Shown piece after piece: positions 1-64,000 of a DNA stretch of 64,000 nt. The notes under the pieces were generated by a model. It was not told where the DNA came from and ran no database searches. It was given only the letters and a program-made list of their open reading frames with translations. Made by a program: the position numbers and the translations under genes. Every line of letters begins with the position of its first letter. Positions within the stretch are counted from its first letter, which is position 1. Source of the stretch: a bacterium (GTDB lineage Bacteria > JAJVIF01); NCBI GenBank assembly GCA_022072165.1, contig JAJVIF010000003.1:1-64000 (forward strand), read 5' to 3'.

Positions 1-1
1 C

Positions 2-82
2 CGCGGCGGTGGTGGCGGCTACGGCGGCGGCGGTGGTCGCGGCGGTGGCGGCGGCTACGGTGGCGGTCGCGACCGCTACTAA
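2..82 (+). CDS. C-terminal tail of a Gly-rich (probably RRM-type) RNA-binding protein, partial
   Basis: The open frame entering from the left edge ends at TAA 80-82. It encodes only Gly, Tyr, Arg and Asp: runs of GGGGGY and GGGGGR closing with GGGRDRY. Known: this RGG/GGY-rich tail ending in RDRY is typical of small bacterial RNA-recognition-motif proteins (for example cyanobacterial Rbp types), where it follows one RRM domain and binds RNA. Some Ssb proteins and cold-shock proteins also have Gly-rich tails. The folded domain lies outside the window, so the RRM assignment is inference from the tail alone. A good terminator follows 45 bp downstream. Confidence 0.55.
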   Translation, partial: RGGGGGYGGGGGRGGGGGYGGGRDRY

Positions 83-328
83 GTCGCTGTAGCGCTCACA
101 CGCCTTCAGCCTCTGAACAGTTCCCGCAAGACCCGGCGCTTAGCCGGGTCTTTGCATTGGATCGGATATGTTCATGGAGCAACGATTCGGCTCTTCTGAC
201 TCTCCGCTGCGTTCCCGCAAGACGGTCGGCGAAATCCCGGACATCCGTGACCTTTCCCATATCCGTAAGCGCTTTCTGCGTGGTAGCGTTAGCACCATCG
301 GCAGCGCCGACGGAGGATCAACGCGGGT
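83..328. other. Intergenic region before the TrpD-like gene
   Basis: About 250 bp. Apart from the terminator at 128-153 and a GGAGG at 312-316 serving the next gene, I see no gene, RNA or clear promoter. Confidence 0.5.
128..153 (+). terminator. Rho-independent terminator of the Gly-rich protein gene
   Basis: Perfect 8-bp stem GACCCGGC (130-137) and GCCGGGTC (143-150) with loop GCTTA, flanked by AA and TTT that extend the pairing and give a short T-run. Confidence 0.8.
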
Positions 329-1372
329 ATGCGTGGCTTCAGTCTCTTTCCCCAGTTATTGGATCGTCTGAGTCGCGCCCCCCAGGCGGCTGCGACACTC
401 ACCCCTGATGAAATGCAGCGGGCGATGGAGGCGATTTGCAATGGCGAAGCGGCCCGGTCGCAGGTCGGCGCGTTTCTGATGGCGATGCGTATGAAGGGAC
501 TCGCGGCCGAAGAACTCTTTGGTGCGTGGAACGGCTGGCAGGAGCGGGCGGCCTCCCTGGATGTTGTCGCCCCGACCCTGCACATGGCGCCAGGCTTTTC
601 CGGTCAGGTCCGGACCCTGGATCTGACACTCCCGACCTCCCTGGTCGCCGCCGCCGCCGGTGCGCGGGTGCTCCTCATGGGGAGCGAGCCGCAGCCTCCC
701 GCCTGGGGCATCACTCCCCGGGACATTCTCCAGGCGATGTACATCAAGACCGATCTCATGCCCGCCGACTGGGAGGCGAGCCTCGCGACCATCGGGTGGG
801 CGTATGGCTACTTCCCGCATTACCTCCCCCGCTTTCATCGACTCAACGGCATCCGCCGGGAGCTCGGCATCGAGACCATGCTGGAGCCGGTGGAGCAGCT
901 CCTGGCCCCCGCAGGAGTCCGCTTTGTGCTGACAAGCGCCTCGAGCTATGCCGTCGGCAAGGCGATGGCGGAAGTCCTCGGCGCACTGCATGTGGAGCGG
1001 GCGGCGGTTCTGGTGAATCCGGCGAACACCACTGACCTCTCGATGGATCAGCCGAATGTGGTGTTCCGGATTGCCGAAGGGCAGGTGGTCGAGCGGTCGC
1101 TGAATGCCCGGGACCTGGGCCTGAATGAACTGACCCTCCCCTCCCCGGCCGGGCTGACCCTGCGGGAACTGGGACAGATGTACGAGGAGATCCTGTCTGG
1201 ACGTCCGCATCCCTATCGCGATGCGGTCCTGCTGAATGCAGGTCACGCGATCTATGTCGCGGGGGTCACCGATGATCTGCAGGATGCCCTGCGTCGGGCC
1301 GACGAAGCCCTGCTATATGGCACGGCGTATCGCAAGCTCCGGGAGTTCCGGACAAACTTCGCGCTGAAGTAG
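329..1372 (+). CDS. TrpD-like glycosyltransferase-family-3 protein with degenerate PRPP site (TrpD2/YbiB type)
   Basis: 347 aa, the usual length for anthranilate phosphoribosyltransferase (TrpD). The N-terminal helical domain (residues about 23-60, DEMQRAMEAICNGE...QVGAFLMAMRMKG) and the C-terminal end (NAGHAIYVAGVTDDLQDALRRADEAL) follow the TrpD fold closely, as does RRELGIETMLEPVEQLL. The signature residues do not: the GTGGD PRPP loop is replaced by MAPGFSGQ, and the KHGNR segment by LLMGSEPQ. Known: E. coli YbiB (TrpD2) has lost TrpD catalysis and binds nucleic acid. Inference: this is a TrpD2-like protein, not a tryptophan enzyme, and no trp genes are nearby. The ATG is preceded by GGAGG at 12 nt. 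The DUF309 gene starts 12 bp after the stop, so the two are probably cotranscribed. Confidence 0.75.
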   Translation: MRGFSLFPQLLDRLSRAPQAAATLTPDEMQRAMEAICNGEAARSQVGAFLMAMRMKGLAAEELFGAWNGWQERAASLDVVAPTLHMAPGFSGQVRTLDLTLPTSLVAAAAGARVLLMGSEPQPPAWGITPRDILQAMYIKTDLMPADWEASLATIGWAYGYFPHYLPRFHRLNGIRRELGIETMLEPVEQLLAPAGVRFVLTSASSYAVGKAMAEVLGALHVERAAVLVNPANTTDLSMDQPNVVFRIAEGQVVERSLNARDLGLNELTLPSPAGLTLRELGQMYEEILSGRPHPYRDAVLLNAGHAIYVAGVTDDLQDALRRADEALLYGTAYRKLREFRTNFALK

Positions 1373-1384
1373 GCTGCTGTCGCT

Positions 1385-1894
1385 ATGCCCGGTACCAGCC
1401 CCAATCCCGGCAGCGAGCCGGAGCTTCTGATCGCGGCCGCGTTTGCCGAAGGGATCCGCCTGTTCAATGCGGGGGCGTTTTTTGAGGCGCATGAAGCCTG
1501 GGAGAGTGCCTGGCTCCGGAGCGAAGGCCGGGAGCGGATGTTCTATCACGGTCTCATCCAGGCGGCGGCAGCGTTTGTCCATCTGCAGCGAAATCAGCGC
1601 AAAGGCGCACAGTTGCTGTATGAGAAATCCCTCGACAAGCTCCAGCACTTCTCAGGCGAGCATCTGGGACTGCAGATCGGACAGCTGAACAGCGATCTGG
1701 CGGCGGTCTTCGCCGATGTCCTCGCCGAGTCGCCGGAAACCCCCATCGAAGGCGCGACCTATGTCGCCAGGGCACCGCAGATCAGCTGGACTCCGCCAAA
1801 GGCACAGGCGTCGACAGAGCCTGTCGTGCGCCCGGCGGTCGTGAAACAGGGTTTCCTGAACGATGATTCGGCCCGGCAGGTGAGCGGTAAGTAG
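1385..1894 (+). CDS. DUF309 family protein
   Basis: 169 aa. Residues about 20-85 carry the DUF309 signature: LFNAGAFFEAHEAWESAW, then MFYHGLIQAAAAFVHLQ, then a KGA...YEKSLDKLQ helix. Known: DUF309 is a small helical domain found in many bacteria and chloroplasts; its biochemical role is not established. The C-terminal 60 residues after the domain are Ala/Pro-rich and unlike the family core. It starts 12 bp after the TrpD-like gene and is probably in the same operon. The ATG at 1385 has no strong Shine-Dalgarno, which fits translational coupling to the upstream gene. Confidence 0.8.
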   Translation: MPGTSPNPGSEPELLIAAAFAEGIRLFNAGAFFEAHEAWESAWLRSEGRERMFYHGLIQAAAAFVHLQRNQRKGAQLLYEKSLDKLQHFSGEHLGLQIGQLNSDLAAVFADVLAESPETPIEGATYVARAPQISWTPPKAQASTEPVVRPAVVKQGFLNDDSARQVSGK

Positions 1895-1947
1895 ACACCA
1901 TCCCGAAGTCACGGCGAATCTGCCAGGGACGGATCGCCCTTTAGCGT

Positions 1948-1953
1948 TACAAT
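1948..1953 (+). promoter_or_regulatory. Candidate -10 element for lipoprotein A
   Basis: TACAAT lies 72 bp before the ATG at 2026, giving a predicted leader of about 65 nt. No good -35 hexamer sits at the usual distance, so support is modest. Confidence 0.35.
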
Positions 1954-2025
1954 GATTGGGTTCCCGCACGCATCTACAACAAGGCATTGGCCTGACCTGC
2001 GATCCCCCCGCCGAGGTGTCCGCCC

Positions 2026-4476
2026 ATGATTCGCCACCTGCTGGCTTCCACTTGCGCCATATTGTTTCTGGCTTCCTGCAGCCAGCAATCCTCGACCGTA
2101 ACGCCTCAGGCAGCCTCGCTGCCCCTGGGCGACCTGTCGCCGGGCCAGGAACTGCCGCTGATGGCCGCCTGGGACCTCGACATCAGCGATGAGGGCATTA
2201 CGCTGCAGCCAGTCCGGGAGTCCGCGGTCCTGGGGGACCACTACACCATTAATGGGGGCTACTTCTTCCGGGTGAGTCCCGACAGCCAGGCGCTGCGGGT
2301 CCGGGGGTTTCGGTACTCCCCCACCGGAGAGCTGGCGGTCGACTGGGCGCTGCGGCATCCCTTTAAGAGTGTTGCCCAGGGGGCGACCCGCTCGGACCTC
2401 GACGTCTTCGATGTCCGCCTCGCCTTTCGCCCGCTGGATCAGACCCCCCGGTCATTCAGCGGTGCCGGCAGGAGTGCCTACAGCGACCTGCTCCTTGGGG
2501 CCGATGGCTACACTCCGGACCTTGCACCGATGCTGCAGGACCCCGCAGTCGTGCCCTACATCATTCATCGCAACGAGTCGGACTTTAACCGGCTGGCGCA
2601 GGGGACCGACTATCAGCAGTTGACCAGCGTCTTTCGCTTCGGACCCGGCGAACAGGCACAGATTCGCGTCTATCTGTTGTGCCAGTACGGCGCATCGGCG
2701 ACTCGTCAGACACGCCTCACGCCGACTTACTACAACCCCGAATACAACCTGAAGAGCCCCTGGATGCTCACAGCCACTCCCGAGCCGGGGGTGCTCCTGA
2801 GCGGCCAGCCCGGGAGCCTGGAAGTGACAGTCGCAGCCGCCGACTGGAATGACAGCCGCACGGGTGTCAGCGTCGACACTGGGTACCCGAATCCCTCCAA
2901 CACCGGCGGACTCCGTGGCGGCTCGGACCTCACCAGCGTGACCCTCTTCGCCCCGGACCTGAATCCGACCCCAGTGACTGTCACAAGCCCCACGGGCGGT
3001 ACCGGCGCGCCCGGGTCGCCGCTGGTCTTTTCGCTGATCACCAGTACCGCCAGTGCACCAGCTCCTGGTACATATCAGGCCCTGATTCAGGCGGTCGACT
3101 CCCGGCTGCCGAATGACAACGCGAATCCCTCCGAAAACGGGATCAATGTCATGAGTAACGGCGCGCTGGATTTCGTAGCGCTCAATGAGTACAGCACCTG
3201 GCAGGTGCTGGAGTATGTCGTCGAGGCCGGAGTCAGCAACGACCCGCCGGTCGCGATTATCACCACCATCCCGAATCCACCGACCATCCAGGTGAATCAG
3301 CTCATCTCGTTTCTCGGCAACGACTCCACTGATGATGGAGGCATCGTCCAGTACGAGTGGGACTTCGACTACCAGGTGGGGAGTCCGGCCTTCGTGGACC
3401 TCGGTCCCACCCCATCGGCTCAGACCTACCTGGTCGCCGGTACCTATACGGTAGCGCTGCGTGTCACCGACAACGGGACCCCCGCGCTCCAGAACATCGC
3501 GACCGTTGATGTCACCGTGAATCCGCTGCCCCCCGTAGGGAACTGCGGCCTGCAGGCAGTCTGGGGCGGGTCGAGCTCACCTGGCTACAAGGGGAACCCC
3601 GATGGCACCGGCAGCGCGACAGTCTCGGGAAGCGGACGCTATTACCGCATCAGCGGCGATGGGAATGTCGTGGTCTATTCCGCGGGGGCCGGCATTGGCG
3701 GAAGCCTCTATGTCTGGCGCCAGGCGACCGGCACCCAGCTCCTCCGCCCCCAGAGCGATGATCCCCTCACCTATGGCTTCCGGGCGGATGAAGTCGACCT
3801 GACCAACGATGGCTCCGTGGTGGTGTACACCGATGCCCGCGCGGGCGCGAATCCGGCGAAGGATTCCTACATCCAGAGCACCACCGGCGGTACCGCGCTG
3901 AAGATCAGCCCCGGCGATGGCGGCACCTATGAGTGGCCACGCATCAGCCAGCAGGGGAATAAGGTCATTGTCTACAAACGGAGCGCCAGTCAGCTCTACT
4001 CCGCGAATCCCGATGGCTCCAACTGGAGTCTGGTCTCTCCCGCTCAGGGAGGACCGGCCAGCATTAACTCCGATGGCACGAAGGTGTATGTGGAGCGGAC
4101 CTTCCGGAATCTCTGGCGGGTCGACATCGATGGCAACAACCCGGTCTTCCTCCGCTATGTCGGCGACTACTATGTGGTCAGTGCTAACGAGCAGACCATG
4201 GTGTACATGGATGTCTACGACAACGGTCGGGATGTCTGGGTGGCGAATGTCGATGGCTCCGGGACGCCGATCAAGGTCCTCGATGCTGATGTCGATGGCT
4301 TCGGCGGGTACTGGGTCTCGGTCAGCTGCGATGGCGAGTGGGTCGGCTTCGGATCCGGCTTCGGCGGCGGCGGTACCTGGCGCAAGTCGACTGGTCAGCG
4401 GTATCTCTCTACCGCCTCGGCCTTCCCGGCTTCCCTCTACGATGGCGTGACTGTCGGCACAGTTGGGACCTTCTAG
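2026..4476 (+). CDS. Lipoprotein A: family core, PKD domain, C-terminal propeller
   Basis: 816 aa. The signal peptide has lipobox LASC with Cys18, so it is probably exported and lipid-anchored. Residues about 40-400 are the shared core in its subfamily II form (DLDVFDVRLAF; YGASATRQTRLTP near residue 220, also found in D and E). The RDW motif is reduced to ADW. Residues about 406-500 are a PKD domain (WDFDY, AGTYTVALRVTD). Residues about 510-816 hold repeated strands of the TolB/PD40 kind (GDGNVVVYS, DGSVVVYTDA, DGTKVYVE, ANEQTMVYMD) and fit a beta-propeller. GAGGTG lies upstream of the ATG. It is the only + strand family member. Substrate or partner is unknown; binding of a ligand or matrix polymer is inference from the folds. 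Confidence 0.75.
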   Translation: MIRHLLASTCAILFLASCSQQSSTVTPQAASLPLGDLSPGQELPLMAAWDLDISDEGITLQPVRESAVLGDHYTINGGYFFRVSPDSQALRVRGFRYSPTGELAVDWALRHPFKSVAQGATRSDLDVFDVRLAFRPLDQTPRSFSGAGRSAYSDLLLGADGYTPDLAPMLQDPAVVPYIIHRNESDFNRLAQGTDYQQLTSVFRFGPGEQAQIRVYLLCQYGASATRQTRLTPTYYNPEYNLKSPWMLTATPEPGVLLSGQPGSLEVTVAAADWNDSRTGVSVDTGYPNPSNTGGLRGGSDLTSVTLFAPDLNPTPVTVTSPTGGTGAPGSPLVFSLITSTASAPAPGTYQALIQAVDSRLPNDNANPSENGINVMSNGALDFVALNEYSTWQVLEYVVEAGVSNDPPVAIITTIPNPPTIQVNQLISFLGNDSTDDGGIVQYEWDFDYQVGSPAFVDLGPTPSAQTYLVAGTYTVALRVTDNGTPALQNIATVDVTVNPLPPVGNCGLQAVWGGSSSPGYKGNPDGTGSATVSGSGRYYRISGDGNVVVYSAGAGIGGSLYVWRQATGTQLLRPQSDDPLTYGFRADEVDLTNDGSVVVYTDARAGANPAKDSYIQSTTGGTALKISPGDGGTYEWPRISQQGNKVIVYKRSASQLYSANPDGSNWSLVSPAQGGPASINSDGTKVYVERTFRNLWRVDIDGNNPVFLRYVGDYYVVSANEQTMVYMDVYDNGRDVWVANVDGSGTPIKVLDADVDGFGGYWVSVSCDGEWVGFGSGFGGGGTWRKSTGQRYLSTASAFPASLYDGVTVGTVGTF

Positions 4477-4568
4477 TCCCGCTCTCCGGACCAGCAGGGC
4501 ATCGTGCATCCTTTGCGGCAGTTCGGGAGTCGTAGCTGTAGCGGATCGCGGACCGCTGGGAGGATCGG

Positions 4569-5447
4569 GTGACACCGGACAGATATGAGCATCAGGTCTG
4601 GGAGGAGATCCAGGCCTGGGAACGGGGTGGAGCGTCCCTCGCCACACGGCTGGGGCGCATTGCTGCGAAGCCGGCTGAAATCGCCACCAACATCCTGGTC
4701 CCGCGGCAGGTGCAGGACCTGGTGGGCGAGTCCCTCGCTGGATTGTTGACCCACACCAACAATGCGGTACATCAGACGATTCGTCCGGAACGACTCCTGG
4801 AGCGCCTGGCCCGGGAGGGGCTCCTCTTTGATTCCCATGTCGCCCTCCGAAGTCATGCCCTGCCCCTGTCGGACCAGCTCTCGTATCGGGAAGCCCGACG
4901 TCATCTGCTGGTGACCACGCTCAGCGGTGCTGCGACGGGTCTGGGGGGAGTCGCCCTGCTGGCGGCGGATGTCCCGGCGCTCTTCGCGACGAATCTGCGC
5001 ATGGTGCAGTCGATGGCCCTGGGCTACGGCTATGACCTCGCGGACCCCTCCGAGCGACTCTTCGCACTGCACCTGTTTCGGATCGCGGCGGGCGACCCCC
5101 GGACCCGCATCGGGCTGATGCAGGAACTGGCGGTTGTCCGGGGTGCACTAACGCGGGAAGCACTGAATGAAATCGCGACCTCCAGTGCCATTGGCGGAAG
5201 CCTGCAGGCCCTTCGGAATGTCGCCCGCAAGGTGGGTATCGAAATCGCCGAGCGGAAGCTTGCCACGATGGTGCCCATTATTGGGGCGGGCATTGGGGCG
5301 GGCTTCAACTATCTGTTTACACAGGAAGTCGCCATCGCCGCCCGGATGGGGTATCGCAAACGCTGGTTAATGGAGAACTACCCCAATGCGTTTCTGCCAG
5401 AGCCGGTCGCCAGCGAGGCCCCGCTCACCGGACATCTGATTTCCTAG
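4569..5447 (+). CDS. EcsC family protein
   Basis: 292 aa, starting at GTG with GGGAGG 5 nt upstream. It matches the EcsC family: RPERLLERL near residue 77, then SGAATGLGGVALLAADVPALFATNLRMVQSMALGYGYDL (about 115-155), then SERLFALHLFRIA. Known: EcsC is named from the Bacillus ecs locus beside the EcsAB ABC transporter, but its function is undefined and many bacteria have stand-alone copies like this one. Two Gly/Ala-rich hydrophobic stretches (around 117-135 and 235-250) suggest membrane association. It follows lipoprotein A by about 90 bp and ends convergently with lipoprotein B. Confidence 0.85.
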   Translation: MTPDRYEHQVWEEIQAWERGGASLATRLGRIAAKPAEIATNILVPRQVQDLVGESLAGLLTHTNNAVHQTIRPERLLERLAREGLLFDSHVALRSHALPLSDQLSYREARRHLLVTTLSGAATGLGGVALLAADVPALFATNLRMVQSMALGYGYDLADPSERLFALHLFRIAAGDPRTRIGLMQELAVVRGALTREALNEIATSSAIGGSLQALRNVARKVGIEIAERKLATMVPIIGAGIGAGFNYLFTQEVAIAARMGYRKRWLMENYPNAFLPEPVASEAPLTGHLIS

Positions 5448-5516
5448 CGACATCCCCTTTCTAAGCGACCACCACTCGCTGCACCAGCCCACGCTTTTGC
5501 CGTTCTGCACCGCAGA

Positions 5517-5546
5517 CAAAGCGGGGCACCTGTACCAGGTGCCCCG
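5517..5546 (-). terminator. Terminator of lipoprotein B (shared, convergent)
   Basis: Perfect 11-bp stem CGGGGCACCTG / CAGGTGCCCCG (5522-5532 with 5536-5546) and a 3-nt loop. On the - strand it is followed by CTTTG. It may also stop the + strand EcsC transcript. Confidence 0.7.
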
Positions 5547-5597
5547 TCGTGCGCGAGGGCGGGAGGAGGACCTCCTGCATAGCGAGACACAGTGGAG

Positions 5598-8021
5598 TTA
5601 CTCGAAGACGCCGATGGCATCGAGTCCCAGTGGTAGCGACAGGGTCGCGACCACCGTCGGAGGGACAGCCGCCGAGGCCGCAGATGCGTCCCAGACCCGC
5701 AGGATGCCGTCGTTGAACTCCGTGGCATAAAGGTAGTCACCGCGTCCCAAACCGACCGCCGTGATGAACGGGAACGGCGGAGCCGGCGGAGGCAGGACAT
5801 CCAGTTGGTGATCGATGGTGCCACCGAAGGGGAGTCCGATGTGCGCCACGGTGGCGACAAAGGGATCACTGACGAAGGCCCGTCCAGTGCTGGTGACAGC
5901 CGCCTCGTACCAGGCGAGTCCTGGCGGCACGGTGTCGGGAGTCCAGATGTTGCTCCCGAGGTTGAGACGTCCGCTTCCCCCATCGCCAGAATAAGTCCCC
6001 GGTCCGAAGGCGACCACATGCGATCCCCCCGGGACTTCCACCACACTGGTGGTATTGCGCAGGCCCGTAGTGTCGACATCCAGCACGACGGCATTGGTCG
6101 CCGGATTGATCTCGAGGAGCAGCCCAGCCGGAGCGGCGGTGAATGACGCGTTGAGGTGATTGCAGGCGACAAAAACCCGGCCACCGGCAGTCCGGATGAT
6201 CTCCATCGGTCGCGCGAGGAAGGTCGGGTCCGCGTATGGGGCGAGGTTCGTGGTGGCCAGCAGCCGATCGCCGGTGAAGGCGGGGTCCATGTTCAGGCGA
6301 TAGACCAGGTGGCTGTTGTACCCCGTGACACAGATCTCCGTGCTGCTGAGGAACGCCAGATCGATGGGATTCTCCCCACCGGTGAAGGCGTACTCCGCCA
6401 GCAGCTCGCCGGTCGCGAGGTGATAGACCTGCACCTTGCCATTGCCGGAGAAACCAGCACCAGAAGAGACAACAAACGCCTTATCTCCACGCAGTCCGGC
6501 ATAGGCGACCACACCGCCCACTCCGTTGAAGAAGCCAGGATCGGCAGCGATGGTGCTCCCGGTCCGGCGGATGCGGTTCCCGACATTGGTGAAGTCGCTG
6601 CCGACAAAGACATAGTCATCGGCGACCTCCACCGTGAAGAGGGCGTAGGTGTCGAACGCACTCAGGCCACCAAAGGTCACGCCATCCTGAAAAAGGACAT
6701 CCCCTTCTCCGGGGCCGGCGATCTCCGGGGCGCGGGAATCCCGCACGCGGACCAGCCCGGTGTAAGTCCCAGCTACCGCGCCTGCAGTGTTGTGGACCGT
6801 CACGCCGGTGTAGACCAGCGGGCTCGCGGCGGTTCGTCCTGTGCCGCTGGCAAGGAGTACGGAAAGCGTCTGCGGAGCCGTCAGGACACCGGGGATCTCC
6901 ACCGCGACACTCTGCACGTCCGAGGATTCCGGAATCGCTGCGCGATCCTGAACGATGGGGTCCGCTTCCAGAGGATTCCAGCCGCTCCCCTGCGGGGTCA
7001 GGCCGTTTTGCCAGTCGCGGATGGTGATCTGAAGGACCGCGGAGCTTGCAGCATCGCCGGCGCGCAGAGCGCTCCCCACCACATCGGCCTGGACTTTCCA
7101 GGCCTCCTTCCGGTTCCCTTCGGGCAGGAAGTAGACCGGACTGTTCTTCTGGAAGAGGTTGTTGCCCCGGGTGGTGTAGGACCGGTAAAAACTGCCGCTC
7201 AGGGCCAGCACCAGATCCAGCTGCGAGGTGCCAGTGGTGTCGAGATACAGCCTGACCGTATCGCTCTCGCCGCTGGAGAAGGCGTTGTGGCCGGTGGGAG
7301 CTGCGACATTGACGAATCCGTTGACATTGGTCCCGGCGAAGTTGCCCTCGTCATCGTCGACCGCCACGTTGATGAAGGGGAAGAGATCCACCGACAGATT
7401 CACCCCCAGCGCGGCTTCCAGCGAGGCGGTGAGCTGATCGGTATAGCCATCGGCGTTCAGCAGATGGGCCGGATGGACGGTGCGTCCGGCACCAGGAAAA
7501 GTGAGGACCGGCTGCTCGCCCCGATCGCTGGCGAGCAGGAGCTGCAGATCGAACGCGGTGAGTTCCGGGCGTCCTGCCGGAATCGGATGTGTCACCCGGA
7601 CATCGATCCAGGTCGCCTGCTGAAGGGGGTCGTAGCCAACCCCGGACAGCTTCATACAGTCGCCGCAGAGGCCGGCGGGGTCCGTGAAGAGCTTCGTGAG
7701 ATCCGGGATGGCGCTGTCCCCAGGTGTGAAGCCCGACGTCTGCCGGACAGGGACCGGGGCAAGTGCCAGGGTGCCCGTAAGCGGGTCGCCGGTCAGACGC
7801 CAGAGTCCCAGCGCCCCCTGAGCGCTGTCAGGACCCGTCATGATGGGAGCAAGGGGAGCGGTGGTGCTCCCAAGATTTGGCGGTGCTGCTGGCGCAGCGG
7901 GATCGCTCTCAGTCCCGGCACAGCCGAGGGTGGTCAGTGCCGCGCAAAGCAGCCAGGCGTGCGCCGCCCAGGGCCACCAGGAAGGCAGCACATCCCTGCA
8001 AATCAGTCGTGAGGTTGTCAT
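5598..8021 (-). CDS. Lipoprotein B: cobalamin-riboswitch-controlled beta-propeller lipoprotein
   Basis: 807 aa with lipobox TLGC (Cys34). Residues about 60-460 are the family core in subfamily II form: a CGDC motif near 121-124, ITIRDWQNG, and a span ending in VRDSR. From about residue 470 to the end the sequence reads as consecutive YVTN/NHL-like blades (GKVQVYHLATGELLAEY, TEICVTGYNSHLVYRLN, GLLLEINPATNAVVLDVDT, DYLYATEFNDGILRVWD), so a six- or seven-bladed propeller is likely. There is no PKD domain. A complete cobalamin riboswitch lies 222 nt upstream on the same strand. Known: BtuG of Bacteroidetes is a B12-binding, riboswitch-controlled, surface beta-propeller lipoprotein. Inference: this may be a B12-capture protein of analogous role. 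No TonB receptor is in the window. GGAG precedes the ATG. Confidence 0.75.
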   Translation of the reverse strand: MTTSRLICRDVLPSWWPWAAHAWLLCAALTTLGCAGTESDPAAPAAPPNLGSTTAPLAPIMTGPDSAQGALGLWRLTGDPLTGTLALAPVPVRQTSGFTPGDSAIPDLTKLFTDPAGLCGDCMKLSGVGYDPLQQATWIDVRVTHPIPAGRPELTAFDLQLLLASDRGEQPVLTFPGAGRTVHPAHLLNADGYTDQLTASLEAALGVNLSVDLFPFINVAVDDDEGNFAGTNVNGFVNVAAPTGHNAFSSGESDTVRLYLDTTGTSQLDLVLALSGSFYRSYTTRGNNLFQKNSPVYFLPEGNRKEAWKVQADVVGSALRAGDAASSAVLQITIRDWQNGLTPQGSGWNPLEADPIVQDRAAIPESSDVQSVAVEIPGVLTAPQTLSVLLASGTGRTAASPLVYTGVTVHNTAGAVAGTYTGLVRVRDSRAPEIAGPGEGDVLFQDGVTFGGLSAFDTYALFTVEVADDYVFVGSDFTNVGNRIRRTGSTIAADPGFFNGVGGVVAYAGLRGDKAFVVSSGAGFSGNGKVQVYHLATGELLAEYAFTGGENPIDLAFLSSTEICVTGYNSHLVYRLNMDPAFTGDRLLATTNLAPYADPTFLARPMEIIRTAGGRVFVACNHLNASFTAAPAGLLLEINPATNAVVLDVDTTGLRNTTSVVEVPGGSHVVAFGPGTYSGDGGSGRLNLGSNIWTPDTVPPGLAWYEAAVTSTGRAFVSDPFVATVAHIGLPFGGTIDHQLDVLPPPAPPFPFITAVGLGRGDYLYATEFNDGILRVWDASAASAAVPPTVVATLSLPLGLDAIGVFE

Positions 8022-8119
8022 GGAGAACTCCGGAAGCTGATGAATGGGTAGAACCCAGCTCCGGTGCAGTGCAGTGTGGAGCGCTCCGGGAGCGATCGCC
8101 AGCAGGGGGATACAGCAAG

Positions 8120-8137
8120 CCCACCGTCGCCGGTGGG
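8120..8137 (-). promoter_or_regulatory. Hairpin between the cobalamin riboswitch and lipoprotein B
   Basis: 7-bp stem CCCACCG / CGGTGGG with a GCGA tetraloop (- strand), followed by CTTGCTG. It lies between the aptamer and the start codon and could be part of the expression platform (weak terminator). The T-run is poor, so this is tentative. Confidence 0.4.
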
Positions 8138-8242
8138 TGTGAGCGCAGGCCCTGCCGGGGATGAGCCCGGACCGCGTTCACACCAAACTTGACCGAGAAG
8201 CCTGGTGTGCGGCCAGCCCCCGTTTCCGTGGACTGTCCGCCG

Positions 8243-8391
8243 GCACCTGGTCGGTCTTCTGGCTTCGGTTCCTCGTCCCGACCCGCCTTCTCAGGGACCC
8301 TGAGGTCCCCAATGGCCTGTTGTGGTCGGCACTCCCCGTTACAGCGGCTGGTCCGCGCCGGTATCTCACCGGACTTCCCATCACCAGGTGC
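8243..8391 (-). ncRNA. Cobalamin (B12) riboswitch
   Basis: Read on the - strand, all main consensus blocks occur in order: P1 GCACCTGGT (8383-8391) pairing with ACCAGGTGC (8243-8251); GGGAAGTCCGGTGAGATACC; GCGGACCAGCCGCTGTAA; GGGAG; GCCATTGG; GAGAAGGCGGG; GAGGAACCGAAGCCAGAAGACC. These match the adenosylcobalamin-type aptamer closely, including the GCCAGAAGACC core and the GGC-A-TTGG block. A TACGAT -10 (8414-8419, - strand) would start transcription about 15 nt upstream of P1. The element points at lipoprotein B. It is antisense to the upstream region of the P-type ATPase and does not control that gene. Confidence 0.93.
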
Positions 8392-8413
8392 GACTCCTTC
8401 TCAGGAGCAGAAG

Positions 8414-8419
8414 CATCGT
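8414..8419 (-). promoter_or_regulatory. Candidate -10 for the riboswitch/lipoprotein B transcript
   Basis: TACGAT on the - strand, placed about 22 nt before the first P1 base. I could not identify a good -35. Confidence 0.4.
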
Positions 8420-8451
8420 AGCACCGGGGAGCAGGGTTGCGCCAGACGTCC

Positions 8452-8457
8452 TACAAT
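8452..8457 (+). promoter_or_regulatory. -10 element placed for a leaderless P-type ATPase mRNA
   Basis: TACAAT followed by 6 nt and then ATG 8464. No Shine-Dalgarno precedes the ATG. The spacing would put the transcription start at or next to the A of ATG. Confidence 0.5.
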
Positions 8458-8463
8458 GCCCAC

Positions 8464-11010
8464 ATGCCCACTGCGCCTTGGCCGGCTGGGACAGGAGATG
8501 GCACTGGTGCGCTGGACACGCTCGTGGTCAGCGTCCCCGCAATGGATTGCCCCGAGGAAGTGACCCTGCTCGAAAAGGCATGGGAGCATTTAGAAGGGGT
8601 GCTCGAAGTCCGGCCCAATCTCCTTGATCGTACAGCGACGGTCATTCTCGATCCGCATAAGACCTCACCGTCTGCGCTCCTGGAAGCGCTGGCGCATGTC
8701 GGGTTGCAGGCGGAATTCACCACCCCCGGCGCACCACCAGAAGTGCAGTTTTATATCCCTAGCTATGACCAGCCTGAGACCGTTCCAGCCATCAAAAAGG
8801 CACTGGAGCAGGACGCCTCCGTCACCGACATGCAGTTTGATGATGTGGAGCGCGTGGTCCGCATTACCTTCGACCCCCGCTTCCTCTCCGTGGCCGGCGT
8901 GCAGCAGATCCTGCAGAGCACCGGCGTGGTCTTTCAGCAGGTGACCGAGGGGACACCCCGGCCTGCCCTGCCGACATCCGGATTCCCAGACCATGCCCGA
9001 CAGGTGATCCAGCCCTTTAGCGGACAACTCCGGACCGAGCCGGAAAGCGGCATATTCGTCGCGCCGCCAGAAGACCTCAGCGAGCCGCCAGCGACAGCAC
9101 TGACCACCGATCCGCGACTCATCGGCATTGCCCTGGGAGTCGTTCTTTGGGGTATCGGCGTGCTGCTGCTGCAGTTTCCGGTTACCGCCATTGTCGGGAA
9201 AGTGGTCCTGGGACTCACCGCCCTCATGCTGGGATGGCGAACGTTCCGTCGCGCCCTGCGGAGCGCGTTGAGTCGGCATCTCGACATGCATGTCCTGATG
9301 AGCGCGGCCACCCTCGGTGCGCTCGGCATCGGCGAGTGGGCCGAAGCCGCCATGCTGATGATTCTCTTCAGCTTGTCCCTGTGGGTGGAGGGCTGGAATC
9401 TGGACCGGGCCCGGTATGCGGTCCGGGCGTTCCGACGTCGGCAGCCGCCACGGGTCCGCATCTTTGTGGATGGGACCTGGGACCAGGTACCCATCGAGCG
9501 CGTCGGCCTCGGGACCCTGGCAGAGGTGCGTCCTGGCGAGATCATTCCGCTGGATGGCCGGGTCGTGAGTGGGGCAGCTTCGGTGGATGAGTCGACCCTC
9601 ACCGGCGAAGCAACCCCCGTGCACAAAACCGAAGGGCATCAGCTCTTCGCTGGCACGATCTGCCAAAACGGCGTCCTGCAGTATCGCGTGACTCATCTGC
9701 TCCGCGACTCCACCTTGCAGCGTCTGCAGCAGCTGGTCCTCGATGCTCAGGCCACCCGCGCCCCACTGCAGGGAACGGTGGATCGCTTCGCGAAAACGTA
9801 CACCCCGGCAGTGCTGGGCATCGCGCTGGTAGTTGCGCTCATCCCGCCATTGATTGGGCTAGCGCTGGACCCATCGGCCACACCCGCCGCCAAGGCTGCC
9901 ATCTGGCACACCTGGTTCTATCGAAGCCTGGGACTGCTGGTGCTGGCCTGTCCCTGTGCGCTGGTGATCTCGACTCCGGTCGCCTTTGTCGCCGCCCTGG
10001 GTCGTGCCGCACATCTGGGGATGCTGATTAAGGGGGGCAAAGCCCTGGAAGCGGTCGGTCAGCTCAAAGCGATGGCCTTCGACAAAACAGGCACGCTCAC
10101 CACGGGTGAACTGGAGCTGGTGCAGGTCGAGGGATATGGCGTCACACACACTGAAGCGCTTCAACTGGCCATGACCCTGGAGCAGACCGCGACTCATCCT
10201 GTGGCCCTCGCCATACTGCACGCGGCTCGTAAAGAGGAACTCGCACCGCTCCGGAATCTCACCGACTTTCATCAGGCGGGGGGGAAGGGGGTCGAAGGAC
10301 GCCTCGGGCAGCATACGGTGCACTTCGGCTCGATTCCCTGGCTCCTCGACGAGCGGGGGCTCGCGCTCACCGAAGAACTGGGGCAACGCCTGCAGGAAGC
10401 GGGGGCGTGGCAGGCCACCCTGATCGGCCTGCAGTCGGGGAACCAGCTGATCGGGCTCTTCGCCTTCCGGGACCCCATGCGTCCCGAAGCACCACAAGTC
10501 ATCAGCAGCCTGCGGTCCCTGGGATTGCAGCGCCTGGAAATGCTGACTGGCGACAACCCGAAGGTGGCCGAACTCGTCGGCAATGCCGCTGGGCTGGATG
10601 CCTTCCACGCGAATCTTCTTCCTGAAGATAAACCGATGCGGATCCGGGGACTCATCCAGGCGTACCAGGAAGTCGGGATGGTCGGCGATGGACTCAACGA
10701 TGCCCCGGCCCTGGCCAACGCGACAGTCGGCATCGCCATGGGTGCGCGGGGCGTGGATGTCGCGATGGAAAGTGCAGACATCGTCCTCCTGGGAGAGGAC
10801 CTGGAGCAGCTCCCGCAGCTGGTCCGGCTGTCGCGACAGACCATGGACATCATTCGTCAGAACATCCTGCTCGCCCTGGCAATCAAAGGTGTGTTTTTAC
10901 TGGCATTGAGTGTCGGATGGTTCGGACTCTGGGCGGCGGTCCTGGGAGACATGGGAGGCAGCCTTGCGGTCACCGCAAACAGCCTGCGGCTCCTGCGACG
11001 GACACCGTAG
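8464..11010 (+). CDS. Heavy-metal P1B-type ATPase (Zn/Cd/Pb exporter type)
   Basis: 848 aa from ATG 8464. An upstream in-frame TTG at 8437 is less likely. An N-terminal HMA-like fold carries MDCPEE near residue 27, and a second ferredoxin-like repeat spans about 95-150. Next come transmembrane helices, DESTLTGEA (about 374), the CPC metal site LACPCALVIST (about 494), the phosphorylation motif DKTGTLT (Asp540), THPVA (about 577) and GDGLNDAPALA (about 741). TM7 has Lys in LALAIKGVF and TM8 has GDMGGSLAVTANSLRLL. Known: CPC plus K plus DxG marks the P1B-2 group that exports Zn2+, Cd2+ and Pb2+ from the cytoplasm. The first HMA has a single Cys rather than CxxC. The gene converges on a PerR-type regulator. 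Confidence 0.93.
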   Translation: MPTAPWPAGTGDGTGALDTLVVSVPAMDCPEEVTLLEKAWEHLEGVLEVRPNLLDRTATVILDPHKTSPSALLEALAHVGLQAEFTTPGAPPEVQFYIPSYDQPETVPAIKKALEQDASVTDMQFDDVERVVRITFDPRFLSVAGVQQILQSTGVVFQQVTEGTPRPALPTSGFPDHARQVIQPFSGQLRTEPESGIFVAPPEDLSEPPATALTTDPRLIGIALGVVLWGIGVLLLQFPVTAIVGKVVLGLTALMLGWRTFRRALRSALSRHLDMHVLMSAATLGALGIGEWAEAAMLMILFSLSLWVEGWNLDRARYAVRAFRRRQPPRVRIFVDGTWDQVPIERVGLGTLAEVRPGEIIPLDGRVVSGAASVDESTLTGEATPVHKTEGHQLFAGTICQNGVLQYRVTHLLRDSTLQRLQQLVLDAQATRAPLQGTVDRFAKTYTPAVLGIALVVALIPPLIGLALDPSATPAAKAAIWHTWFYRSLGLLVLACPCALVISTPVAFVAALGRAAHLGMLIKGGKALEAVGQLKAMAFDKTGTLTTGELELVQVEGYGVTHTEALQLAMTLEQTATHPVALAILHAARKEELAPLRNLTDFHQAGGKGVEGRLGQHTVHFGSIPWLLDERGLALTEELGQRLQEAGAWQATLIGLQSGNQLIGLFAFRDPMRPEAPQVISSLRSLGLQRLEMLTGDNPKVAELVGNAAGLDAFHANLLPEDKPMRIRGLIQAYQEVGMVGDGLNDAPALANATVGIAMGARGVDVAMESADIVLLGEDLEQLPQLVRLSRQTMDIIRQNILLALAIKGVFLLALSVGWFGLWAAVLGDMGGSLAVTANSLRLLRRTP

Positions 11011-11015
11011 GCAGG

Positions 11016-11411
11016 CTAGCGCAGGCAGTCCGCGCAGACACCATGCATTTCAAGCTGGACATGATCGACCCGGACACCCTCCGGGAGAGCGGCGACCCGC
11101 TCGGCGGCCACCGGTCGCTGCAGGCGCACATCCATAATCGCCCCGCACTCTGAACAGATGAAGTGGTGATGCGGTTCCATCATGGCGTCGTAGCGGGTCG
11201 GCTCATCCCCGAACTGCAGTTCTTTCACCCGCCCCTGATCCCGCAGGATTTGCAGGTTACGGTAGACCGTCCCCAGCGACAGGTTCGGCAGTTCATGGCG
11301 TGCCTGGCTGTAGAGCCACTCCGCTGTCGGGTGCGCCGTGGTCGCTGCCAGGAGACGGTAGATCACCTCGCGCTGACGGGAGTAGTTGTATCTGCGCTCG
11401 GCGGTCGCCAT
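11016..11411 (-). CDS. perR: Fur-family regulator, PerR type
   Basis: 131 aa from the ATG at 11411, chosen because GAGGTG sits just upstream; an in-frame extension to 11552 is probably spurious. The winged-helix DNA-binding part is followed by HHHFICSECG and VCADCL, giving the structural zinc site Cys86, Cys89, Cys126, Cys129. His27, Asp75, His81, His83 and Asp94 fall at a constant offset of ten from B. subtilis PerR His37, Asp85, His91, His93 and Asp104, the regulatory Fe/Mn site. That spacing favours a peroxide sensor over Zur or Fur. It ends 5 bp from the metal ATPase and is divergent from the DUF378 gene. Known parallel: the B. subtilis P-type ATPase gene zosA is PerR-controlled. Confidence 0.82.
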   Translation of the reverse strand: MATAERRYNYSRQREVIYRLLAATTAHPTAEWLYSQARHELPNLSLGTVYRNLQILRDQGRVKELQFGDEPTRYDAMMEPHHHFICSECGAIMDVRLQRPVAAERVAALPEGVRVDHVQLEMHGVCADCLR

Positions 11412-11557
11412 GGCACCTCTGGAGTGAGCGGGCTTGCGGTCAAAGCCGCGAATCATTCCTATTTTCGTGGGTGAACGGGAGTGTGTCAATGGCGTGTAAC
11501 GTCCGGAAGCCCCTGGGGCGACACCCGAAGAATTTTCCAGAAAATCGCTCATAACGC

Positions 11558-11586
11558 TTGCGCGAACGTTTTGGTCGATTTATGAT
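11558..11586 (+). promoter_or_regulatory. Sigma70-type promoter of the DUF378 gene
   Basis: TTGCGC, a 17-bp spacer, then TATGAT (11581-11586), about 50 nt before the start codon. This is the best -35/-10 pair seen in the window. Confidence 0.65.
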
Positions 11587-11638
11587 GCAGGCAGTTCAAG
11601 GAACCGCTGACAGACAGCACCTCAAGGAGACTTCACGC

Positions 11639-11851
11639 ATGAAAACGCTCGACATCGTCGCCCTCGTCCTGATCGTGGTCGGAGCCGTCAACTGGGGCCT
11701 GGTGGGCCTCGCGCAGTTCGATCTGGTGGCCACCATCGCCGGTACCAGCTTCGGCAACGTCAACGCCTTCAGCACGATTGTCTACAGCCTCGTTGCGCTG
11801 GCAGGCATCTACAGCGCGACCCGCATTCCTGCCCTCACCAGCCAGTCCTAG
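11639..11851 (+). CDS. DUF378 small membrane protein
   Basis: 70 aa. DUF378 signature: LDIVALVLIVVGAVNWGLVGLAQFDLV (residues 4-30), then a second helix TIVYSLVALAGIYS (about 46-59), so two transmembrane helices. Known: DUF378 proteins are short, widespread inner-membrane proteins of unknown function. ATG 11639 is preceded by AAGGAG at a good distance and by a clear promoter. A longer frame from 11558 starts at a TTG inside the promoter and is rejected. A strong terminator follows. Confidence 0.88.
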   Translation: MKTLDIVALVLIVVGAVNWGLVGLAQFDLVATIAGTSFGNVNAFSTIVYSLVALAGIYSATRIPALTSQS

Positions 11852-11917
11852 GGCAGGCCCAGGGGCGTCACGAACTCCTCCTGTTTCCTGCAGAGGGCTG
11901 CCTTTTGGCAGTGCACG

Positions 11918-11951
11918 GTCTCCTCTCCGACAGCGGGGAGGAGACTTTTTT
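11918..11951 (+). terminator. Rho-independent terminator of the DUF378 gene
   Basis: Long stem GTCTCCTC...GAGGAGAC closing on an ACAG loop (one G-T pair), followed by TTTTTT at 11946-11951. Confidence 0.9.
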
Positions 11952-11964
11952 GAGGGGCATTTGG

Positions 11965-12165
11965 CGGCGGCGGATAGGCCCCCGGCGGCTGCAGTGAGGC
12001 CCCCGGCGGCTGCGCCGCCACCCCCGCAAGCGGGGGGGGACCTGGGCTCCGGGCATTGCATTGCACAAGAGAGAACGGAGGGGCGACCCCCGGTCGCCCG
12101 GTGGCCCGACGCCCGCGTCGGTGGGTGCCGGGACGCCCCGTCCCAAGTCTTAAGACCTGAGCTTC
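11965..12165. repeat. Multi-hairpin repeat, copy A, with C-rich flank
   Basis: 11965-12040 holds two near-copies of GGCCCCCGGCGGCTGC and the palindrome CCCCCGCAAGCGGGGG; a related segment occurs at 20297-20343. 12076-12144 is the core repeat, three successive hairpins with 2-3 nt loops: GGGCGACC-CCC-GGTCGCCC, CCGACGC-CC-GCGTCGG, GGGACG-CCC-CGTCCC. It is followed by an imperfect AAGTC-TTAA-GACCT palindrome. Near-identical cores lie at 17612-17679 and, inverted, 20486-20554. No gene is seen in this 320-bp gap. Confidence 0.8.
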
Positions 12166-12170
12166 GGGAA

Positions 12171-12401
12171 CTAGTACTCCACAATCCGGACTGTCGGCTC
12201 CGGCTCGCCGGGATTACGCGGCTGGATGTCGGTCATGCGATGCTTTCCCTCATGCAGGTCAATCATCCCCTGCGATGGCTCCTGCGGCAGCGGAATGTCG
12301 TATTGCTTCACGTACTTATCTCCAATGTTGCGGACCGCCCAAAAGTAGATGCCGAACACCACGACAAGGAAGATCAGGTAGCGGATGCCCGTGCGGTCCA
12401 T
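12171..12401 (-). CDS. Small single-pass membrane protein, unknown
   Basis: 76 aa. One hydrophobic helix near the N terminus (IRYLIFLVVVFGIYFWAV, residues 6-23) is followed by a charged, Pro-rich tail ending EPEPTVRIVEY, so it is probably inner-membrane with a soluble tail. I do not recognise a family. The start at ATG 12401 is preferred over a 14-codon extension because TAAAAT sits 7 nt before it, matching the leaderless arrangement seen elsewhere in this window; GAGG only 2 nt from the ATG is too close for a normal Shine-Dalgarno. It is flanked by a repeat and by lipoprotein C. Confidence 0.6.
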   Translation of the reverse strand: MDRTGIRYLIFLVVVFGIYFWAVRNIGDKYVKQYDIPLPQEPSQGMIDLHEGKHRMTDIQPRNPGEPEPTVRIVEY

Positions 12402-12484
12402 GGCCTCTATTTTACCGGGTGACGCTGGTACTGCCTGCGGCAATACCCGGACTGTGCCAAAGCCTGGCCGTCACCCAAAGCAAC

Positions 12485-12508
12485 GGCCGGCCCCTGATGG
12501 AGCCGGCC
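12485..12508 (-). terminator. Terminator of lipoprotein C
   Basis: Stem GGCCGGC (12485-12491) with GCCGGCC (12502-12508) and extra inner C-G pairs. The - strand continues GTTGCTTTG. Confidence 0.6.
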
Positions 12509-12547
12509 AGCTGAGTTCACCGCGATGAGCATGGGACCCGCGAGGGG

Positions 12548-15500
12548 CTAGTCCATGACCCACGCGAGTTCATCGTAGGCGGGGCACTCGCCACCGCACG
12601 CGGTGTTTGCCACGTTACCGACACTGTACCCAAGCGTCCCGATGGACCCATTAGCGATGGTCGGCAACCCGTTGTACTTAAAGAAGATCCACGATCCAGC
12701 GCCGGTGCTCTCATGGGCATCGTTGGTGGAAGGTGGCACGTTGTCGAAGAGGAGTTCCGGAACCGTGCTGTTGACGCTGTACGGAATCCCGCCAGCAGTG
12801 GGAGCCCAGAAGAGGTCTACCAACGTTGGCGTCGTGGTGAAGCCGACTTCGCCCTGTCCCTCGGCCCCTTCCCAGCCGAAGTCGAAGAAGTTCCCGGTCA
12901 GGGTGATCTGATCGGTGTTCCCCTCCAGGGGGGTCGGGATGTTGAGACTGACAATCCCGCCGAGGCTCACGGGCTCGACATTGTCGAAGCCAATGGCGAC
13001 CCCGTTCAGGTTGAACGGGTCCGGGTCGAGGAGGAAGAACGCCACTGGATCGCCGGGGTCGTTGGCCTGGATGAACCAGAAGGGGTCCCCACTTTCCCGG
13101 GCTGCAGCATCAGCAAGAATCCCGACAAACGCCCCTTCAGAATCAGCGGTCTCACTGGCGGCGCTACCGGCCACTTCCCGGGCGCGCACCACGATGTATG
13201 CGATCAGGATCCCATCAGCTTCCGGAATGCTGAATCCAGTGAAGCTGTTGGTGCTGGTAACGCCGATCAGGGTCAGTTCGTCGGAGAGCTCCGGGAAGTT
13301 CGCCTTGTAGGTCACCGGGTTAAACGTTGGGGCACTCCGGTCGACCGTCGGGTTGAGGTCCGCATAGACCGCATACTGCGGCGCATCGGTCTCCTCCCAG
13401 GTAACCGTCAGCGTGTTGGTGGTGGCGATCCGCTTGCCATTGGTGCCGGCAACATCGACGTAGTTCACTTCCACGTCGATATCGGTTACCGGAGAGACGC
13501 CGCCGCCAGACTCTTCAATGGTGAAAGGCGTGGTGCACTCGGTGATGTTTCCCTCGAAGTCCTCCGCCGTGACTGTCAGGTCATAGACACCCACCAGAGT
13601 CGGACGGGTCAGCTTCGTCGTGAAGCCGGCATTGGTGAAGGGATTCAGCGCGGTCGGCAGCGGGAAGGGGACAGTCTGGGTGCTGGTAGTGGAACTGGAC
13701 GGCCCGGTATAACTCACCGTAATACTCACTTCCAGGCTGTCCGGATCGGTGATGGCCGACATGTCGATGGTGAAGTCGACCTGTTCGCCCTCCACAAACT
13801 GATTGTCCGAAAGGGTGATGCCAGCGCCACAGTCCGGCGGACCGGTGACACCCTCCACCGTGAAGTTGTAGGGGCCGCAGGTGACGTCGTTGTCCCCATC
13901 ACTGACCGTCACGAAGAACTGGTACGCCCCGGCAGTCCCCGGAGGATCGAGCTTCGTCGTCAGGCGGGAATCCGCGAAGGGATCAAACTCGTCTTCTGCG
14001 CCCAGACTCGCCACCGCCAGCGTGACTGTCGAAGATTGCGAGGTCCCGGGACCGGAGTAGCGGAACGAGAACTCCAGGTCCGCGGTATCGGGGTCATCGA
14101 CATCAGAGATGTCAACGGTGAAGGTCCCATCGATAGGAATGATGCCGGAGCCGTTGATGCCTGTTGCACCGCAGGTGGGGGGCAGGTTCGGGGTCCCCTC
14201 GACCGTGAAGGTGTAGGGTCCGCAGATGGTGTTGTCGGTACGGTCGGAGATCGTGACTGTCAGGTCATAGTCGCCGTCTACGGTCGGCGACACCAGGCGG
14301 GGTGCCAGCCTGCTGTCGGTGAACGGATTGAACGCCGTCTCCCCCGCGAGCTGAGCCGTTGTCAAGCTCACGACGCCAGAAGTGGAGGTGCCCCCGGGCC
14401 CGATGTAGCTGAAGCTGAAATCGAGCGGACTGGAATCGGGATCATCGACTCCCGAGAGATCCAGCGTAAAGGTCGCCCCTGGAGCGATGGTCTTGGGGAA
14501 CTGCGAGGCCAGGGTGCCGCAGGAGGGCGGGACATTCCCGACGCCCTCAACCGTAAAGGGATACGGGCCGCAGGAGGTTGTGGTCGTCCCATCGAAGACC
14601 TGCAACAGGAAGTTGTAGCTGCCAGCGACGGTCGGGCGGGTCAGCGGGAAATTGAGCCGCGGGTCCGAGAAGGGATTAAACGCGGTCTCTGCCGGCATCC
14701 CGGCAACACTGAAGAGAACCGGGTCGCTGATGTCCTGCTGGGGTCCGGTGTAGGAGAACGTGATGGCGAAGTTCGCTGAATCCGAGTCGGTGATCGTCGA
14801 GAGATTCAGCGTGAAGTTCGCCGGCGCGCCAAAGGGACCGGTGCCGTTGATGCCCGCCGTACCACAGGACGCAGCGCTCTGCGGATTCACCGTAAACGGT
14901 ACATTGCAGGTCACTGGAGCCGCCGTGCCATCGCTGATCGTGGCAGTCAGGGTGTAGCTGCCAGGAATGGTCGGCGACTGCAACTTGCTGGTGAGACGCG
15001 AGTCGGTGAAGGGGTTAAACATCCCTTCGCCAGCGCGCTGGGCATCGGTGAGGGTAATCGCCGAGGTGCTGCTGTTGGTCGGACCGCTGTACTTGAGGTC
15101 GATGGTCAGCGAGTCCGCGTCGGCATCGGTGATCCCCGCCAGATTGACCGTGAACGTTCCGCCCACGCCGATGGTGCTGCTGCCGTTGATGCCGAAGCTG
15201 CCGCAGGCGGGAGCCCGGTTGGTGCTGGGCAGGTCGAAGTAGATCGATTGATAGGTGATGAGCTTGACCGCCCGGGCGGGGTCGCCACCCAGGGTGACCG
15301 GATCGACACCAAACGTGTACGTGTTGCGACCCGGTGCGCTGTTTTCAGGATCGACCACCTTCACCAGCCCGACCTGCCGACTGGCGGCCGGTGCGGTCCC
15401 GAGGGTGTTGGTGACGGTCCCGGCGTACTGGATTTCCGACCCCGGCAAGCCACTCTGCGCGCCTGCGGTGAAGGTGATGTCGGACGCATTCAGCGCGGGC

Positions 15501-16699
15501 GCGCTCAGCGTCACGACTGGGGCACCGCTGGTGCCGATGTTCACCTTGCTGATATCGGGATCATTCGAGAGGACCGCCTGGGCGGTTTCGGTCGCCCGGG
15601 CATCCCAGTCGCGGACCCGGACAGTCAGCGGCGCTGAGGATCCACCCGCTGATCCAATCGAGAGCGTCTTTGTCGGGAGGCTCTGGAAGGCGATATCCGA
15701 GGCATCGAGGGCACCGTTGGGAACGCGGTACGCAAAGATGTTGATGTCCGCCGGATTCTGCGGCATCCGGACCTGGGGATTCTGGAAGAAGGGGACGCCG
15801 CGGGGATCGGTGTACTTGATCAGCAGGGCGGTGTCGAAGCGGGCTGTCCCAGCTGCGACGGCCTCCTTGCTGAAGACCACCGAGTTCGTGGCCCGCTGCC
15901 CCTGGTGCATGAAGTCGTAACCGGTCCAGCCATCGCGATTGGTGCCGAGGTTGTTCCGCTGCCAGCCGCCAGTCGCCGCGACGTAGTTGCCGGTACCGAC
16001 GCCGCCATTGGGGACGCCGACCCGGTTTCCCTGCCCCCCACCACGCGCCTCATCGACTACCAGTCGGGTCGGGAAGGCAGTGGCGTTGAAGCCACTGAGG
16101 CTGGTCGCCAGCAGGTCACCTGGTTCGACAAAGTGGTTCGGATTCAGCACCACATCGGTGTTGGCCGTGACGGTATTCCCAAAGAAACGACGGGAGCCGA
16201 CCTGAGCGGTGGGGACATCAATCAGGAAGAGCAGGCGTCCGGTGAAGCCGAGGTCCGCCCGGTTGGACGCACTGATGGGCTTCGTGAAGTCCGGCGCGGG
16301 GAAGGGATGCTTGATCGTGTAGTCCACGATGACGTTGCCGTCGGCATCAAGGCGGACACCGGTGACACGGAGGGTGTCGGCGGCGAAGAAATTCGCGATG
16401 TCGAGGTCGAACAGATTGCCCTGCGGACCCGTGCTGGTCCGCCAGGGCGTGACATTGACCTGCAGGGGGTCGCCCTGGAGTTCCCAGGTCCAGCCGCCGG
16501 GAATCCCCTCCATCGCGCCCTGCTCCGAAGAGATGAGAGTCCGCCCTTCAAAGTGTCCCAGGCTCGGGGCCAGAGCGCCCAGGACCGGAGTGCTGGCCGG
16601 GGACTGCCCTCCGCCACCGGCGCAGCTCGTCAGCAGACTGACGACAGCCGCTCCGGCAGCCCAGAGAAGAGGGCGTGGCCAGACCGTGTGTGTTCCCAT
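12548..16699 (-). CDS. Lipoprotein C: family core plus five Cys-paired tandem repeats
   Basis: 1383 aa from the ATG at 16699 (GGAGG 12 nt upstream; longer frame rejected). Lipobox LTSC, Cys26. The core (about 60-480) carries FDLDIANF, NRADLGFTGRLLFL, GGWQRNNLG...GWTGYDFMHQGQ, IKYTDPRG and VRVRDWDARATE. Residues about 497-1067 are five tandem repeats of about 115 aa, each built as xCGxxGINGxG, TFTVNLSxITDxDS, FSYxGP, then NPFTDSRLxxKL, a PTxxGxYxLTVTISDGT segment and CGPYxFTVEG, with one Cys near each end. That suggests one disulfide per repeat and a cadherin/Ig-like sandwich. Residues about 1067-1383 form an unrecognised C-terminal domain ending CGGECPAYDELAWVMD. It is the largest family member. 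An adhesive or scaffold role is inference. Confidence 0.78.
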   Translation of the reverse strand: MGTHTVWPRPLLWAAGAAVVSLLTSCAGGGGQSPASTPVLGALAPSLGHFEGRTLISSEQGAMEGIPGGWTWELQGDPLQVNVTPWRTSTGPQGNLFDLDIANFFAADTLRVTGVRLDADGNVIVDYTIKHPFPAPDFTKPISASNRADLGFTGRLLFLIDVPTAQVGSRRFFGNTVTANTDVVLNPNHFVEPGDLLATSLSGFNATAFPTRLVVDEARGGGQGNRVGVPNGGVGTGNYVAATGGWQRNNLGTNRDGWTGYDFMHQGQRATNSVVFSKEAVAAGTARFDTALLIKYTDPRGVPFFQNPQVRMPQNPADINIFAYRVPNGALDASDIAFQSLPTKTLSIGSAGGSSAPLTVRVRDWDARATETAQAVLSNDPDISKVNIGTSGAPVVTLSAPALNASDITFTAGAQSGLPGSEIQYAGTVTNTLGTAPAASRQVGLVKVVDPENSAPGRNTYTFGVDPVTLGGDPARAVKLITYQSIYFDLPSTNRAPACGSFGINGSSTIGVGGTFTVNLAGITDADADSLTIDLKYSGPTNSSTSAITLTDAQRAGEGMFNPFTDSRLTSKLQSPTIPGSYTLTATISDGTAAPVTCNVPFTVNPQSAASCGTAGINGTGPFGAPANFTLNLSTITDSDSANFAITFSYTGPQQDISDPVLFSVAGMPAETAFNPFSDPRLNFPLTRPTVAGSYNFLLQVFDGTTTTSCGPYPFTVEGVGNVPPSCGTLASQFPKTIAPGATFTLDLSGVDDPDSSPLDFSFSYIGPGGTSTSGVVSLTTAQLAGETAFNPFTDSRLAPRLVSPTVDGDYDLTVTISDRTDNTICGPYTFTVEGTPNLPPTCGATGINGSGIIPIDGTFTVDISDVDDPDTADLEFSFRYSGPGTSQSSTVTLAVASLGAEDEFDPFADSRLTTKLDPPGTAGAYQFFVTVSDGDNDVTCGPYNFTVEGVTGPPDCGAGITLSDNQFVEGEQVDFTIDMSAITDPDSLEVSITVSYTGPSSSTTSTQTVPFPLPTALNPFTNAGFTTKLTRPTLVGVYDLTVTAEDFEGNITECTTPFTIEESGGGVSPVTDIDVEVNYVDVAGTNGKRIATTNTLTVTWEETDAPQYAVYADLNPTVDRSAPTFNPVTYKANFPELSDELTLIGVTSTNSFTGFSIPEADGILIAYIVVRAREVAGSAASETADSEGAFVGILADAAARESGDPFWFIQANDPGDPVAFFLLDPDPFNLNGVAIGFDNVEPVSLGGIVSLNIPTPLEGNTDQITLTGNFFDFGWEGAEGQGEVGFTTTPTLVDLFWAPTAGGIPYSVNSTVPELLFDNVPPSTNDAHESTGAGSWIFFKYNGLPTIANGSIGTLGYSVGNVANTACGGECPAYDELAWVMD

Positions 16700-16778
16700 G
16701 GTGCGTAGATGCCTCCAGTGGTAGTGCGCGACGAGGAATACCAGCGACGTCGCTTGCGAGGAAACCCGTGTTAAGGAG

Positions 16779-16784
16779 AGTATA
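16779..16784 (-). promoter_or_regulatory. Candidate -10 for lipoprotein C
   Basis: TATACT on the - strand about 80 nt before the ATG at 16699; the same hexamer stands before lipoprotein E. No -35 match. Confidence 0.4.
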
Positions 16785-16861
16785 ACTGTCCCCATCCCAC
16801 TTCCGCCGGACGTTCACTCCCCGACCGTCCCCGGCTATCTCAGGTGTCAGGAAACCGCACC

Positions 16862-17347
16862 GTGCCACGTCCCAGTACCACCCTCAAAGTCGGCGATACC
16901 GCCCCGGATTTCACGCTTCCCCTGGCTTCCGGGAAAGCGGAGAGTCTGTCGGGGCTGCTCGGCATCGCCCCGCTGCTCCTCTTCTTCTTCCGGGGAACCT
17001 GGTGTCCGAATTGCCGTAAACAATGGAAGGAATTGCAGCCCGTGATGCCGCGGCTGATGACCGCCGGGGTCCAGTGCCGGGGGATCATGGCCCAGCATCC
17101 CGCCTCGGTGAGCGCATATGAGGCCCAGACCGGATTTCCCTTCCCAATGCTGCTGGATCAGGAGCGGGGCGTGATCAAGGCGTATGGAGTCTGGCATCTA
17201 CTGGGCATCGATGCGTTCAACATCGCGCGCCCTAGCACCTTCCTGATCGATCAGCGTGGGGTCGTGCGATGGCTCTTTGTGTCGAGTCACCAAATGGATC
17301 GTCCGGGTCCGGAGCAGTTGCTGGCCGCCGTGCGGGAGCATCGGTGA
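16862..17347 (+). CDS. AhpC/TSA-type thioredoxin-fold redox protein
   Basis: 161 aa from GTG 16862, which has AGGA 9 nt upstream; a GTG at 16844 would add six residues. LKVGDTAPDFTLP opens the fold, and the active site is FFFRGTWCPNCRKQW (Cys48, Cys51). LDQERGVIKAYGV and RPSTFLIDQRGVVRWLFV follow, as in peroxiredoxin/thioredoxin-like proteins of the AhpC/TSA family. The CPNC pair is more like a thioredoxin-type oxidoreductase or Prx-Q relative than a 2-Cys peroxiredoxin. There is no signal peptide, so it is probably cytoplasmic. The role is likely peroxide reduction or thiol exchange. It is divergent from lipoprotein C. Confidence 0.85.
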   Translation: MPRPSTTLKVGDTAPDFTLPLASGKAESLSGLLGIAPLLLFFFRGTWCPNCRKQWKELQPVMPRLMTAGVQCRGIMAQHPASVSAYEAQTGFPFPMLLDQERGVIKAYGVWHLLGIDAFNIARPSTFLIDQRGVVRWLFVSSHQMDRPGPEQLLAAVREHR

Positions 17348-17384
17348 CGTGGGGGGATTCCATTGCTCTCAAATCTTTCGGAGG

Positions 17385-17682
17385 CCAGGTCTTTAGACCT
17401 GGTACGCGATGCGCGATCCGCGCAGACTTTGCCGTGGACCACAGGGGACTAAAGTCCCCGGACCCATCGACCTGGAGGTCGACACCCCGGTCGACCCGGA
17501 GGGCGACCCTCCAGTCGCGATTGGCTTTCCTCACCAGGGACAGCGGCGTTCTGACTGGGTGTCACGTCCCAGGTCTGAAGACCTGGTCTCCGGGCAAGCT
17601 GCAAAGCCCGTCGGAGGGGCGACCCCCGGTCGCCCGGTGCCCCGACCCCCGGTCGGTGGGTGCCGGGACGCCCCGTCCCGGC
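17385..17682. repeat. Multi-hairpin repeat, copy B, with a chain of palindromes
   Basis: This 368-bp gap has no gene and is packed with perfect short palindromes: CCAGGTC-TTTA-GACCTGG (17385-17402), GGGGAC-TAAA-GTCCCC (17444-17459), CGACCT-GG-AGGTCG (17468-17481), GTCGAC repeated at 17478 and 17490, GGAGGG-CGA-CCCTCC (17498-17512), CCAGGTC-TGAA-GACCTGG (17569-17586), then the core repeat 17612-17679. In the core, the middle hairpin is CCGACC...GGTCGG where copies A and C have CCGACGC...GCGTCGG, so paired positions change together. Confidence 0.82.
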
Positions 17683-17715
17683 GAAAACAGCAACAACGTG
17701 ACGTACTGCTCTGGC

Positions 17716-18453
17716 CTACCGCAGGTACCCCGCCGGAGTGAGGGTCACCTCATCGATTTGCAATCGCGGATCCGTCGTCGCCAGATGCCACACCAGGTCC
17801 GCCACCGCCTCCGCCGGGATCATCGCGTCCCGCGCCAGCGACGGTCGCAGGGGGTCCCAGATGGGCGTATCGACCGGCCCCGGATAGAGCACCGACACCC
17901 GGATGCCCTGCCCTGCTTCCTCAGACCGCAGCGACTCGCCCAGCCCCCGCAGTCCCCACTTGCTGGCTCCATACGCGCCGTTGGAGCCGTAGCCTTTGAG
18001 CCCTGCGATGCTCGAGTTCAGGACATACAACCCCCGCGACTCCCGGATCGCGGGCAGCGTCGCGCGGATCGTGCGCCAGGCCCCGGTGAGGTTGATGCCA
18101 ATCTGCGATTCCCAGTTGTCATCTGACGCGGTCGCGACCGGCGCGGGGGCGTAGATGCCGGCGTTCACAATACAGACCGTCAGCGACCCCAACTGCGCCA
18201 ACACCTGCTCCAGCAAGGACTGGTGCGACGCCTCCGGCTCCAGCACATCGTGGACAAAGCAATGGAGCCTGACGCCATCTGCGCCCGCTTGCGCCACCAC
18301 CTGCGCGAGGGCCGAGGCATCGCGACCCGTGATCGCGACCCGCCAGCCCCCCCGGGCAAACCGGAGCGCGGTGGCCGCCCCGATCCCCCGACTCCCGCCC
18401 GTGATGAAAATCGTGCCGGGCTGCGCTGCTACATCGATGTCGCCAGGTACCAT
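17716..18453 (-). CDS. Short-chain dehydrogenase/reductase
   Basis: 245 aa, classical SDR length. Rossmann motif TGGSRGIG (18-25), NAG (97-99), catalytic Ser148 in NSSIAG and Y161-x3-K165 (YGASK) are all present, with Asn121 in the usual proton-relay position. Known: such enzymes reduce or oxidise alcohol/ketone groups with NAD(P)(H); the Gly-Arg after beta-2 (ITGRDAS) suits NADP(H). The substrate cannot be told. The start overlaps the end of the upstream gene by 25 bp, so the two are probably translationally coupled. Confidence 0.9.
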   Translation of the reverse strand: MVPGDIDVAAQPGTIFITGGSRGIGAATALRFARGGWRVAITGRDASALAQVVAQAGADGVRLHCFVHDVLEPEASHQSLLEQVLAQLGSLTVCIVNAGIYAPAPVATASDDNWESQIGINLTGAWRTIRATLPAIRESRGLYVLNSSIAGLKGYGSNGAYGASKWGLRGLGESLRSEEAGQGIRVSVLYPGPVDTPIWDPLRPSLARDAMIPAEAVADLVWHLATTDPRLQIDEVTLTPAGYLR

Positions 18454-20258
18454 TTCCCCCCCTGCTCTTCCCAGACCGTGATGTCGTGACGTCGCACCAC
18501 TTGCCCCTGACGCTTCAGCGCGACGGTGACCTGTCGCTGCACCCCACCGAGGTTACGCACCGTTTCCACTTCGGGTGTCAGTTCGCTGTACGGCATGGCG
18601 AAGGTCCAGAGCCGGACCGCGTCCATGACACCGGCGCTTTTCAGGTCGGCGAAGGTCGATTCCAGTTCGGCTTTCAGCGGCTTCGCTGCCAGTTGCAACA
18701 TCGCCTGCGTATCCCCAGCCTGCAGCGCTGCGATCCAGGAGAGGACCGCCGCCTGCGGGGAATCATTGACGATGCTGACACTCCGCAATCCTCCGGTCCG
18801 CTTCTCGAAGGCCTCACGCTCGTGCCGGGCGGTCAGTTCGAGCTTGTTGCTGAACTCCCGGAACACGGTGTCGTAGTCCACACCCACCACGCTCCGGAAG
18901 GCCCGCTTCATCCCATCGATGTTGATGCGACTGCTGGTGCCACCGTCGGCCTCCAGCTGCGAGAAGGTCGTGACCTCCCCAATAGTGGCGGGGATCACTT
19001 CCCAGCCGGCATAGAGCTTTCCGAACCGCGGCTTACCCGCTGACTGCAACAGATGCTGCACGAAAGCAGCGGCGACCGCGCTCCGGTCCGGCAGATCGGT
19101 GTACTGCCGGGGATCCAGCAGCACCTCACTCTTCCATTCTTTGCCCATCAGTTCTTTGGCTCCGGCGGCCCCACGACGTATCTCCGCCTCGGGCATCCCC
19201 AGCGCGGAGGGGAGTCCTTCCGCCAGGACCTGCGGGACCTCGTTCACCGGACGGACCCGCCAGGCGAGAGCCGCGACCTGCGCCAGCAGCGCTTTCAGCG
19301 GCGTCTCGGGCAGGACATACAACTCTCCATCCTCCGCCAGGACGTAGGCAGCCTCCTGGCCGGTGAGCCCCGCCAGGTCGCGCATCCCGGAAAAGACAAA
19401 GATGTCGAGGGGAAAGTCCGGATCGGTCCCGATGGCAAGCCCCAGGTCCATCAGCGCTTCTTCCAGACGTCCCGCGACTCCCTGCAGCTGGGGTGTCGTG
19501 ACCCCCTCGAGGCCATGCACCAGATGCGGCCCGACCTCCAGACGCTTCGCGGTCGCCACCGCTTCACAAAACTGCATTTCGCGCTGAAAGCTCAACGGAC
19601 GTGCCCCACGACCCTGCCGCGCCGCCTCGGCACTCACCATCTTGCTCGCCTCTTCCGCGATGCCGTAGGCTCGACGGGCCGACGCAAAATCCCCCTGCTT
19701 CCGCTGCACCCGCGCTTCCATCAGCTTGGCCCGGACCCGCTCCGACGATGTCAGTTGCGGCGCATGAGCGGCGTAATAGGCATTGAGACGTCGCGCGGCC
19801 TCGTTGTAGTCATGACGATAGGTGTAGAAGTGCTCTACCTGCGCCAGATGCATGTCCCGGGCGAGGGCCGGATCCACCATGCCCACGCTGGTGAGGGGGT
19901 CACCGTACCGGTACTGATATCCCTCCAGCATCCGCAGGGCCCCGTCATACGCCTCCTGGGTGCCGATTTTCTTGCAGAGGATTTCGATAACCGTCAGGAA
20001 GTTGTCCCGGGCGAGCGACGTCTCGCCGTAGTCCTCAAAGACATGGGTCAGGGTGTCCACGGACTCCCAGAAGAGGGCTTCGTCCTGCTGCTCGACCCCC
20101 TGGCGATAGGACTGGAAGGCGGCGCGGACCAGATTGGCGGCGGCGGCCTGCCGTTCATTAAGGTAGGCATCGCCGAACTGCGCCTGGGCGGGGACAAGAG
20201 GCGAGCCCAGCAGGATCAGGCAGCAGCAGAGCGGGAGCCACAGCGGGTGTCGCAACAT
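18429..20258 (-). CDS. Secreted protein with helical N-terminus and possible degenerate peptidase-MA-like domain
   Basis: 609 aa from the ATG at 20258; the open frame runs further upstream, but only through repeat DNA. Signal peptide LWLPLCCCLILLGSPLVPAQA, so periplasmic or secreted. Residues about 30-230 are helical and TPR-like (AAANLVRAAFQSYRQG, DYNEAARRLNAYY, DFASARRAYGIAEEA). The middle (about 290-450) resembles peptidase-MA-like gluzincins (VPQVLAEGLPSAL, AAFVQHLLQSAGKPRFGKLYAG), but where HExxH is expected the sequence is LLAQVAALAW. The last about 105 residues (AVLSWIAALQAGDTQAMLQLAA... VWEEQGGKWYLATSM) look NTF2/DUF4878-like. Function unknown; the peptidase relation is a weak inference. 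It is cotranscribed with the SDR gene. Confidence 0.6.
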   Translation of the reverse strand: MLRHPLWLPLCCCLILLGSPLVPAQAQFGDAYLNERQAAAANLVRAAFQSYRQGVEQQDEALFWESVDTLTHVFEDYGETSLARDNFLTVIEILCKKIGTQEAYDGALRMLEGYQYRYGDPLTSVGMVDPALARDMHLAQVEHFYTYRHDYNEAARRLNAYYAAHAPQLTSSERVRAKLMEARVQRKQGDFASARRAYGIAEEASKMVSAEAARQGRGARPLSFQREMQFCEAVATAKRLEVGPHLVHGLEGVTTPQLQGVAGRLEEALMDLGLAIGTDPDFPLDIFVFSGMRDLAGLTGQEAAYVLAEDGELYVLPETPLKALLAQVAALAWRVRPVNEVPQVLAEGLPSALGMPEAEIRRGAAGAKELMGKEWKSEVLLDPRQYTDLPDRSAVAAAFVQHLLQSAGKPRFGKLYAGWEVIPATIGEVTTFSQLEADGGTSSRINIDGMKRAFRSVVGVDYDTVFREFSNKLELTARHEREAFEKRTGGLRSVSIVNDSPQAAVLSWIAALQAGDTQAMLQLAAKPLKAELESTFADLKSAGVMDAVRLWTFAMPYSELTPEVETVRNLGGVQRQVTVALKRQGQVVRRHDITVWEEQGGKWYLATSM

Positions 20259-20296
20259 AGAGCCAGTGTATCGCGTGCGGGGTGGCTGGTCCGGGG

Positions 20297-20554
20297 GGGA
20301 GCCCCCGGTCGCTGCGCGACCACCCCCGCAAGCAGGGGGGACCCGCACGGAGCCCAGGTCTTTAGACCTGGGATGTGATGTTGATGGGTACTGGCGATTG
20401 CGCAGATGACAAAACCAGCGGCGCAAGCGCCGCAGTTCAGCAAGTCGCGTAGCGGCGTGGCTTGCTGCGCCGCCGCCGTTGTGCCGGGACGGGGCGTCCC
20501 GGCACCCACCGACGCGGGCGTCGGGGCACCGGGCGACCGGGGGTCGCCCCTCCG
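20297..20554. repeat. Multi-hairpin repeat, copy C (inverted)
   Basis: Within the 420-bp gap 20259-20680. 20297-20343 repeats the CCCCCGCAAGC-type segment of copy A. 20353-20372 is a perfect CCCAGGTC-TTTA-GACCTGGG palindrome. 20486-20554 is the core repeat on the - strand with GTGCCGGGACG-CCC-CGTCCCGGCAC, CCGACGC-CC-GCGTCGG and GGGCGACC-CCC-GGTCGCCC. No gene is seen. Confidence 0.8.
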
Positions 20555-20621
20555 ATGCTGGGCCGCCTCGACGCCATCTCGCTGTCGACTGCAGCGCTTG
20601 CGAGGGTGGCGGCGCCCCCGC

Positions 20622-20650
20622 AAAGCAAACGGGACCCCGCGGGGGGTCCC
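20622..20650 (-). terminator. Terminator of lipoprotein D
   Basis: GGGACCCC (20631-20638) pairs with GGGGTCCC (20643-20650) around GCGG. The - strand continues GTTTGCTTTG. Confidence 0.75.
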
Positions 20651-20680
20651 GATGGAGTGCTTGTGCGATACGGCCTGTCG

Positions 20681-23600
20681 CTAGGAGCGCTGGATCGCCA
20701 CCTGGTCGATCCGCCAGCCGTTCACGTTGTCCGGATTCCAGGCCGCCGGGGCGCAGAGGAGACCTGAAACGGTCCAGCGACACTGCGAGTGCACGAAGTA
20801 GACCCGCACGACCTGCCCCTTGTAGGAATTCAGGTTGATGGTGGTGGTGAACCAGCCCGGGACTGCCGCTGTGATCTGGCTCCAGACGGAGGTGTTCGAC
20901 GGCAGCGACGGGGAGGCATTTAGGCCATGCCCATTGATGAGGTTCGTGCAGAACGAACTGGAATAGGGCGTCGCCGGGATAGTGACATTCGGACCGCCAC
21001 CAGTCGGTGCTGCCCAGATCAGGCCACTCTCCGAAGTCCCCGGGTCCGTCGCTCCTGTCTTCAGATAGATCTTGGCACCTTCCCCAGTCACATTCCCTGT
21101 GATCCCGGAAGAAGCGTAGCTGTAGTTCACCCGATGGGTCACCCGGAGGGTGTAGTTAAAGGCATCGTTGGGGATGGTGATCGGCGGGGACCAGACCCCC
21201 CAGCGGGCGGAGTTGCCATCGCCCCCGTTAAAACTAAAGGCAGTGTCCGCCGTCGGAGCCCCCAGAAAGCCGGACTCTTCCAGCACGGAGGTCTGTCCGG
21301 TGAGGGTCGCGAGTCCCGACTGGCGCTTGATGCCGAATCGCGAGCCATTGGAGACACCGGGGCTCAGGGCCCAGCCGGTGGGGATCGTCTGGACCGTCGC
21401 GCACTCGAAGTCTTCACACCACCACTCGGTGCAGACCCCACAGGGGGGGCTAATGTTAATGGTGGCCACTGCACTCTGGGCCTTGCCTGGCTGCGGCGAG
21501 GGGCTGGCGTTGGGACCATAGCCGGTGTCCCGGGCCCAGACCTGGATCGTCTTCGCTCCACCGGTCGCATAGGTATGCGTGAAGGGGGAACTCTTCGGAT
21601 CTTCAATCACACCATCGCCCCAGTCGATCCGGTAATCCGTCACGTTGAGGTTGTTGGTGGTATCCGCCGCGTTAATCGTCAGCGTGTACGGCACTCCGAT
21701 GGTGAACGTGGTCGGCGAGCCTGCCAGGTTCACGGTCGGTACCGTGTTCGGCGTGAGCTGCACGGGCTCGGTGATGATGGTCTCTTTGCTGCTCGTGTTC
21801 CGGACCCGCACGGCGAAGTTCATGGCTCCCCCAGGGGTCGGCAAGTAGATCGTATTGCGCCAGTCGTACTCCACCTGGTAGTTGTTGCCGCTGACGAAAC
21901 TAGCAATCAGCACCGGATTAAACGAGGCCGGGGTTCCGCTGTAATTCGGGTCCGCCGTGATGTCGAGAATGGTGGAGCCGGGAGTGAGGACGTTATTGAT
22001 GGCGAACTGCACCATCGCACCATGCACGACCGGCTCCGCCGGGAAGGGATTCTGGATCAGTTCGAAGCTCGGTGCGGGGACCCCAATCTGGACATCCACA
22101 CTCACGGTCTGCGTGCTGCAGTTCCCTTCGGCATCGGTCGCCGTAATCACGGTCTGCACGTTCGTCGTTGAGCCGAACGTCCCGAAGCCGGGGTCGGAGA
22201 AGTTCTCGTTCACCGCGAAGTTGTAGGGCTCCGCGCCCATCGGGACCGGGATGTTTTTCGCCGGCACCGCGGGGTAGCCGGGGAACGTCATGGCGATGGC
22301 GGTGATGGCAGACTGCCCGCCCCGCACCATGTTGGTCACCTGGAACGTCGTGTTGTTTCCCTGCGGCTGCGGGGCATTGGTGGCGGCATAGGTGAAGCTC
22401 GGACCCCGGACTCCCGGGCAGGTCACCGGCGGCCAGAGGGTGATGGTGACGGTGGCGTAGTTGCAGTTCCCCAGGGAGTCCACGACCCGGACCCCCACCT
22501 GATGATTCGGGTTAGGGCCAGCCAGCGGGGCGATAGCGCTGAAGTCCGAGGTGATGGTGCCGATGGTCGGACCGACCCCGGTCAGCGGCGCGGTGTTGTT
22601 CGCGCTGAAGTTGAAGGGGTTGCCATCGTAATCCTGATCCAGCTCGATCCGGTCGAGGCTCGGGGCGAGGCTCGTGCCACTGAGCTGGATGTTGGTCACG
22701 GTAAACTGGAAGTTTTTGCCCTGATTGAACGTCCCATCACCCGGGGGAGCCACGAGGACCGTGGGATTAAAGGTCGGACCCATCGGGCCGGGGCAATCTA
22801 CCGGCAACTCCAGCACTTCCACGGGCTGGACCGCGTAGGTGGTGATGTCGGTAAGCACCTGCGGGGGCTGCCCGCTGGTGAACTCCCGGGTGACCGCGAA
22901 GACCGGGTTTGGTTCGCCGCTGCCATACAGGGCATCCCGGACCGCCACTACCGCGTAGTAGTCGCCAGGGCTCGCCAGGGCGGTGTTGGTGAAGCTGAAG
23001 GTCGCCTGGTAGGTCGTCCAGTATTCATTCGGCAACACATCGCCAGTGAAGTCGGTCCCCCGGAGCTTCACCTGCGGGGCCCCGGCGGTGACGCCCTGGA
23101 CGAAGAACTCCATCGATTCCACACTGGAGACCGCTTTGATGGTGCTGGCGGCCGAGTCCGGACCGAAGCCCGTATTCGCCGGAAGGTCCCCCTGCCAGTC
23201 GCGGACTGTCACGATCGCCTGCGCGATATCGGTGGAGCGTCCTGATACCAGCTGCGAGCCGATGATCTCCATCTGGACCTCAAACGGATCCTTGCGATGA
23301 AACTCCGGCAGGAAGTACTTGGGGCTCAGGCGGGTCTGGCGAGTCGAGCTGGCGCCATAGGCGGCATCCAGCAGGAAGAGGAAGCGAAGCTCGCTGTTGC
23401 CATTGACGTGGATGCGGTATTTCACGCCGCCGGGCTCGAAGCCCTCCCCCATCGCCATCGTGTTGTGGCCTTCGGGGAACTGCAGGTTGTTGAAGGTCCC
23501 GGACCCCGGGTCATAGTTGGTGGGGGCCAGGTCGCGGAAAAAGGTTTTGAAAGGAAAGATGGTGCCGGTCGGCTGCGGCGTGATCAGGCCGAGGTATGGC

Positions 23601-24193
23601 TTCACTTGTTCGGTAAAGAAGGAGGAATACCCCTCAGCATTGGCGAGGACCCCGAAGTCGCCGGAGATGGCGGTGTTGGCCCCCGCCATATCACTCAGGA
23701 GGCCGGCATCGATGGCGGTCCCGCCCAGGGGGATCAGGGTCCCCCGCACATCAAACACATGGAGGTCGTAGCGCTTCGGGCCGAAGGTGAAGGGATGCTT
23801 CGCCGCCAGCTGGACCTCCACCTCGTTCCCGGTGTACCCGAGGCCCTGCACCTGGAGGCAGTCGCCGCAGGGGGACTGTCGCAGGTACTGGTAGATGTCG
23901 ACGTCATAGCTGTCACCGATGGCGGCCGCCATGCGGACCGGCTCGATGCGAGCGGAGAGACGGTCGACATCGATGACCAGTTGGTTGATCCCGAAGAGCC
24001 CCTGGCCTGGCTGGAGGTCCGCTTCCCAGACGCTGTCAGGAATGCTGATCGGTGCTGCGGCAGGCGTGGGATCGGGGGAGCTGCTGCCGGTCGGGGCAGC
24101 GGGGGTCGCAGGGTGGTTCCCCTGGCAGGCTGCCAGGGAAAGCAATAGCAGGGCGATCGACACGGTAAGCGTGTGCCGCAAGTGGCTGAACAT
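20681..24193 (-). CDS. Lipoprotein D: family core, Ig/PKD-like repeats, MAM-like C-terminal domain
   Basis: 1170 aa, lipobox LAAC (Cys23), GGAGG 9 nt before the ATG. The subfamily II core has SPCGDCLQVQGLGY, YDLHVFDVRGTLIPLGG, YSSFFTEQVKPYLG, DAAYGASSTRQTRLSPKYF and VTVRDWQGD. Three beta-rich segments each opening CPG or similar (CPGPMGPTFNP, CPGVRGPSFTY, APSFELIQNPFPAEP) precede a PKD domain (about 817-910; YRIDWGDGVIEDP). Residues about 915-1170 read CEDFECATVQTIPTGWALSPG ... YKGQVVRVYFVHSQ ... NGWRIDQVAIQRS, the pattern of MAM/jelly-roll domains found at the ends of secreted proteins. Closest neighbour in sequence is E, immediately upstream. Confidence 0.78.
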   Translation of the reverse strand: MFSHLRHTLTVSIALLLLSLAACQGNHPATPAAPTGSSSPDPTPAAAPISIPDSVWEADLQPGQGLFGINQLVIDVDRLSARIEPVRMAAAIGDSYDVDIYQYLRQSPCGDCLQVQGLGYTGNEVEVQLAAKHPFTFGPKRYDLHVFDVRGTLIPLGGTAIDAGLLSDMAGANTAISGDFGVLANAEGYSSFFTEQVKPYLGLITPQPTGTIFPFKTFFRDLAPTNYDPGSGTFNNLQFPEGHNTMAMGEGFEPGGVKYRIHVNGNSELRFLFLLDAAYGASSTRQTRLSPKYFLPEFHRKDPFEVQMEIIGSQLVSGRSTDIAQAIVTVRDWQGDLPANTGFGPDSAASTIKAVSSVESMEFFVQGVTAGAPQVKLRGTDFTGDVLPNEYWTTYQATFSFTNTALASPGDYYAVVAVRDALYGSGEPNPVFAVTREFTSGQPPQVLTDITTYAVQPVEVLELPVDCPGPMGPTFNPTVLVAPPGDGTFNQGKNFQFTVTNIQLSGTSLAPSLDRIELDQDYDGNPFNFSANNTAPLTGVGPTIGTITSDFSAIAPLAGPNPNHQVGVRVVDSLGNCNYATVTITLWPPVTCPGVRGPSFTYAATNAPQPQGNNTTFQVTNMVRGGQSAITAIAMTFPGYPAVPAKNIPVPMGAEPYNFAVNENFSDPGFGTFGSTTNVQTVITATDAEGNCSTQTVSVDVQIGVPAPSFELIQNPFPAEPVVHGAMVQFAINNVLTPGSTILDITADPNYSGTPASFNPVLIASFVSGNNYQVEYDWRNTIYLPTPGGAMNFAVRVRNTSSKETIITEPVQLTPNTVPTVNLAGSPTTFTIGVPYTLTINAADTTNNLNVTDYRIDWGDGVIEDPKSSPFTHTYATGGAKTIQVWARDTGYGPNASPSPQPGKAQSAVATINISPPCGVCTEWWCEDFECATVQTIPTGWALSPGVSNGSRFGIKRQSGLATLTGQTSVLEESGFLGAPTADTAFSFNGGDGNSARWGVWSPPITIPNDAFNYTLRVTHRVNYSYASSGITGNVTGEGAKIYLKTGATDPGTSESGLIWAAPTGGGPNVTIPATPYSSSFCTNLINGHGLNASPSLPSNTSVWSQITAAVPGWFTTTINLNSYKGQVVRVYFVHSQCRWTVSGLLCAPAAWNPDNVNGWRIDQVAIQRS

Positions 24194-24324
24194 CAGAGGG
24201 GGCCTCCTGGAGACAGAGCGATAGACGAAATTTTACTACCGAAAAGTCGTAAACGGGAGGTTTTGGGGAGGGAACTTTGGGGGCTGATTTTAGGATGGGT
24301 ATGGGAGCCCCCGGTCGAAGACGA

Positions 24325-24348
24325 GCCCCCCGGCGAGGGCCAGGGGGC
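24325..24348 (-). terminator. Hairpin after lipoprotein E
   Basis: GCCCCC-CGGC / GCCA-GGGGGC stem of about 10 bp (one wobble pair) around GAGG in the 188-bp E-D gap. The T-run is weak (TCGTCTTCG), so termination is only possible. Confidence 0.4.
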
Positions 24349-24381
24349 GCGATGCTTGTCACGACTCTTGCGACCCCGACG

Positions 24382-27171
24382 CTACAGCGTCTTGATCTCC
24401 ACCTTGTCGATCCGCCAGCCGTTGTAGCCCGTCGTGGTGTTCGACCAGAAGCTGCCGCCGACACCGTTCCAGCCACCGAAATTCTGCTGCTGGCCATGCC
24501 AGAAGTAGACCCGGATCGCCTGGCCCTTGTACGAGTCGGGCAGTGTCAGACGTGAGATCTGATACCCGCCAGCGGCGTTGGGACAGGTGTTGCTGGTCCC
24601 ACGTCCCCACATGGGGCTGCTGGAGGCCCACCCACCCGGCAACCCCAGGAAGAAGTTGCCGTCAGCGCCAGCTGCTGTGTTGTAGAACGGGGGGTAGAGG
24701 GTGAACTCTGCTGGCAGATGGCGGATCAGCCCGGTCTCGGTCGCGGTGACGGTGCCGGGCGCCCCAGCTTTAGTCATCACGTTTGAGCCATCGCCACCGA
24801 ACGAAGACCCGCAGGGTGGTGAAAGCGTGACGTAGTTGTAGGCGTGCCAGTGCGTGATTTCCAGCACCCAGGTGCCAGGACCGGTGGGAATGAGGATCTC
24901 TGGAGTGAATGTCCCCCAGCGAGCCGCCTGCGGCGCTCCCGAGATGGTGCCGTTGCTGAAGTAGTTGCGATCACCTGGCGTGGTCTGACCGAAGCCACTC
25001 TCCTCCAGGACCTTGGCCTGACCCGCGGTCGGGACTGGCGACGTGGTGCCGGAGCGGACCCCGAACTGCCAGGAGGTACCGACGCTGGCCGGGGCGAAGT
25101 TCACCCAGTTGGTGGGGAGGGCGCCATCGGCGGTGGTCTCGAAGTCCTCGACCCACGGCGCGGTCAACCCACCCGGATTGATCGTCACGTTCAGCGTCGC
25201 CCCGGTGCTCTCCGCCTGCGTCGGCAGCGGCGCAGGAGTCGTGGCAGGACCGTAGCCATTGTCCCGGGCATAGATGGTGATGGTGTACGCCGCCGGACTG
25301 GCGTAGGTGTGGGAGGTTGGGAGGGTCCCGACATACTCCGGCGTCGCATCGCCCCAGTTGATGCGGTAGCTGGTGACGGTGCCATCGGTGTCCGCCGCGC
25401 TCACATGGGACGCCTGGACGGTGTAGGGGCTGCCAGCGTTGCCGTTGGTGGGGGCGGAGCCGGTCCAGGCGATGGTCGGCGCGACATTGGGGGTCAGTTG
25501 CACCGGGACGCTCTGGATCCGCGTGCCACCGTTGGAGTCGGTGATCCGGACCGCGAACTGCCGCGGAGTCGCGGGGGTCGGCAGGTGGGCCACGTTCCGC
25601 CAGTCATATTCGGTCTGGTAGGTGGTGGCGTTGATGAAGGTACAGGGGACCGACGGGGTGAAGTTCGCCGGGACACCATTCCAGGCGGGGTCCGCCTCGA
25701 CCGCCGTCACGCTGAACGGCGCGGGGTTGATGTTGCTGATGAGGAACTGCACCAGGTCGCCGTGATGCACCGGGTCGGCCGGGACGGGGTTCCGTTCCAG
25801 ATCGAAGGTCGGGCCGTTCGCTTCCACTTCGACCTGCGCCACGACATAGGTGGTGAGGTCGGTGAGGGGCTGCGGGGGCTGCCCGCTGCTGAACTGGCGG
25901 GTGACCGCGAAGGCGTCGCCGCTGTTGTACAGGGAGTCGCGGATTGCCGCCACCGCCCAGTACATCCCCTCCGACGCCGCGGCCTGGTTCTGGAAGCTGA
26001 AAGTCGCTTCGTAGGTGGTCCAGTACTCGCCGGGGTTCACGACGCCGGTGAAATCGACACCGTTAGTCTTCACCTGCGGCGCACCGGTGGTGACCCCGGG
26101 GACGAAGAACTCGATGCTGGCGACCGACGACTGATGCTTCAGGCTGTCGGCGGGGGCATCGGGACCAAAGGCGGGATTCGCGAGCTGGTCGCCCTGCCAG
26201 TCGCGGGCGGTGACAACCGCCTGCACGAAGCTCGGGCCGCCGCCAGCAGGCAGGGTGCCGCCGGTGATCTCCATCGACGCTTCAAAGGCTTCCTTGCGAT
26301 GAAACTCCGGCAGGAAGTACTTGGGAGTCAGGCGGGTCGGGCGGGTGGCGCTGGCCCCATAGGCAGCATCCAGCAGAAAGAGGAACTGCACCTGATTGCC
26401 GAGACCCTGGACATCAATCTCAAAGGGAGTGCTGCTGGCATCGAAGCCTTCCCCCATCGCCATGACATTGTGGCCGCCGGGGAACTGCAGGTCCGCAAAG
26501 GACCAGGTGCCAGGGAGATAGCTGCTCGGTCCCAGGTCCCGGAACATGGTGCGGTACGGGAAGATCGTGCCGACCGCGCCGACACCCCCCACATAGGGCG
26601 CGACCTGCTCGGTGAAGAACGACGAATAGCCATCGGCATTGGCGAGGACCCCAAAGGCCCCGGTCGCTTCCTGGCTGGCGGCTCCCATCTGGCTCTGGAT
26701 CCCCGAGGGGCTGGCGCTCCCGCTGATGGGGATCAGGGTCCCCCGGACATCAAACACATGGAGGTCGTAGCGGGCGGGTCCGAAGGCGAAGGGGTGTCGG
26801 GCGGCGAACCGGACCTCGACATTCCCGCCGTTGTACTGCAGCCCTTCGACTTTGAGGCAGTCGCTGCAGGGGCTCTTCTTCAGGTACTCGTAGATGTCGA
26901 CATCGAAGCTGTCACCGATGGCGACCGCCATCCGGACCGGCTCCACGACCGCGCTGAACTGCGCGAGGTCGAGGGTCACCTGGTTGAGGCCGAGGATTCC
27001 CTGGCCGGGGGCGATGTCAGCGTCCCACACGCTGGCGGGGATGGCCGGGGCCGGCATTAGGGACGCGGCGGGGGCGGCATCCGTGGGGGTGTTGCTCCCG
27101 CTCTGACAAGCGGACACCAGGAGCAGGGCTCCGCCGATCAGGGGCAGAAGTGAGCGCGACGGGGAAAGCAT
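24382..27171 (-). CDS. Lipoprotein E: family core, PKD domain, MAM-like C-terminal domain
   Basis: 929 aa, lipobox VSAC (Cys22). The subfamily II core is very close to D: SPCSDCLKVEGLQY, YDLHVFDVRGTLIPISG, HNVMAMGEGFD, GASATRPTRLTPKYFLPEFHRK, VTARDWQGD. It lacks two of the CPG-type segments of D. PKD at about 564-664 (YRINWGDATPEYVG, YTITIYARDNGYG). MAM/jelly-roll-like domain about 668-929 (VEDFETTADGALPTNW ... YKGQAIRVYFWHGQ ... NGWRIDKVEIKTL). D and E share the tail almost motif for motif, so they are tandem duplicates that differ by loss or gain of an internal repeat. A long structured leader precedes the gene. Confidence 0.78.
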   Translation of the reverse strand: MLSPSRSLLPLIGGALLLVSACQSGSNTPTDAAPAASLMPAPAIPASVWDADIAPGQGILGLNQVTLDLAQFSAVVEPVRMAVAIGDSFDVDIYEYLKKSPCSDCLKVEGLQYNGGNVEVRFAARHPFAFGPARYDLHVFDVRGTLIPISGSASPSGIQSQMGAASQEATGAFGVLANADGYSSFFTEQVAPYVGGVGAVGTIFPYRTMFRDLGPSSYLPGTWSFADLQFPGGHNVMAMGEGFDASSTPFEIDVQGLGNQVQFLFLLDAAYGASATRPTRLTPKYFLPEFHRKEAFEASMEITGGTLPAGGGPSFVQAVVTARDWQGDQLANPAFGPDAPADSLKHQSSVASIEFFVPGVTTGAPQVKTNGVDFTGVVNPGEYWTTYEATFSFQNQAAASEGMYWAVAAIRDSLYNSGDAFAVTRQFSSGQPPQPLTDLTTYVVAQVEVEANGPTFDLERNPVPADPVHHGDLVQFLISNINPAPFSVTAVEADPAWNGVPANFTPSVPCTFINATTYQTEYDWRNVAHLPTPATPRQFAVRITDSNGGTRIQSVPVQLTPNVAPTIAWTGSAPTNGNAGSPYTVQASHVSAADTDGTVTSYRINWGDATPEYVGTLPTSHTYASPAAYTITIYARDNGYGPATTPAPLPTQAESTGATLNVTINPGGLTAPWVEDFETTADGALPTNWVNFAPASVGTSWQFGVRSGTTSPVPTAGQAKVLEESGFGQTTPGDRNYFSNGTISGAPQAARWGTFTPEILIPTGPGTWVLEITHWHAYNYVTLSPPCGSSFGGDGSNVMTKAGAPGTVTATETGLIRHLPAEFTLYPPFYNTAAGADGNFFLGLPGGWASSSPMWGRGTSNTCPNAAGGYQISRLTLPDSYKGQAIRVYFWHGQQQNFGGWNGVGGSFWSNTTTGYNGWRIDKVEIKTL

Positions 27172-27465
27172 GTCCCGGAACCTCCGGAGAGTGAGCGTCG
27201 GTGGACGGGCGTCGTGTGAACGGGGTACGCCCGGAAAGCGCGCTGTCGGGGGTGGGTGATCTGAAACGACCAGCGGAACCCGCCAGACAGGGAGTCCCTG
27301 GGGGCGAGTTCCGCTTCCGTTCCCACCGAGTTAGATGCGGGCGGACCGGCCTGCATAGGGGTCGGGGGGAAAAAGATGCGGAGTCGCCGTGTGGGACGGG
27401 GTGAGTATAGCGCGGGTGACTGGTAAAAATCCATGCGCGGGAGATGTCGGGGGGGGGGGCGGGGG
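27172..27465. other. Leader region of lipoprotein E with large hairpin
   Basis: 294 bp. TATACT (27404-27409, - strand) is a -10 candidate and would give a 5' leader of about 225 nt. The leader holds a large imperfect hairpin: AGCGGAAC (27272-27279) with GTTCCGCT (27308-27315), then GCC/GGC pairs, then an inner CAGGG-AGT-CCCTG (27288-27300). It matches no riboswitch class I know; it could be an attenuator or the terminator of the helicase gene. Confidence 0.45.
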
Positions 27466-30400
27466 TTACGTGATCTTAAGCCGAGCGCTCGCTTGCAAGA
27501 GGGCAGCTGGCAGGGGATAGCGCAGCTCCCAGAGGATGCACATAGGCCGCGATCCTTCATGGGACACATAGTTCACAGGTCCTAAGAAGTAGTATGGCTG
27601 GGCCAACCCATCGACCTTCTTCCGTTCCCGCACGAACAACAAGAAGATGCACCCGCGATCGATACGCCCCGTGAAACGCTTTCCAGTGTCGGAATCTGCA
27701 CTTGTCGCATTTTGAGATTCCCAATGGAAGAGCCGCTCATTGACTGCGTAGTCTCGATACATCGTGGTGGGAGAGTAGTCCGATTCACTTTTTTCCAAAG
27801 TGACGAAAAATAGATACGTGTTTAAGTGCGGAAGGTAACGCATGCCCTCACGCATGGAAAAGTTGTCGCCGAGCTTTAAGTCATCGAAGGCTGCCTGGAT
27901 TTCATCGCGAGTGTACTCCGAGTGCACCATCAGCGGGCAGGGATAGGGCAGTTCGGGCTCCAGCGGCAAGAAACCTCGTTGCTCAATATTGAATTGCAGC
28001 AGGTGCCTCAGTTCCTGAACATGCCGCGGATTCTCCAAAAGTTTTTGTAGACCGGATTCTTCCGTCAAATCTGCTGTGCCGCGACCGTTCATCGAAAAGT
28101 AGATCATCCGTGCACGCCGCCGTGCTTGTTCATCGAGGGTGTCGATCTTTTCTACCGACCCAAGCAACTCGAGGAAAGCGGGATCTGCTAAGTGAGACGC
28201 GCGACGCAGGCCTTGCTTCAACCGATCGGTGTCAGGCTCTGTTGGGGCTGAGAGCCAGCCAGCCTCCCGCTGCAATTGGTCGAAGGTCAGGTATTTATAG
28301 AAGTACTGCGGCGCGACACGGTTCGCACTGAAGTACTCGCTGAGCGTTGGCGGACGCCCAAGCTCTTCGGCTTGTTGCCTCGCCAGCTGAATCAGCTGCT
28401 GCGCTCTGACAATCGTCCCGCGAATATTCTCCAGGATGCGTTCTTGGGACACCCGGTCTAGGACGATGGCGCAACCGGGGGGCAAGTGCGGGAAGCCACG
28501 CTTGATCTCGTCTTCCACAGAGCGCCGGCGTCCTCGAAGTAGCGCTTGAAATCGCTCCTCAAAGCGAAATCCGCGCTGCTGTTGCGCCACAAAATCAAGG
28601 ATTGTGAGGCATTCCTTGCCGGGAGACAGCCGGAGGCCGCGCCCGATTTGCTGCAAGAAGACCAACAAGCTCTCAGTGGGACGTAAGAGCAGCACCGTAT
28701 CGACTTCGGGAATGTCGATCCCCTCGCCGAGGACATCGACCGTGAACAGAAAATTGAGCTCTCGTTTCTGCAACTGCTGTATCAGCTGGAGCCGCTCCGT
28801 ATGAGGCACTCCGCCTGTGACCGCCGCGGCAGGTATTCCGGCTTGCTGAAACGACCGGGCCATGTACTGCGCGTGCCTGACCGACGCGCAGAATCCGATT
28901 CCCCGAGCAAGCGACACCTCTGTGAGCTTGCTTTCGAGCTCTTGCAAGATGAGATTCGTTCGTGCCTGGTTGTCCAGCATTAGGCGCTCAAGCTCGGTGG
29001 TGTCATATGCCCCACGACGCCACGCAACGCGCGACAAGTCGAGTAAGTCCGCGATCCCGAAATACTGAAACGGGCAAAGCAACTCCCGCGTGATGGCGTC
29101 GGGAAGTCGGATTTCTTCAGTGATGCGACCACCGAAGTGGTGCAAGATGTCCTTAACATCGGTCCGTTCAGGTGTCGCAGTCAGGCCGAGGAGTTCTTTC
29201 GGACGCAGGAACTCAAGCAGTGCCACATAGGTGGGAGCAGCTGCATGGTGGAACTCGTCCACGATGACGTAATCGAAGTGGTCTGGGCTGAACTCATCTG
29301 CGAGCCGCTTTGCGTGAAAGCTCTGGATGGAGCAGAAAAGATGGTCGTACTGACTGGGCACGTGGTCACCGACCAGCAGGTCCCCAAAACTACCATCGCG
29401 CAGAATTCCGCGGAAGCTGTACAGACTCTGCCGCAAGATTTCTGCGGTATGTGCGATGAAGAGAAGGCGCGGTTGACGGCCTTCCCGCTGAATGAATTCC
29501 TGGCGATACGCCTTGTAGTCAAAACCCGCGATCATGGTTTTCCCGGTTCCAGTTGCGGCGACTACGAGATGCTGGTGACGGTCTAGTCCCAACCGCTCCA
29601 TTCGGAGACGATCCAAAATCACCTGCTGGAAGCCGAAAGGACGTAAATCAAACGCTTGGAAGTCGATTTGCTCCGCTTGTTTGGAACGCTCCTGATGCAG
29701 CGCTGTCCGCAAGCGCCCAGCATCCGCCATCGCGTACAACTCAAACTCGGGGTCCTGCCAGTACGACTCAAACGTACTGCGCACTTTCTGCCATACGGTA
29801 CCGGAGTCGGCCTGACTGATTTTGACAACCCACTCCAGCCCTTCAGTCAGGGCCGCTTGAGATACATTGGCGGATCCCACATAGGCCGCGCTGTAACCGG
29901 TCTGCCGATGAAAGCAATAGGCCTTTGCGTGCAAGCGAGTCCGTTGGGTGTCGTAGGAGATGCGGACTTGCGTGTTAGGGAGCCTCGCCAGTTCCTCGAT
30001 AGCTTTGGCGTCTGTAGCACCCATGTAGCTTGTCGTAATGATGCGTAGCTGATGCCCTGGGGTCCCTACAAAGCGTGTCAGTTCATCCCAGAGAAGGCGC
30101 AATCCGCTCCACTTGATGAACGAGCAGAGGATGTCGCAGCGATCCGCTGACGCGAGTTCTTTTTTCAGCTGCGATGCCAAGTGCGGTTCGCTGTCCGTAC
30201 CGGTCAGCAAGCAATTGACGCTCATTGGTGTGTCGGGGCGTGGTGGTAGTGCAGTCCCATGGGGATATAACGCTTCTAAGGCTTCCACACCTGCATCTAC
30301 AGCCGTGTTGTAAAAACTCAGCAGTAGTCCTGGCTTCTCAATGGCTAAACAAAGTGCCTGAAACAGCTGCTCCTGATCCTTCAACCCAGCATCCTCCAAC

Positions 30401-30597
30401 ACGCGCTCAAACTCTACCTCCAGCCGTTGTCGCAACGCGGCTGCCAACATCGCAGGCTGGTCCGGTGGTGAGGGCGTCTTGAGGGAAGCTTCGATGCCTT
30501 CGTGGGCCAGGGATTGCAGGTGCAATCGGAGAGCGGGGTCGAGGATCCGCTCATAGAGCCCCATTGGAAGCTGAATTGGCAGTTTGTCGGTCGACAT
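27466..30597 (-). CDS. PLD-nuclease / superfamily II helicase / DUF3427 protein
   Basis: 1043 aa from the ATG at 30597; the longer frame lacks similarity. Residues about 130-255 are a phospholipase-D-like nuclease domain ([13 protein letters not shown] ... RLHAKAYCF ... [12 protein letters not shown]). SF2 helicase: Walker [14 protein letters not shown] (about 345-352), Walker [10 protein letters not shown] (about 445), [12 protein letters not shown], and motif [16 protein letters not shown]3427-type C-terminal region spans about 780-1043 ([23 protein letters not shown] ... FLLFVRERK). Known: PLD plus SF2 helicase plus DUF3427 is a stand-alone bacterial architecture often placed in defence loci, with probable DNA cleavage/translocation activity. 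It is divergent from clpP with a 184-bp gap. There is no Shine-Dalgarno; a TATCCT lies 10 nt before the ATG. Confidence 0.85.
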
Positions 30598-30781
30598 CGC
30601 GGGAAGGAGGATAGCACTCCCCTTCCCCTCTCCCCCGACGGACGGGGGCGGCGGGGAAACTGTCCCGGGCTGGTCCCATTGCGCGGGGGACCAAGAGACA
30701 TTAAGGTACCCCCCGGACGCCGCCCCACCGGCAGCGCCCGTCGACCACCGACTCCCCAGGCCCCCGGAGGCGCCCCGCCCC

Positions 30782-31402
30782 ATGATCCCCTACGTCATCG
30801 AGCAGACCGCCCGCGGCGAGCGCTCCTACGACATCTTTTCGCGGCTCCTGAAGGACCGCATCATCCTGCTGGGGCAACCGGTCGATGACCACATCGCCAA
30901 CCTGATCGTCGCGCAACTCCTCTTCCTCGAAAAGGAAGACCCGGAAAAGGACATCGACCTCTACATCAACTCCCCCGGCGGGGTCGTGACCGCGGGCCTC
31001 GCGATCTACGACACCATGCAGATCATTCGTCCGGATGTCGTGACGATCTGTGTCGGGCAGGCGATGAGCATGGGGGCCGTGATCCTGGCCGGCGGCGCCC
31101 CAGGGAAGCGTCTGGCGCTCCAGAACGCGAGCATTCTGATCCATCAGCCCCTGGGGGGTGCCCGCGGACAGGCGTCGGATATCGAGATCCACGCGAAGGA
31201 GATCCTGCGGACCCGGTCGCTGCTCAACGGGATTCTGGCGAAACATACGGGGCAGGACCTGGAGACCATCGGGCGGGACACGGACCGCGACCATTTCATG
31301 ACGTCGGAAGAGGCGCTGAACTACGGTCTGATCGACGAGATTGTGAAGTCGCGGGCGGATGTCGAGGCGCTGAAGAAGAAGCTCAGCGAAGGAGGGGGGT
31401 AA
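30782..31402 (+). CDS. clpP: ATP-dependent Clp protease proteolytic subunit
   Basis: 206 aa. Catalytic triad Ser96 (GQAMSMGA), His121 (ILIHQPLGG) and Asp170 (DTDRDHFM) are all present, with YINSPGG, the Gly-rich loop over the substrate site. The start [23 protein letters not shown] is the family's usual N-terminus, with GGAGG upstream. Known: ClpP forms a double heptamer that degrades proteins fed by ClpX or ClpA/C in the cytoplasm. clpX normally follows directly; here it is 3.9 kb downstream, split off by a methyltransferase, a GHKL ATPase and a HicB remnant on AT-richer DNA. Confidence 0.97.
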
Positions 31403-31489
31403 GGTGTAGGGGGGAGGTGAAAAGGAAAGGCAGGACTTTTGCTAAACTCTACATGCATTCATAGACCTTCCCAAGAGAGGTGTTGAGCT

Positions 31490-32491
31490 GTGGAGTCAAA
31501 AACCCAGCCCGTGACTACCCCAATAGCACCAGAGCCATACTACAAGACTAAGCTTGGCACCCTCTATCATGGTGACTCATTGGTCGCCCTCGAAAGCAAG
31601 CGTCTTCGGCGCAGCAAGGGAAAGGTACAGTTGGCGTTCACTTCCCCACCATTTCCACTGAACTAAAAGAAAAAGTACGGAAACCTGCAGGGAGATGATT
31701 ATCTCGAGTGGTTCGCTTCTTACGCTCCTGCCCTCCGAGATCATCTTACAGAAAGTGGCTCAATTGTCATCGAAATAGGCAATGCCTGGGTTCAGGGATT
31801 GCCGGTAATGTCAACTATTGTACTACAGTCGCTGCTGGCGTTTCTCGCAAAAGGCGATTTGCATTTGTGCCAAGAATTCGTCTGGTATAACCCTGCCAGG
31901 CTGCCATCTCCAATCCAATGGGTGAATGTAGAGAGAATCAGGGTAAAAGATGCATTTACTAGAATTTGGTGGATGTCACCAACTCCTCGCCCAAAGGCGG
32001 ATAATCGTCGCGTGCTTCAAGCGTATAGTCCTAGCATGCAAAAGTTACTAGAAACCGGGAAGTATAATGCTGGCCGCCGTCCCTCTGAGTACAAAATTGG
32101 AGCAAAAAGCTTTGCGACAAATAATATTGGCGCAATCCCTCCAAATGTTCTAGATGCTGAAGCGGCTCCGAGCTTGGGAACTTTATTAAAGGGCACGAAT
32201 ACGCGGGCGAATGATGATTATCAAAACGCATGCCGTGCTGCAGGTATGCCGCAACATCCGGCCCGGATGCCCAAAGAGCTGGCAGAGTTTTTCATCCGCT
32301 TTCTAACTGATCCGGGCGACCTTGTCCTAGATCCATTTGCGGGAAGCAACACGACAGGGTACGTTGCAGAGAGCTTAGCTCGTAAGTGGATTGGCATTGA
32401 AGCAGATGCTGATTATGCAGCGAGTTCGATAAATAGATTTCCAGCAAACTCGATTACTTCCATCTCTCCTCACCTGAAGCCGATCCGGTAA
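31490..32491 (+). pseudogene. DNA methyltransferase (beta-class, N4-C or N6-A) interrupted by in-frame TAA
   Basis: From GTG 31490 the frame encodes PYYKTKLGTLYHGDSL and reaches the catalytic motif IV TSPPFPLN, then meets TAA at 31664-31666 (codon 59). The same frame continues without shift as KKKYGNLQGDDYLEWF and runs to 32491. The C-terminal part keeps motif I as LVLDPFAGSNTTGYVAE (about 285-300). Motif IV before motif I is the beta-class order. Known relatives read LNRKKKYGN or similar here, so one codon has become a stop. TAA ends other genes in this window, so recoding is unlikely. Inference: a recent nonsense mutation or a base-call error. The 3' end abuts the GHKL gene tail-to-tail (2-bp gap). 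AT-richer than flanking DNA. Confidence 0.85.
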
Positions 32492-32493
32492 AC

Positions 32494-34785
32494 TTACTCA
32501 TCGTCTTCGGTATTAACTCCAGATCTGACTTCCTGAAGCGCCATGATAACTGCAACCGATGCTACACGGCAACGCTCTTGCCGACCAAGCTCTCTCAGGA
32601 GGCGCTCGTTCTCATGCAGATCATTGGAAGCTTCATTCTTCTCGCTATGAGCTAGTAATGCGTGTACCGCAAGCCAGATTTCATATCTTCGCCTAAATGA
32701 TTCGGCCACGTTGGTATCTCTTTGCTCCAGCTTTCGTATTTCTATACTATATTTTGGGTAAGCCGTTGAGTAGTAGACATATAGTACACCACTGTTCATC
32801 AAGGCGCAACTCGCATGGTCACGGACATCATTCGTCTCTGAATCATCGCAAACTAAAGGCCAGTTTTCGTCTTCAGGCCCAGCAACAAGGATGATTTCAA
32901 ATTGAGGCAAAGACTGCTTAGGTTCCTTCTCAACTGGCTGTGGCACAGGAACAACTTCAAACACTTTCTCATCGCTCAGTGCCGCCAGTCCTGCCCGATA
33001 TAATTCTACCCGGATGCTACCTATAGTGCCCACTTCAATATCGCTATCTGCTTGCACAAGCACTCTCATTCGGCCACCACGAAGAGGACTTGAGCCAATA
33101 ACCTTTAAAGTAGATTCAATGGCTACGTTAATTCTGGACTGTTTCGGGTTTGCGTCATTGTGGTACTCAGAGCTTGCATCAGTCTCGAGGCGCAGATAAC
33201 GCCGTTGTCCAGCATAGAAGCGCAGCTTATCAGCTTCATCTGCTAGAATTCGAATATAAGTTGGAGGCTCCTGGATATCGATTGGGCGTGGAGCTGGCCG
33301 CGGAGGACGCGATGAAACTGGACCGTCACCACTGCCGCCGGAGGTTTTGCCTCCTGTGTCAGGGGCGGATCCAAAGATTCCAAGCAGCTTCGAGACCTGG
33401 CGCTGAACCTGCTTCTCTGCTTCCGCATCACGTTGACGTAGCGAATGGTCCCGAGCCTCTGCATTGATTCGCTTAAGCTCGTCATCAGCCTTCAGAAGCT
33501 CAAGCAGTTCAGCGAGAATTCTCGCCTTTACAACCCCTTCTCGGGCCTGCTCCCTAGTTGAGGCAAAGAGCTTTCTCTTTGCTCCGGATGCTAATCGATC
33601 ACAATTAATGTGCACAATAAGACGGCCGCTAAGGAAGGGCAAATCCGCATCCTTTTTCAGAAACAATGCAGAGATCTCGTCCTGGTTCTGTCCATTATGA
33701 GTCATAATGACTGGGCGAGCTGAATCTACGTAGGAACTAGCTGGACTCTTTTTTCCTTCTTCCTGCATGGCAAGTACCCAATATTCATACCCCACTGATC
33801 CAAAGTCTCCAAGCTGCGCATAAAACATCGGCATCGAGTAGCTCATCTTTGTTGGGCCTGATGCTTCATCTTCTGGATCAACTGCTCCATTCAACGCATT
33901 ACGGGTACCCTTGATTGTCCTATTTCTCGGCTTCGCCGAGTCACTCAGTTTTGTCTTTTCCTCCAGCCAGTCGGGAGCAACAGGATCGAATAGCACACGC
34001 TGAAGCATACCGTAGAGACTTTTCGCCCCAAGTGCACTAGTATATTTTGATAAGTCATACCCAAAGTGCCTAATGAGCGTCCCATGCTTCAGAACGGATG
34101 GGTCTAGATCTCCTTGTAAGATTAACCCCTGATGAATTAAATAGACGTATTGTCCGGTTTTGTACTCTTCAGGAGGCAATTCCTCATATTTTATAACTGT
34201 AAATGATGCTGGGGATGTTTCGTGCGTCCTGGAGGCTATTAATGTGTACTTGCAAAATGCGAATGTACTAGATCCACCTTGCCCATAAGTACCTGCCAAG
34301 TAGTGTTTTTGAATTTTATTGCTGGCATTCAGGCTGAGAATAGTTAACGGAAGCTCTTGTCTTTCGATTCCCGTTCCACTGTCGATGACAGAAAGTATTC
34401 GTGACTGAGCGCCTTCACCCGGTTCAAGCCTCACTATAGTTCTTTTCGCAAGCTCTTGTCTTTGTCGAGGTGTCAGACCAGATAAGCCGGTAGATGCTGG
34501 AACTCCGAGCCAGGCTTCGGCAGCTTCCCGAGGACTACGACACATGGGATTTCCATTGTGAGCTTGATGCTCAAGCTCAAGAATGGCATCGTGTGCGTTT
34601 GTTATACGCTCTATGAACGCTCGGACCGGATCTGAAGCAACATCAATTGCACCGCGGTTGTTTTCCCTTGCGCCAACAGGTACGTAAGAGTAATCAATGG
34701 ATTTTTCGACCGCTAAAAGCGCATCTTCAACAGCTTGTACTTTCTCAGCACCGAGCAGGGCTTTCAGTAGGTGAGTATGGCTCAC
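32494..34785 (-). CDS. GHKL (MORC/MutL/Hsp90-like) ATPase, probably restriction-associated
   Basis: 763 aa from GTG 34785, chosen for AGGAG 6 nt upstream; a start at 34833 lacks support. ATP-binding motifs: N-box FIERITNAHDAIL (about 55-68), G1 VIDSGTGIERQ (about 137) and G2 LAGTYGQGGSSTF (about 162). There is a coiled, Lys/Arg-rich stretch (INAEARDHSLRQRDAEAEKQVQRQVSKLLG) and a Gly/Pro linker before a beta-rich C-terminal half. Known: Iyer, Abhiman and Aravind described MORC-like GHKL ATPases coupled to DNA methylases in bacterial restriction systems. Inference: this is the ATPase of such a system with the adjacent methyltransferase. Codon use and base composition are clearly AT-richer than the rest of the window. 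Confidence 0.8.
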   Translation of the reverse strand: MSHTHLLKALLGAEKVQAVEDALLAVEKSIDYSYVPVGARENNRGAIDVASDPVRAFIERITNAHDAILELEHQAHNGNPMCRSPREAAEAWLGVPASTGLSGLTPRQRQELAKRTIVRLEPGEGAQSRILSVIDSGTGIERQELPLTILSLNASNKIQKHYLAGTYGQGGSSTFAFCKYTLIASRTHETSPASFTVIKYEELPPEEYKTGQYVYLIHQGLILQGDLDPSVLKHGTLIRHFGYDLSKYTSALGAKSLYGMLQRVLFDPVAPDWLEEKTKLSDSAKPRNRTIKGTRNALNGAVDPEDEASGPTKMSYSMPMFYAQLGDFGSVGYEYWVLAMQEEGKKSPASSYVDSARPVIMTHNGQNQDEISALFLKKDADLPFLSGRLIVHINCDRLASGAKRKLFASTREQAREGVVKARILAELLELLKADDELKRINAEARDHSLRQRDAEAEKQVQRQVSKLLGIFGSAPDTGGKTSGGSGDGPVSSRPPRPAPRPIDIQEPPTYIRILADEADKLRFYAGQRRYLRLETDASSEYHNDANPKQSRINVAIESTLKVIGSSPLRGGRMRVLVQADSDIEVGTIGSIRVELYRAGLAALSDEKVFEVVPVPQPVEKEPKQSLPQFEIILVAGPEDENWPLVCDDSETNDVRDHASCALMNSGVLYVYYSTAYPKYSIEIRKLEQRDTNVAESFRRRYEIWLAVHALLAHSEKNEASNDLHENERLLRELGRQERCRVASVAVIMALQEVRSGVNTEDDE

Positions 34786-34813
34786 GAGGCACTCCTGGGA
34801 GGTGGGTCGGCAT

Positions 34814-34819
34814 ATCTTA
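34814..34819 (-). promoter_or_regulatory. Candidate -10 for the GHKL ATPase gene
   Basis: TAAGAT about 30 nt before GTG 34785. No convincing -35. Confidence 0.35.
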
Positions 34820-34894
34820 GCGCAGTTCAGCACCTTTGAGACTGTGGTGTAAATAGCTCTCCCAGAATTGGAGCTATCTCACAAAGTTTGGTGA

Positions 34895-35053
34895 AGGCTC
34901 CTAGTGCTCCGGTGCGTCCCGGCATTGCCGGGGTGTGTCTCCGGCGGGCTGACGGTCGATGAAGCCCGGGCCAACATCCAGGAAGCGCTGGAGGGGGTCC
35001 TGGCGACGATGCGTGCCCACGGCGACCCGATCCCCGAGATGGACCACGATTAG
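34895..35053 (+). pseudogene. HicB-type antitoxin remnant (C-terminal half)
   Basis: The frame ending at TAG 35051 reads VPALPGCVSGGLTVDEAR then ANIQEALEGVLATMRAHGDPIPE, the HicB core (LPGCVSxGxTxxEAxxNIxEA...G.PIPEP). The N-terminal strand region that should precede it is missing: an in-frame stop lies at 34892. A short GTG-initiated peptide from 34904 is possible but would lack half the fold. No HicA toxin gene is adjacent. The remnant sits exactly where composition returns from AT-rich to the GC-rich background and may mark a recombination edge. Confidence 0.7.
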
Positions 35054-35304
35054 CTGTTGAGTGCGTGGCAGGCACAGCTCAGCGATGAGCGTCGTATCTG
35101 GTAGCTGGTGAGCATCACCACTCCTCCTTCCGCATCCCTCTCCCCCACTCTGGCATTCTTCCTGCTTCCCCATCCACCAGTATCCGCCCGACCCCCTGCC
35201 CACCCCACGGCAGTGGTCACAACGGACTCCCCCATGCCCGATAATATCGGGAGGCCCCCCACCGGGCGACTCCAACGAAGCGGACGGCCACCCCGACCCC
35301 GACC
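35054..35304. other. Intergenic region upstream of clpX
   Basis: About 250 bp, pyrimidine-rich. It contains the perfect palindrome CCCGATAATATCGGG (35237-35251) overlapping a TAAT-rich -10-like core, about 55 bp before the clpX ATG. No gene is seen. Confidence 0.5.
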
Positions 35305-36621
35305 ATGACCCACTACACCGATGAACGCCTCCGCTGCATGGTCTGTGGCCGCAGCAAATACGAGTCCTCGGTCCTCGTGACCACCGAAACCGGCATCGTC
35401 ATCTGCGATCGCTGCATCGAGATGTTCCACACCCGGATTCGCGAGGAGTCCCCCGAGGAAGCCGCCACCCCCGCCATCGACTTCCAGCTCCTCAAGCCGG
35501 CCGAAATCAAACGCCGCCTCGATGAATATGTCATCGGCCAGGAAGACGCCAAGCGGATCCTCTCCGTCGCGGTCTACAACCACTACAAGCGGATCCGGCA
35601 CCAGGCCGGCGACCACCACCAGTCGCTGCCGCGACGCCTGCGGGAGGTCGATATCCAGAAGTCCAACATCCTCCTCGTTGGCCCCACCGGCACTGGCAAA
35701 ACCTACCTGGCCCAGACCCTGGCCCGCATCATCGATGTCCCCTTCGCCATCGCCGATGCCACCAGCATTACCGAGGCGGGGTATGTCGGCGAGGATGTCG
35801 AAAACATCATCCTCAAGCTGTATGCGAACTCGGAACACAATGTCGAGCGGACCCAGGTCGGGATTGTCTACATCGATGAGATCGACAAGGTCGCCCGCAA
35901 GAGCGCCGACAACCCCAGCATCACCCGGGATGTCTCCGGCGAGGGGGTGCAGCAGGCGCTGCTGAAAATCCTCGAGGGAACCATCGCCAATGTCCCGCCG
36001 CAGGGGGGGCGCAAGCACCCCGACCAGGCGTACATCGCCATCGACACCACCAACATCCTCTTCATCTGCGGCGGCGCCTTTGAGGGGCTGGGGGATGTCG
36101 TGGGCCAGCGGCTCCTGGAGGCGAATCTCGGCTTCCGGAGTACGCCGGTGGCGAAGTCGACCCGGGAAGCGACCCGCAAGCTCAAGCAGACCGACCACGG
36201 GGACCTGGTGAAATACGGCTTCATCCCGGAACTGATCGGACGTCTGCCGGTCCTGGCGACCCTCGATGAGCTGGGCGAAGAAGAACTGGTGCGGATCCTC
36301 ACTGAGCCCCGCAACGCCCTCGTGAAGCAGTATCAGGCCCTCCTGGCGATGGATGGCATCGAGCTGGAGTTCACCAACGCCGCCCTGCATGCCATCGCGC
36401 AGGGTGCCCTGTCGAAGGGGACCGGGGCACGCGGCCTGAAGACCCTCATCGAGCGGACCATGCTCGAGCCGATGTACGAGGGGCCGTCACGGACCGGCTC
36501 CCGACGGCTGGTCATCGATGCCGGACATGTCACGGGCAACGAGCCGGTGGAGTTCTCCGCGAGCATCCGGGAGTCGCGGACCCAGACCGACGAACCGGAG
36601 TACCTGGAAGAAGCGGGCTAG
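35305..36621 (+). CDS. clpX: ATP-dependent Clp protease ATP-binding subunit
   Basis: 438 aa. N-terminal zinc-binding domain with Cys11, Cys14, Cys34, Cys37 (CMVCG ... CDRC). AAA+ core: Walker [16 protein letters not shown] (about 127-134), [13 protein letters not shown], Walker [12 protein letters not shown], sensor/box [14 protein letters not shown], and [12 protein letters not shown] in the C-domain. Known: the ClpX hexamer unfolds tagged proteins and passes them to ClpP. The ATG at 35305 opens the canonical zinc domain although no Shine-Dalgarno is visible. A bidirectional terminator follows. Confidence 0.97.
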
Positions 36622-36652
36622 TCGCCACTTCGTCCTTGTTCCAACAACAGCG

Positions 36653-36680
36653 ACGCCCCCGGGGTTCCCGGGGGCGTTCT
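36653..36680. terminator. Bidirectional terminator between clpX and lipoprotein F
   Basis: Perfect 11-bp stem ACGCCCCCGGG / CCCGGGGGCGT (36653-36663 with 36667-36677), loop GTT, followed by TTCT on + and CGCTGTTGTTGG on -. Confidence 0.75.
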
Positions 36681-36709
36681 GCTGTCAGTGCGATGTCAGT
36701 CAGATGGCG

Positions 36710-39490
36710 CTACCAGGGACCGTCCGAGTAGCCGAAGACGAGTCCCTCGTTCATCCCGTTCGACGAGGCAAAGTACGCGATCCGGTTATCGAGTGACGCG
36801 AAGGAGAACCGGAACAGGTCGCCATCCGGACCGGGATGTCCCATGTCCCAGTCCGCCAGATGGGGATCGGGGCGTCGCGCCCGGAAGATCACGGCGGGGC
36901 CATCACCGGAGATGATGCTCGGCATGTACTGCAGGATGGGACGGTTGTTGTGCATCTCCAGCCGAACCGGGAGCATGAAGTCTCCATCCGCTTCCACCGG
37001 CATGGAGTAGGTGCGTCCGAACACCGGCACGCCGGGATCGAAGACCTCCAGATGACGCATCTGGGGAAGCGGCTCCATCGATCGACGTTCCGCCATGTAG
37101 AGCTGCACACGGCTGCTGGCAGTACGGCCAGTCACGGCGACAGAGTTGGACATTCCGGGATACACGGTGTAAATGTTGAAATCGGTATCGCCCTGCGGCT
37201 TGGCGACTTTGGAGAGCCAGATTTGGGTGTCTGAGATATCAGAGAGCGCGAGGTACACCCGCTCCTCGGACCCCAGCGTCTGCACTGTCGCGTCGAAGCA
37301 GACGACGTTGTCTTCGAGGAAGCTGCGGATCCAGTCGCCGGAGCCGGATGGCGTGGTGGTCGTGGTGTTGTAGGCGTAGAGATACCCACTGGCTGCCCGC
37401 CGCACAAACGCGTAGGGCAACCCGTTCAGCGACAGCAGCTTCACCGGGGCGGCATACTCCAGCCCCGGTTCCGGTGCTTGCATGGGGCTGACCACCCAGT
37501 TGCCCGCGAAGCCAGGGGTAGGGACAGTAGCCCGGCCATAGAACGGCATGATGCCACCGCCGTCATCGACCGCTGCGATGAACGCGAGCCGGTCATCGAT
37601 CATGGCCGCCGTTGTGTGCCAGACACCATCATTGATGACATCGTGCAGGAACCAGTCGCCAGCCGTCGTTGGGAGAGGGACCTGCGAGACCGAGACGCGC
37701 AGGGGGCGGTCGCCGCTCCCCCCGATCAGTTCCGAATAGACCAGGATCGGGCGTCCATCGACCACGAAGACATGCTGCCCATCAGGATAGGTCAGTCCCA
37801 GATTTGCGAAATTCACCCGATGCCAGGTGAAGTCCGGGCGTTGCGGGTCGAGGACCCGGTAAGTGAAGGGATACGGCGCGGAGGTGCCATCAGCGTTGGT
37901 GGCGGTCACACTCCCGGTGAAGGTGCCGGGGAGTCCGGCGAGGTAGACCTCCGGGGCAGCGCCGGTCGCCGTGGGCTCGCGGGTTCCGCCGCCGAAGTTC
38001 CAGTCGAAGCTGGTAGGAGTGCCGGTGGCAGTCGCCTGGAAGGTCAGCTTTTCATCGACCGCCCCGACGATGCCGGTAGGCGTCACGCTCGTTACCACAG
38101 GCGGCGCATTCACGGTAATCGGGACAATCTGCCAGGTCCGGGCCGGGACCGCCCGACTCGCGCTCGGCAGCAGAGTCGTCGCATCGACCCCGGCGTGGTA
38201 GGTGCCGCGTTCGGTGTCGGCGAACTCCACGTCGGTTACCCGCAGACAGCCGTAGTATGTTCCCGCGCCGGCTCCGGTCTGGTTGGGGAGGGTGTTGCTA
38301 TAGAGAAAGACCGCGTTGGAGAGTCCGGTACCGGACGTGGGGGTCCCCAGATTTCTCAGCCCCGCAGTCAGGAGGTCGGGGCAGTCGAGGACCACTTCCG
38401 GGGCACCACTGCCACCCTGCTGGATGCGGGACACATCTGCCTCGCTGCCGACTTTCTTGCCGCTCGCCTCGGTGGCGCCGGCATCCCAATCACGCACCCG
38501 GACTTCCAGGGTGGTGGTGGAACCGACAGCCGACTTGAGCGTGAGGTTGCTGGTCGGGATTACCCGGGAGATATCGAGGGCCGCATACGGCAGGCGATAG
38601 GCGAACGCGCTGCTGTTGATAACCTCCGGTGGGAGGCGATGGGTCGCGCCGCCGCTGCCCCTGGGGTCGGTGTACTGGATCAGGAGGGCGACATCCAGTG
38701 CGAAATTGTTCGCGCTCAGCGACTCCTTGCTCAGCGTGATCTGATTCGTGATGCTCTGCCCGCCGTGGAGGTAGTCATAGCCGGTCCAGCCGGTCCCATT
38801 CGCGCCAAGATTAATCCGCTGCCAGCCGCCAGCCGGCGCGGCATAGTTGCCAGCAGGTACGCCGCCGTTGCTGACCCCGTCGCGATTGTCCTGCGCCTCG
38901 TCAGCGAGCAATTTGTAGGGAAACGCCGTCACGAGCGGAATTCCACTGGAGGCGAGGAGGTCGCCGACTTCCACATAGCCATCGGGTCCCACCACCGCAC
39001 CAGCGCTGAGGCGGACTGCGTTGGTAAAGAATGACTTCGGGTTGTAGGTCGTCAGTACCAGCAGGCGTCCGGTGTACCCCAGGTCGGCGCGATTGGTGCC
39101 AGTGGCGGGATTGGCCACATTGGGGGCCGGGAAGGGATGCGCGTGACTGAACGTGAGCCGAAAGCTGCCGCTCCCCAGGACCTGCACGCCCGTAATGCGG
39201 AACGAGTTCGCATTCTGGAAATTCGCGATGTCCAGGTCGTAGCGCTGTCCCTGCGGCGGCTGGGCGGTGGTCGCCCGGTGGGGAGTGACAGTCGCTGTCA
39301 GCGTCACAGGATCGACCTGCACATGGAAACCCGCGAGGAGGGTCGCGCCATCAGCCCCGGCCTGGAGCGCCAATGCTGGTGGAGTCGCGACCGCTGGATT
39401 AGCGGGGATGAGCGGGTCAGCGGATCGTCCGCACCCACTCAGCAGCAGCGTAAAGATGAGGCCAGCATGGAAGTACCGGGACGTAAGCAA
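36710..39490 (-). CDS. Lipoprotein F: family core, PKD domain, beta-propeller
   Basis: 926 aa. The start is TTG 39490, supported by GGGAGG 5 nt upstream. Lipobox LSGC (Cys20). Subfamily I core: QPPQGQRYDLDIANFQN, FSHAHPFPAPNV, NRADLGYTGRLLVLT, DGYVEVGDLLA, GGWQRINLG...GWTGYDYLHGGQ, IQYTDPRGSGG, VRVRDWDAGATE. PKD at about 460-547 (SFDWNFGGGT, GTFTGSVTATNADG). The remaining about 370 residues show repeated GDWxxHxV ... DDRLAFIAAVDDG ... RATV units of a beta-propeller and end YSDGPW. It is the tandem partner of G, 100 bp away; the two are alike through core and PKD. Confidence 0.78.
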   Translation of the reverse strand: MLTSRYFHAGLIFTLLLSGCGRSADPLIPANPAVATPPALALQAGADGATLLAGFHVQVDPVTLTATVTPHRATTAQPPQGQRYDLDIANFQNANSFRITGVQVLGSGSFRLTFSHAHPFPAPNVANPATGTNRADLGYTGRLLVLTTYNPKSFFTNAVRLSAGAVVGPDGYVEVGDLLASSGIPLVTAFPYKLLADEAQDNRDGVSNGGVPAGNYAAPAGGWQRINLGANGTGWTGYDYLHGGQSITNQITLSKESLSANNFALDVALLIQYTDPRGSGGATHRLPPEVINSSAFAYRLPYAALDISRVIPTSNLTLKSAVGSTTTLEVRVRDWDAGATEASGKKVGSEADVSRIQQGGSGAPEVVLDCPDLLTAGLRNLGTPTSGTGLSNAVFLYSNTLPNQTGAGAGTYYGCLRVTDVEFADTERGTYHAGVDATTLLPSASRAVPARTWQIVPITVNAPPVVTSVTPTGIVGAVDEKLTFQATATGTPTSFDWNFGGGTREPTATGAAPEVYLAGLPGTFTGSVTATNADGTSAPYPFTYRVLDPQRPDFTWHRVNFANLGLTYPDGQHVFVVDGRPILVYSELIGGSGDRPLRVSVSQVPLPTTAGDWFLHDVINDGVWHTTAAMIDDRLAFIAAVDDGGGIMPFYGRATVPTPGFAGNWVVSPMQAPEPGLEYAAPVKLLSLNGLPYAFVRRAASGYLYAYNTTTTTPSGSGDWIRSFLEDNVVCFDATVQTLGSEERVYLALSDISDTQIWLSKVAKPQGDTDFNIYTVYPGMSNSVAVTGRTASSRVQLYMAERRSMEPLPQMRHLEVFDPGVPVFGRTYSMPVEADGDFMLPVRLEMHNNRPILQYMPSIISGDGPAVIFRARRPDPHLADWDMGHPGPDGDLFRFSFASLDNRIAYFASSNGMNEGLVFGYSDGPW

Positions 39491-39592
39491 TGACGCCTCC
39501 CTGCGTTGGTTTGGAGGGTCATTCTACGCCCAGTCATCTTGTGATGCTGCTTACCGCCTGCTGCCAGCTGGACCAATCACGGACCGACTGGA

Positions 39593-42358
39593 CTACCAGG
39601 GACCATCGGCCTGGACCCAGAAGTTGTGACCGTCGAACTGACTGCGACCAAAGAGAGAGAGTCGATTGTCATGCGATACCAGCGTGGCCCGGGTCATCGC
39701 TTCCACGGGAATCGAAGCGCTTTCCCAGTCCGTGGGTAGCGGCGTGGGTGACAGCGCACGGTAGATGCGCGGCTTGTCAGTATCGAGATTCACAAAGAGC
39801 GCGAGCCGGTCGTTGTGATTCAGGAGCTCCACCCCATAGCCGGAGAGCGCGATCGCCGGATCAGGAAACTGGTAGTTGCTCACCACTGAGTAAGAAGCTG
39901 CAGACTCCATCCGTCCCTCCCGGAGATATGGCAGCGGGCTGGCCTCGAACCCGATGCGTACTACTAATACATGACTGTAATCGGGATGGACCAGACCTCC
40001 CGCCATCGAAACTCGCCGACTGCCGCCTGTAAAGATGATGAACGATTCATAGGATGCAGAACCCACCGGCTGATTCGTGTTGGCGGCATAAAGCTGGGTC
40101 AGCCCGGGACCATTTTTCGCGGTGGCCAGCATGATCCGGGGTCCTTCAGGCAGCGGCAAGACCAGGAGATCAAAGGAGTCTACGCTTGATGTGATCTGAT
40201 GAGATGTCCAGGAGGCCGGACCGCTGGGAGTCGTGCTGCTGGTCATGTAGGCCACCAGCACGTTCGCACTGTCCCTGGTACAGGCATAAGGCGTGTCGTT
40301 GTAATTCACCAGGTGAAGGTCGCCTCCGAACCCATTAGTCGGGGACTGCATCGGATTGATGATCCAGTCCTCATTTCTGGCAGGATGAGGCGCAAAGCTA
40401 TAGGCGTAGTGCGGAACCTGGAAGCCCCCCGACGATGCGTTGAAGACGCAGGCGGGTTTGCCATCAATGACGGCTGCGGCAATCGACGTCGAAGTGACCG
40501 CCTCCAGCGTGTAAAGATTCCAGTCCAGCGTACTTTCGGGGTCTGAATCCTGCGCGACAGCGCAGCGCACATAGGTGCTACCGACCGTGTCGTATTCAAC
40601 GAAAAGCAGAATCGGACGATTGTCGATGATCACCACCTGATCCCCAGTCGGTCCGTACCCACTCATCACCGTGGCCGGAAAGACTTTATGTGTCTTCAGC
40701 ACGGGTTTGACCGGCGGCAGGACCCGGAACGAGAAGGGATACGGCGCTGATGTCCCCTCCGGACCAGTGGCGGTCACATTCCCCTGAAAGGTGCCGGCGG
40801 TCCCTGCGAGGAAGACAGTCGGCTCTTGACCCGTGGCACCAGGGGTCCGGGTCCCCCCGCCGAAGTCCCAGCTCCAGGAGGTCACGTTGCCAGAGGCGGT
40901 CGCACGGAACGTGATGGGGTCATCCACCGCACCGATGAGACCCGTCGGGGTCACACTCGTGATCACCGGCGGAGCGCTGACCGTAACCGGCACGATCTGC
41001 CAGGTCCGGGCCGGGACTGCACGACTCGCGGATGGCACCAGCGTCGTGGCATCGACACCGGCATGCCAGGACCCGCGCTCGGAATCCGCAAACTCGACAT
41101 CGGTGACCCGCAGACATCCGTAGTAGGTGCCAGGACTCGCCCCGGTCTGATTGGGAAGCGAATTGCTATAGACAAAGACCGCGTTGGAGAGTCCCGTCCC
41201 GGATGCGGGCGTTCCCATGTTCCGGAGGCCAGCGTTGAGGAGGTCCGGGCAGTCGAGGACCACTTCCGGCGCGCCGCTCCCGCCCTGCTGGATGAGGGCA
41301 ACATTCGCTTGCGTCCCCACCTGCTTGCCTGGCGCTTCGGCCGCGCCAGCATCCCAGTCACGCACCCGCACTTCCAGTGTTGCGGAGGATCCCACCACGG
41401 GCTGTAACGTCAGGTTGGCGGTCGGGATCACCCGGGAGACATCGAGGGCGGCATAGGGGAGGCGATAGGCGAAATTCGTGACGCTTGCTGTCTCGGCGGG
41501 GAGTCGATGAGTTGAGCCGCCGCTCCCCCGGGGATCGGTGTACTGAATGAGCAGTGCGACATCCAGCGCGAAGTTACTGGCAGTGAGGACCTCTTTGCTC
41601 AGGGTGAACTGATTGGTGATGCTCTGACCGCCATGAAGATAGTCATAGCCGGTCCAGCCGGTGCCCGCCGCGCCGAGATTGTTCCGCTGCCAACCACCAG
41701 AGCCGGCGACATAACTCCCGATCGGCGATCCGCCATTGCTGACTCCAGTCCTGTTGTCCTGAGCTTCATCAGCCAGCAGCTTGTAGGGATACGCGGTCAC
41801 GAGGGCAGGTCCGGCATGAGCCAGGAGGTCGCCGGTCTCTACATAACCATCCGGACCCACCACCGCACCTGCGCTCAGACGCACCGCACCGGAGAAGTAC
41901 GACTTGGGGTTGTAGCCCGTCAGGATCAGCAGACGTCCGGAGTAGCCGAGGTCGGCCCGGTTGGTGCCGGAAACTGGATTCGCGACATTCGGAGCCGGGA
42001 AGGGATGGGCATGACTAAAGGTCACGCGGAAGTTCCCGCTCCCCAGCACCTGGACGCCTGTCACGCGGAACGAATCTGCGTTCTGAAAATTCGCGATGTC
42101 CAGATCGTAGCGCTGCCCCTGAGGGGGCTGGGCCTGCCCGCTGCGGTGTGGCGTGACCGAGGCGGTCAATGCGGCCGGATCGATCTGCAGATGGAATCCT
42201 GCGAGGAGCGTCATTCCTTCGGCAGTCTCCTGCCGGGCCAGCGCTGCCACCGGTGGATCAGTAGCCAGTGGTGGGCTGAGGGGAGTCGGTGACTGCTGGC
42301 ATCCCACCAGCATGGCGCACAGGCTGATCAGTCCAGCCAGTCGTGGAATCGTGCTCAT
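39593..42358 (-). CDS. Lipoprotein G: family core, PKD domain, beta-propeller
   Basis: 921 aa from the ATG at 42358 (GGAGG 8 nt upstream; nine-codon extension rejected). Lipobox LVGC (Cys20). The core is nearly identical to F (QPPQGQRYDLDIANFQNADSF, IQYTDPRGSGGSTHRLPAE, VRVRDWDAGAAEAPGKQ). PKD at about 458-546 (SWSWDFGGGTRTPG). The propeller tail diverges more from F than the core does and ends WVQADGPW. It starts 33 bp after the stop of the frameshifted MarR-type gene, so marR-G-F may form one transcript. Confidence 0.78.
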   Translation of the reverse strand: MSTIPRLAGLISLCAMLVGCQQSPTPLSPPLATDPPVAALARQETAEGMTLLAGFHLQIDPAALTASVTPHRSGQAQPPQGQRYDLDIANFQNADSFRVTGVQVLGSGNFRVTFSHAHPFPAPNVANPVSGTNRADLGYSGRLLILTGYNPKSYFSGAVRLSAGAVVGPDGYVETGDLLAHAGPALVTAYPYKLLADEAQDNRTGVSNGGSPIGSYVAGSGGWQRNNLGAAGTGWTGYDYLHGGQSITNQFTLSKEVLTASNFALDVALLIQYTDPRGSGGSTHRLPAETASVTNFAYRLPYAALDVSRVIPTANLTLQPVVGSSATLEVRVRDWDAGAAEAPGKQVGTQANVALIQQGGSGAPEVVLDCPDLLNAGLRNMGTPASGTGLSNAVFVYSNSLPNQTGASPGTYYGCLRVTDVEFADSERGSWHAGVDATTLVPSASRAVPARTWQIVPVTVSAPPVITSVTPTGLIGAVDDPITFRATASGNVTSWSWDFGGGTRTPGATGQEPTVFLAGTAGTFQGNVTATGPEGTSAPYPFSFRVLPPVKPVLKTHKVFPATVMSGYGPTGDQVVIIDNRPILLFVEYDTVGSTYVRCAVAQDSDPESTLDWNLYTLEAVTSTSIAAAVIDGKPACVFNASSGGFQVPHYAYSFAPHPARNEDWIINPMQSPTNGFGGDLHLVNYNDTPYACTRDSANVLVAYMTSSTTPSGPASWTSHQITSSVDSFDLLVLPLPEGPRIMLATAKNGPGLTQLYAANTNQPVGSASYESFIIFTGGSRRVSMAGGLVHPDYSHVLVVRIGFEASPLPYLREGRMESAASYSVVSNYQFPDPAIALSGYGVELLNHNDRLALFVNLDTDKPRIYRALSPTPLPTDWESASIPVEAMTRATLVSHDNRLSLFGRSQFDGHNFWVQADGPW

Positions 42359-42391
42359 CAGGGCAGCCTCCTGCAGGATGTACATCGCATT

Positions 42392-43025
42392 CTAACTGCG
42401 AACGGGTAACCCCATGGCCCGACTCACCAGTTCCTGATGTGCATCAGGAGCCGGAAGATGCTCGTGACAGTCGATGCGCAAATCCGCTGCCTGCATCGCG
42501 ATGTTGGCCAGCGCACAGTGATGCGGCGGGCCGGTTTCATGCACATGCGGCCGGAAGTGCATACAGTTCACGCACATACGGGCGGGGGGAATCAGTCCGC
42601 GTAGCTGAAAATCCTTAATCATGTGAATGATGATCCGCAGGAGGGCAGCCTGGTCTTCAGGAGGGAGTGTCGCCACCACCTCGCGCATCACATCGGGCCA
42701 GTCCCGCAATTCTCGTGCAATCTTGCGACCTTCGCTGGTCAGGACTATCCGGATGGCGCGTCGATCCGCCGGATCGCGGAACCGCTCCAGCAACTGGCGT
42801 CGCTCCAGGGCCGCCACTGCCTCACTGGCAGTCGGAGGGGTCACGCCCAGTTCCATCGCGACCTGATTTAGCCGGAGGCCTTCTTTCGACGGGCTCAGCG
42901 CTGCCAAAAATCTGCCCCAGCGTGGGGGTCAGCCCATGCGGACTCCCCAGCTCCCAGGCCTGATGGCGCAGCACCAGCCCGATCCGGGCCAGCCCGCTCG
43001 CAATGCGTTGCTCCAGCGTTTGCAC
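42392..43025 (-). pseudogene. MarR-family regulator with Cys/His C-terminus, frameshifted at a T5 run
   Basis: Two frames join at 42902-42912. The first (GTG 43025) reads MQTLEQRIASGLARIG ... LTPTLGQIF. The second reads LAALSPSKEGLRLNQVAMELGVTPPTASEAVAAL, the winged helix, then RFRDPADRRAIRIVLTSEG. Removing one T from the TTTTT run restores LGQILAALSPSKEG and a normal full-length protein of about 210 aa. The C-terminus has CVNCMHFRPHVHE ... PHHCALA ... LRIDCHEH: four Cys and several His, a metal or Fe-S site known from some MarR relatives. A perfect TACGAC-N9-GTCGTA palindrome lies upstream. Either a pseudogene, slippage-dependent expression or an indel error. Confidence 0.75.
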
Positions 43026-43079
43026 AAACTCCGTCCCTATGCCCAGTGTCAGCAGAGCAGACTCCGCCAGAATTCACGA

Positions 43080-43100
43080 TACGACCATTAGACAGTCGTA
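43080..43100. promoter_or_regulatory. Candidate MarR operator palindrome
   Basis: TACGAC (43080-43085) and GTCGTA (43095-43100) separated by 9 bp, about 55 bp upstream of the MarR-type start. Size and position suit autoregulation. Confidence 0.45.
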
Positions 43101-43145
43101 AACGTGCTCTGGCGCACAGTTTTCACCCTCACTCAGGATCGCTGG

Positions 43146-43967
43146 TCAGGCCTCCTGGCCAATCCCTGCCGTATGCCCCAGCGACTTGAGCTTTTCCTGC
43201 AGATGCTTCGCCTGCTTCTGTGTAATCGCACCGGTCCGAATCTGGTAACAGAAATCCTCGGGATTAAAGGACTTGGGGTCCTTGCCCTCCTGCGGGCCCA
43301 TTTTCCAGAAAGTGAAGTTCAGTCCCTTTTCCGCGTCCTGCTTGATGCCAAAATCACCCCAGCGACCGTTGAGGTCCCGCTGCAGGTCCCGGGCTTCCTT
43401 CGACCCCAGACACTTCCCGATGTGGATGTAGAACTTCCTCGGTCCGCTGGCCAGACTGGCCCCCGGATTGGTGGGCTTTTTCTCCGGAGTCGCGGCCGGC
43501 TTGTCGGCTCCTGGCTTCGCGGCCGGTTTCTCTGTGGGCTTCACTTCCGGCTTTGTTTCAGGTGCCGGCGCGGGCTCCTGCGGTGTCTCTGCGGAAGGTA
43601 CGACCTCTTCTGTCGCTGGGGACTCAGGCGCTGCTTCTTCAGTCGGAACGGCGTCATCAGCGCTTACGGCTTCTTCAGTGACAACCGGCTTATCTGGCGC
43701 AGGGGTCTCTTCCTGTTCGTCTGACTGTGTCGCCTGTGACTCTGGCTCCGTCATGTCCGGCAGCTCGGTTTGCACCGGCGGAGCAGTCGCGTCGAGGCGA
43801 TCATCCATCGCTTTCCCGGTGACCCTGGCCATCAACGTACCGATCAGTGCCGGCTGACGGACCACCATCACTGCCGCGCCGACCACTGCCAGTCCGATGA
43901 CCCCCATGAAGCAAAGCAACAGGACGATCACCAGCGTCTTGGTGTTCCCAGGGCGGTGTCGATGCAT
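43146..43967 (-). CDS. Single-pass membrane protein with acidic linker and SPOR-like C-terminal domain
   Basis: 273 aa from the ATG at 43967, which has GGAGG 9 nt upstream. A short basic N-terminus is followed by one transmembrane helix (TLVIVLLLCFMGVIGLAVVGAAVMVV, about 10-35), then about 120 residues of Glu/Pro/Ala linker (VTEEAVSADDAVPTEEAAPE, KPAAKPGADKPAATPEKKP). The last about 85 residues (RKFYIHIGKCLGSKEARDLQRDL ... FCYQIRTGAITQKQAKHLQEKL) have the length and alternating pattern of a SPOR peptidoglycan-binding domain. Known: SPOR proteins bind septal peptidoglycan in the periplasm. The SPOR call is moderate because the sequence is divergent. It stands alone between lipoprotein H and the MarR-type gene. 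Confidence 0.6.
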   Translation of the reverse strand: MHRHRPGNTKTLVIVLLLCFMGVIGLAVVGAAVMVVRQPALIGTLMARVTGKAMDDRLDATAPPVQTELPDMTEPESQATQSDEQEETPAPDKPVVTEEAVSADDAVPTEEAAPESPATEEVVPSAETPQEPAPAPETKPEVKPTEKPAAKPGADKPAATPEKKPTNPGASLASGPRKFYIHIGKCLGSKEARDLQRDLNGRWGDFGIKQDAEKGLNFTFWKMGPQEGKDPKSFNPEDFCYQIRTGAITQKQAKHLQEKLKSLGHTAGIGQEA

Positions 43968-44074
43968 GGTTGTCATCCTCCGAGGATCCTGCACAGGAGA
44001 TGAGCAGATGTCGCTCGCTGCTCAGGCGGAAGCGACAATCCGGGGCATTGTACGTTGGCGGCGGCCACAAACAG

Positions 44075-44113
44075 CCATCCCCAGCGACAGCCGGGAGGCC
44101 GCGCTGGGGATGG
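44075..44113 (-). terminator. Terminator of lipoprotein H
   Basis: Perfect 12-bp stem CCATCCCCAGCG / CGCTGGGGATGG (44075-44086 with 44102-44113), 15-nt loop. The - strand continues GCTGTTTGTGG. Confidence 0.65.
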
Positions 44114-44140
44114 TGCTGTTTCAGGCTACTTGTGCTGCGG

Positions 44141-46258
44141 TCAGGAGTCGACCTTGTAGCAGAAAGTGAAGTCCGGTGAGGTCCCCGCTCCGTTGGTGGC
44201 ATTCACGGTACCTGTGTACTCGCCAGCTGAGCCGAGCGTGACAGTGACAGTCGCGGTCGTGCCGCCACTGGTGATCACCGCACCCGGCCCGAAGTTCCAG
44301 GAGAACGAGGTCGGACCACCAGTCGAGATCGCGCGGAACGTGACTCCCGTCTGGTTGTTCACGCCCGCTGCCATCGGACAGACAGTGAGAACAAACTGGA
44401 TCTCGGGAGCCTCCTGCGTCACCACGAAGCAGAACGGGAAGGGGGTCGAAGCCCCAGCAGCGTTCGTGGCAGTCACGGTTCCGTTGAAGGTCCCTGGCGT
44501 GGTGAAGCTCACCAGCGGCTCCGGCTCCGTCGAAGTATTTGGAGTCGCGCCACCACCAAAGTTCCAGGACCAGGTGACAGGGTTGTTGGAGGCCGTGGCC
44601 TTGAAGATCGCGCCTTCGCCAGTCTTGCCAGCGGCCGGAGTCGGGCAGCCACTGGGGGTCACCGCCGAGATCACCGGCCGGGAGAGGGTCACGTTAAACG
44701 GGACCACCTGGTAGGTGACAATCGGCAAGGCTTTGGCGGGCTGCGCATTGGTATAGGTGGGAGGGTTGTCGATGCCGAAACGATAGCTGCCAGCATTGGC
44801 GTCGCTGTTCTCAGGATCCACCACCCGGACCAGTCCCAGTACCGGACCAGCAGGGGCCGTTCCCAGCGTATTCGTGACGGTACCGCTGTACTGCGACTCC
44901 TGATTCGGCAGCCCAGAGCCCGTCTGATAGGTGAGCGCGACTTCTGTCGCCGTCAGTCCAGGCACCGAGAGCGAGACCGTGCAGTTGCCAGGGGACCCCT
45001 GCTGCACCAGCGAAACATTGGTCTGTCCGGAGAGATCGAACCCCGTATGAGCGGTCGCCGTGCGGTCCCAGTCCCGGACACGCACAGTGACCTGCGCCGT
45101 GGACCCGGCAGCAGCGCCGATGTTGACGGGCTGGTCCGGCGGGAGTACGACCGAGGCGTCGAGCGCACCGAAGGGCATGCGATAGGCAAACTGGATGGGG
45201 TCCGGAGTCGGGGTCGGCCAGCGCCAGTACAGGGAGCTTTTGCCACGGGGGTCGGTGTACTTGACCACCAGGGCCACATAGCCGTCATAGCCACCACCAG
45301 GCACCTGCTTCAGGATGATGGAATTGGTGACGGTCTGGCCAGCGTGGACCAGGTCATAGCCGGTCCAGCCGGTATAGGAAGTCCCGACATTGCTCCGCTG
45401 CCAGCCAAAGCCAGCCGCGTCATAGTTGCCGGTCATGCTGCCGCTGTTTGAGACACCAGTCCGGTTGTTCTTCGCCTCATCAGCCAGCAGGACATACGGG
45501 AAGACCGTGTTGGTCAGCCCCGGATGCCGGGTATCGCCGGTGGCATTGATGATCGACCGGGCATCCACAAAGCCCTGCGGGTTATAGGCCCCCGCCACAT
45601 CGACATTCACGTTGCCGAAAAAGGTCCGGGTGTCCCCCGGGACATTGGCGAGAAAGACAGCGCGTCCGGCGTAGCTCAGGTCGCTGCGGTTGATCGCGTT
45701 GGGGCGGACGGTCCCGAAGGCCTTGCCGCGCAGACAGTTCTCCCGGGCCGACGGTCGAATGGGGCTGGGCGGGACATCGCTGTAGCACAAACAGTCCTCG
45801 CAGGCAGTCAGCGCGTTGGGAGTGCTGGAGGTGTAATTCGGCGCATTCAGCGGGTGCTTATGGCTGAAGTTCACCTGCAGTCCGATGCCGGGCAGATCCA
45901 CGACACCAGTCACATTGAACTGCTGCGCACCGCGAATGGAGAGGAACGGATTCCCCTGGCCATCGGTGATGGCTCCCCACAATTCGAGATCGTAGTGCTT
46001 CGCCTGCGGGGACGCTTGCAGCGCACGCTCTGTCACATTCTCTACCTGGACAGCCAGTGTCTCTGGCTCGATCCGCAAGTGATAGAGCGCGACCGGCTGC
46101 TCAATGCCGGATGTCAGGTGTTCCACGACTGCGACAGGCACCGTGTCAGCAGAAGCCGGCAGGCCTCCCTGGAGTGCGACGGGGGACGTGCTGCTGCAAC
46201 TCAGCAGCAGACTCGTACTGAGCAGCCCGACGCTCAGCCCGGACCAGCGATGATGCAT
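44141..46258 (-). CDS. Lipoprotein H: family core with 4-Cys insert, two PKD domains
   Basis: 705 aa, lipobox LLSC (Cys21), GGAG upstream of the ATG. The core has HYDLELWGAITD (in place of YDLDI), NRSDLSYAGRAVFLAN, FGWQRSNVG...GWTGYDLVHAGQ, VKYTDPRGKSS and VRVRDWDRTATA. Between HPLNAPNY and NRSDL lies an insert with four Cys: CEDCLCYSDVPPS ... RENCLRGKAF. It is shared with I but absent from the other subfamily I proteins. Two PKD domains follow (about 523-609, WSWNFGGGATPN; about 610-705, FSWNFGPGAVIT) and end the protein; there is no propeller. Tandem partner of I. Confidence 0.78.
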   Translation of the reverse strand: MHHRWSGLSVGLLSTSLLLSCSSTSPVALQGGLPASADTVPVAVVEHLTSGIEQPVALYHLRIEPETLAVQVENVTERALQASPQAKHYDLELWGAITDGQGNPFLSIRGAQQFNVTGVVDLPGIGLQVNFSHKHPLNAPNYTSSTPNALTACEDCLCYSDVPPSPIRPSARENCLRGKAFGTVRPNAINRSDLSYAGRAVFLANVPGDTRTFFGNVNVDVAGAYNPQGFVDARSIINATGDTRHPGLTNTVFPYVLLADEAKNNRTGVSNSGSMTGNYDAAGFGWQRSNVGTSYTGWTGYDLVHAGQTVTNSIILKQVPGGGYDGYVALVVKYTDPRGKSSLYWRWPTPTPDPIQFAYRMPFGALDASVVLPPDQPVNIGAAAGSTAQVTVRVRDWDRTATAHTGFDLSGQTNVSLVQQGSPGNCTVSLSVPGLTATEVALTYQTGSGLPNQESQYSGTVTNTLGTAPAGPVLGLVRVVDPENSDANAGSYRFGIDNPPTYTNAQPAKALPIVTYQVVPFNVTLSRPVISAVTPSGCPTPAAGKTGEGAIFKATASNNPVTWSWNFGGGATPNTSTEPEPLVSFTTPGTFNGTVTATNAAGASTPFPFCFVVTQEAPEIQFVLTVCPMAAGVNNQTGVTFRAISTGGPTSFSWNFGPGAVITSGGTTATVTVTLGSAGEYTGTVNATNGAGTSPDFTFCYKVDS

Positions 46259-46386
46259 GAGAGGTCTCCTTGGCGGATTACAAAGGCTGATGAAGCCGCC
46301 TGATGGGTGGCAGACGACACTGGGGGCCTCACTTTAAACTGTATTCAGGCTTACCCGCAAACCATTTTTGCGAGAACCGTCCCATT

Positions 46387-48237
46387 TTAGGGGCTGACCA
46401 CGTAGCAAAACTCATACGGCACCGACGATCCTGCCGCGTTGGTTGCGGTCACCGTCCCGGTGTAGGACCCGGCAACGCCGAAGGTGACAAAGGGCTCGGA
46501 CTGTGAGGAGGTGTTCGGGGTCGCCCCGCCACCGAAGTTCCACGACCAGCTGGTGGGCGAGTTGGTAGCGGTCGCGAAAAAGTTGGTGCCATTCCCCGAC
46601 TTCCCGGCCACCGGGGTCGGACAGCCACTCGGATCCACGGAAAGAATCCGCGGACGAGGGTCTACCACCTCGAAGCGGATCAGCTGGTAGGTCACCACCG
46701 GCAGGGCATTCGCGCCACTGGCATTGGTGTATCCCGGTGGATTGTTGATGCCGTAGCGATAGTCCCCAGCTGCCGCATCTGCGGCCTCTGGGTCGACGAC
46801 CCGAACCAGGCCCAGCTGCGTCCCGAGGGCTGCGGTCCCGGCTACGTTCGTCACCGTCGCCCTAAAGCGACTCTCGTTTCCCGGCAGTCCGCTCCCTGAG
46901 AGATAGACCGCCGACACCGGGGACTCCATCAGCCCAGGCACATCCAGCGTCACGGTGCAGGTCCCCGGACCCGCCGGCTGGACGAGTGTGACATCCGCGA
47001 CCGACGATAACTCGGGGCTGGAGTGGGGGGTCGCGGTACGGTCCCAGTCGCGGACCCCGACCGTAAAAAACGCCGTCGATCCGGCCGCCTGGCCAATCGC
47101 GACCGGATCCGCCGGTGGCACCACGACACTCGCATCCAGGGCACCGAATGGAAAGCGATAGGCGAATTGCAGGGGATCGGGGGTGGGGGTCGGCCAGCGC
47201 CAGTACACGGAACTCTTGCCCCGGGGGTCGGTGTACTTCACCACCAGTGCCACATAGCCCTCATAACCTCCACCAGGGGCTTGCTTCAGGATCACGGAAT
47301 TGGTGATCGCCTGCCCCGCATGAATCACGTCGTACCCGGTCCAGCCGGTGTACTCAACCCCGATGTTGCTCCGTTGCCAGCCACCGTTCGCCGCGTCATA
47401 GTTGCCTGTGGGCTGCCCCCCATTAGAGCGCCCCTCGCGGTTGTTCTTCAGTTCATCCGCCAGGAGCACATAGGGGAAGACCGTGTTGGTCAGGCCCGGA
47501 TGCCGCTGGTCTCCGGGAGCGTTGATGACGCTCCGGACATCGAGATAGCCATCGGCGGTGATGACCCCGCCCGTGTCCACATGCAGATCGCCGAAAAAGG
47601 TACGGGAGTCAGCCGGGAGGTTGGTGAGGAAGACTGCCCGCCCGCTGTAACTCAGATCACTGCGGTTGACCGCATTCGGGCGATACGCCCCAAACTCCTT
47701 TGCCCGGAAACATTCCTGACGATTCGATGGCCGCTGGCTGCTGGGGGGGACATCGCTGTAGCACAGACAGTCCGCACAGGCCACCAGGGTGTGGGGCGTA
47801 CTCTGCTGGTAATTCGGCGCGGGGAGCGGATGTTCATGGCGAAAAGTGACCTGCAGGCCGAGGCCCGGGATGTTGGTCAGCCCCACAATCTCGAACTGCT
47901 TGGCCCCACGGATTGTGAGAAAGGGATTCCCCTGCGGGTCGGTAATCGCCCCCCAGAGCTCCAGATCGTAGGCCTTCGCCTGCGGGGAGGCTTGTGCCGC
48001 CCGCTGGGTCAGATTGTCGACCTCTGCCGTGAGTGACTCGCCATCGATCCGCAAGTGGTAGAGCGCGACTGGCTGCTCGCCGCCTGATCGGAGCACCGGG
48101 TTGACTGCCATCGGCAATCCCACTGCGTCAGATCCTGTGAGCGTCAGGTCAGTCGGCGTGGAGGACTGGCAACCAGCCAGTAGCGACAGCACAACACACA
48201 GCATCGGCATCAGGCGAGCCCAGTGGGTAGCGGTCAT
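46387..48237 (-). CDS. Lipoprotein I: family core with 4-Cys insert, one PKD domain
   Basis: 616 aa, the shortest member. Lipobox LAGC (Cys23), AGGAG upstream of the ATG. The core matches H closely (AYDLELWGAITDPQGNPFL, GGWQRSNIG...GWTGYDVIHAGQ, VKYTDPRGKSSVYWRWPTP, VGVRDWDRTATPH) with the same insert CADCLCYSDVPPS ... RQECFRAKEF. A single PKD at about 525-616 (SWSWNFGGGATPN) ends the protein. H and I are clear duplicates differing by one PKD domain. Confidence 0.78.
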   Translation of the reverse strand: MTATHWARLMPMLCVVLSLLAGCQSSTPTDLTLTGSDAVGLPMAVNPVLRSGGEQPVALYHLRIDGESLTAEVDNLTQRAAQASPQAKAYDLELWGAITDPQGNPFLTIRGAKQFEIVGLTNIPGLGLQVTFRHEHPLPAPNYQQSTPHTLVACADCLCYSDVPPSSQRPSNRQECFRAKEFGAYRPNAVNRSDLSYSGRAVFLTNLPADSRTFFGDLHVDTGGVITADGYLDVRSVINAPGDQRHPGLTNTVFPYVLLADELKNNREGRSNGGQPTGNYDAANGGWQRSNIGVEYTGWTGYDVIHAGQAITNSVILKQAPGGGYEGYVALVVKYTDPRGKSSVYWRWPTPTPDPLQFAYRFPFGALDASVVVPPADPVAIGQAAGSTAFFTVGVRDWDRTATPHSSPELSSVADVTLVQPAGPGTCTVTLDVPGLMESPVSAVYLSGSGLPGNESRFRATVTNVAGTAALGTQLGLVRVVDPEAADAAAGDYRYGINNPPGYTNASGANALPVVTYQLIRFEVVDPRPRILSVDPSGCPTPVAGKSGNGTNFFATATNSPTSWSWNFGGGATPNTSSQSEPFVTFGVAGSYTGTVTATNAAGSSVPYEFCYVVSP

Positions 48238-48321
48238 GAAAGCGCACTCCTCGCGCGGGGCATCGGACCTGCCAGCACCCCAAAGTCGGCTCCCATCTTA
48301 CCGGACCGCTGGCATGCTGGC

Positions 48322-51063
48322 CTACCATGGCGCTGCGGCTCTGGCGAACGCGAGATTGACATCCCGCTGGTAGACGATCGCAAAGGTGCCATCCGCCAGC
48401 ACGATGAGCTTGGTGTTTTCCCGCCCCACCGACCCCGCATCGATGGTCAGCAGTTGCCAGTCGGCGGTACTCACCGGCTCGGCTACCTTGGCCCGGGCGA
48501 ACCGGAGATCGGCTTTGGAGTTATCGAAGTAAGAGACTGCCGGTCGGCCATCGGCATAGACCAGCGAAGTCCGCTCGCCTGTATTGCCGATGGTGTCGAC
48601 ATCGTGAAACTCCCAGTCCGCACCACTCGCCGGAAACTCGACCTTCGCCCGCGCAAAGCGCAGGTCATCCCCTGTGTCGTAGTCATAGGTCAACGACAGC
48701 AGGCCGTTGTGAATCGCCAGCGACGGCTCTTCGCCAACCACACCATCGGTGTCGACATCGTGGGTGTCCCAGTCGGACTCAGTCAGCGGATTCGCGACCT
48801 TCGCAATGGAGCAGCGCAGGTCATCCAGACCATTGACTGAGTGCGCGATAACCAGCCGCCCGTTAAGCTCCACCATGTCCTTGTCATTCCCGGCGTTGTC
48901 CCTGGCATCCACCACCATCGTCACCCAGTCTGATGGTCCGGTGGGGACATTCACCTGCGCCCGGGCCACCTTCAGGGCACCACCGGAGACGGAGTGGTAC
49001 GCAATCGTGAGCCGTCCAGCCTGATCGATGATGGCCGACTCATCCCCGACATCCAGGAGCGTGTCGACCTGCGTCCGGTTCCATTGCGCCTTCGACGTCG
49101 GACTGGCGACAGTGGCCAGCGCAAGTTTCAGATCACCATTGGTTTCATCGAAATAGCTGATCGCCAGCCGGTCGTTGGAGACACAGATGCTGGTGTCCTT
49201 GCCGACATCTCCCTCATCATCCACCGCATAGACCAGCCAGTCGCCAGGAGCCGTAGGGACTTCCTTCGTCGCGATGGCCACATAGAGATCCGTGTCCCCT
49301 GAGACATAGAAGCTGATCACAGGCTTGTTTTGGTAGAGCACGATGTCCGTAGAGGTGCCGGAAGCTCCTGCTGATGTGATCAGGTAGTTGCTCCAGACCG
49401 GCGCTTTGGGATCCACGGTGAAGTTGAACTGATACTGCGGGGAAGGACCAGCGCCGTTGGTGACCGTGAGATAGCCCGTGTAAAAGCCAGCGGGTCCCAG
49501 TGTGACGGTCGGCGAAGCCTGGGTGCTGGTGGAAGGCGACGCGCCTGGCCCAAAGTTCCAGGACCAGCCGGTCGCTCCATTGGCGACTGTCGCAGCGAAC
49601 TGCACCGTATCACCAGCTTCGCCCACCAGCCCCGATGGCGTGACGCCGGTAATCACCGGCGGCAAGGCGGTCGACCTGACTTCGACAGGCAGCAATTGGT
49701 AGGTCCGGACCCGCAGGGCCCGCGCCGGGTCCGGCAGGATGGTGCCGGGATCGACACCAAAGCGATAGGTCCCCTGCGCCGGGTCCGCATCTTCAGGGTC
49801 CACCACCTTCACACAGGCCCAGACACGTCCTGGCGCGGCCTCGCCCAGCACATTCGTGAGCGTCCCAGTGGCGATTTTTTCATCATTGGGACGACCGCTG
49901 CCTGCCGGACCGACGGTCAGCGTCACCGGCGCTGCTGACAACGCCGGGCAAACCAGCGTGACCACAGGCGCGCCGGCTGCCCCCTGCTGAATCCTGGAGA
50001 CATCGGGGTCATCCCCAACCGTGCTGTCGGCCCCTTCAGGGGCCGCTGCATCCCAGTCGCGAATCCGGAGGCTGACACTGGCGGTGTCACCCGCTGGCAG
50101 GTCGTTGACTGTCAGGGGGGCAGTCAGCGTGAGCTTCGAGCAGTCGAGGGCGGCATAAGGCAATCGATAGGCAAAGTTCAGCACATCGGCGGGTTCTGGC
50201 GGAATTCGCAGTGACCTGCCACCCGCGCCCCGGGGGTCCACATACTTGATGAGTATCGCCACCGAAAAGCGAAAGCCTGCCCCGGCCAGTGCGGCTCCAC
50301 CCAGGGTGAAAGTATTGGTGATGCGCTGACCCCCATGCAGGTAGTCATAGCCCACCCAGCCAGCGCCGTCACCGCCGGCATTCCCCCGTTGCCAGCCACC
50401 CGTCACGGGGGCGTAGTTCCCGGTCATCGTGCCGCCATTGGACCGACCTGCCCGATTGTCCTGCGCTTCGTCCACCAGCAGCACATAGGGAAATGTGTCA
50501 TTCGCAAGTCCCGTGTGTGACAGCAGGTCACCGGCATTGAGATAGCCATCAGCATCAATGACCGCCCCAACCGGCATCGTGACTTCCCCGCCGAAGTACG
50601 ACACTGCAGGTCCTTCGGCCAGGATCAGCAGGCGTCCGGTGTACCCCAGGTCCGCCCGATTCAGACCCGAGATAGACGCGCTGAAATCAGGTGCCGGAAA
50701 GGGATGCGCGTGGGAGAACTCCAGCTCGAAGTCACCAGCAGCCGTAGTCCGCGCCCCCAGCAGCCGAAAGCTGTCGGCCTTCAGGAACTGCTGGATGTCG
50801 AGGTCATACATCAGCCCCTGCGGTGGTTGCGCCTGCGGGACTCTGACAGGAAGTACCTCTGCGGTCAGCGTGTCCGGATCCAGTGCTACCTGAAACTGCG
50901 CGGTCACCAGGTCCCCAGCTGGCAACCGTGCTCCCGTAGGCAGTCCGTAGCCCGTGGCTTCGGGATCACCTGCGAGTCCCGGCGCCACGGGAGCACCACT
51001 CCCGCAGCTGGTCAGCAACAGTGTCATCAGGTACAGGAGCGCAGCTGGGACCAGTGGCCGCAT
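48322..51063 (-). CDS. Lipoprotein J: family core, PKD domain, regular beta-propeller
   Basis: 913 aa, lipobox LTSC (Cys20). The core has QPPQGLMYDLDIQQF, NRADLGYTGRLLILAEG, GGWQRGNAG...GWVGYDYLHGGQ, IKYVDPRGAGG and LRIRDWDAAAPE. PKD at about 465-555 (WSWNFGPGASPS). Residues about 560-913 are a very regular array of about 50-residue units: DWxxxxVDxxxxVGxxxSL, then NGxLxISYxD, then DLRxARAKV; at least six are visible, ending FARAAAPW. This is the clearest propeller in the set and a good template for the degenerate ones in F, G, M and N. Confidence 0.8.
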   Translation of the reverse strand: MRPLVPAALLYLMTLLLTSCGSGAPVAPGLAGDPEATGYGLPTGARLPAGDLVTAQFQVALDPDTLTAEVLPVRVPQAQPPQGLMYDLDIQQFLKADSFRLLGARTTAAGDFELEFSHAHPFPAPDFSASISGLNRADLGYTGRLLILAEGPAVSYFGGEVTMPVGAVIDADGYLNAGDLLSHTGLANDTFPYVLLVDEAQDNRAGRSNGGTMTGNYAPVTGGWQRGNAGGDGAGWVGYDYLHGGQRITNTFTLGGAALAGAGFRFSVAILIKYVDPRGAGGRSLRIPPEPADVLNFAYRLPYAALDCSKLTLTAPLTVNDLPAGDTASVSLRIRDWDAAAPEGADSTVGDDPDVSRIQQGAAGAPVVTLVCPALSAAPVTLTVGPAGSGRPNDEKIATGTLTNVLGEAAPGRVWACVKVVDPEDADPAQGTYRFGVDPGTILPDPARALRVRTYQLLPVEVRSTALPPVITGVTPSGLVGEAGDTVQFAATVANGATGWSWNFGPGASPSTSTQASPTVTLGPAGFYTGYLTVTNGAGPSPQYQFNFTVDPKAPVWSNYLITSAGASGTSTDIVLYQNKPVISFYVSGDTDLYVAIATKEVPTAPGDWLVYAVDDEGDVGKDTSICVSNDRLAISYFDETNGDLKLALATVASPTSKAQWNRTQVDTLLDVGDESAIIDQAGRLTIAYHSVSGGALKVARAQVNVPTGPSDWVTMVVDARDNAGNDKDMVELNGRLVIAHSVNGLDDLRCSIAKVANPLTESDWDTHDVDTDGVVGEEPSLAIHNGLLSLTYDYDTGDDLRFARAKVEFPASGADWEFHDVDTIGNTGERTSLVYADGRPAVSYFDNSKADLRFARAKVAEPVSTADWQLLTIDAGSVGRENTKLIVLADGTFAIVYQRDVNLAFARAAAPW

Positions 51064-51177
51064 GGGGGTCCTCCCGGGGTGGGTCAGGCGTCATCAGCGA
51101 TCTGCTGATGCAGCCTGCAGTGGTAGCCCGTGCGTGTAACACCTGGATTACTGCGCCGTAACGGGGAAGTAAGCAAA

Positions 51178-51199
51178 CAGCCCGGCATTTGCCGGGCTG
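51178..51199 (-). terminator. Terminator of lipoprotein K
   Basis: Perfect 10-bp stem CAGCCCGGCA / TGCCGGGCTG with a 2-nt centre. The - strand continues TTTGCTTACTT. Confidence 0.75.
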
Positions 51200-51228
51200 A
51201 TGCACACAAGTAAATGGTGGAAGTCTGC

Positions 51229-54006
51229 CTAGTACCAGTCGCGCTCCAGGACATATTGCCGGAAACCACTTGGCCCTGCCGCGACCAGGCTCATGAGGCG
51301 CGGCTCTGATGCCGGCGTCAGCGTCCTCACTGCATAGGCATCCCAGAGGCCCAGATCGCTGGATAGGGTCTTGGAATACCAGTCGGTGTCGCTGATGATT
51401 TCATCATCCAGCGCTAGATCCACTGCCGGCTGCGTGAAATCACTGTTCCAGTCATAGTGCATCACGATCCGGGAGCCGATCCGCCGGCTCATCGCGACCC
51501 CCGAGACCGAGTAGTTCCCGAGGAGCGGCTTCTGAACCCAGCCACTGGGATTCGACGGGTAGGGCTGTACGGGTGCAGTCAGGGCGTGGACCGTGCCATA
51601 AATCGTGTTGTGCACGGTTAGCGTGGGCTGATTGGTTTGCGGATCGAACCAGTAGTCGATGAGCTCCAGTGGTTCATCTCCCAGACGGATCGGGTAGTTG
51701 AACCAGTGGCCCGATTCCCGGGGACTCACTTCCCCGGTCGCGAGGTACCACAGATGCTGGGCAGGTGTCCGGAGAAACAGCGACAGGTTGCCGTAAGGGG
51801 AGTCGGCAAAGAACATCTTCGACTCGTTCTTCACTTCCAGGTCTGTGAACCCAGGGCGATAGTAGAGCCAGTCGCCCGGACCCGGCGTCGCCGCGGTCGC
51901 CCGGGCGATCTCGAGGCGGTCCCCCATCATTGGATTCTTGTAAGCAAACATCAGCCGGTTGCCCCGAACCACAATGTTGGAATGCTGGGCCACCTCCGAC
52001 CCAAAGCTGTAAAAAGTGAAGTCCGCCGCGCTGGCAGGTGTGGCGCTGTTTGCGATGGCAATCCGCACCGGCCCGATGGTCCGGCGATACAGAATCACCG
52101 GGCGGTCGTTCAGCAACGTGATCTCTGGCAGCTCTGCGGCGGTGCTGGGATCCACCACACACTTCACCCAGTCCGCAGGCGACGCGGGGATGTTGCGCGT
52201 GGCCCGGTAGTAGATCAGCGCATTGCTGTCCCAGTCGATCACTGCCACATGCGCCCGGACTCCCGCCTGCGTCACGCTCAGTTCCCGGGCGTTGATGGCG
52301 GGATCAACAATGACCTCTGTGGCGTCAAGGACGCCGGGCCTGCTTACCCTGAAAGAAAATGGGAACAACGCTGAGGTGCCGCCACCATTCTGCGCCTCGA
52401 CATACCCGATGTAGGTCCCTTCGCGTCCCAACCGGACGGTGACTTCCGGTATGCCGGTAATCTCCGAGGCGGTTTCGGCTCCCCCATGCGGAAAATGCCA
52501 CTGGTAGCTGAACGCCGGCGGTGTCGTAAACACGCGGAAGGTCACCTGATCCAGCGAGTGCCCAACATCCCCCCGGGGCGTCACCTGTGTAATCACTGGT
52601 GGATCGAAGTTCTCGCCCACTTTTACACGCATGACCTGGTAGGTGACCCGCTCCAGACCGCCAAACTGCAGAGGCGTGAGGTCTGCCGGGTTCACCATGA
52701 TGCTGTAGAAGGGGCGATTCGGGTCCGCCGCTTCGGGATCGGTGAAGCGCACAGCACCGTAGTAGTAGCCGGGAGCCGGATTCAGATCGTTCGTGAGGGT
52801 CACGCTGAACTCAGCTTCATCGCCAGGCAGTCCAGTCGCGCCGGGGTTCGCAAGGGTCAGGGGTACCGGAGCGTTATGGAGCTTTGGGACATGCAGTTCT
52901 CCCACCGGTGCGCCAGACGCGCCTTCCTGGACGAGCGACACGTTCGTCAGATCCCCTAGGCGATAGCCGCTGGTCTCCGTGGCCGCCATGTCCCAGTCCC
53001 GGACACTGATCGGCTCGACGAGGCTGGTTGCACCGACCGTGGCAGCGATCCCCACTTCCGTCCCCGCGTCGACATGTGAAATGTCCAGCGCGGCATAAGG
53101 CAACCGATAAGCAAACTCCAGCACATTGGTGGTCTCGCTTGGCAGACGATTGGCCTTACCGCCACTTCCACGAGGATCGGTGTATTTGATAACGACGGCA
53201 AGACGGAGGGGCTGCTGCCGCTCAATGGCCCGGCGATAAAAGCGCAGGTAAGGGTACGCCGCCTGGCCACCATGGAGGAAATCGTAGCCGGTCCAGTTAG
53301 TCCCGTCTCCGACATTGCTCCGCTGCCAGCCACCAGCGGCGGGGTTGTAGCTGCCGGTTGGTGATCCGCCATTGCTGACCGATCGGTTGTCCAGCATCTC
53401 ATTGACCATCGTGATGTACGGAAAAACATTGCAGAACTGGACGCCCGGATTGGCGATGAAGCCCGCTGGCAGACGAGCGTAGCCATCGGCATTGCTCACG
53501 GTATCCGGGTCAAGATAGGTCAGTGTGTCAAAAAACTGCAGCGCATTCCCACCGGTCAGCACGAACAGTCGGGCGGTATATCCCAGATCGGCCCGATTCA
53601 CCCCGCTTGCCGGCTGATCCAGTTGCACCGCCGGGAACGGATGCTGATGCTCCAGATAAAGCAACAGGTCCTCACCGGCTGAACCAATGGTCCAGATCCT
53701 CAGGTTCTGTGCGGTGAGGAACTTGTCGATGTCCAGGTCATAGCTCATGGCCTGCGGCGGCTGCGCCACTCCATGACGGACTGGAGTCAGTGACGCCTCC
53801 AGCAGGTCAGGATCGATCTGCAGGTCGTACTGCCCCGCCACAAACTCCACCGCTCCCGCCCCGGAATCCAGGACCTGCGGCAGGCTGATTTGCGTCTCCG
53901 ATACCGGCAGGTCAGGGGTCTGGACTGGTCCCCCGCCCTGGCATCCGTACAAGCTCAGCAGCCCGGTTCCGAGCAGCATGGGCAGTACACGACGTCGTCG
54001 ATCCAT
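51229..54006 (-). CDS. Lipoprotein K: family core, PKD domain, beta-propeller
   Basis: 925 aa from the ATG at 54006 (GGGGGA upstream; 11-codon extension rejected). Lipobox LYGC (Cys22). The core has QPPQAMSYDLDIDKFLTAQNL, NRADLGYTARLFVLTGG, GGWQRSNVG...NWTGYDFLHGGQ, IKYTDPRGSGG and ISVRDWDMAATE. PKD at about 465-555 (SYQWHFPHGGAE). The propeller (about 560-925) has ALIYYRATRNIPASPADWVKCVVD, DRPVILYRR, RLMFAYKNP and RLEIARATAATPGPGDWLYYRPGF, nearly repeated in L. It ends VLERDWY. Confidence 0.78.
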   Translation of the reverse strand: MDRRRRVLPMLLGTGLLSLYGCQGGGPVQTPDLPVSETQISLPQVLDSGAGAVEFVAGQYDLQIDPDLLEASLTPVRHGVAQPPQAMSYDLDIDKFLTAQNLRIWTIGSAGEDLLLYLEHQHPFPAVQLDQPASGVNRADLGYTARLFVLTGGNALQFFDTLTYLDPDTVSNADGYARLPAGFIANPGVQFCNVFPYITMVNEMLDNRSVSNGGSPTGSYNPAAGGWQRSNVGDGTNWTGYDFLHGGQAAYPYLRFYRRAIERQQPLRLAVVIKYTDPRGSGGKANRLPSETTNVLEFAYRLPYAALDISHVDAGTEVGIAATVGATSLVEPISVRDWDMAATETSGYRLGDLTNVSLVQEGASGAPVGELHVPKLHNAPVPLTLANPGATGLPGDEAEFSVTLTNDLNPAPGYYYGAVRFTDPEAADPNRPFYSIMVNPADLTPLQFGGLERVTYQVMRVKVGENFDPPVITQVTPRGDVGHSLDQVTFRVFTTPPAFSYQWHFPHGGAETASEITGIPEVTVRLGREGTYIGYVEAQNGGGTSALFPFSFRVSRPGVLDATEVIVDPAINARELSVTQAGVRAHVAVIDWDSNALIYYRATRNIPASPADWVKCVVDPSTAAELPEITLLNDRPVILYRRTIGPVRIAIANSATPASAADFTFYSFGSEVAQHSNIVVRGNRLMFAYKNPMMGDRLEIARATAATPGPGDWLYYRPGFTDLEVKNESKMFFADSPYGNLSLFLRTPAQHLWYLATGEVSPRESGHWFNYPIRLGDEPLELIDYWFDPQTNQPTLTVHNTIYGTVHALTAPVQPYPSNPSGWVQKPLLGNYSVSGVAMSRRIGSRIVMHYDWNSDFTQPAVDLALDDEIISDTDWYSKTLSSDLGLWDAYAVRTLTPASEPRLMSLVAAGPSGFRQYVLERDWY

Positions 54007-54114
54007 CGAGCGATCCCCCTTATTGCAGTCACGGGTCACTCTGCTTCCTGCAGAGCGTACTTACAGGGTACGTCCCCCATCACAGGAGAGCAAACCAGTC
54101 CCCTACAGCACTAT

Positions 54115-56886
54115 TCAATGCCACGGGGTATTCAGCACCGCCTGGCGGAATCCGTTCTCCCCGTTCGCGACCAGACAGAGCAGGCGTGGGGACCCGTCAG
54201 GCGTGAGGGTCCGAACGGGAATCGTGCCGAAGTCCCCATTCAGGCTACTGACGTTGGTATAAGTGAAATCCTCCTCATCAATTGGCTCATCCGTCAGGGA
54301 TACCAACAAGGCCGGTCGAAACGCCGGGAATTTTGTCCCGGACCCCACAACCGGACGATTCCCGACCCGGCGCAGGTAGGGGTACTGGTAGTCATAGGAA
54401 GTCGTGCGGACCCCCACCTGCCACCATTCGGTGGGGTGCGCCGGAAACTGATTTTTAGTGGCGAGCAGCAGACTGTCGCCATTGACCCAGCGCCAGAGGG
54501 CCAGCCGGGGCTGCTCGAAGCGGGTCAGCATCAGTTCGCCATAGCGATACTCATCTGAAGCCACAAAGATGACCTGCTTCGACCAGTCAGAGAATTCGCG
54601 CGGACTGACCACAAAGGTGTGCAGCGCATGCATCGTGGTGGCTAATCCAGGCTCCCGCACGACACACCACAGCGAGTCATAGGGACCGGGCATCAGGCAG
54701 GGAGCGACCTCCGAATCCACATCACCGTAGCCGGGCCGGTAGTAAATCCAATCGCTGGGACCCGGTGTGAGGGCAGTCGCCCGGGCAATCTCCAGGCGGT
54801 TCAGACTGACGTTGCGATACGCGAACATCAGCCGGTTGCCGCGAACGATCAGCTGACTATGGAGCGAGACATCCGCCGGGAAGCTGTAGAAAGTGAAGTC
54901 GCTGGCACTGGACGGGGTCGCGCTGGAAGCGATCGCGATGCGTGTCGTCCCCGTCGTCCGCTTGTAGAGCAGGACCGGGATGTCGTTGTGGAGGACCAGT
55001 TGCGGCGCCGACAACGCGGTTGCGGCATCGACGGTCACCTTCACCCAGTCCGATGGCGCGGTGGGAACGTTCCGCGTGGCACGGTAGTAGTACAGCGATG
55101 ACGTGACCTCGTCGATGACCGCCGCCTGTGCCCGCACCCCGGACTGCGCTATCGCCAGGTGACTCGCGTCGATGCTCCCATCAATAGTCAGCTCCGTGAA
55201 GGCCATACCGGGATAGTAGACCCGGAAAAAGAATGGCCAGGCAGCCGACTTCCCACCACTCCCAGTGATCTGCACAAACCCCTGATACACCCCCGGTCGT
55301 GCCAGACGGACAGTGAGCGTCGGGTCGCCATTCCGCACCTGCTCGATCCCATCCTCGACACCACCATTGGGGAAGTACCACGCGAAGATGGAGCCGTCAT
55401 TTTCGTACGTCACTGTGAATGTGACCGTATCCAGCGACGTCCCCACCCCATTGATGCCTGAAGGCGTTACTCCGGTAATTACCGGTGGTGCAAGTACGAC
55501 CGGACCGACCTGCACCGGTACGACCTGATAGGTGATGCGGCGCAGTGCCCGCGATGAGTTGGCCGTCAACGTGTCCGGATCGACTCCGTAACGATACTGC
55601 CAGGCCGCCGTATCCGGGTCTTCCGGGTCAACAAACTCCGCCACCCCGTAGTACTTCCCCCGCGGGGGCACTAACTCGTTGACCAGTGTCAGGGGATAGT
55701 TCAGTTCATCACCGGCCTCCCCGGTTGCAGGGCCTCCCGGCGTCAGGGTCAGAGATCCAACAAAAAGGTCTGGCATGTGGAACCGGGCTGTTGGAAGTCC
55801 GCTGGCATTCTGCTGTATCAGGCTGACATCAGTTAGTGCTCCCAGAGCATGGCCCGTGGCTTCCGTGGCAGCCCGATCCCAGTCCCGTACGCTCAGATTC
55901 ACTACGAGCTCGTCGTTCTGTAGTTGTCCCATCGACAGATTCGCAGGCATACCCACTTTCGACACATCCAGCGCTGCATAGGGAAGGCGATAGGCAAACT
56001 GCGTGACGTCCACTTCCTCCGGGGGGAAGCGGAGCCCAGGTCCCCCTGCCCCACGGGGATCCGTGTACTTGATCAGGACCGCCAGAGAGAAGGTCACCGA
56101 CGTTTCCACAGCTTCCTTCGCCAGCACAACTACCATCACCGACCGTTGGCCAGCATGAAGATAGTCGTAACCAGTCCAGCCGTTGCCATTGGACCCGAGA
56201 TTTGCCCGCTGCCAGCCCCCCAGCAGTGGGTCGTAGTTTCCCCGGGCCACTCCCTGGTTACTGACCAAAATACGGCTGTCGGCCAGTTCATCGACGAGCA
56301 ACACGTATGGATGCGTGTTTGTCAGCTGGAGCTGATTGCCCATTGCCAGCAGATCACCAGGATTGACGTAGCCATCGGGGTTCAGCACGACACCCGGACG
56401 GAGTCGCACCTCGTTTTCAAAGTACATCGTCGGCATCCCGGATGGGATGACCAGCAGTCGTCCCGTATAGCTCAGATCGGTCCGGTTCAGGGCCGTCGCC
56501 GGCTGGGCCAGGTTCGGAGTCGGGAATGGATGCGCATGTATCAGCGAGACGCCTAAGTCGCCCTGTGACGTGTTGAAAATGCCACTTACAAACAGGCTGC
56601 GGCGGGTCAGAAACTGATCGATGTCGAGATCAAAGGAGAGATTTTGCGGGGGCTGACTGGTCCCGGCATGGCGCATCACCACCTCAGCCGTCAACGACTC
56701 CGGATCCAGGATCAGATCCCAGATGCCCGCCACAAACTCATCGGGGCCGGTGCCGGGCATCCCGGCTGTCACCGAGACCGGGGTCGCGGGCGGGGCGGGT
56801 ACCGGATCCGTGATTCCCTGCTGGCATCCAGGCAAAACCAGCGTCAGACCGAGCACTCCCGCTGCGATCTTCAGGCCGTTCATCAT
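54115..56886 (-). CDS. Lipoprotein L: family core, PKD domain, beta-propeller; follows glyA
   Basis: 923 aa, GGAGG 8 nt before the first of two ATGs. Lipobox LPGC (Cys21). The core has QPPQNLSFDLDIDQF, NRTDLSYTGRLLVI, GGWQRANLG...GWTGYDYLHAGQ, IKYTDPRGAGG and LSVRDWDRAATE. PKD at about 464-558 (FAWYFPNGGVED). The propeller shares LYYYRATRNVPTAPSDWVKVTVD and EIARATALTPGPSDWIYYRPGY with K. It ends AVLNTPWH. It starts 20 bp downstream of the glyA stop on the same strand and is probably read from the glyA transcript. Confidence 0.78.
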   Translation of the reverse strand: MMNGLKIAAGVLGLTLVLPGCQQGITDPVPAPPATPVSVTAGMPGTGPDEFVAGIWDLILDPESLTAEVVMRHAGTSQPPQNLSFDLDIDQFLTRRSLFVSGIFNTSQGDLGVSLIHAHPFPTPNLAQPATALNRTDLSYTGRLLVIPSGMPTMYFENEVRLRPGVVLNPDGYVNPGDLLAMGNQLQLTNTHPYVLLVDELADSRILVSNQGVARGNYDPLLGGWQRANLGSNGNGWTGYDYLHAGQRSVMVVVLAKEAVETSVTFSLAVLIKYTDPRGAGGPGLRFPPEEVDVTQFAYRLPYAALDVSKVGMPANLSMGQLQNDELVVNLSVRDWDRAATEATGHALGALTDVSLIQQNASGLPTARFHMPDLFVGSLTLTPGGPATGEAGDELNYPLTLVNELVPPRGKYYGVAEFVDPEDPDTAAWQYRYGVDPDTLTANSSRALRRITYQVVPVQVGPVVLAPPVITGVTPSGINGVGTSLDTVTFTVTYENDGSIFAWYFPNGGVEDGIEQVRNGDPTLTVRLARPGVYQGFVQITGSGGKSAAWPFFFRVYYPGMAFTELTIDGSIDASHLAIAQSGVRAQAAVIDEVTSSLYYYRATRNVPTAPSDWVKVTVDAATALSAPQLVLHNDIPVLLYKRTTGTTRIAIASSATPSSASDFTFYSFPADVSLHSQLIVRGNRLMFAYRNVSLNRLEIARATALTPGPSDWIYYRPGYGDVDSEVAPCLMPGPYDSLWCVVREPGLATTMHALHTFVVSPREFSDWSKQVIFVASDEYRYGELMLTRFEQPRLALWRWVNGDSLLLATKNQFPAHPTEWWQVGVRTTSYDYQYPYLRRVGNRPVVGSGTKFPAFRPALLVSLTDEPIDEEDFTYTNVSSLNGDFGTIPVRTLTPDGSPRLLCLVANGENGFRQAVLNTPWH

Positions 56887-56906
56887 GATGTCGTCCTCCT
56901 TGACGT

Positions 56907-58199
56907 TCAGTCAGTCGGTTGCAGTTCCAGAGTAGGGGTTTGCGAGGGGTCGTAGTCATAGATGGGGAAACGGACACAGAGTTCCCGGACCCGGTCCCGG
57001 ATACCGGCGTACACGGCGTCATCATCCGGATGCTCCAGGGTCTCCGCGATGAGGTCGGCGACCGCGATGAACTCCGCCTCGCCGAAGCCCCGGGTGGTCA
57101 TGGCTGAGGATCCCAGGCGCATCCCGGAGGCGACCAGCGGCGACCGGGTCTCCCGGGGGATCGTGTTCTTATTGATGGTGATGCCGACACTGTCCAGGAG
57201 GCGCTCTGCCTTCTTCCCGCTCATGTCCTGTGCGGTGAGATCGATGAGGACAATGTGATTGTCGGTGCCGCCGGTGCAGGGCCGGAAGCCCCGCTCGGCC
57301 AGTCGCGCCGCCAGGACCCGGGCATTGGCGATGACCCGTCCGGAGTACTCCGCAAACGATGGCTGCAGTGCCTCGAGGAAACAGACCGCCTTCGCCGCGA
57401 TGACATGCATCATCGGCCCCCCATGAATGCCGGGAAACACCCCCTTGTTCAGGGCTTCGGCATGGTCAGCTTTGCCGACAATGAGCCCGCCCCGCGGTCC
57501 CCGCAATGTTTTGTGTGTGGTGGTGGTGACGACATCCGCGACCGGGACCGGGGAGGGGTAGTGACCGGTCACCACGAGCCCCGCCACGTGCGCGATGTCG
57601 ACCATCAACAACGCACCAACCTCATCGGCGATCTCGCGATACGCCCCCCAGTCGACATGCCGGGGGTACGAGGAAAAGCCGCCGACCAGCATCTTCGGAC
57701 GAAACTCGAGGGCTATCCGGCGAATCTCGGCGTAGTCCAGGAGCTCGGTCTCTTTGTCCACACCGTAGGCAGCGACCTCGTAGTACTTCCCACTGATGTT
57801 CAGCGGATGACCATGGGTGAGGTGTCCACCATCGGAGAGATTCATGCCCAGGATGCGGTCGCCGGGCCGCAGGAAGGAGAGATACACCGCTGCATTGGCG
57901 GTCGCGCCGGCGTGCGGCTGGACGTTAGCGAACTCCGCCGCGAACAGTTGCCTGGCCCGGTCGATGGCCAGGGTTTCCACCACATCGACATACTCACAGC
58001 CACCGTAATACCGCTTGCCCGGGAGCCCTTCGGCGTACTTATTGGTCAGCGGGGAGCCCAGGGCTTCCAGCACCGCCGGCGAGGTGAAGTTTTCGCTGGC
58101 GATGAGTTCGATCTTTTCGTTCTGACGGGCCACTTCGTTCAGGACCGCCGCCCAGACCGCCGGGTCGGTAGCCTTGAGCTGCTGATACCGGGCATCCAT
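56907..58199 (-). CDS. glyA: Serine hydroxymethyltransferase
   Basis: 430 aa, normal bacterial length. NEKIELIASENFTSPAVLEALGSPLTNKYAEG and GKRYYGGCEYVD are the family N-terminal signature. The PLP lysine is Lys230 in VTTTTHKTLRGPRGG. GGTDNHIVLIDL and the C-terminal FGEAEFIAVADLI segment are intact. Known: converts serine plus tetrahydrofolate to glycine plus 5,10-methylene-THF in the cytoplasm, a main source of one-carbon units. ATG 58199 opens the protein (MDARYQQLKATDP). Lipoprotein L follows after 20 bp. Confidence 0.97.
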   Translation of the reverse strand: MDARYQQLKATDPAVWAAVLNEVARQNEKIELIASENFTSPAVLEALGSPLTNKYAEGLPGKRYYGGCEYVDVVETLAIDRARQLFAAEFANVQPHAGATANAAVYLSFLRPGDRILGMNLSDGGHLTHGHPLNISGKYYEVAAYGVDKETELLDYAEIRRIALEFRPKMLVGGFSSYPRHVDWGAYREIADEVGALLMVDIAHVAGLVVTGHYPSPVPVADVVTTTTHKTLRGPRGGLIVGKADHAEALNKGVFPGIHGGPMMHVIAAKAVCFLEALQPSFAEYSGRVIANARVLAARLAERGFRPCTGGTDNHIVLIDLTAQDMSGKKAERLLDSVGITINKNTIPRETRSPLVASGMRLGSSAMTTRGFGEAEFIAVADLIAETLEHPDDDAVYAGIRDRVRELCVRFPIYDYDPSQTPTLELQPTD

Positions 58200-58251
58200 A
58201 CGTCGCTGCTCCCTGCGCCCCGGATGTGTCGGAGGCCGCAGCAGGGAGTAT

Positions 58252-58281
58252 ACGAAGCCCCCGGCTACCCGGGGGCTTCGT
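58252..58281 (-). terminator. Terminator of lipoprotein M
   Basis: 12-bp stem CGAAGCCCCCGG / CCGGGGGCTTCG around a 4-nt loop (58253-58280), followed on the - strand by TATACTCC. Confidence 0.7.
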
Positions 58282-58308
58282 GTGGCGTTTGTCGTGTCTT
58301 CCGTGGGC

Positions 58309-61185
58309 CTAGTTACAGAGATCGGCGCCGAATTTCATGCCGAATCCGGGGTTGCTGGACCAGGACCCATACCGATGTACCACTGCCACCTGGCCACCCG
58401 CCAGCACGCCCAAATCGGGCCAGCAGCCACTGGGATTGTCGGTCTCCGGGAAGGTCACCTGCCAATCGGTGGGACTGTCCAGATTCGAGTTCAGCGCCCG
58501 GGCCAGACCCAGGCGCCCTGACGAAGTAGTGGTCGTGGACTGGTTGTCGTAGAACGCGATGACCGGCAGCCCCCCGACGATCTCGATGTCAGTCCCCAGC
58601 ATCTGGCTGATAGCGCTGCTAAACGTCCGGATGGTGTACCCGTTCCAGTCCGAGGCGGAAGCGGTGGGATTCTGGACATTGGAGACAATCACCCGAATGC
58701 CTGGTCCACCGCCGCCACCTGTTGAAGTCCAGAGGGCATGGAGATAGAGGAGTCGGGGCTGGCCCGCCCGGGTCACTTGCCGGAGGCGCGCTGCCCGTCC
58801 CCCGAATGATGTGTTCGGCATATTGAAGTGAGTCCACTCCGCCGCGCTGCCGGTGGGGGTGGCCACCGTACACTTGCTGAGATGACCATTGAAGCCGGAT
58901 TCGTCCCGATGGGCGATCCAGAGCTTGTGTCCGCCGGGCGTGCCATCGTCGTAGCTAATGATGTCGGTCCACGGACCCCGGGCGTTGAGAGCCTCCACAT
59001 TCACCAGCAGCCAGTCAGCGGGGGTCAGTGGCGGGTCGGTGAGAGCGAGGGCGAGGCGGGCGTCGTCGGCCAGTTGGTCGCCATACGCTACTGCCAGATT
59101 ACCGTTGTGGACTGTCAGGGAACAGCGCAAGACTCCATCTGGAGTCTGAGCCCCTCCCAGACCAACCTGTGACACCGAGTCGAGTTCGTAGATGGTCCAG
59201 TCGCTCGGTCCCGGAAGCGTCGGCGCGGTGACAGTGGCGATCGCCATATTCATCCGGTCAGTCGTGTCGTTGTTGAAGGCAATAGCGATCCGGCCGTTGT
59301 GCACCAGCATCGCCTGATAGCAGGTCTGATACAGCGTGGGGGCCTGTCCCGCAAACGAGGTGATGACCGTTGTGGTCCAGTCGCCGGCTCCGCCGGGAAT
59401 CGCGCTGCTGCTGCTCGACAGCTCGAGGAAATACTGCCCACCGGTGTATCGCAGCGAGGTCACAATTGGTTTGCCCGCATAGAGTTCCATGTCCGGGAAG
59501 TGTCCCGAGTCGCCCGCTGCGCTGGTGTTGAACAGGTAGCTGTTGTAGCCGCCAGCCGCCGAGCTGGTGAAACTGAAGTTGAAAGGTGAGGAAGTGCCAA
59601 AACCATTGGTGGCGGTGACGGTCCCGTTGTAGGTCCCGGCCGCTCCCAGCGTCACGAGCGGACTGGCATCCGTGCTGGTGTTGGGTGTCGCACCGCCGCC
59701 AAAGTTCCACGACCAGGAGGTCGGGCTGCCACTGACCGTGGCTGAAAACGTGACATTGCTTCCCGGACAGCCGATGGTGCCGATGGGCGACACCGCCGTG
59801 ATCACCGGGACTCCGCCACTCCCCCCCACCGCGACGGGAATGACCTGGTAGGTCCGGGTCGCCAGCGCCCGGCTCGGTGATGCAGCGATGGTGACCGGAT
59901 CCACACCAAAGTGATACGCGCTGTCATTGAGGCTGTCCGACGGGTCCACAAACCGGACGAGGCCGTAGACCGTACCAGCCGGGGCAGTTCCCAGGGCGTT
60001 CAGGAACAGCCCGGCATATGGGATTTCGTTCCCCGGCTCGCCGGAAAAGCCCCCGGCGGGCAACAACGCGGCCGCAGAGCCACTCAAAGCCGGCGCATCA
60101 AAGAGGGCGACTGGTGTGCCAGCGGCCCCGGCTTCCACGAGTGTGATGTCCGGCTCTTCGCCCACCAGGGACCCCGCCGACTCCAGCGCTGTCGCATCCC
60201 AGTCCCGCAGGAGCAGATTCAGGGTCCCGCTGGCACCGGCGGAGGTGCCGACGGAGGCGAAAGTAGTTGATGTCACCTTCGAGGCATCGAGAGCGGCATA
60301 GGGCAGGCGATAGGCAAAAGCGAAGACATCAGGCGTCGGCGGAGGCAGACGTCGGCTGCGTCCCCCCTGGCCTCGGGGGTCGGTGTACTTGATGAGAATC
60401 GCGAGCTGCAGGTCCACCGGACCGCTGCCCAGGGCACTCCCCCGCAAGGTGAACGTGTTTTCGATGCTTTGTCCACCATGCAGGAAGTCGAAGCCCGTCC
60501 AGCCGGTGCCGGTCCCGATGTTGCTGCGCTGCCAGCCGCCCGCCAGGGGCTCATAACTGCCGTGCATCAGCCCCCCGTTGGAATTCCCCAGGCGATTGTC
60601 TTCCGCTTCATCGGCGAGCAGCACATACGGAAAGGCGGTATTGGTCAGTCCGGTGGTGGCGAGAAGATCTCCCGGATTCAGGTACCCATCGGCATCGGCG
60701 ACCAGAGTCGGGTCGAGGCGCACTTCTCCCCCGAAGTAAACCTGCGAGGTCCCCTCCGCCAGGATCAGCAGACGTCCGGTGTACCCCAGGTCCGCCCGAT
60801 TCTGGGCGGTGATGGCGGCATTCACATCGGGAGCCGGGAAGGGATGACTGTGACGAAAAGTCAGTTCCAGGTCGCCGCCCGGGGTTCGGCGGACTCGCCG
60901 AATCCGAAGGCTGTCGGGGCGCAGGAAGTTTTCGATGTCCAGGTCGTAAGTGTTCGCCTGGGGTGGCTGAGCCTGCGAGCCGCGGACAGCCGATACCGTC
61001 GCCTGCAATGCCGCTGGATCCAGCTGCAGCGTAAAGAGTCCGACCAGTGAGTCTGATCCAGACTGCAGCTGATAAGTCGGCGACAAGGTAGTGTTGGCCA
61101 TCGATGGTGGCTGGGCCGGCAAGCCGCCCCCCTGGCATCCAGCCAGCAGAAAGGCCAGTGCCCCAATTGGGAGTAGGTTGCGCAT
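58309..61185 (-). CDS. Lipoprotein M: family core, PKD domain, beta-propeller
   Basis: 958 aa from the ATG at 61185 (GAGG 8 nt upstream). A frame continuing to 61716 lies antisense to the lipid-kinase gene and is rejected. Lipobox LAGC (Cys17). The core has QPPQANTYDLDIENF, NRADLGYTGRLLILAEG, GGWQRSNIG...GWTGFDFLHGGQ, IKYTDPRGQGG and LLLRDWDATALE. PKD at about 455-538 (SWSWNFGGGATPN). The propeller (about 545-958) has DWTIYELDSVSQVGLGGAQ and NGNLAVAYGDQLADDARLALALTDPPLTPADW, the same unit as J with longer insertions. It ends GMKFGADLCN, unlike the GPW-type ends. Confidence 0.78.
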   Translation of the reverse strand: MRNLLPIGALAFLLAGCQGGGLPAQPPSMANTTLSPTYQLQSGSDSLVGLFTLQLDPAALQATVSAVRGSQAQPPQANTYDLDIENFLRPDSLRIRRVRRTPGGDLELTFRHSHPFPAPDVNAAITAQNRADLGYTGRLLILAEGTSQVYFGGEVRLDPTLVADADGYLNPGDLLATTGLTNTAFPYVLLADEAEDNRLGNSNGGLMHGSYEPLAGGWQRSNIGTGTGWTGFDFLHGGQSIENTFTLRGSALGSGPVDLQLAILIKYTDPRGQGGRSRRLPPPTPDVFAFAYRLPYAALDASKVTSTTFASVGTSAGASGTLNLLLRDWDATALESAGSLVGEEPDITLVEAGAAGTPVALFDAPALSGSAAALLPAGGFSGEPGNEIPYAGLFLNALGTAPAGTVYGLVRFVDPSDSLNDSAYHFGVDPVTIAASPSRALATRTYQVIPVAVGGSGGVPVITAVSPIGTIGCPGSNVTFSATVSGSPTSWSWNFGGGATPNTSTDASPLVTLGAAGTYNGTVTATNGFGTSSPFNFSFTSSAAGGYNSYLFNTSAAGDSGHFPDMELYAGKPIVTSLRYTGGQYFLELSSSSSAIPGGAGDWTTTVITSFAGQAPTLYQTCYQAMLVHNGRIAIAFNNDTTDRMNMAIATVTAPTLPGPSDWTIYELDSVSQVGLGGAQTPDGVLRCSLTVHNGNLAVAYGDQLADDARLALALTDPPLTPADWLLVNVEALNARGPWTDIISYDDGTPGGHKLWIAHRDESGFNGHLSKCTVATPTGSAAEWTHFNMPNTSFGGRAARLRQVTRAGQPRLLYLHALWTSTGGGGGPGIRVIVSNVQNPTASASDWNGYTIRTFSSAISQMLGTDIEIVGGLPVIAFYDNQSTTTTSSGRLGLARALNSNLDSPTDWQVTFPETDNPSGCWPDLGVLAGGQVAVVHRYGSWSSNPGFGMKFGADLCN

Positions 61186-61361
61186 GGATGAAACCTCGGG
61201 ATGTCGAAGAGTGCGAAGAGTGTGCTGCCCCTCCCGCGACCATCGCGGTGCTCTGAATAGCGATGCGCCGTCAGGATTGCAGTAAGTATTGTACGGCTGC
61301 CGGAACACGATTGCCGCTTCCCGGGTATCGCAATTCACCTGCTGCATAGCCGCGGCCGGGG

Positions 61362-61367
61362 TATACC
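61362..61367 (+). promoter_or_regulatory. -10 element placed for a leaderless lipid-kinase mRNA
   Basis: TATACC, 7 nt, then ATG 61375; no Shine-Dalgarno. Confidence 0.45.
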
Positions 61368-61374
61368 TTACGCT

Positions 61375-62295
61375 ATGCCGCCAGATTCCATGACCCCGAC
61401 TCCTCTCCCCCAGCGACTGGCCTGCATCATCAATCCCTTCGCCGGGACTGAGCGGGGGCTGCGTGATGAGTTTGAGGCTCTCAAGCGCTGGCTGCAGTCC
61501 CAGGGGATCGCGGGACTCACGCTCCTGATGCTGGACCCTGCCGAGCTGGAAGAGATGGTCCGTATCGCGCTCGACTGGGGGGCGGAGGAGTTCTGGATCG
61601 GCGGCGGCGATGGCACCCTGGCCCGCTTCGCCGGGCTGCATCACCGACTCGCCCTCAGCCAGCCCACCCTCTTTCTGCCCATGGGAACCGCCTGCCAGCT
61701 CGCCCGCCGGCTGCACATCCCCCTCGACTTCCCGGAACTCTTCGCGTCACGTCCGCACTACACATCACGCCTCGTGGATCTCTATGTCACCCGCTCCGGA
61801 ATCACCGGACTCCTGGCCGCCGGCATCGGGATGGATGCCCGGGCGATGGCGCGGGTGAATCACGGACTCAAACGGGTCATCGGCGAAGGAGCGTATTACC
61901 AGAGCCTCCTGCAGTCGCTCTTCACGATGCAGCCTTTCCAGGCCGTAGTGGAATGGGAGGGGGGCCAGTGGAGCGGCTCAACCGTCGAAATCCTGCTGGC
62001 GAACGCTAATCCGTTTGAGGGACCGCTGGCGAGCCTGGTCCCGCAGGCCACCATTACGGATGGCTTGCTGGATGTCATGATTTTTCGGGCAGGGCGCGCC
62101 CCGACTGTGATTAAACAGATCGCGTCGTTCGTGACTGGCCCGCCGGCGGATGACCCGGACATCGTGGTCATTCGCACACCCTGGGTAAAGGTGCGGACCG
62201 AAGGATCCGTCCCGGTGCAGGTCGATGGCGATGTCGCGGGGTTCACGCCCCTGGAGATCCGGATGTTGCCGGCGTCGTTTCCATTGCTGCAGTAG
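61375..62295 (+). CDS. Diacylglycerol-kinase-family lipid kinase (YegS/DgkB type)
   Basis: 306 aa, the usual length for DAGKc-domain lipid kinases. CIINPFAGTERGLRDEFEAL opens the domain, and the nucleotide-binding motif is FWIGGGDGTLARF (about 73-84). PMGTACQLARRL stands where GTxNDxAR is usual, so Asn-Asp is replaced by Cys-Gln. The C-terminal beta-sandwich ends with VPVQVDGDVAGFTPLEIRMLP, matching the family's DGE/DGD strand. Known: these enzymes phosphorylate diacylglycerol, phosphatidylglycerol or sphingosine-like lipids at the inner membrane. The substrate cannot be told. It is the only + strand gene between 36.6 and 64 kb. Confidence 0.88.
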   Translation: MPPDSMTPTPLPQRLACIINPFAGTERGLRDEFEALKRWLQSQGIAGLTLLMLDPAELEEMVRIALDWGAEEFWIGGGDGTLARFAGLHHRLALSQPTLFLPMGTACQLARRLHIPLDFPELFASRPHYTSRLVDLYVTRSGITGLLAAGIGMDARAMARVNHGLKRVIGEGAYYQSLLQSLFTMQPFQAVVEWEGGQWSGSTVEILLANANPFEGPLASLVPQATITDGLLDVMIFRAGRAPTVIKQIASFVTGPPADDPDIVVIRTPWVKVRTEGSVPVQVDGDVAGFTPLEIRMLPASFPLLQ

Positions 62296-62329
62296 GCCCC
62301 CGGCGGCGGCGTGGAGAGCCGCCGGGGGC
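62296..62329 (+). terminator. Hairpin after the lipid kinase
   Basis: Perfect 12-bp stem GCCCCCGGCGGC / GCCGCCGGGGGC with a 10-nt loop starting at the stop codon. No T-run follows, so it may terminate weakly or belong to the GC-rich repeat flanks. Confidence 0.45.
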
Positions 62330-62420
62330 TGCCGCGACGCCTGCGCTGCTTGAGATTCTTAGGGTGTCTTCTCCAGGCGGCGCCAGCGCCGCAGTCCATC
62401 AGAGTTGTAATGCATGACAA

Positions 62421-62449
62421 CAAACGCGCCTCCGGCGACCGGAGGCGCG
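62421..62449 (-). terminator. Terminator of lipoprotein N
   Basis: 11-bp stem CGCGCCTCCGG / CCGGAGGCGCG around CGA (62425-62449). The - strand continues TTTGTTGTC. Confidence 0.75.
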
Positions 62450-62495
62450 CTACTGTCCCGACCCAGGAGGGAGCCGGACCCGATGATGCTAAGGT

Positions 62496-64000
62496 CTAGT
62501 AGCTGTAGAGCCGCGAGATGTAATGCAGGCTGCCGGGGAAACCGACAAAGTTCGGCTCATGGCGATAGGCAATACCGACATTCCCCGAGGAGAGCAACGT
62601 CATCCGCGGGTAGAAGCCGGTGTCCACTCCCGGCGTCGCCGCAGCTGTCTCCAGGGTGAAGTGGGATGGCAGGGTCGGGTTGTCAGTCGTCGCACGGGCG
62701 ATGACCAGCGTATCGTTGGGAGAGATGTTGTTGTTCCAGACGATTGTCAGTCGTCCCTGAATCTCTTTGATGTCGGTCCCCCAGGCGCCGGGACTGATCA
62801 TCGGCACGGTGTTGATGTTGTTAATCACCAGCCAGTCCACACTGGTCGTCGGTGTGCTGGTGGTCGAAATGGCGACATCCAGCGTGCTGCCGTTGAAGTC
62901 GCAATACGACACCGCGACCCGGGGCTGTCCGGCGATGGTGCACTGTGTCAGACTCGTCCAGCGTCCACTGGCGGATCCCGGATCGACATCCATGTGAATC
63001 CAGTCGCTGCTGGAGGCCGGAGTGAGGACCGTCGCCCGCGAGACTCTGGCCCGATTCGGCGCGACGAACATGCGGCAGGAAGCCCACAGGCGTGGGCCAC
63101 TGACACCATCATCGAAGCTGACCAGTCCGGTCCAGGTCCCGGTGTTGATACCGCCGATACCATCGACCGTGTGAATCGCCCAGTCGCTGGCCGACGCCGG
63201 GACCGCCACCAGCGCTTGCGCGACCTTCAGGTCATCATCCGGCGGAGCAGCCCAGTAGCTGACCGCCAGCAGTCCGTTGTGATCAACCAGTCGACTGTCG
63301 CGCCCGACATCATTCACGGAGTCGATCGTGTGGACCGCCCAGTCGGTGGCACCGGGCAACGTCGGGGTAGTCACAGTGGCAATGGCGATTTTCAGGTCAT
63401 CGACATTGTCATCCTTGTAGCCCACCACCAGACGATTATTGAAGGTCAGCATGCTGATGCCAGTATCGCCAGCGGAGCCGGGATACTGGGTCGCCGGAAT
63501 GGCGTACTTGGTCCAGTCCGTGGACAGCAGCGGCTCTGGAATGTTGGCAGCGTAGATCTTCAGGATCGAGTTCCCACCGGACATGTCGAAGGCCGCGATC
63601 ACGGGCTTGCCATCGTAGGTCGTGATGGCCGGGTACCACCCCAACGACTGCGTTCCGCCACCCGGATCAACCGGAGTCGGCGCCGGGGGCCAGGGAGGCG
63701 AAACTGTGAAGGTGAAGTTGAAGGGGGCGGATGAGCCGCCAGCGTTGGTTGCCGTCACCGAACCGTCATACGAGCCGTTCACTGCCGGGACGGTCACCAT
63801 CGGCTGTTCCGCCGTAGAACTGGTCGGGCTCCCCCAGGTGCCGAAATCCCACGACCAGCTGGTGGCCGGATCGCCGGTGGTCGTTGCGCTGAAGGTGACG
63901 GTGGAAGATGGCGCGCCAAAGAGAGGTGTGACGCCTGTAATCACGGGCGGCTGGATACCCAGTTCCACCGTGATCGGCACGACCTGGTACGTAATCGGGG
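62496..64000 (-). CDS. Lipoprotein N (partial): PKD domain and beta-propeller, 5' end outside the window
   Basis: The frame is open to the right edge (residues YQVVPITVELG precede the first internal GTG), so about 500 C-terminal residues are present. A PKD domain comes first (TSWSWDFGTWGSPTSS, GSYDGSVTATNAGG), linked as in J and M by PPVITGVTPLFG. The propeller that follows has STDWTKYAIPATQ, NRLVVGYKDDNVDDLKIAIATV, TDWAVHTIDSVNDVG, NGLLAVSYWAAPPDDDLKVAQALV and SDWAIHTVDGIGG, the J-type unit. The link YQVVPIT before the PKD is the same as in C, F and M, so the missing part is almost certainly the family core. Confidence 0.75.
   Translation of the reverse strand, partial: PITYQVVPITVELGIQPPVITGVTPLFGAPSSTVTFSATTTGDPATSWSWDFGTWGSPTSSTAEQPMVTVPAVNGSYDGSVTATNAGGSSAPFNFTFTVSPPWPPAPTPVDPGGGTQSLGWYPAITTYDGKPVIAAFDMSGGNSILKIYAANIPEPLLSTDWTKYAIPATQYPGSAGDTGISMLTFNNRLVVGYKDDNVDDLKIAIATVTTPTLPGATDWAVHTIDSVNDVGRDSRLVDHNGLLAVSYWAAPPDDDLKVAQALVAVPASASDWAIHTVDGIGGINTGTWTGLVSFDDGVSGPRLWASCRMFVAPNRARVSRATVLTPASSSDWIHMDVDPGSASGRWTSLTQCTIAGQPRVAVSYCDFNGSTLDVAISTTSTPTTSVDWLVINNINTVPMISPGAWGTDIKEIQGRLTIVWNNNISPNDTLVIARATTDNPTLPSHFTLETAAATPGVDTGFYPRMTLLSSGNVGIAYRHEPNFVGFPGSLHYISRLYSY

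Follow-up and report, generated by a model that had tools for sequence, protein, structure and literature searches.

The window (the whole stretch of 64,000 nucleotides that was analysed) encodes, between positions 2026 and 61716, thirteen lipoproteins with a common N-terminal domain, many of them with PKD domains. A lipoprotein gene with this domain is preceded by a cobalamin riboswitch. The features of the locus, read from the riboswitch to the 3' end of the gene, and the two other cobalamin riboswitches of the genome are the following:

8232..8403, minus strand: cobalamin riboswitch aptamer (RF00174; cmscan, 79.1 bits, E 7.8e-18)
8022..8231, minus strand: leader from the aptamer to the start codon, 210 nt
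8028..8031, minus strand: candidate Shine-Dalgarno sequence GGAG, 6 nt before the ATG (from the sequence)
5598..8021, minus strand: lipoprotein gene P0001, 807 aa, ATG start (open reading frame)
7920..8021, minus strand: signal peptide and lipobox, lipidation at Cys34 (PROSITE lipoprotein pattern)
6612..7919, minus strand: N-terminal domain, residues 35-470 (41 matches in the genome, including itself)
5601..6611, minus strand: predicted BtuG-like seven-bladed propeller, residues 471-807 (AlphaFold2, Foldseek, profile)
5522..5546, minus strand: terminator-like hairpin 3' of the lipoprotein gene (terminator scan)
C2:231767-231942: second cobalamin riboswitch of the genome
C1:1095819-1096005: third cobalamin riboswitch of the genome

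The cobalamin riboswitch that a sequence-only reading of this DNA had placed at 8243-8391 (minus strand) is confirmed by the Rfam covariance check: the RF00174 match at 8232-8403 scores 79.1 bits (gathering score 31.5), covers the whole model (1-189) and is the sole Rfam match in the 64-kb window. Its B12-box core is common to the other eight riboswitches of the class. The aptamer sits directly 5' of the 807-aa open reading frame on the same strand, an arrangement corresponding to the riboswitch control of BtuG, and does read into the lipoprotein gene, as had been claimed, through the 210-nt leader. No terminator-like site was detected in this leader by the terminator scan and, in an unconstrained fold of the leader, three of the four bases of the GGAG motif are mostly paired; these two features suggest translational repression, and B12 most likely acts by hiding the ribosome-binding site. 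The terminator-like hairpin 3' of the gene and the convergent orientation of the next gene make a single-gene transcript probable. A divergent gene coding for a heavy-metal P-type ATPase with an HMA domain (8437-11010, plus strand) adjoins the riboswitch gene; it was considered as the target of the riboswitch and rejected, being on the opposite strand. Neither this ATPase nor the Fur-family regulator encoded nearby (11016-11552, minus strand) shows any sign of belonging to the unit of the riboswitch gene.

The encoded protein begins with a signal peptide whose lipobox, LLCAALTTLGC, ends at Cys34 and satisfies the PROSITE lipoprotein pattern, in agreement with the sequence-only reading. Behind this lipobox lies the N-terminal domain of about 435 residues, with 41 matching places in the genome, the window protein counted; the family profile, which includes the window protein, matches residues 21-465 (E 5.7e-132). 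Elsewhere, proteins with this domain often carry PKD or other C-termini, and PKD-like domains are carried by most of the relatives in the window, whereas no Pfam domain, PKD included, was found in the window protein, a difference that had already been remarked from the sequence. Searched as a single sequence against Pfam, NCBIfam and the PDB, the window protein gave no useful match, and the AlphaFold2 model of the N-terminal domain (pLDDT 53.5) is too weak for a structure search.

The propeller that had been claimed at the C-terminus is recovered by structure prediction. Indeed, the AlphaFold2 model of the C-terminal 337 residues is confident (pLDDT 78.6, pTM 0.83), and its 28 predicted strands fit seven blades of four strands. 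Foldseek comparison of this model with 350,542 PDB chains gave 1,347 chains at E<=0.001, the first 11 of which are all BtuG (E 9.2e-13 to 2.4e-10), followed directly by the first non-BtuG chain, 3SCY (E 2.5e-10); these 11 chains represent few distinct BtuG proteins, and in E-value they lead other propellers by a modest margin. Such a ranking of a predicted model is strong for the fold and suggestive for the function. Structurally aligned, the propeller and BtuG share about 12% identity, no BtuG was found by phmmer with the single sequence of the window protein, and family profiles that include this protein reach BtuG at best at 2e-5 / 5e-4, over short stretches only. Net charge was considered as a BtuG-like signature and rejected, control domains of local lipoproteins being equally acidic.

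Four genomes of the class were compared, namely this one (G000) and three relatives available as drafts (G001 to G003). A propeller profile was built from four stand-alone propeller lipoproteins of the class, without the window protein. Over the four whole genomes, it matched below 1e-4, beyond its own members, only the window protein (8.2e-19) and a G001 protein (G001:C111, 7.8e-10), both encoded directly behind cobalamin riboswitches. By hhalign, the window propeller matches this profile with a probability of 98.9% (E 3.7e-17); by BLAST it matches, among the loci tested, only the BtuG-like lipoproteins of the class, and residues 471-807 match none of the C-terminal parts of other local lipoproteins that were tested. 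Since the N-terminal domain belongs to the local family and the propeller has matches only to propeller lipoproteins that are encoded separately in related genomes, the window gene is, from these sequence comparisons, a fusion of the lipoprotein N-domain common in this lineage with a BtuG-like propeller. The sequence-only reading had supposed that the local lipoprotein family was the source of the capture protein; this holds for the N-terminal ~435 residues only and not for the propeller. A contig scan with the full window protein found no relatives, and a pattern scan with the propeller alignment, by which alone the extent of the family beyond the four genomes was probed, returned only the three known relatives of the class (records DAOVJF010000003, JAGGVT010000070 and JAPKYR010000306; one labelled Planctomycetota and two 'bacterium').

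Nine cobalamin riboswitches are present in the four class genomes, all before envelope genes and none (0/9) before a biosynthetic gene. Three of the units led by them are in G000 and include lipoproteins that carry the N-terminal domain of the window protein. The earlier statement that the window protein is the only member with a riboswitch is thus correct for the window and not for the genome, where the riboswitches at C2 and C1 also lead such lipoproteins: (i) the C2 riboswitch is followed by a 773-aa N-domain lipoprotein and then by a stand-alone BtuG-like propeller (C2:231767-235343, L004:7767-11343), and (ii) the C1 riboswitch is followed by a 630-aa lipoprotein, after which an ECF-type transporter and a further N-domain lipoprotein are encoded. 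In G003, a riboswitch, a lipoprotein, the sole TonB receptor and a BtuG-like propeller follow one another in this order in one operon, and the same lipoprotein - TonB receptor - propeller operon is encoded in G001, where the contig ends upstream. In G002, one riboswitch stands before the TonB receptor gene, one before a BtuG-like propeller, and the third before a lipoprotein in which the N-domain is combined with SBBP propeller repeats. Wherever upstream DNA is present, the BtuG-like propeller family is riboswitch-linked.

Two further observations concern these units. In the C1 unit of G000 (L005:7819-15998), the 630-aa lipoprotein is PQQ-propeller-like (weak match); the unit also encodes a membrane protein that is putatively of the ECF S type and has a lipoprotein-like ectodomain, together with a T component and a fused double ATPase. 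A different riboswitch-led propeller lipoprotein is common to two of the relatives: it comprises the 467-residue G001:C111 (L066:5184-6584) and a clearly similar lipoprotein behind the second riboswitch of G003 (G003:C268, L065 after 1923).

One TonB receptor is encoded in each of the four genomes. The four receptors are alignable (31-33% identity to the G000 receptor); against solved receptors, the best score of their profile is to E. coli BtuB, the colicin I receptor being close behind. In NCBIfam, each of the three receptors tested has the B12 receptor model TIGR01779 as its first-ranked match, below the cut-off of the model. The sole receptor of G000 (C1:1057875-1058906) has no riboswitch of its own, and the window gene is not linked to it, whereas the stand-alone propeller relatives of G001 and G003 show the btuB linkage typical of BtuG. 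MotA/ExbB-family proteins are also present. Neither CbiC nor CobS is encoded in any of the four genomes, an absence that weighs less in the drafts G001-G003, and on this basis the four genomes probably scavenge B12; a B12-dependent ribonucleotide reductase is encoded in G000. The genome search for btuB and btuCDF proposed by the sequence-only reading was successful for the former, as a single BtuB-like TonB receptor, and not for the permease: no FecCD (BtuC-type) protein was found in G000, although FecCD proteins were found in G001-G003. As no FecCD permease was found, the ECF-type transporter is probably the inner-membrane B12 route in G000, and it is possible that its riboswitch-led operon replaces BtuCD.

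BtuG was reported to be exclusive to Bacteroidetes (Wexler et al. 2018, PMC6143338), and among the papers found none describes BtuG outside this group. The BtuG proteins of gut Bacteroides (BtuG2/BT1954 and BtuG3/BT2095; PDB 3DSM, 8BMY, 8OKV) are likewise seven-bladed propeller lipoproteins under cobalamin riboswitches; they are the best PDB fold match to the window propeller, whose relatives in the class also lie in operons with BtuB-like receptors. Unlike BtuG, the window protein comes from outside Bacteroidetes, its gene is not beside btuB, and its propeller is C-terminal to a large unrelated N-domain. A fusion is also known in BtuG1 (BT_1490), a riboswitch-regulated B12 lipoprotein whose BtuG propeller is joined to a BtuH domain (PMC8941943); the propeller of BtuG1 is N-terminal, however, and its extracellular partner binds B12, whereas that of the window protein is the N-domain of the lineage. 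BtuH and BtuJ/DUF4465 are accessory B12-binding lipoproteins of riboswitch-regulated loci, DUF4465 being spread over several phyla (PMC8941943, PMC13398666); their folds differ from that of the window propeller, and the window protein has no Pfam match.

Taken together, these results point, with a probability of about 0.7, to a B12-repressed envelope lipoprotein that captures corrinoids in a BtuG-like manner outside Bacteroidetes. The proposal of such a function in the sequence-only reading is well supported by the fold, the profile matches and the class-wide riboswitch and btuB context, while B12 binding itself, surface exposure and partnership with BtuB are inferred by analogy with BtuG, whose mode of action is described in PMC6143338 and PMC10404256. 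When cellular B12 is ample, the aptamer would bind it and expression would be shut off; when B12 is scarce, the aptamer would be empty and the lipoprotein would be made and lipid-anchored at Cys34. The propeller would then bind the corrinoid, as BtuG does, and hand it over to the single BtuB-like TonB receptor of the genome, and the inner membrane would probably be crossed via the riboswitch-led ECF-type transporter. The protein was not classed as BtuG itself, because its gene has no btuB linkage, the profile matches to BtuG are short and binding rests on the analogy.

A variant of this reading concerns localisation, and its probability overlaps with that of the reading itself: the protein could be periplasmic, catch B12 after its passage through the receptor and feed it to the ECF transporter, standing in for BtuF. 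Such a role would fit a genome with an ECF-type transporter operon behind a cobalamin riboswitch, with no FecCD permease found and with a single PF01497 protein that has no evident signal peptide at its start. It nevertheless appears unlikely, since the stand-alone propellers of G001 and G003 are encoded, like btuG, in one operon with the outer-membrane receptor, and both PF01497 and FecCD proteins are present in these genomes.

Somewhat less probable still is a generic propeller of the YncE/YVTN type, binding a partner protein or another ligand and contributing to B12 uptake only in an indirect way, such as by scaffolding the receptor or other lipoproteins. By sequence, the class-family profiles do score generic propellers (1L0Q, YncE 3VGZ), which belong to the same fold class, above BtuG; furthermore, the motifs VNSLSNS and GDGPDA, common to its relatives in the class, have diverged and are partly lost in the window propeller, whose ligand could thus have changed. 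By fold, however, BtuG outranks all generic propellers in Foldseek, and the closest relatives of the window propeller occur together with btuB-like receptors under B12 riboswitches; to our knowledge, YncE and YVTN propellers are not B12-regulated. An ordinary local lipoprotein that came to lie behind a duplicated riboswitch and has no B12 function is conceivable in a genome with about 40 paralogous N-domains, but it is very improbable, as the propeller belongs to the riboswitch-linked family in particular and the aptamer shares no more than 56-58% identity with the other two of the genome, for which reason a recent duplication of the riboswitch was rejected.

With BtuG-like corrinoid capture as the preferred reading, a hybrid B12 pathway can be proposed tentatively for this lineage, at somewhat less than even odds: a single BtuB-like receptor would be served by BtuG-like capture lipoproteins, of which one is fused to a lineage-specific domain, and in G000 BtuCD would be replaced by an ECF transporter, most of these parts being riboswitch-controlled. 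If this pathway exists, BtuG-type capture would be an old or transferred strategy and not an invention of Bacteroidetes. Should corrinoid binding by the propeller be real, the pairing of a propeller lipoprotein with a TonB receptor for B12 capture would be a wider strategy, used also by uncultivated bacteria that are seemingly unable to make B12. The riboswitch-led propeller lipoproteins and the domains neighbouring them form a small, testable set of candidate B12-handling envelope proteins.

A C-terminal domain designated 'FIVFENAF' is encoded in the N-domain lipoprotein of the C2 unit of G000 and also in the operons of G001 and G003, and is a candidate for a further B12-handling domain. It weakly resembles the Leptospira LIC_13355 lipoprotein family, below the cut-off; its identification as a BtuH homologue was rejected, as it has no PDB match. 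Finally, a helicase with PLD and DUF3427 domains is encoded among the lipoprotein genes of the window (27466-30783, minus strand); in PADLOC it strongly matches a type IV methyl-directed restriction enzyme.
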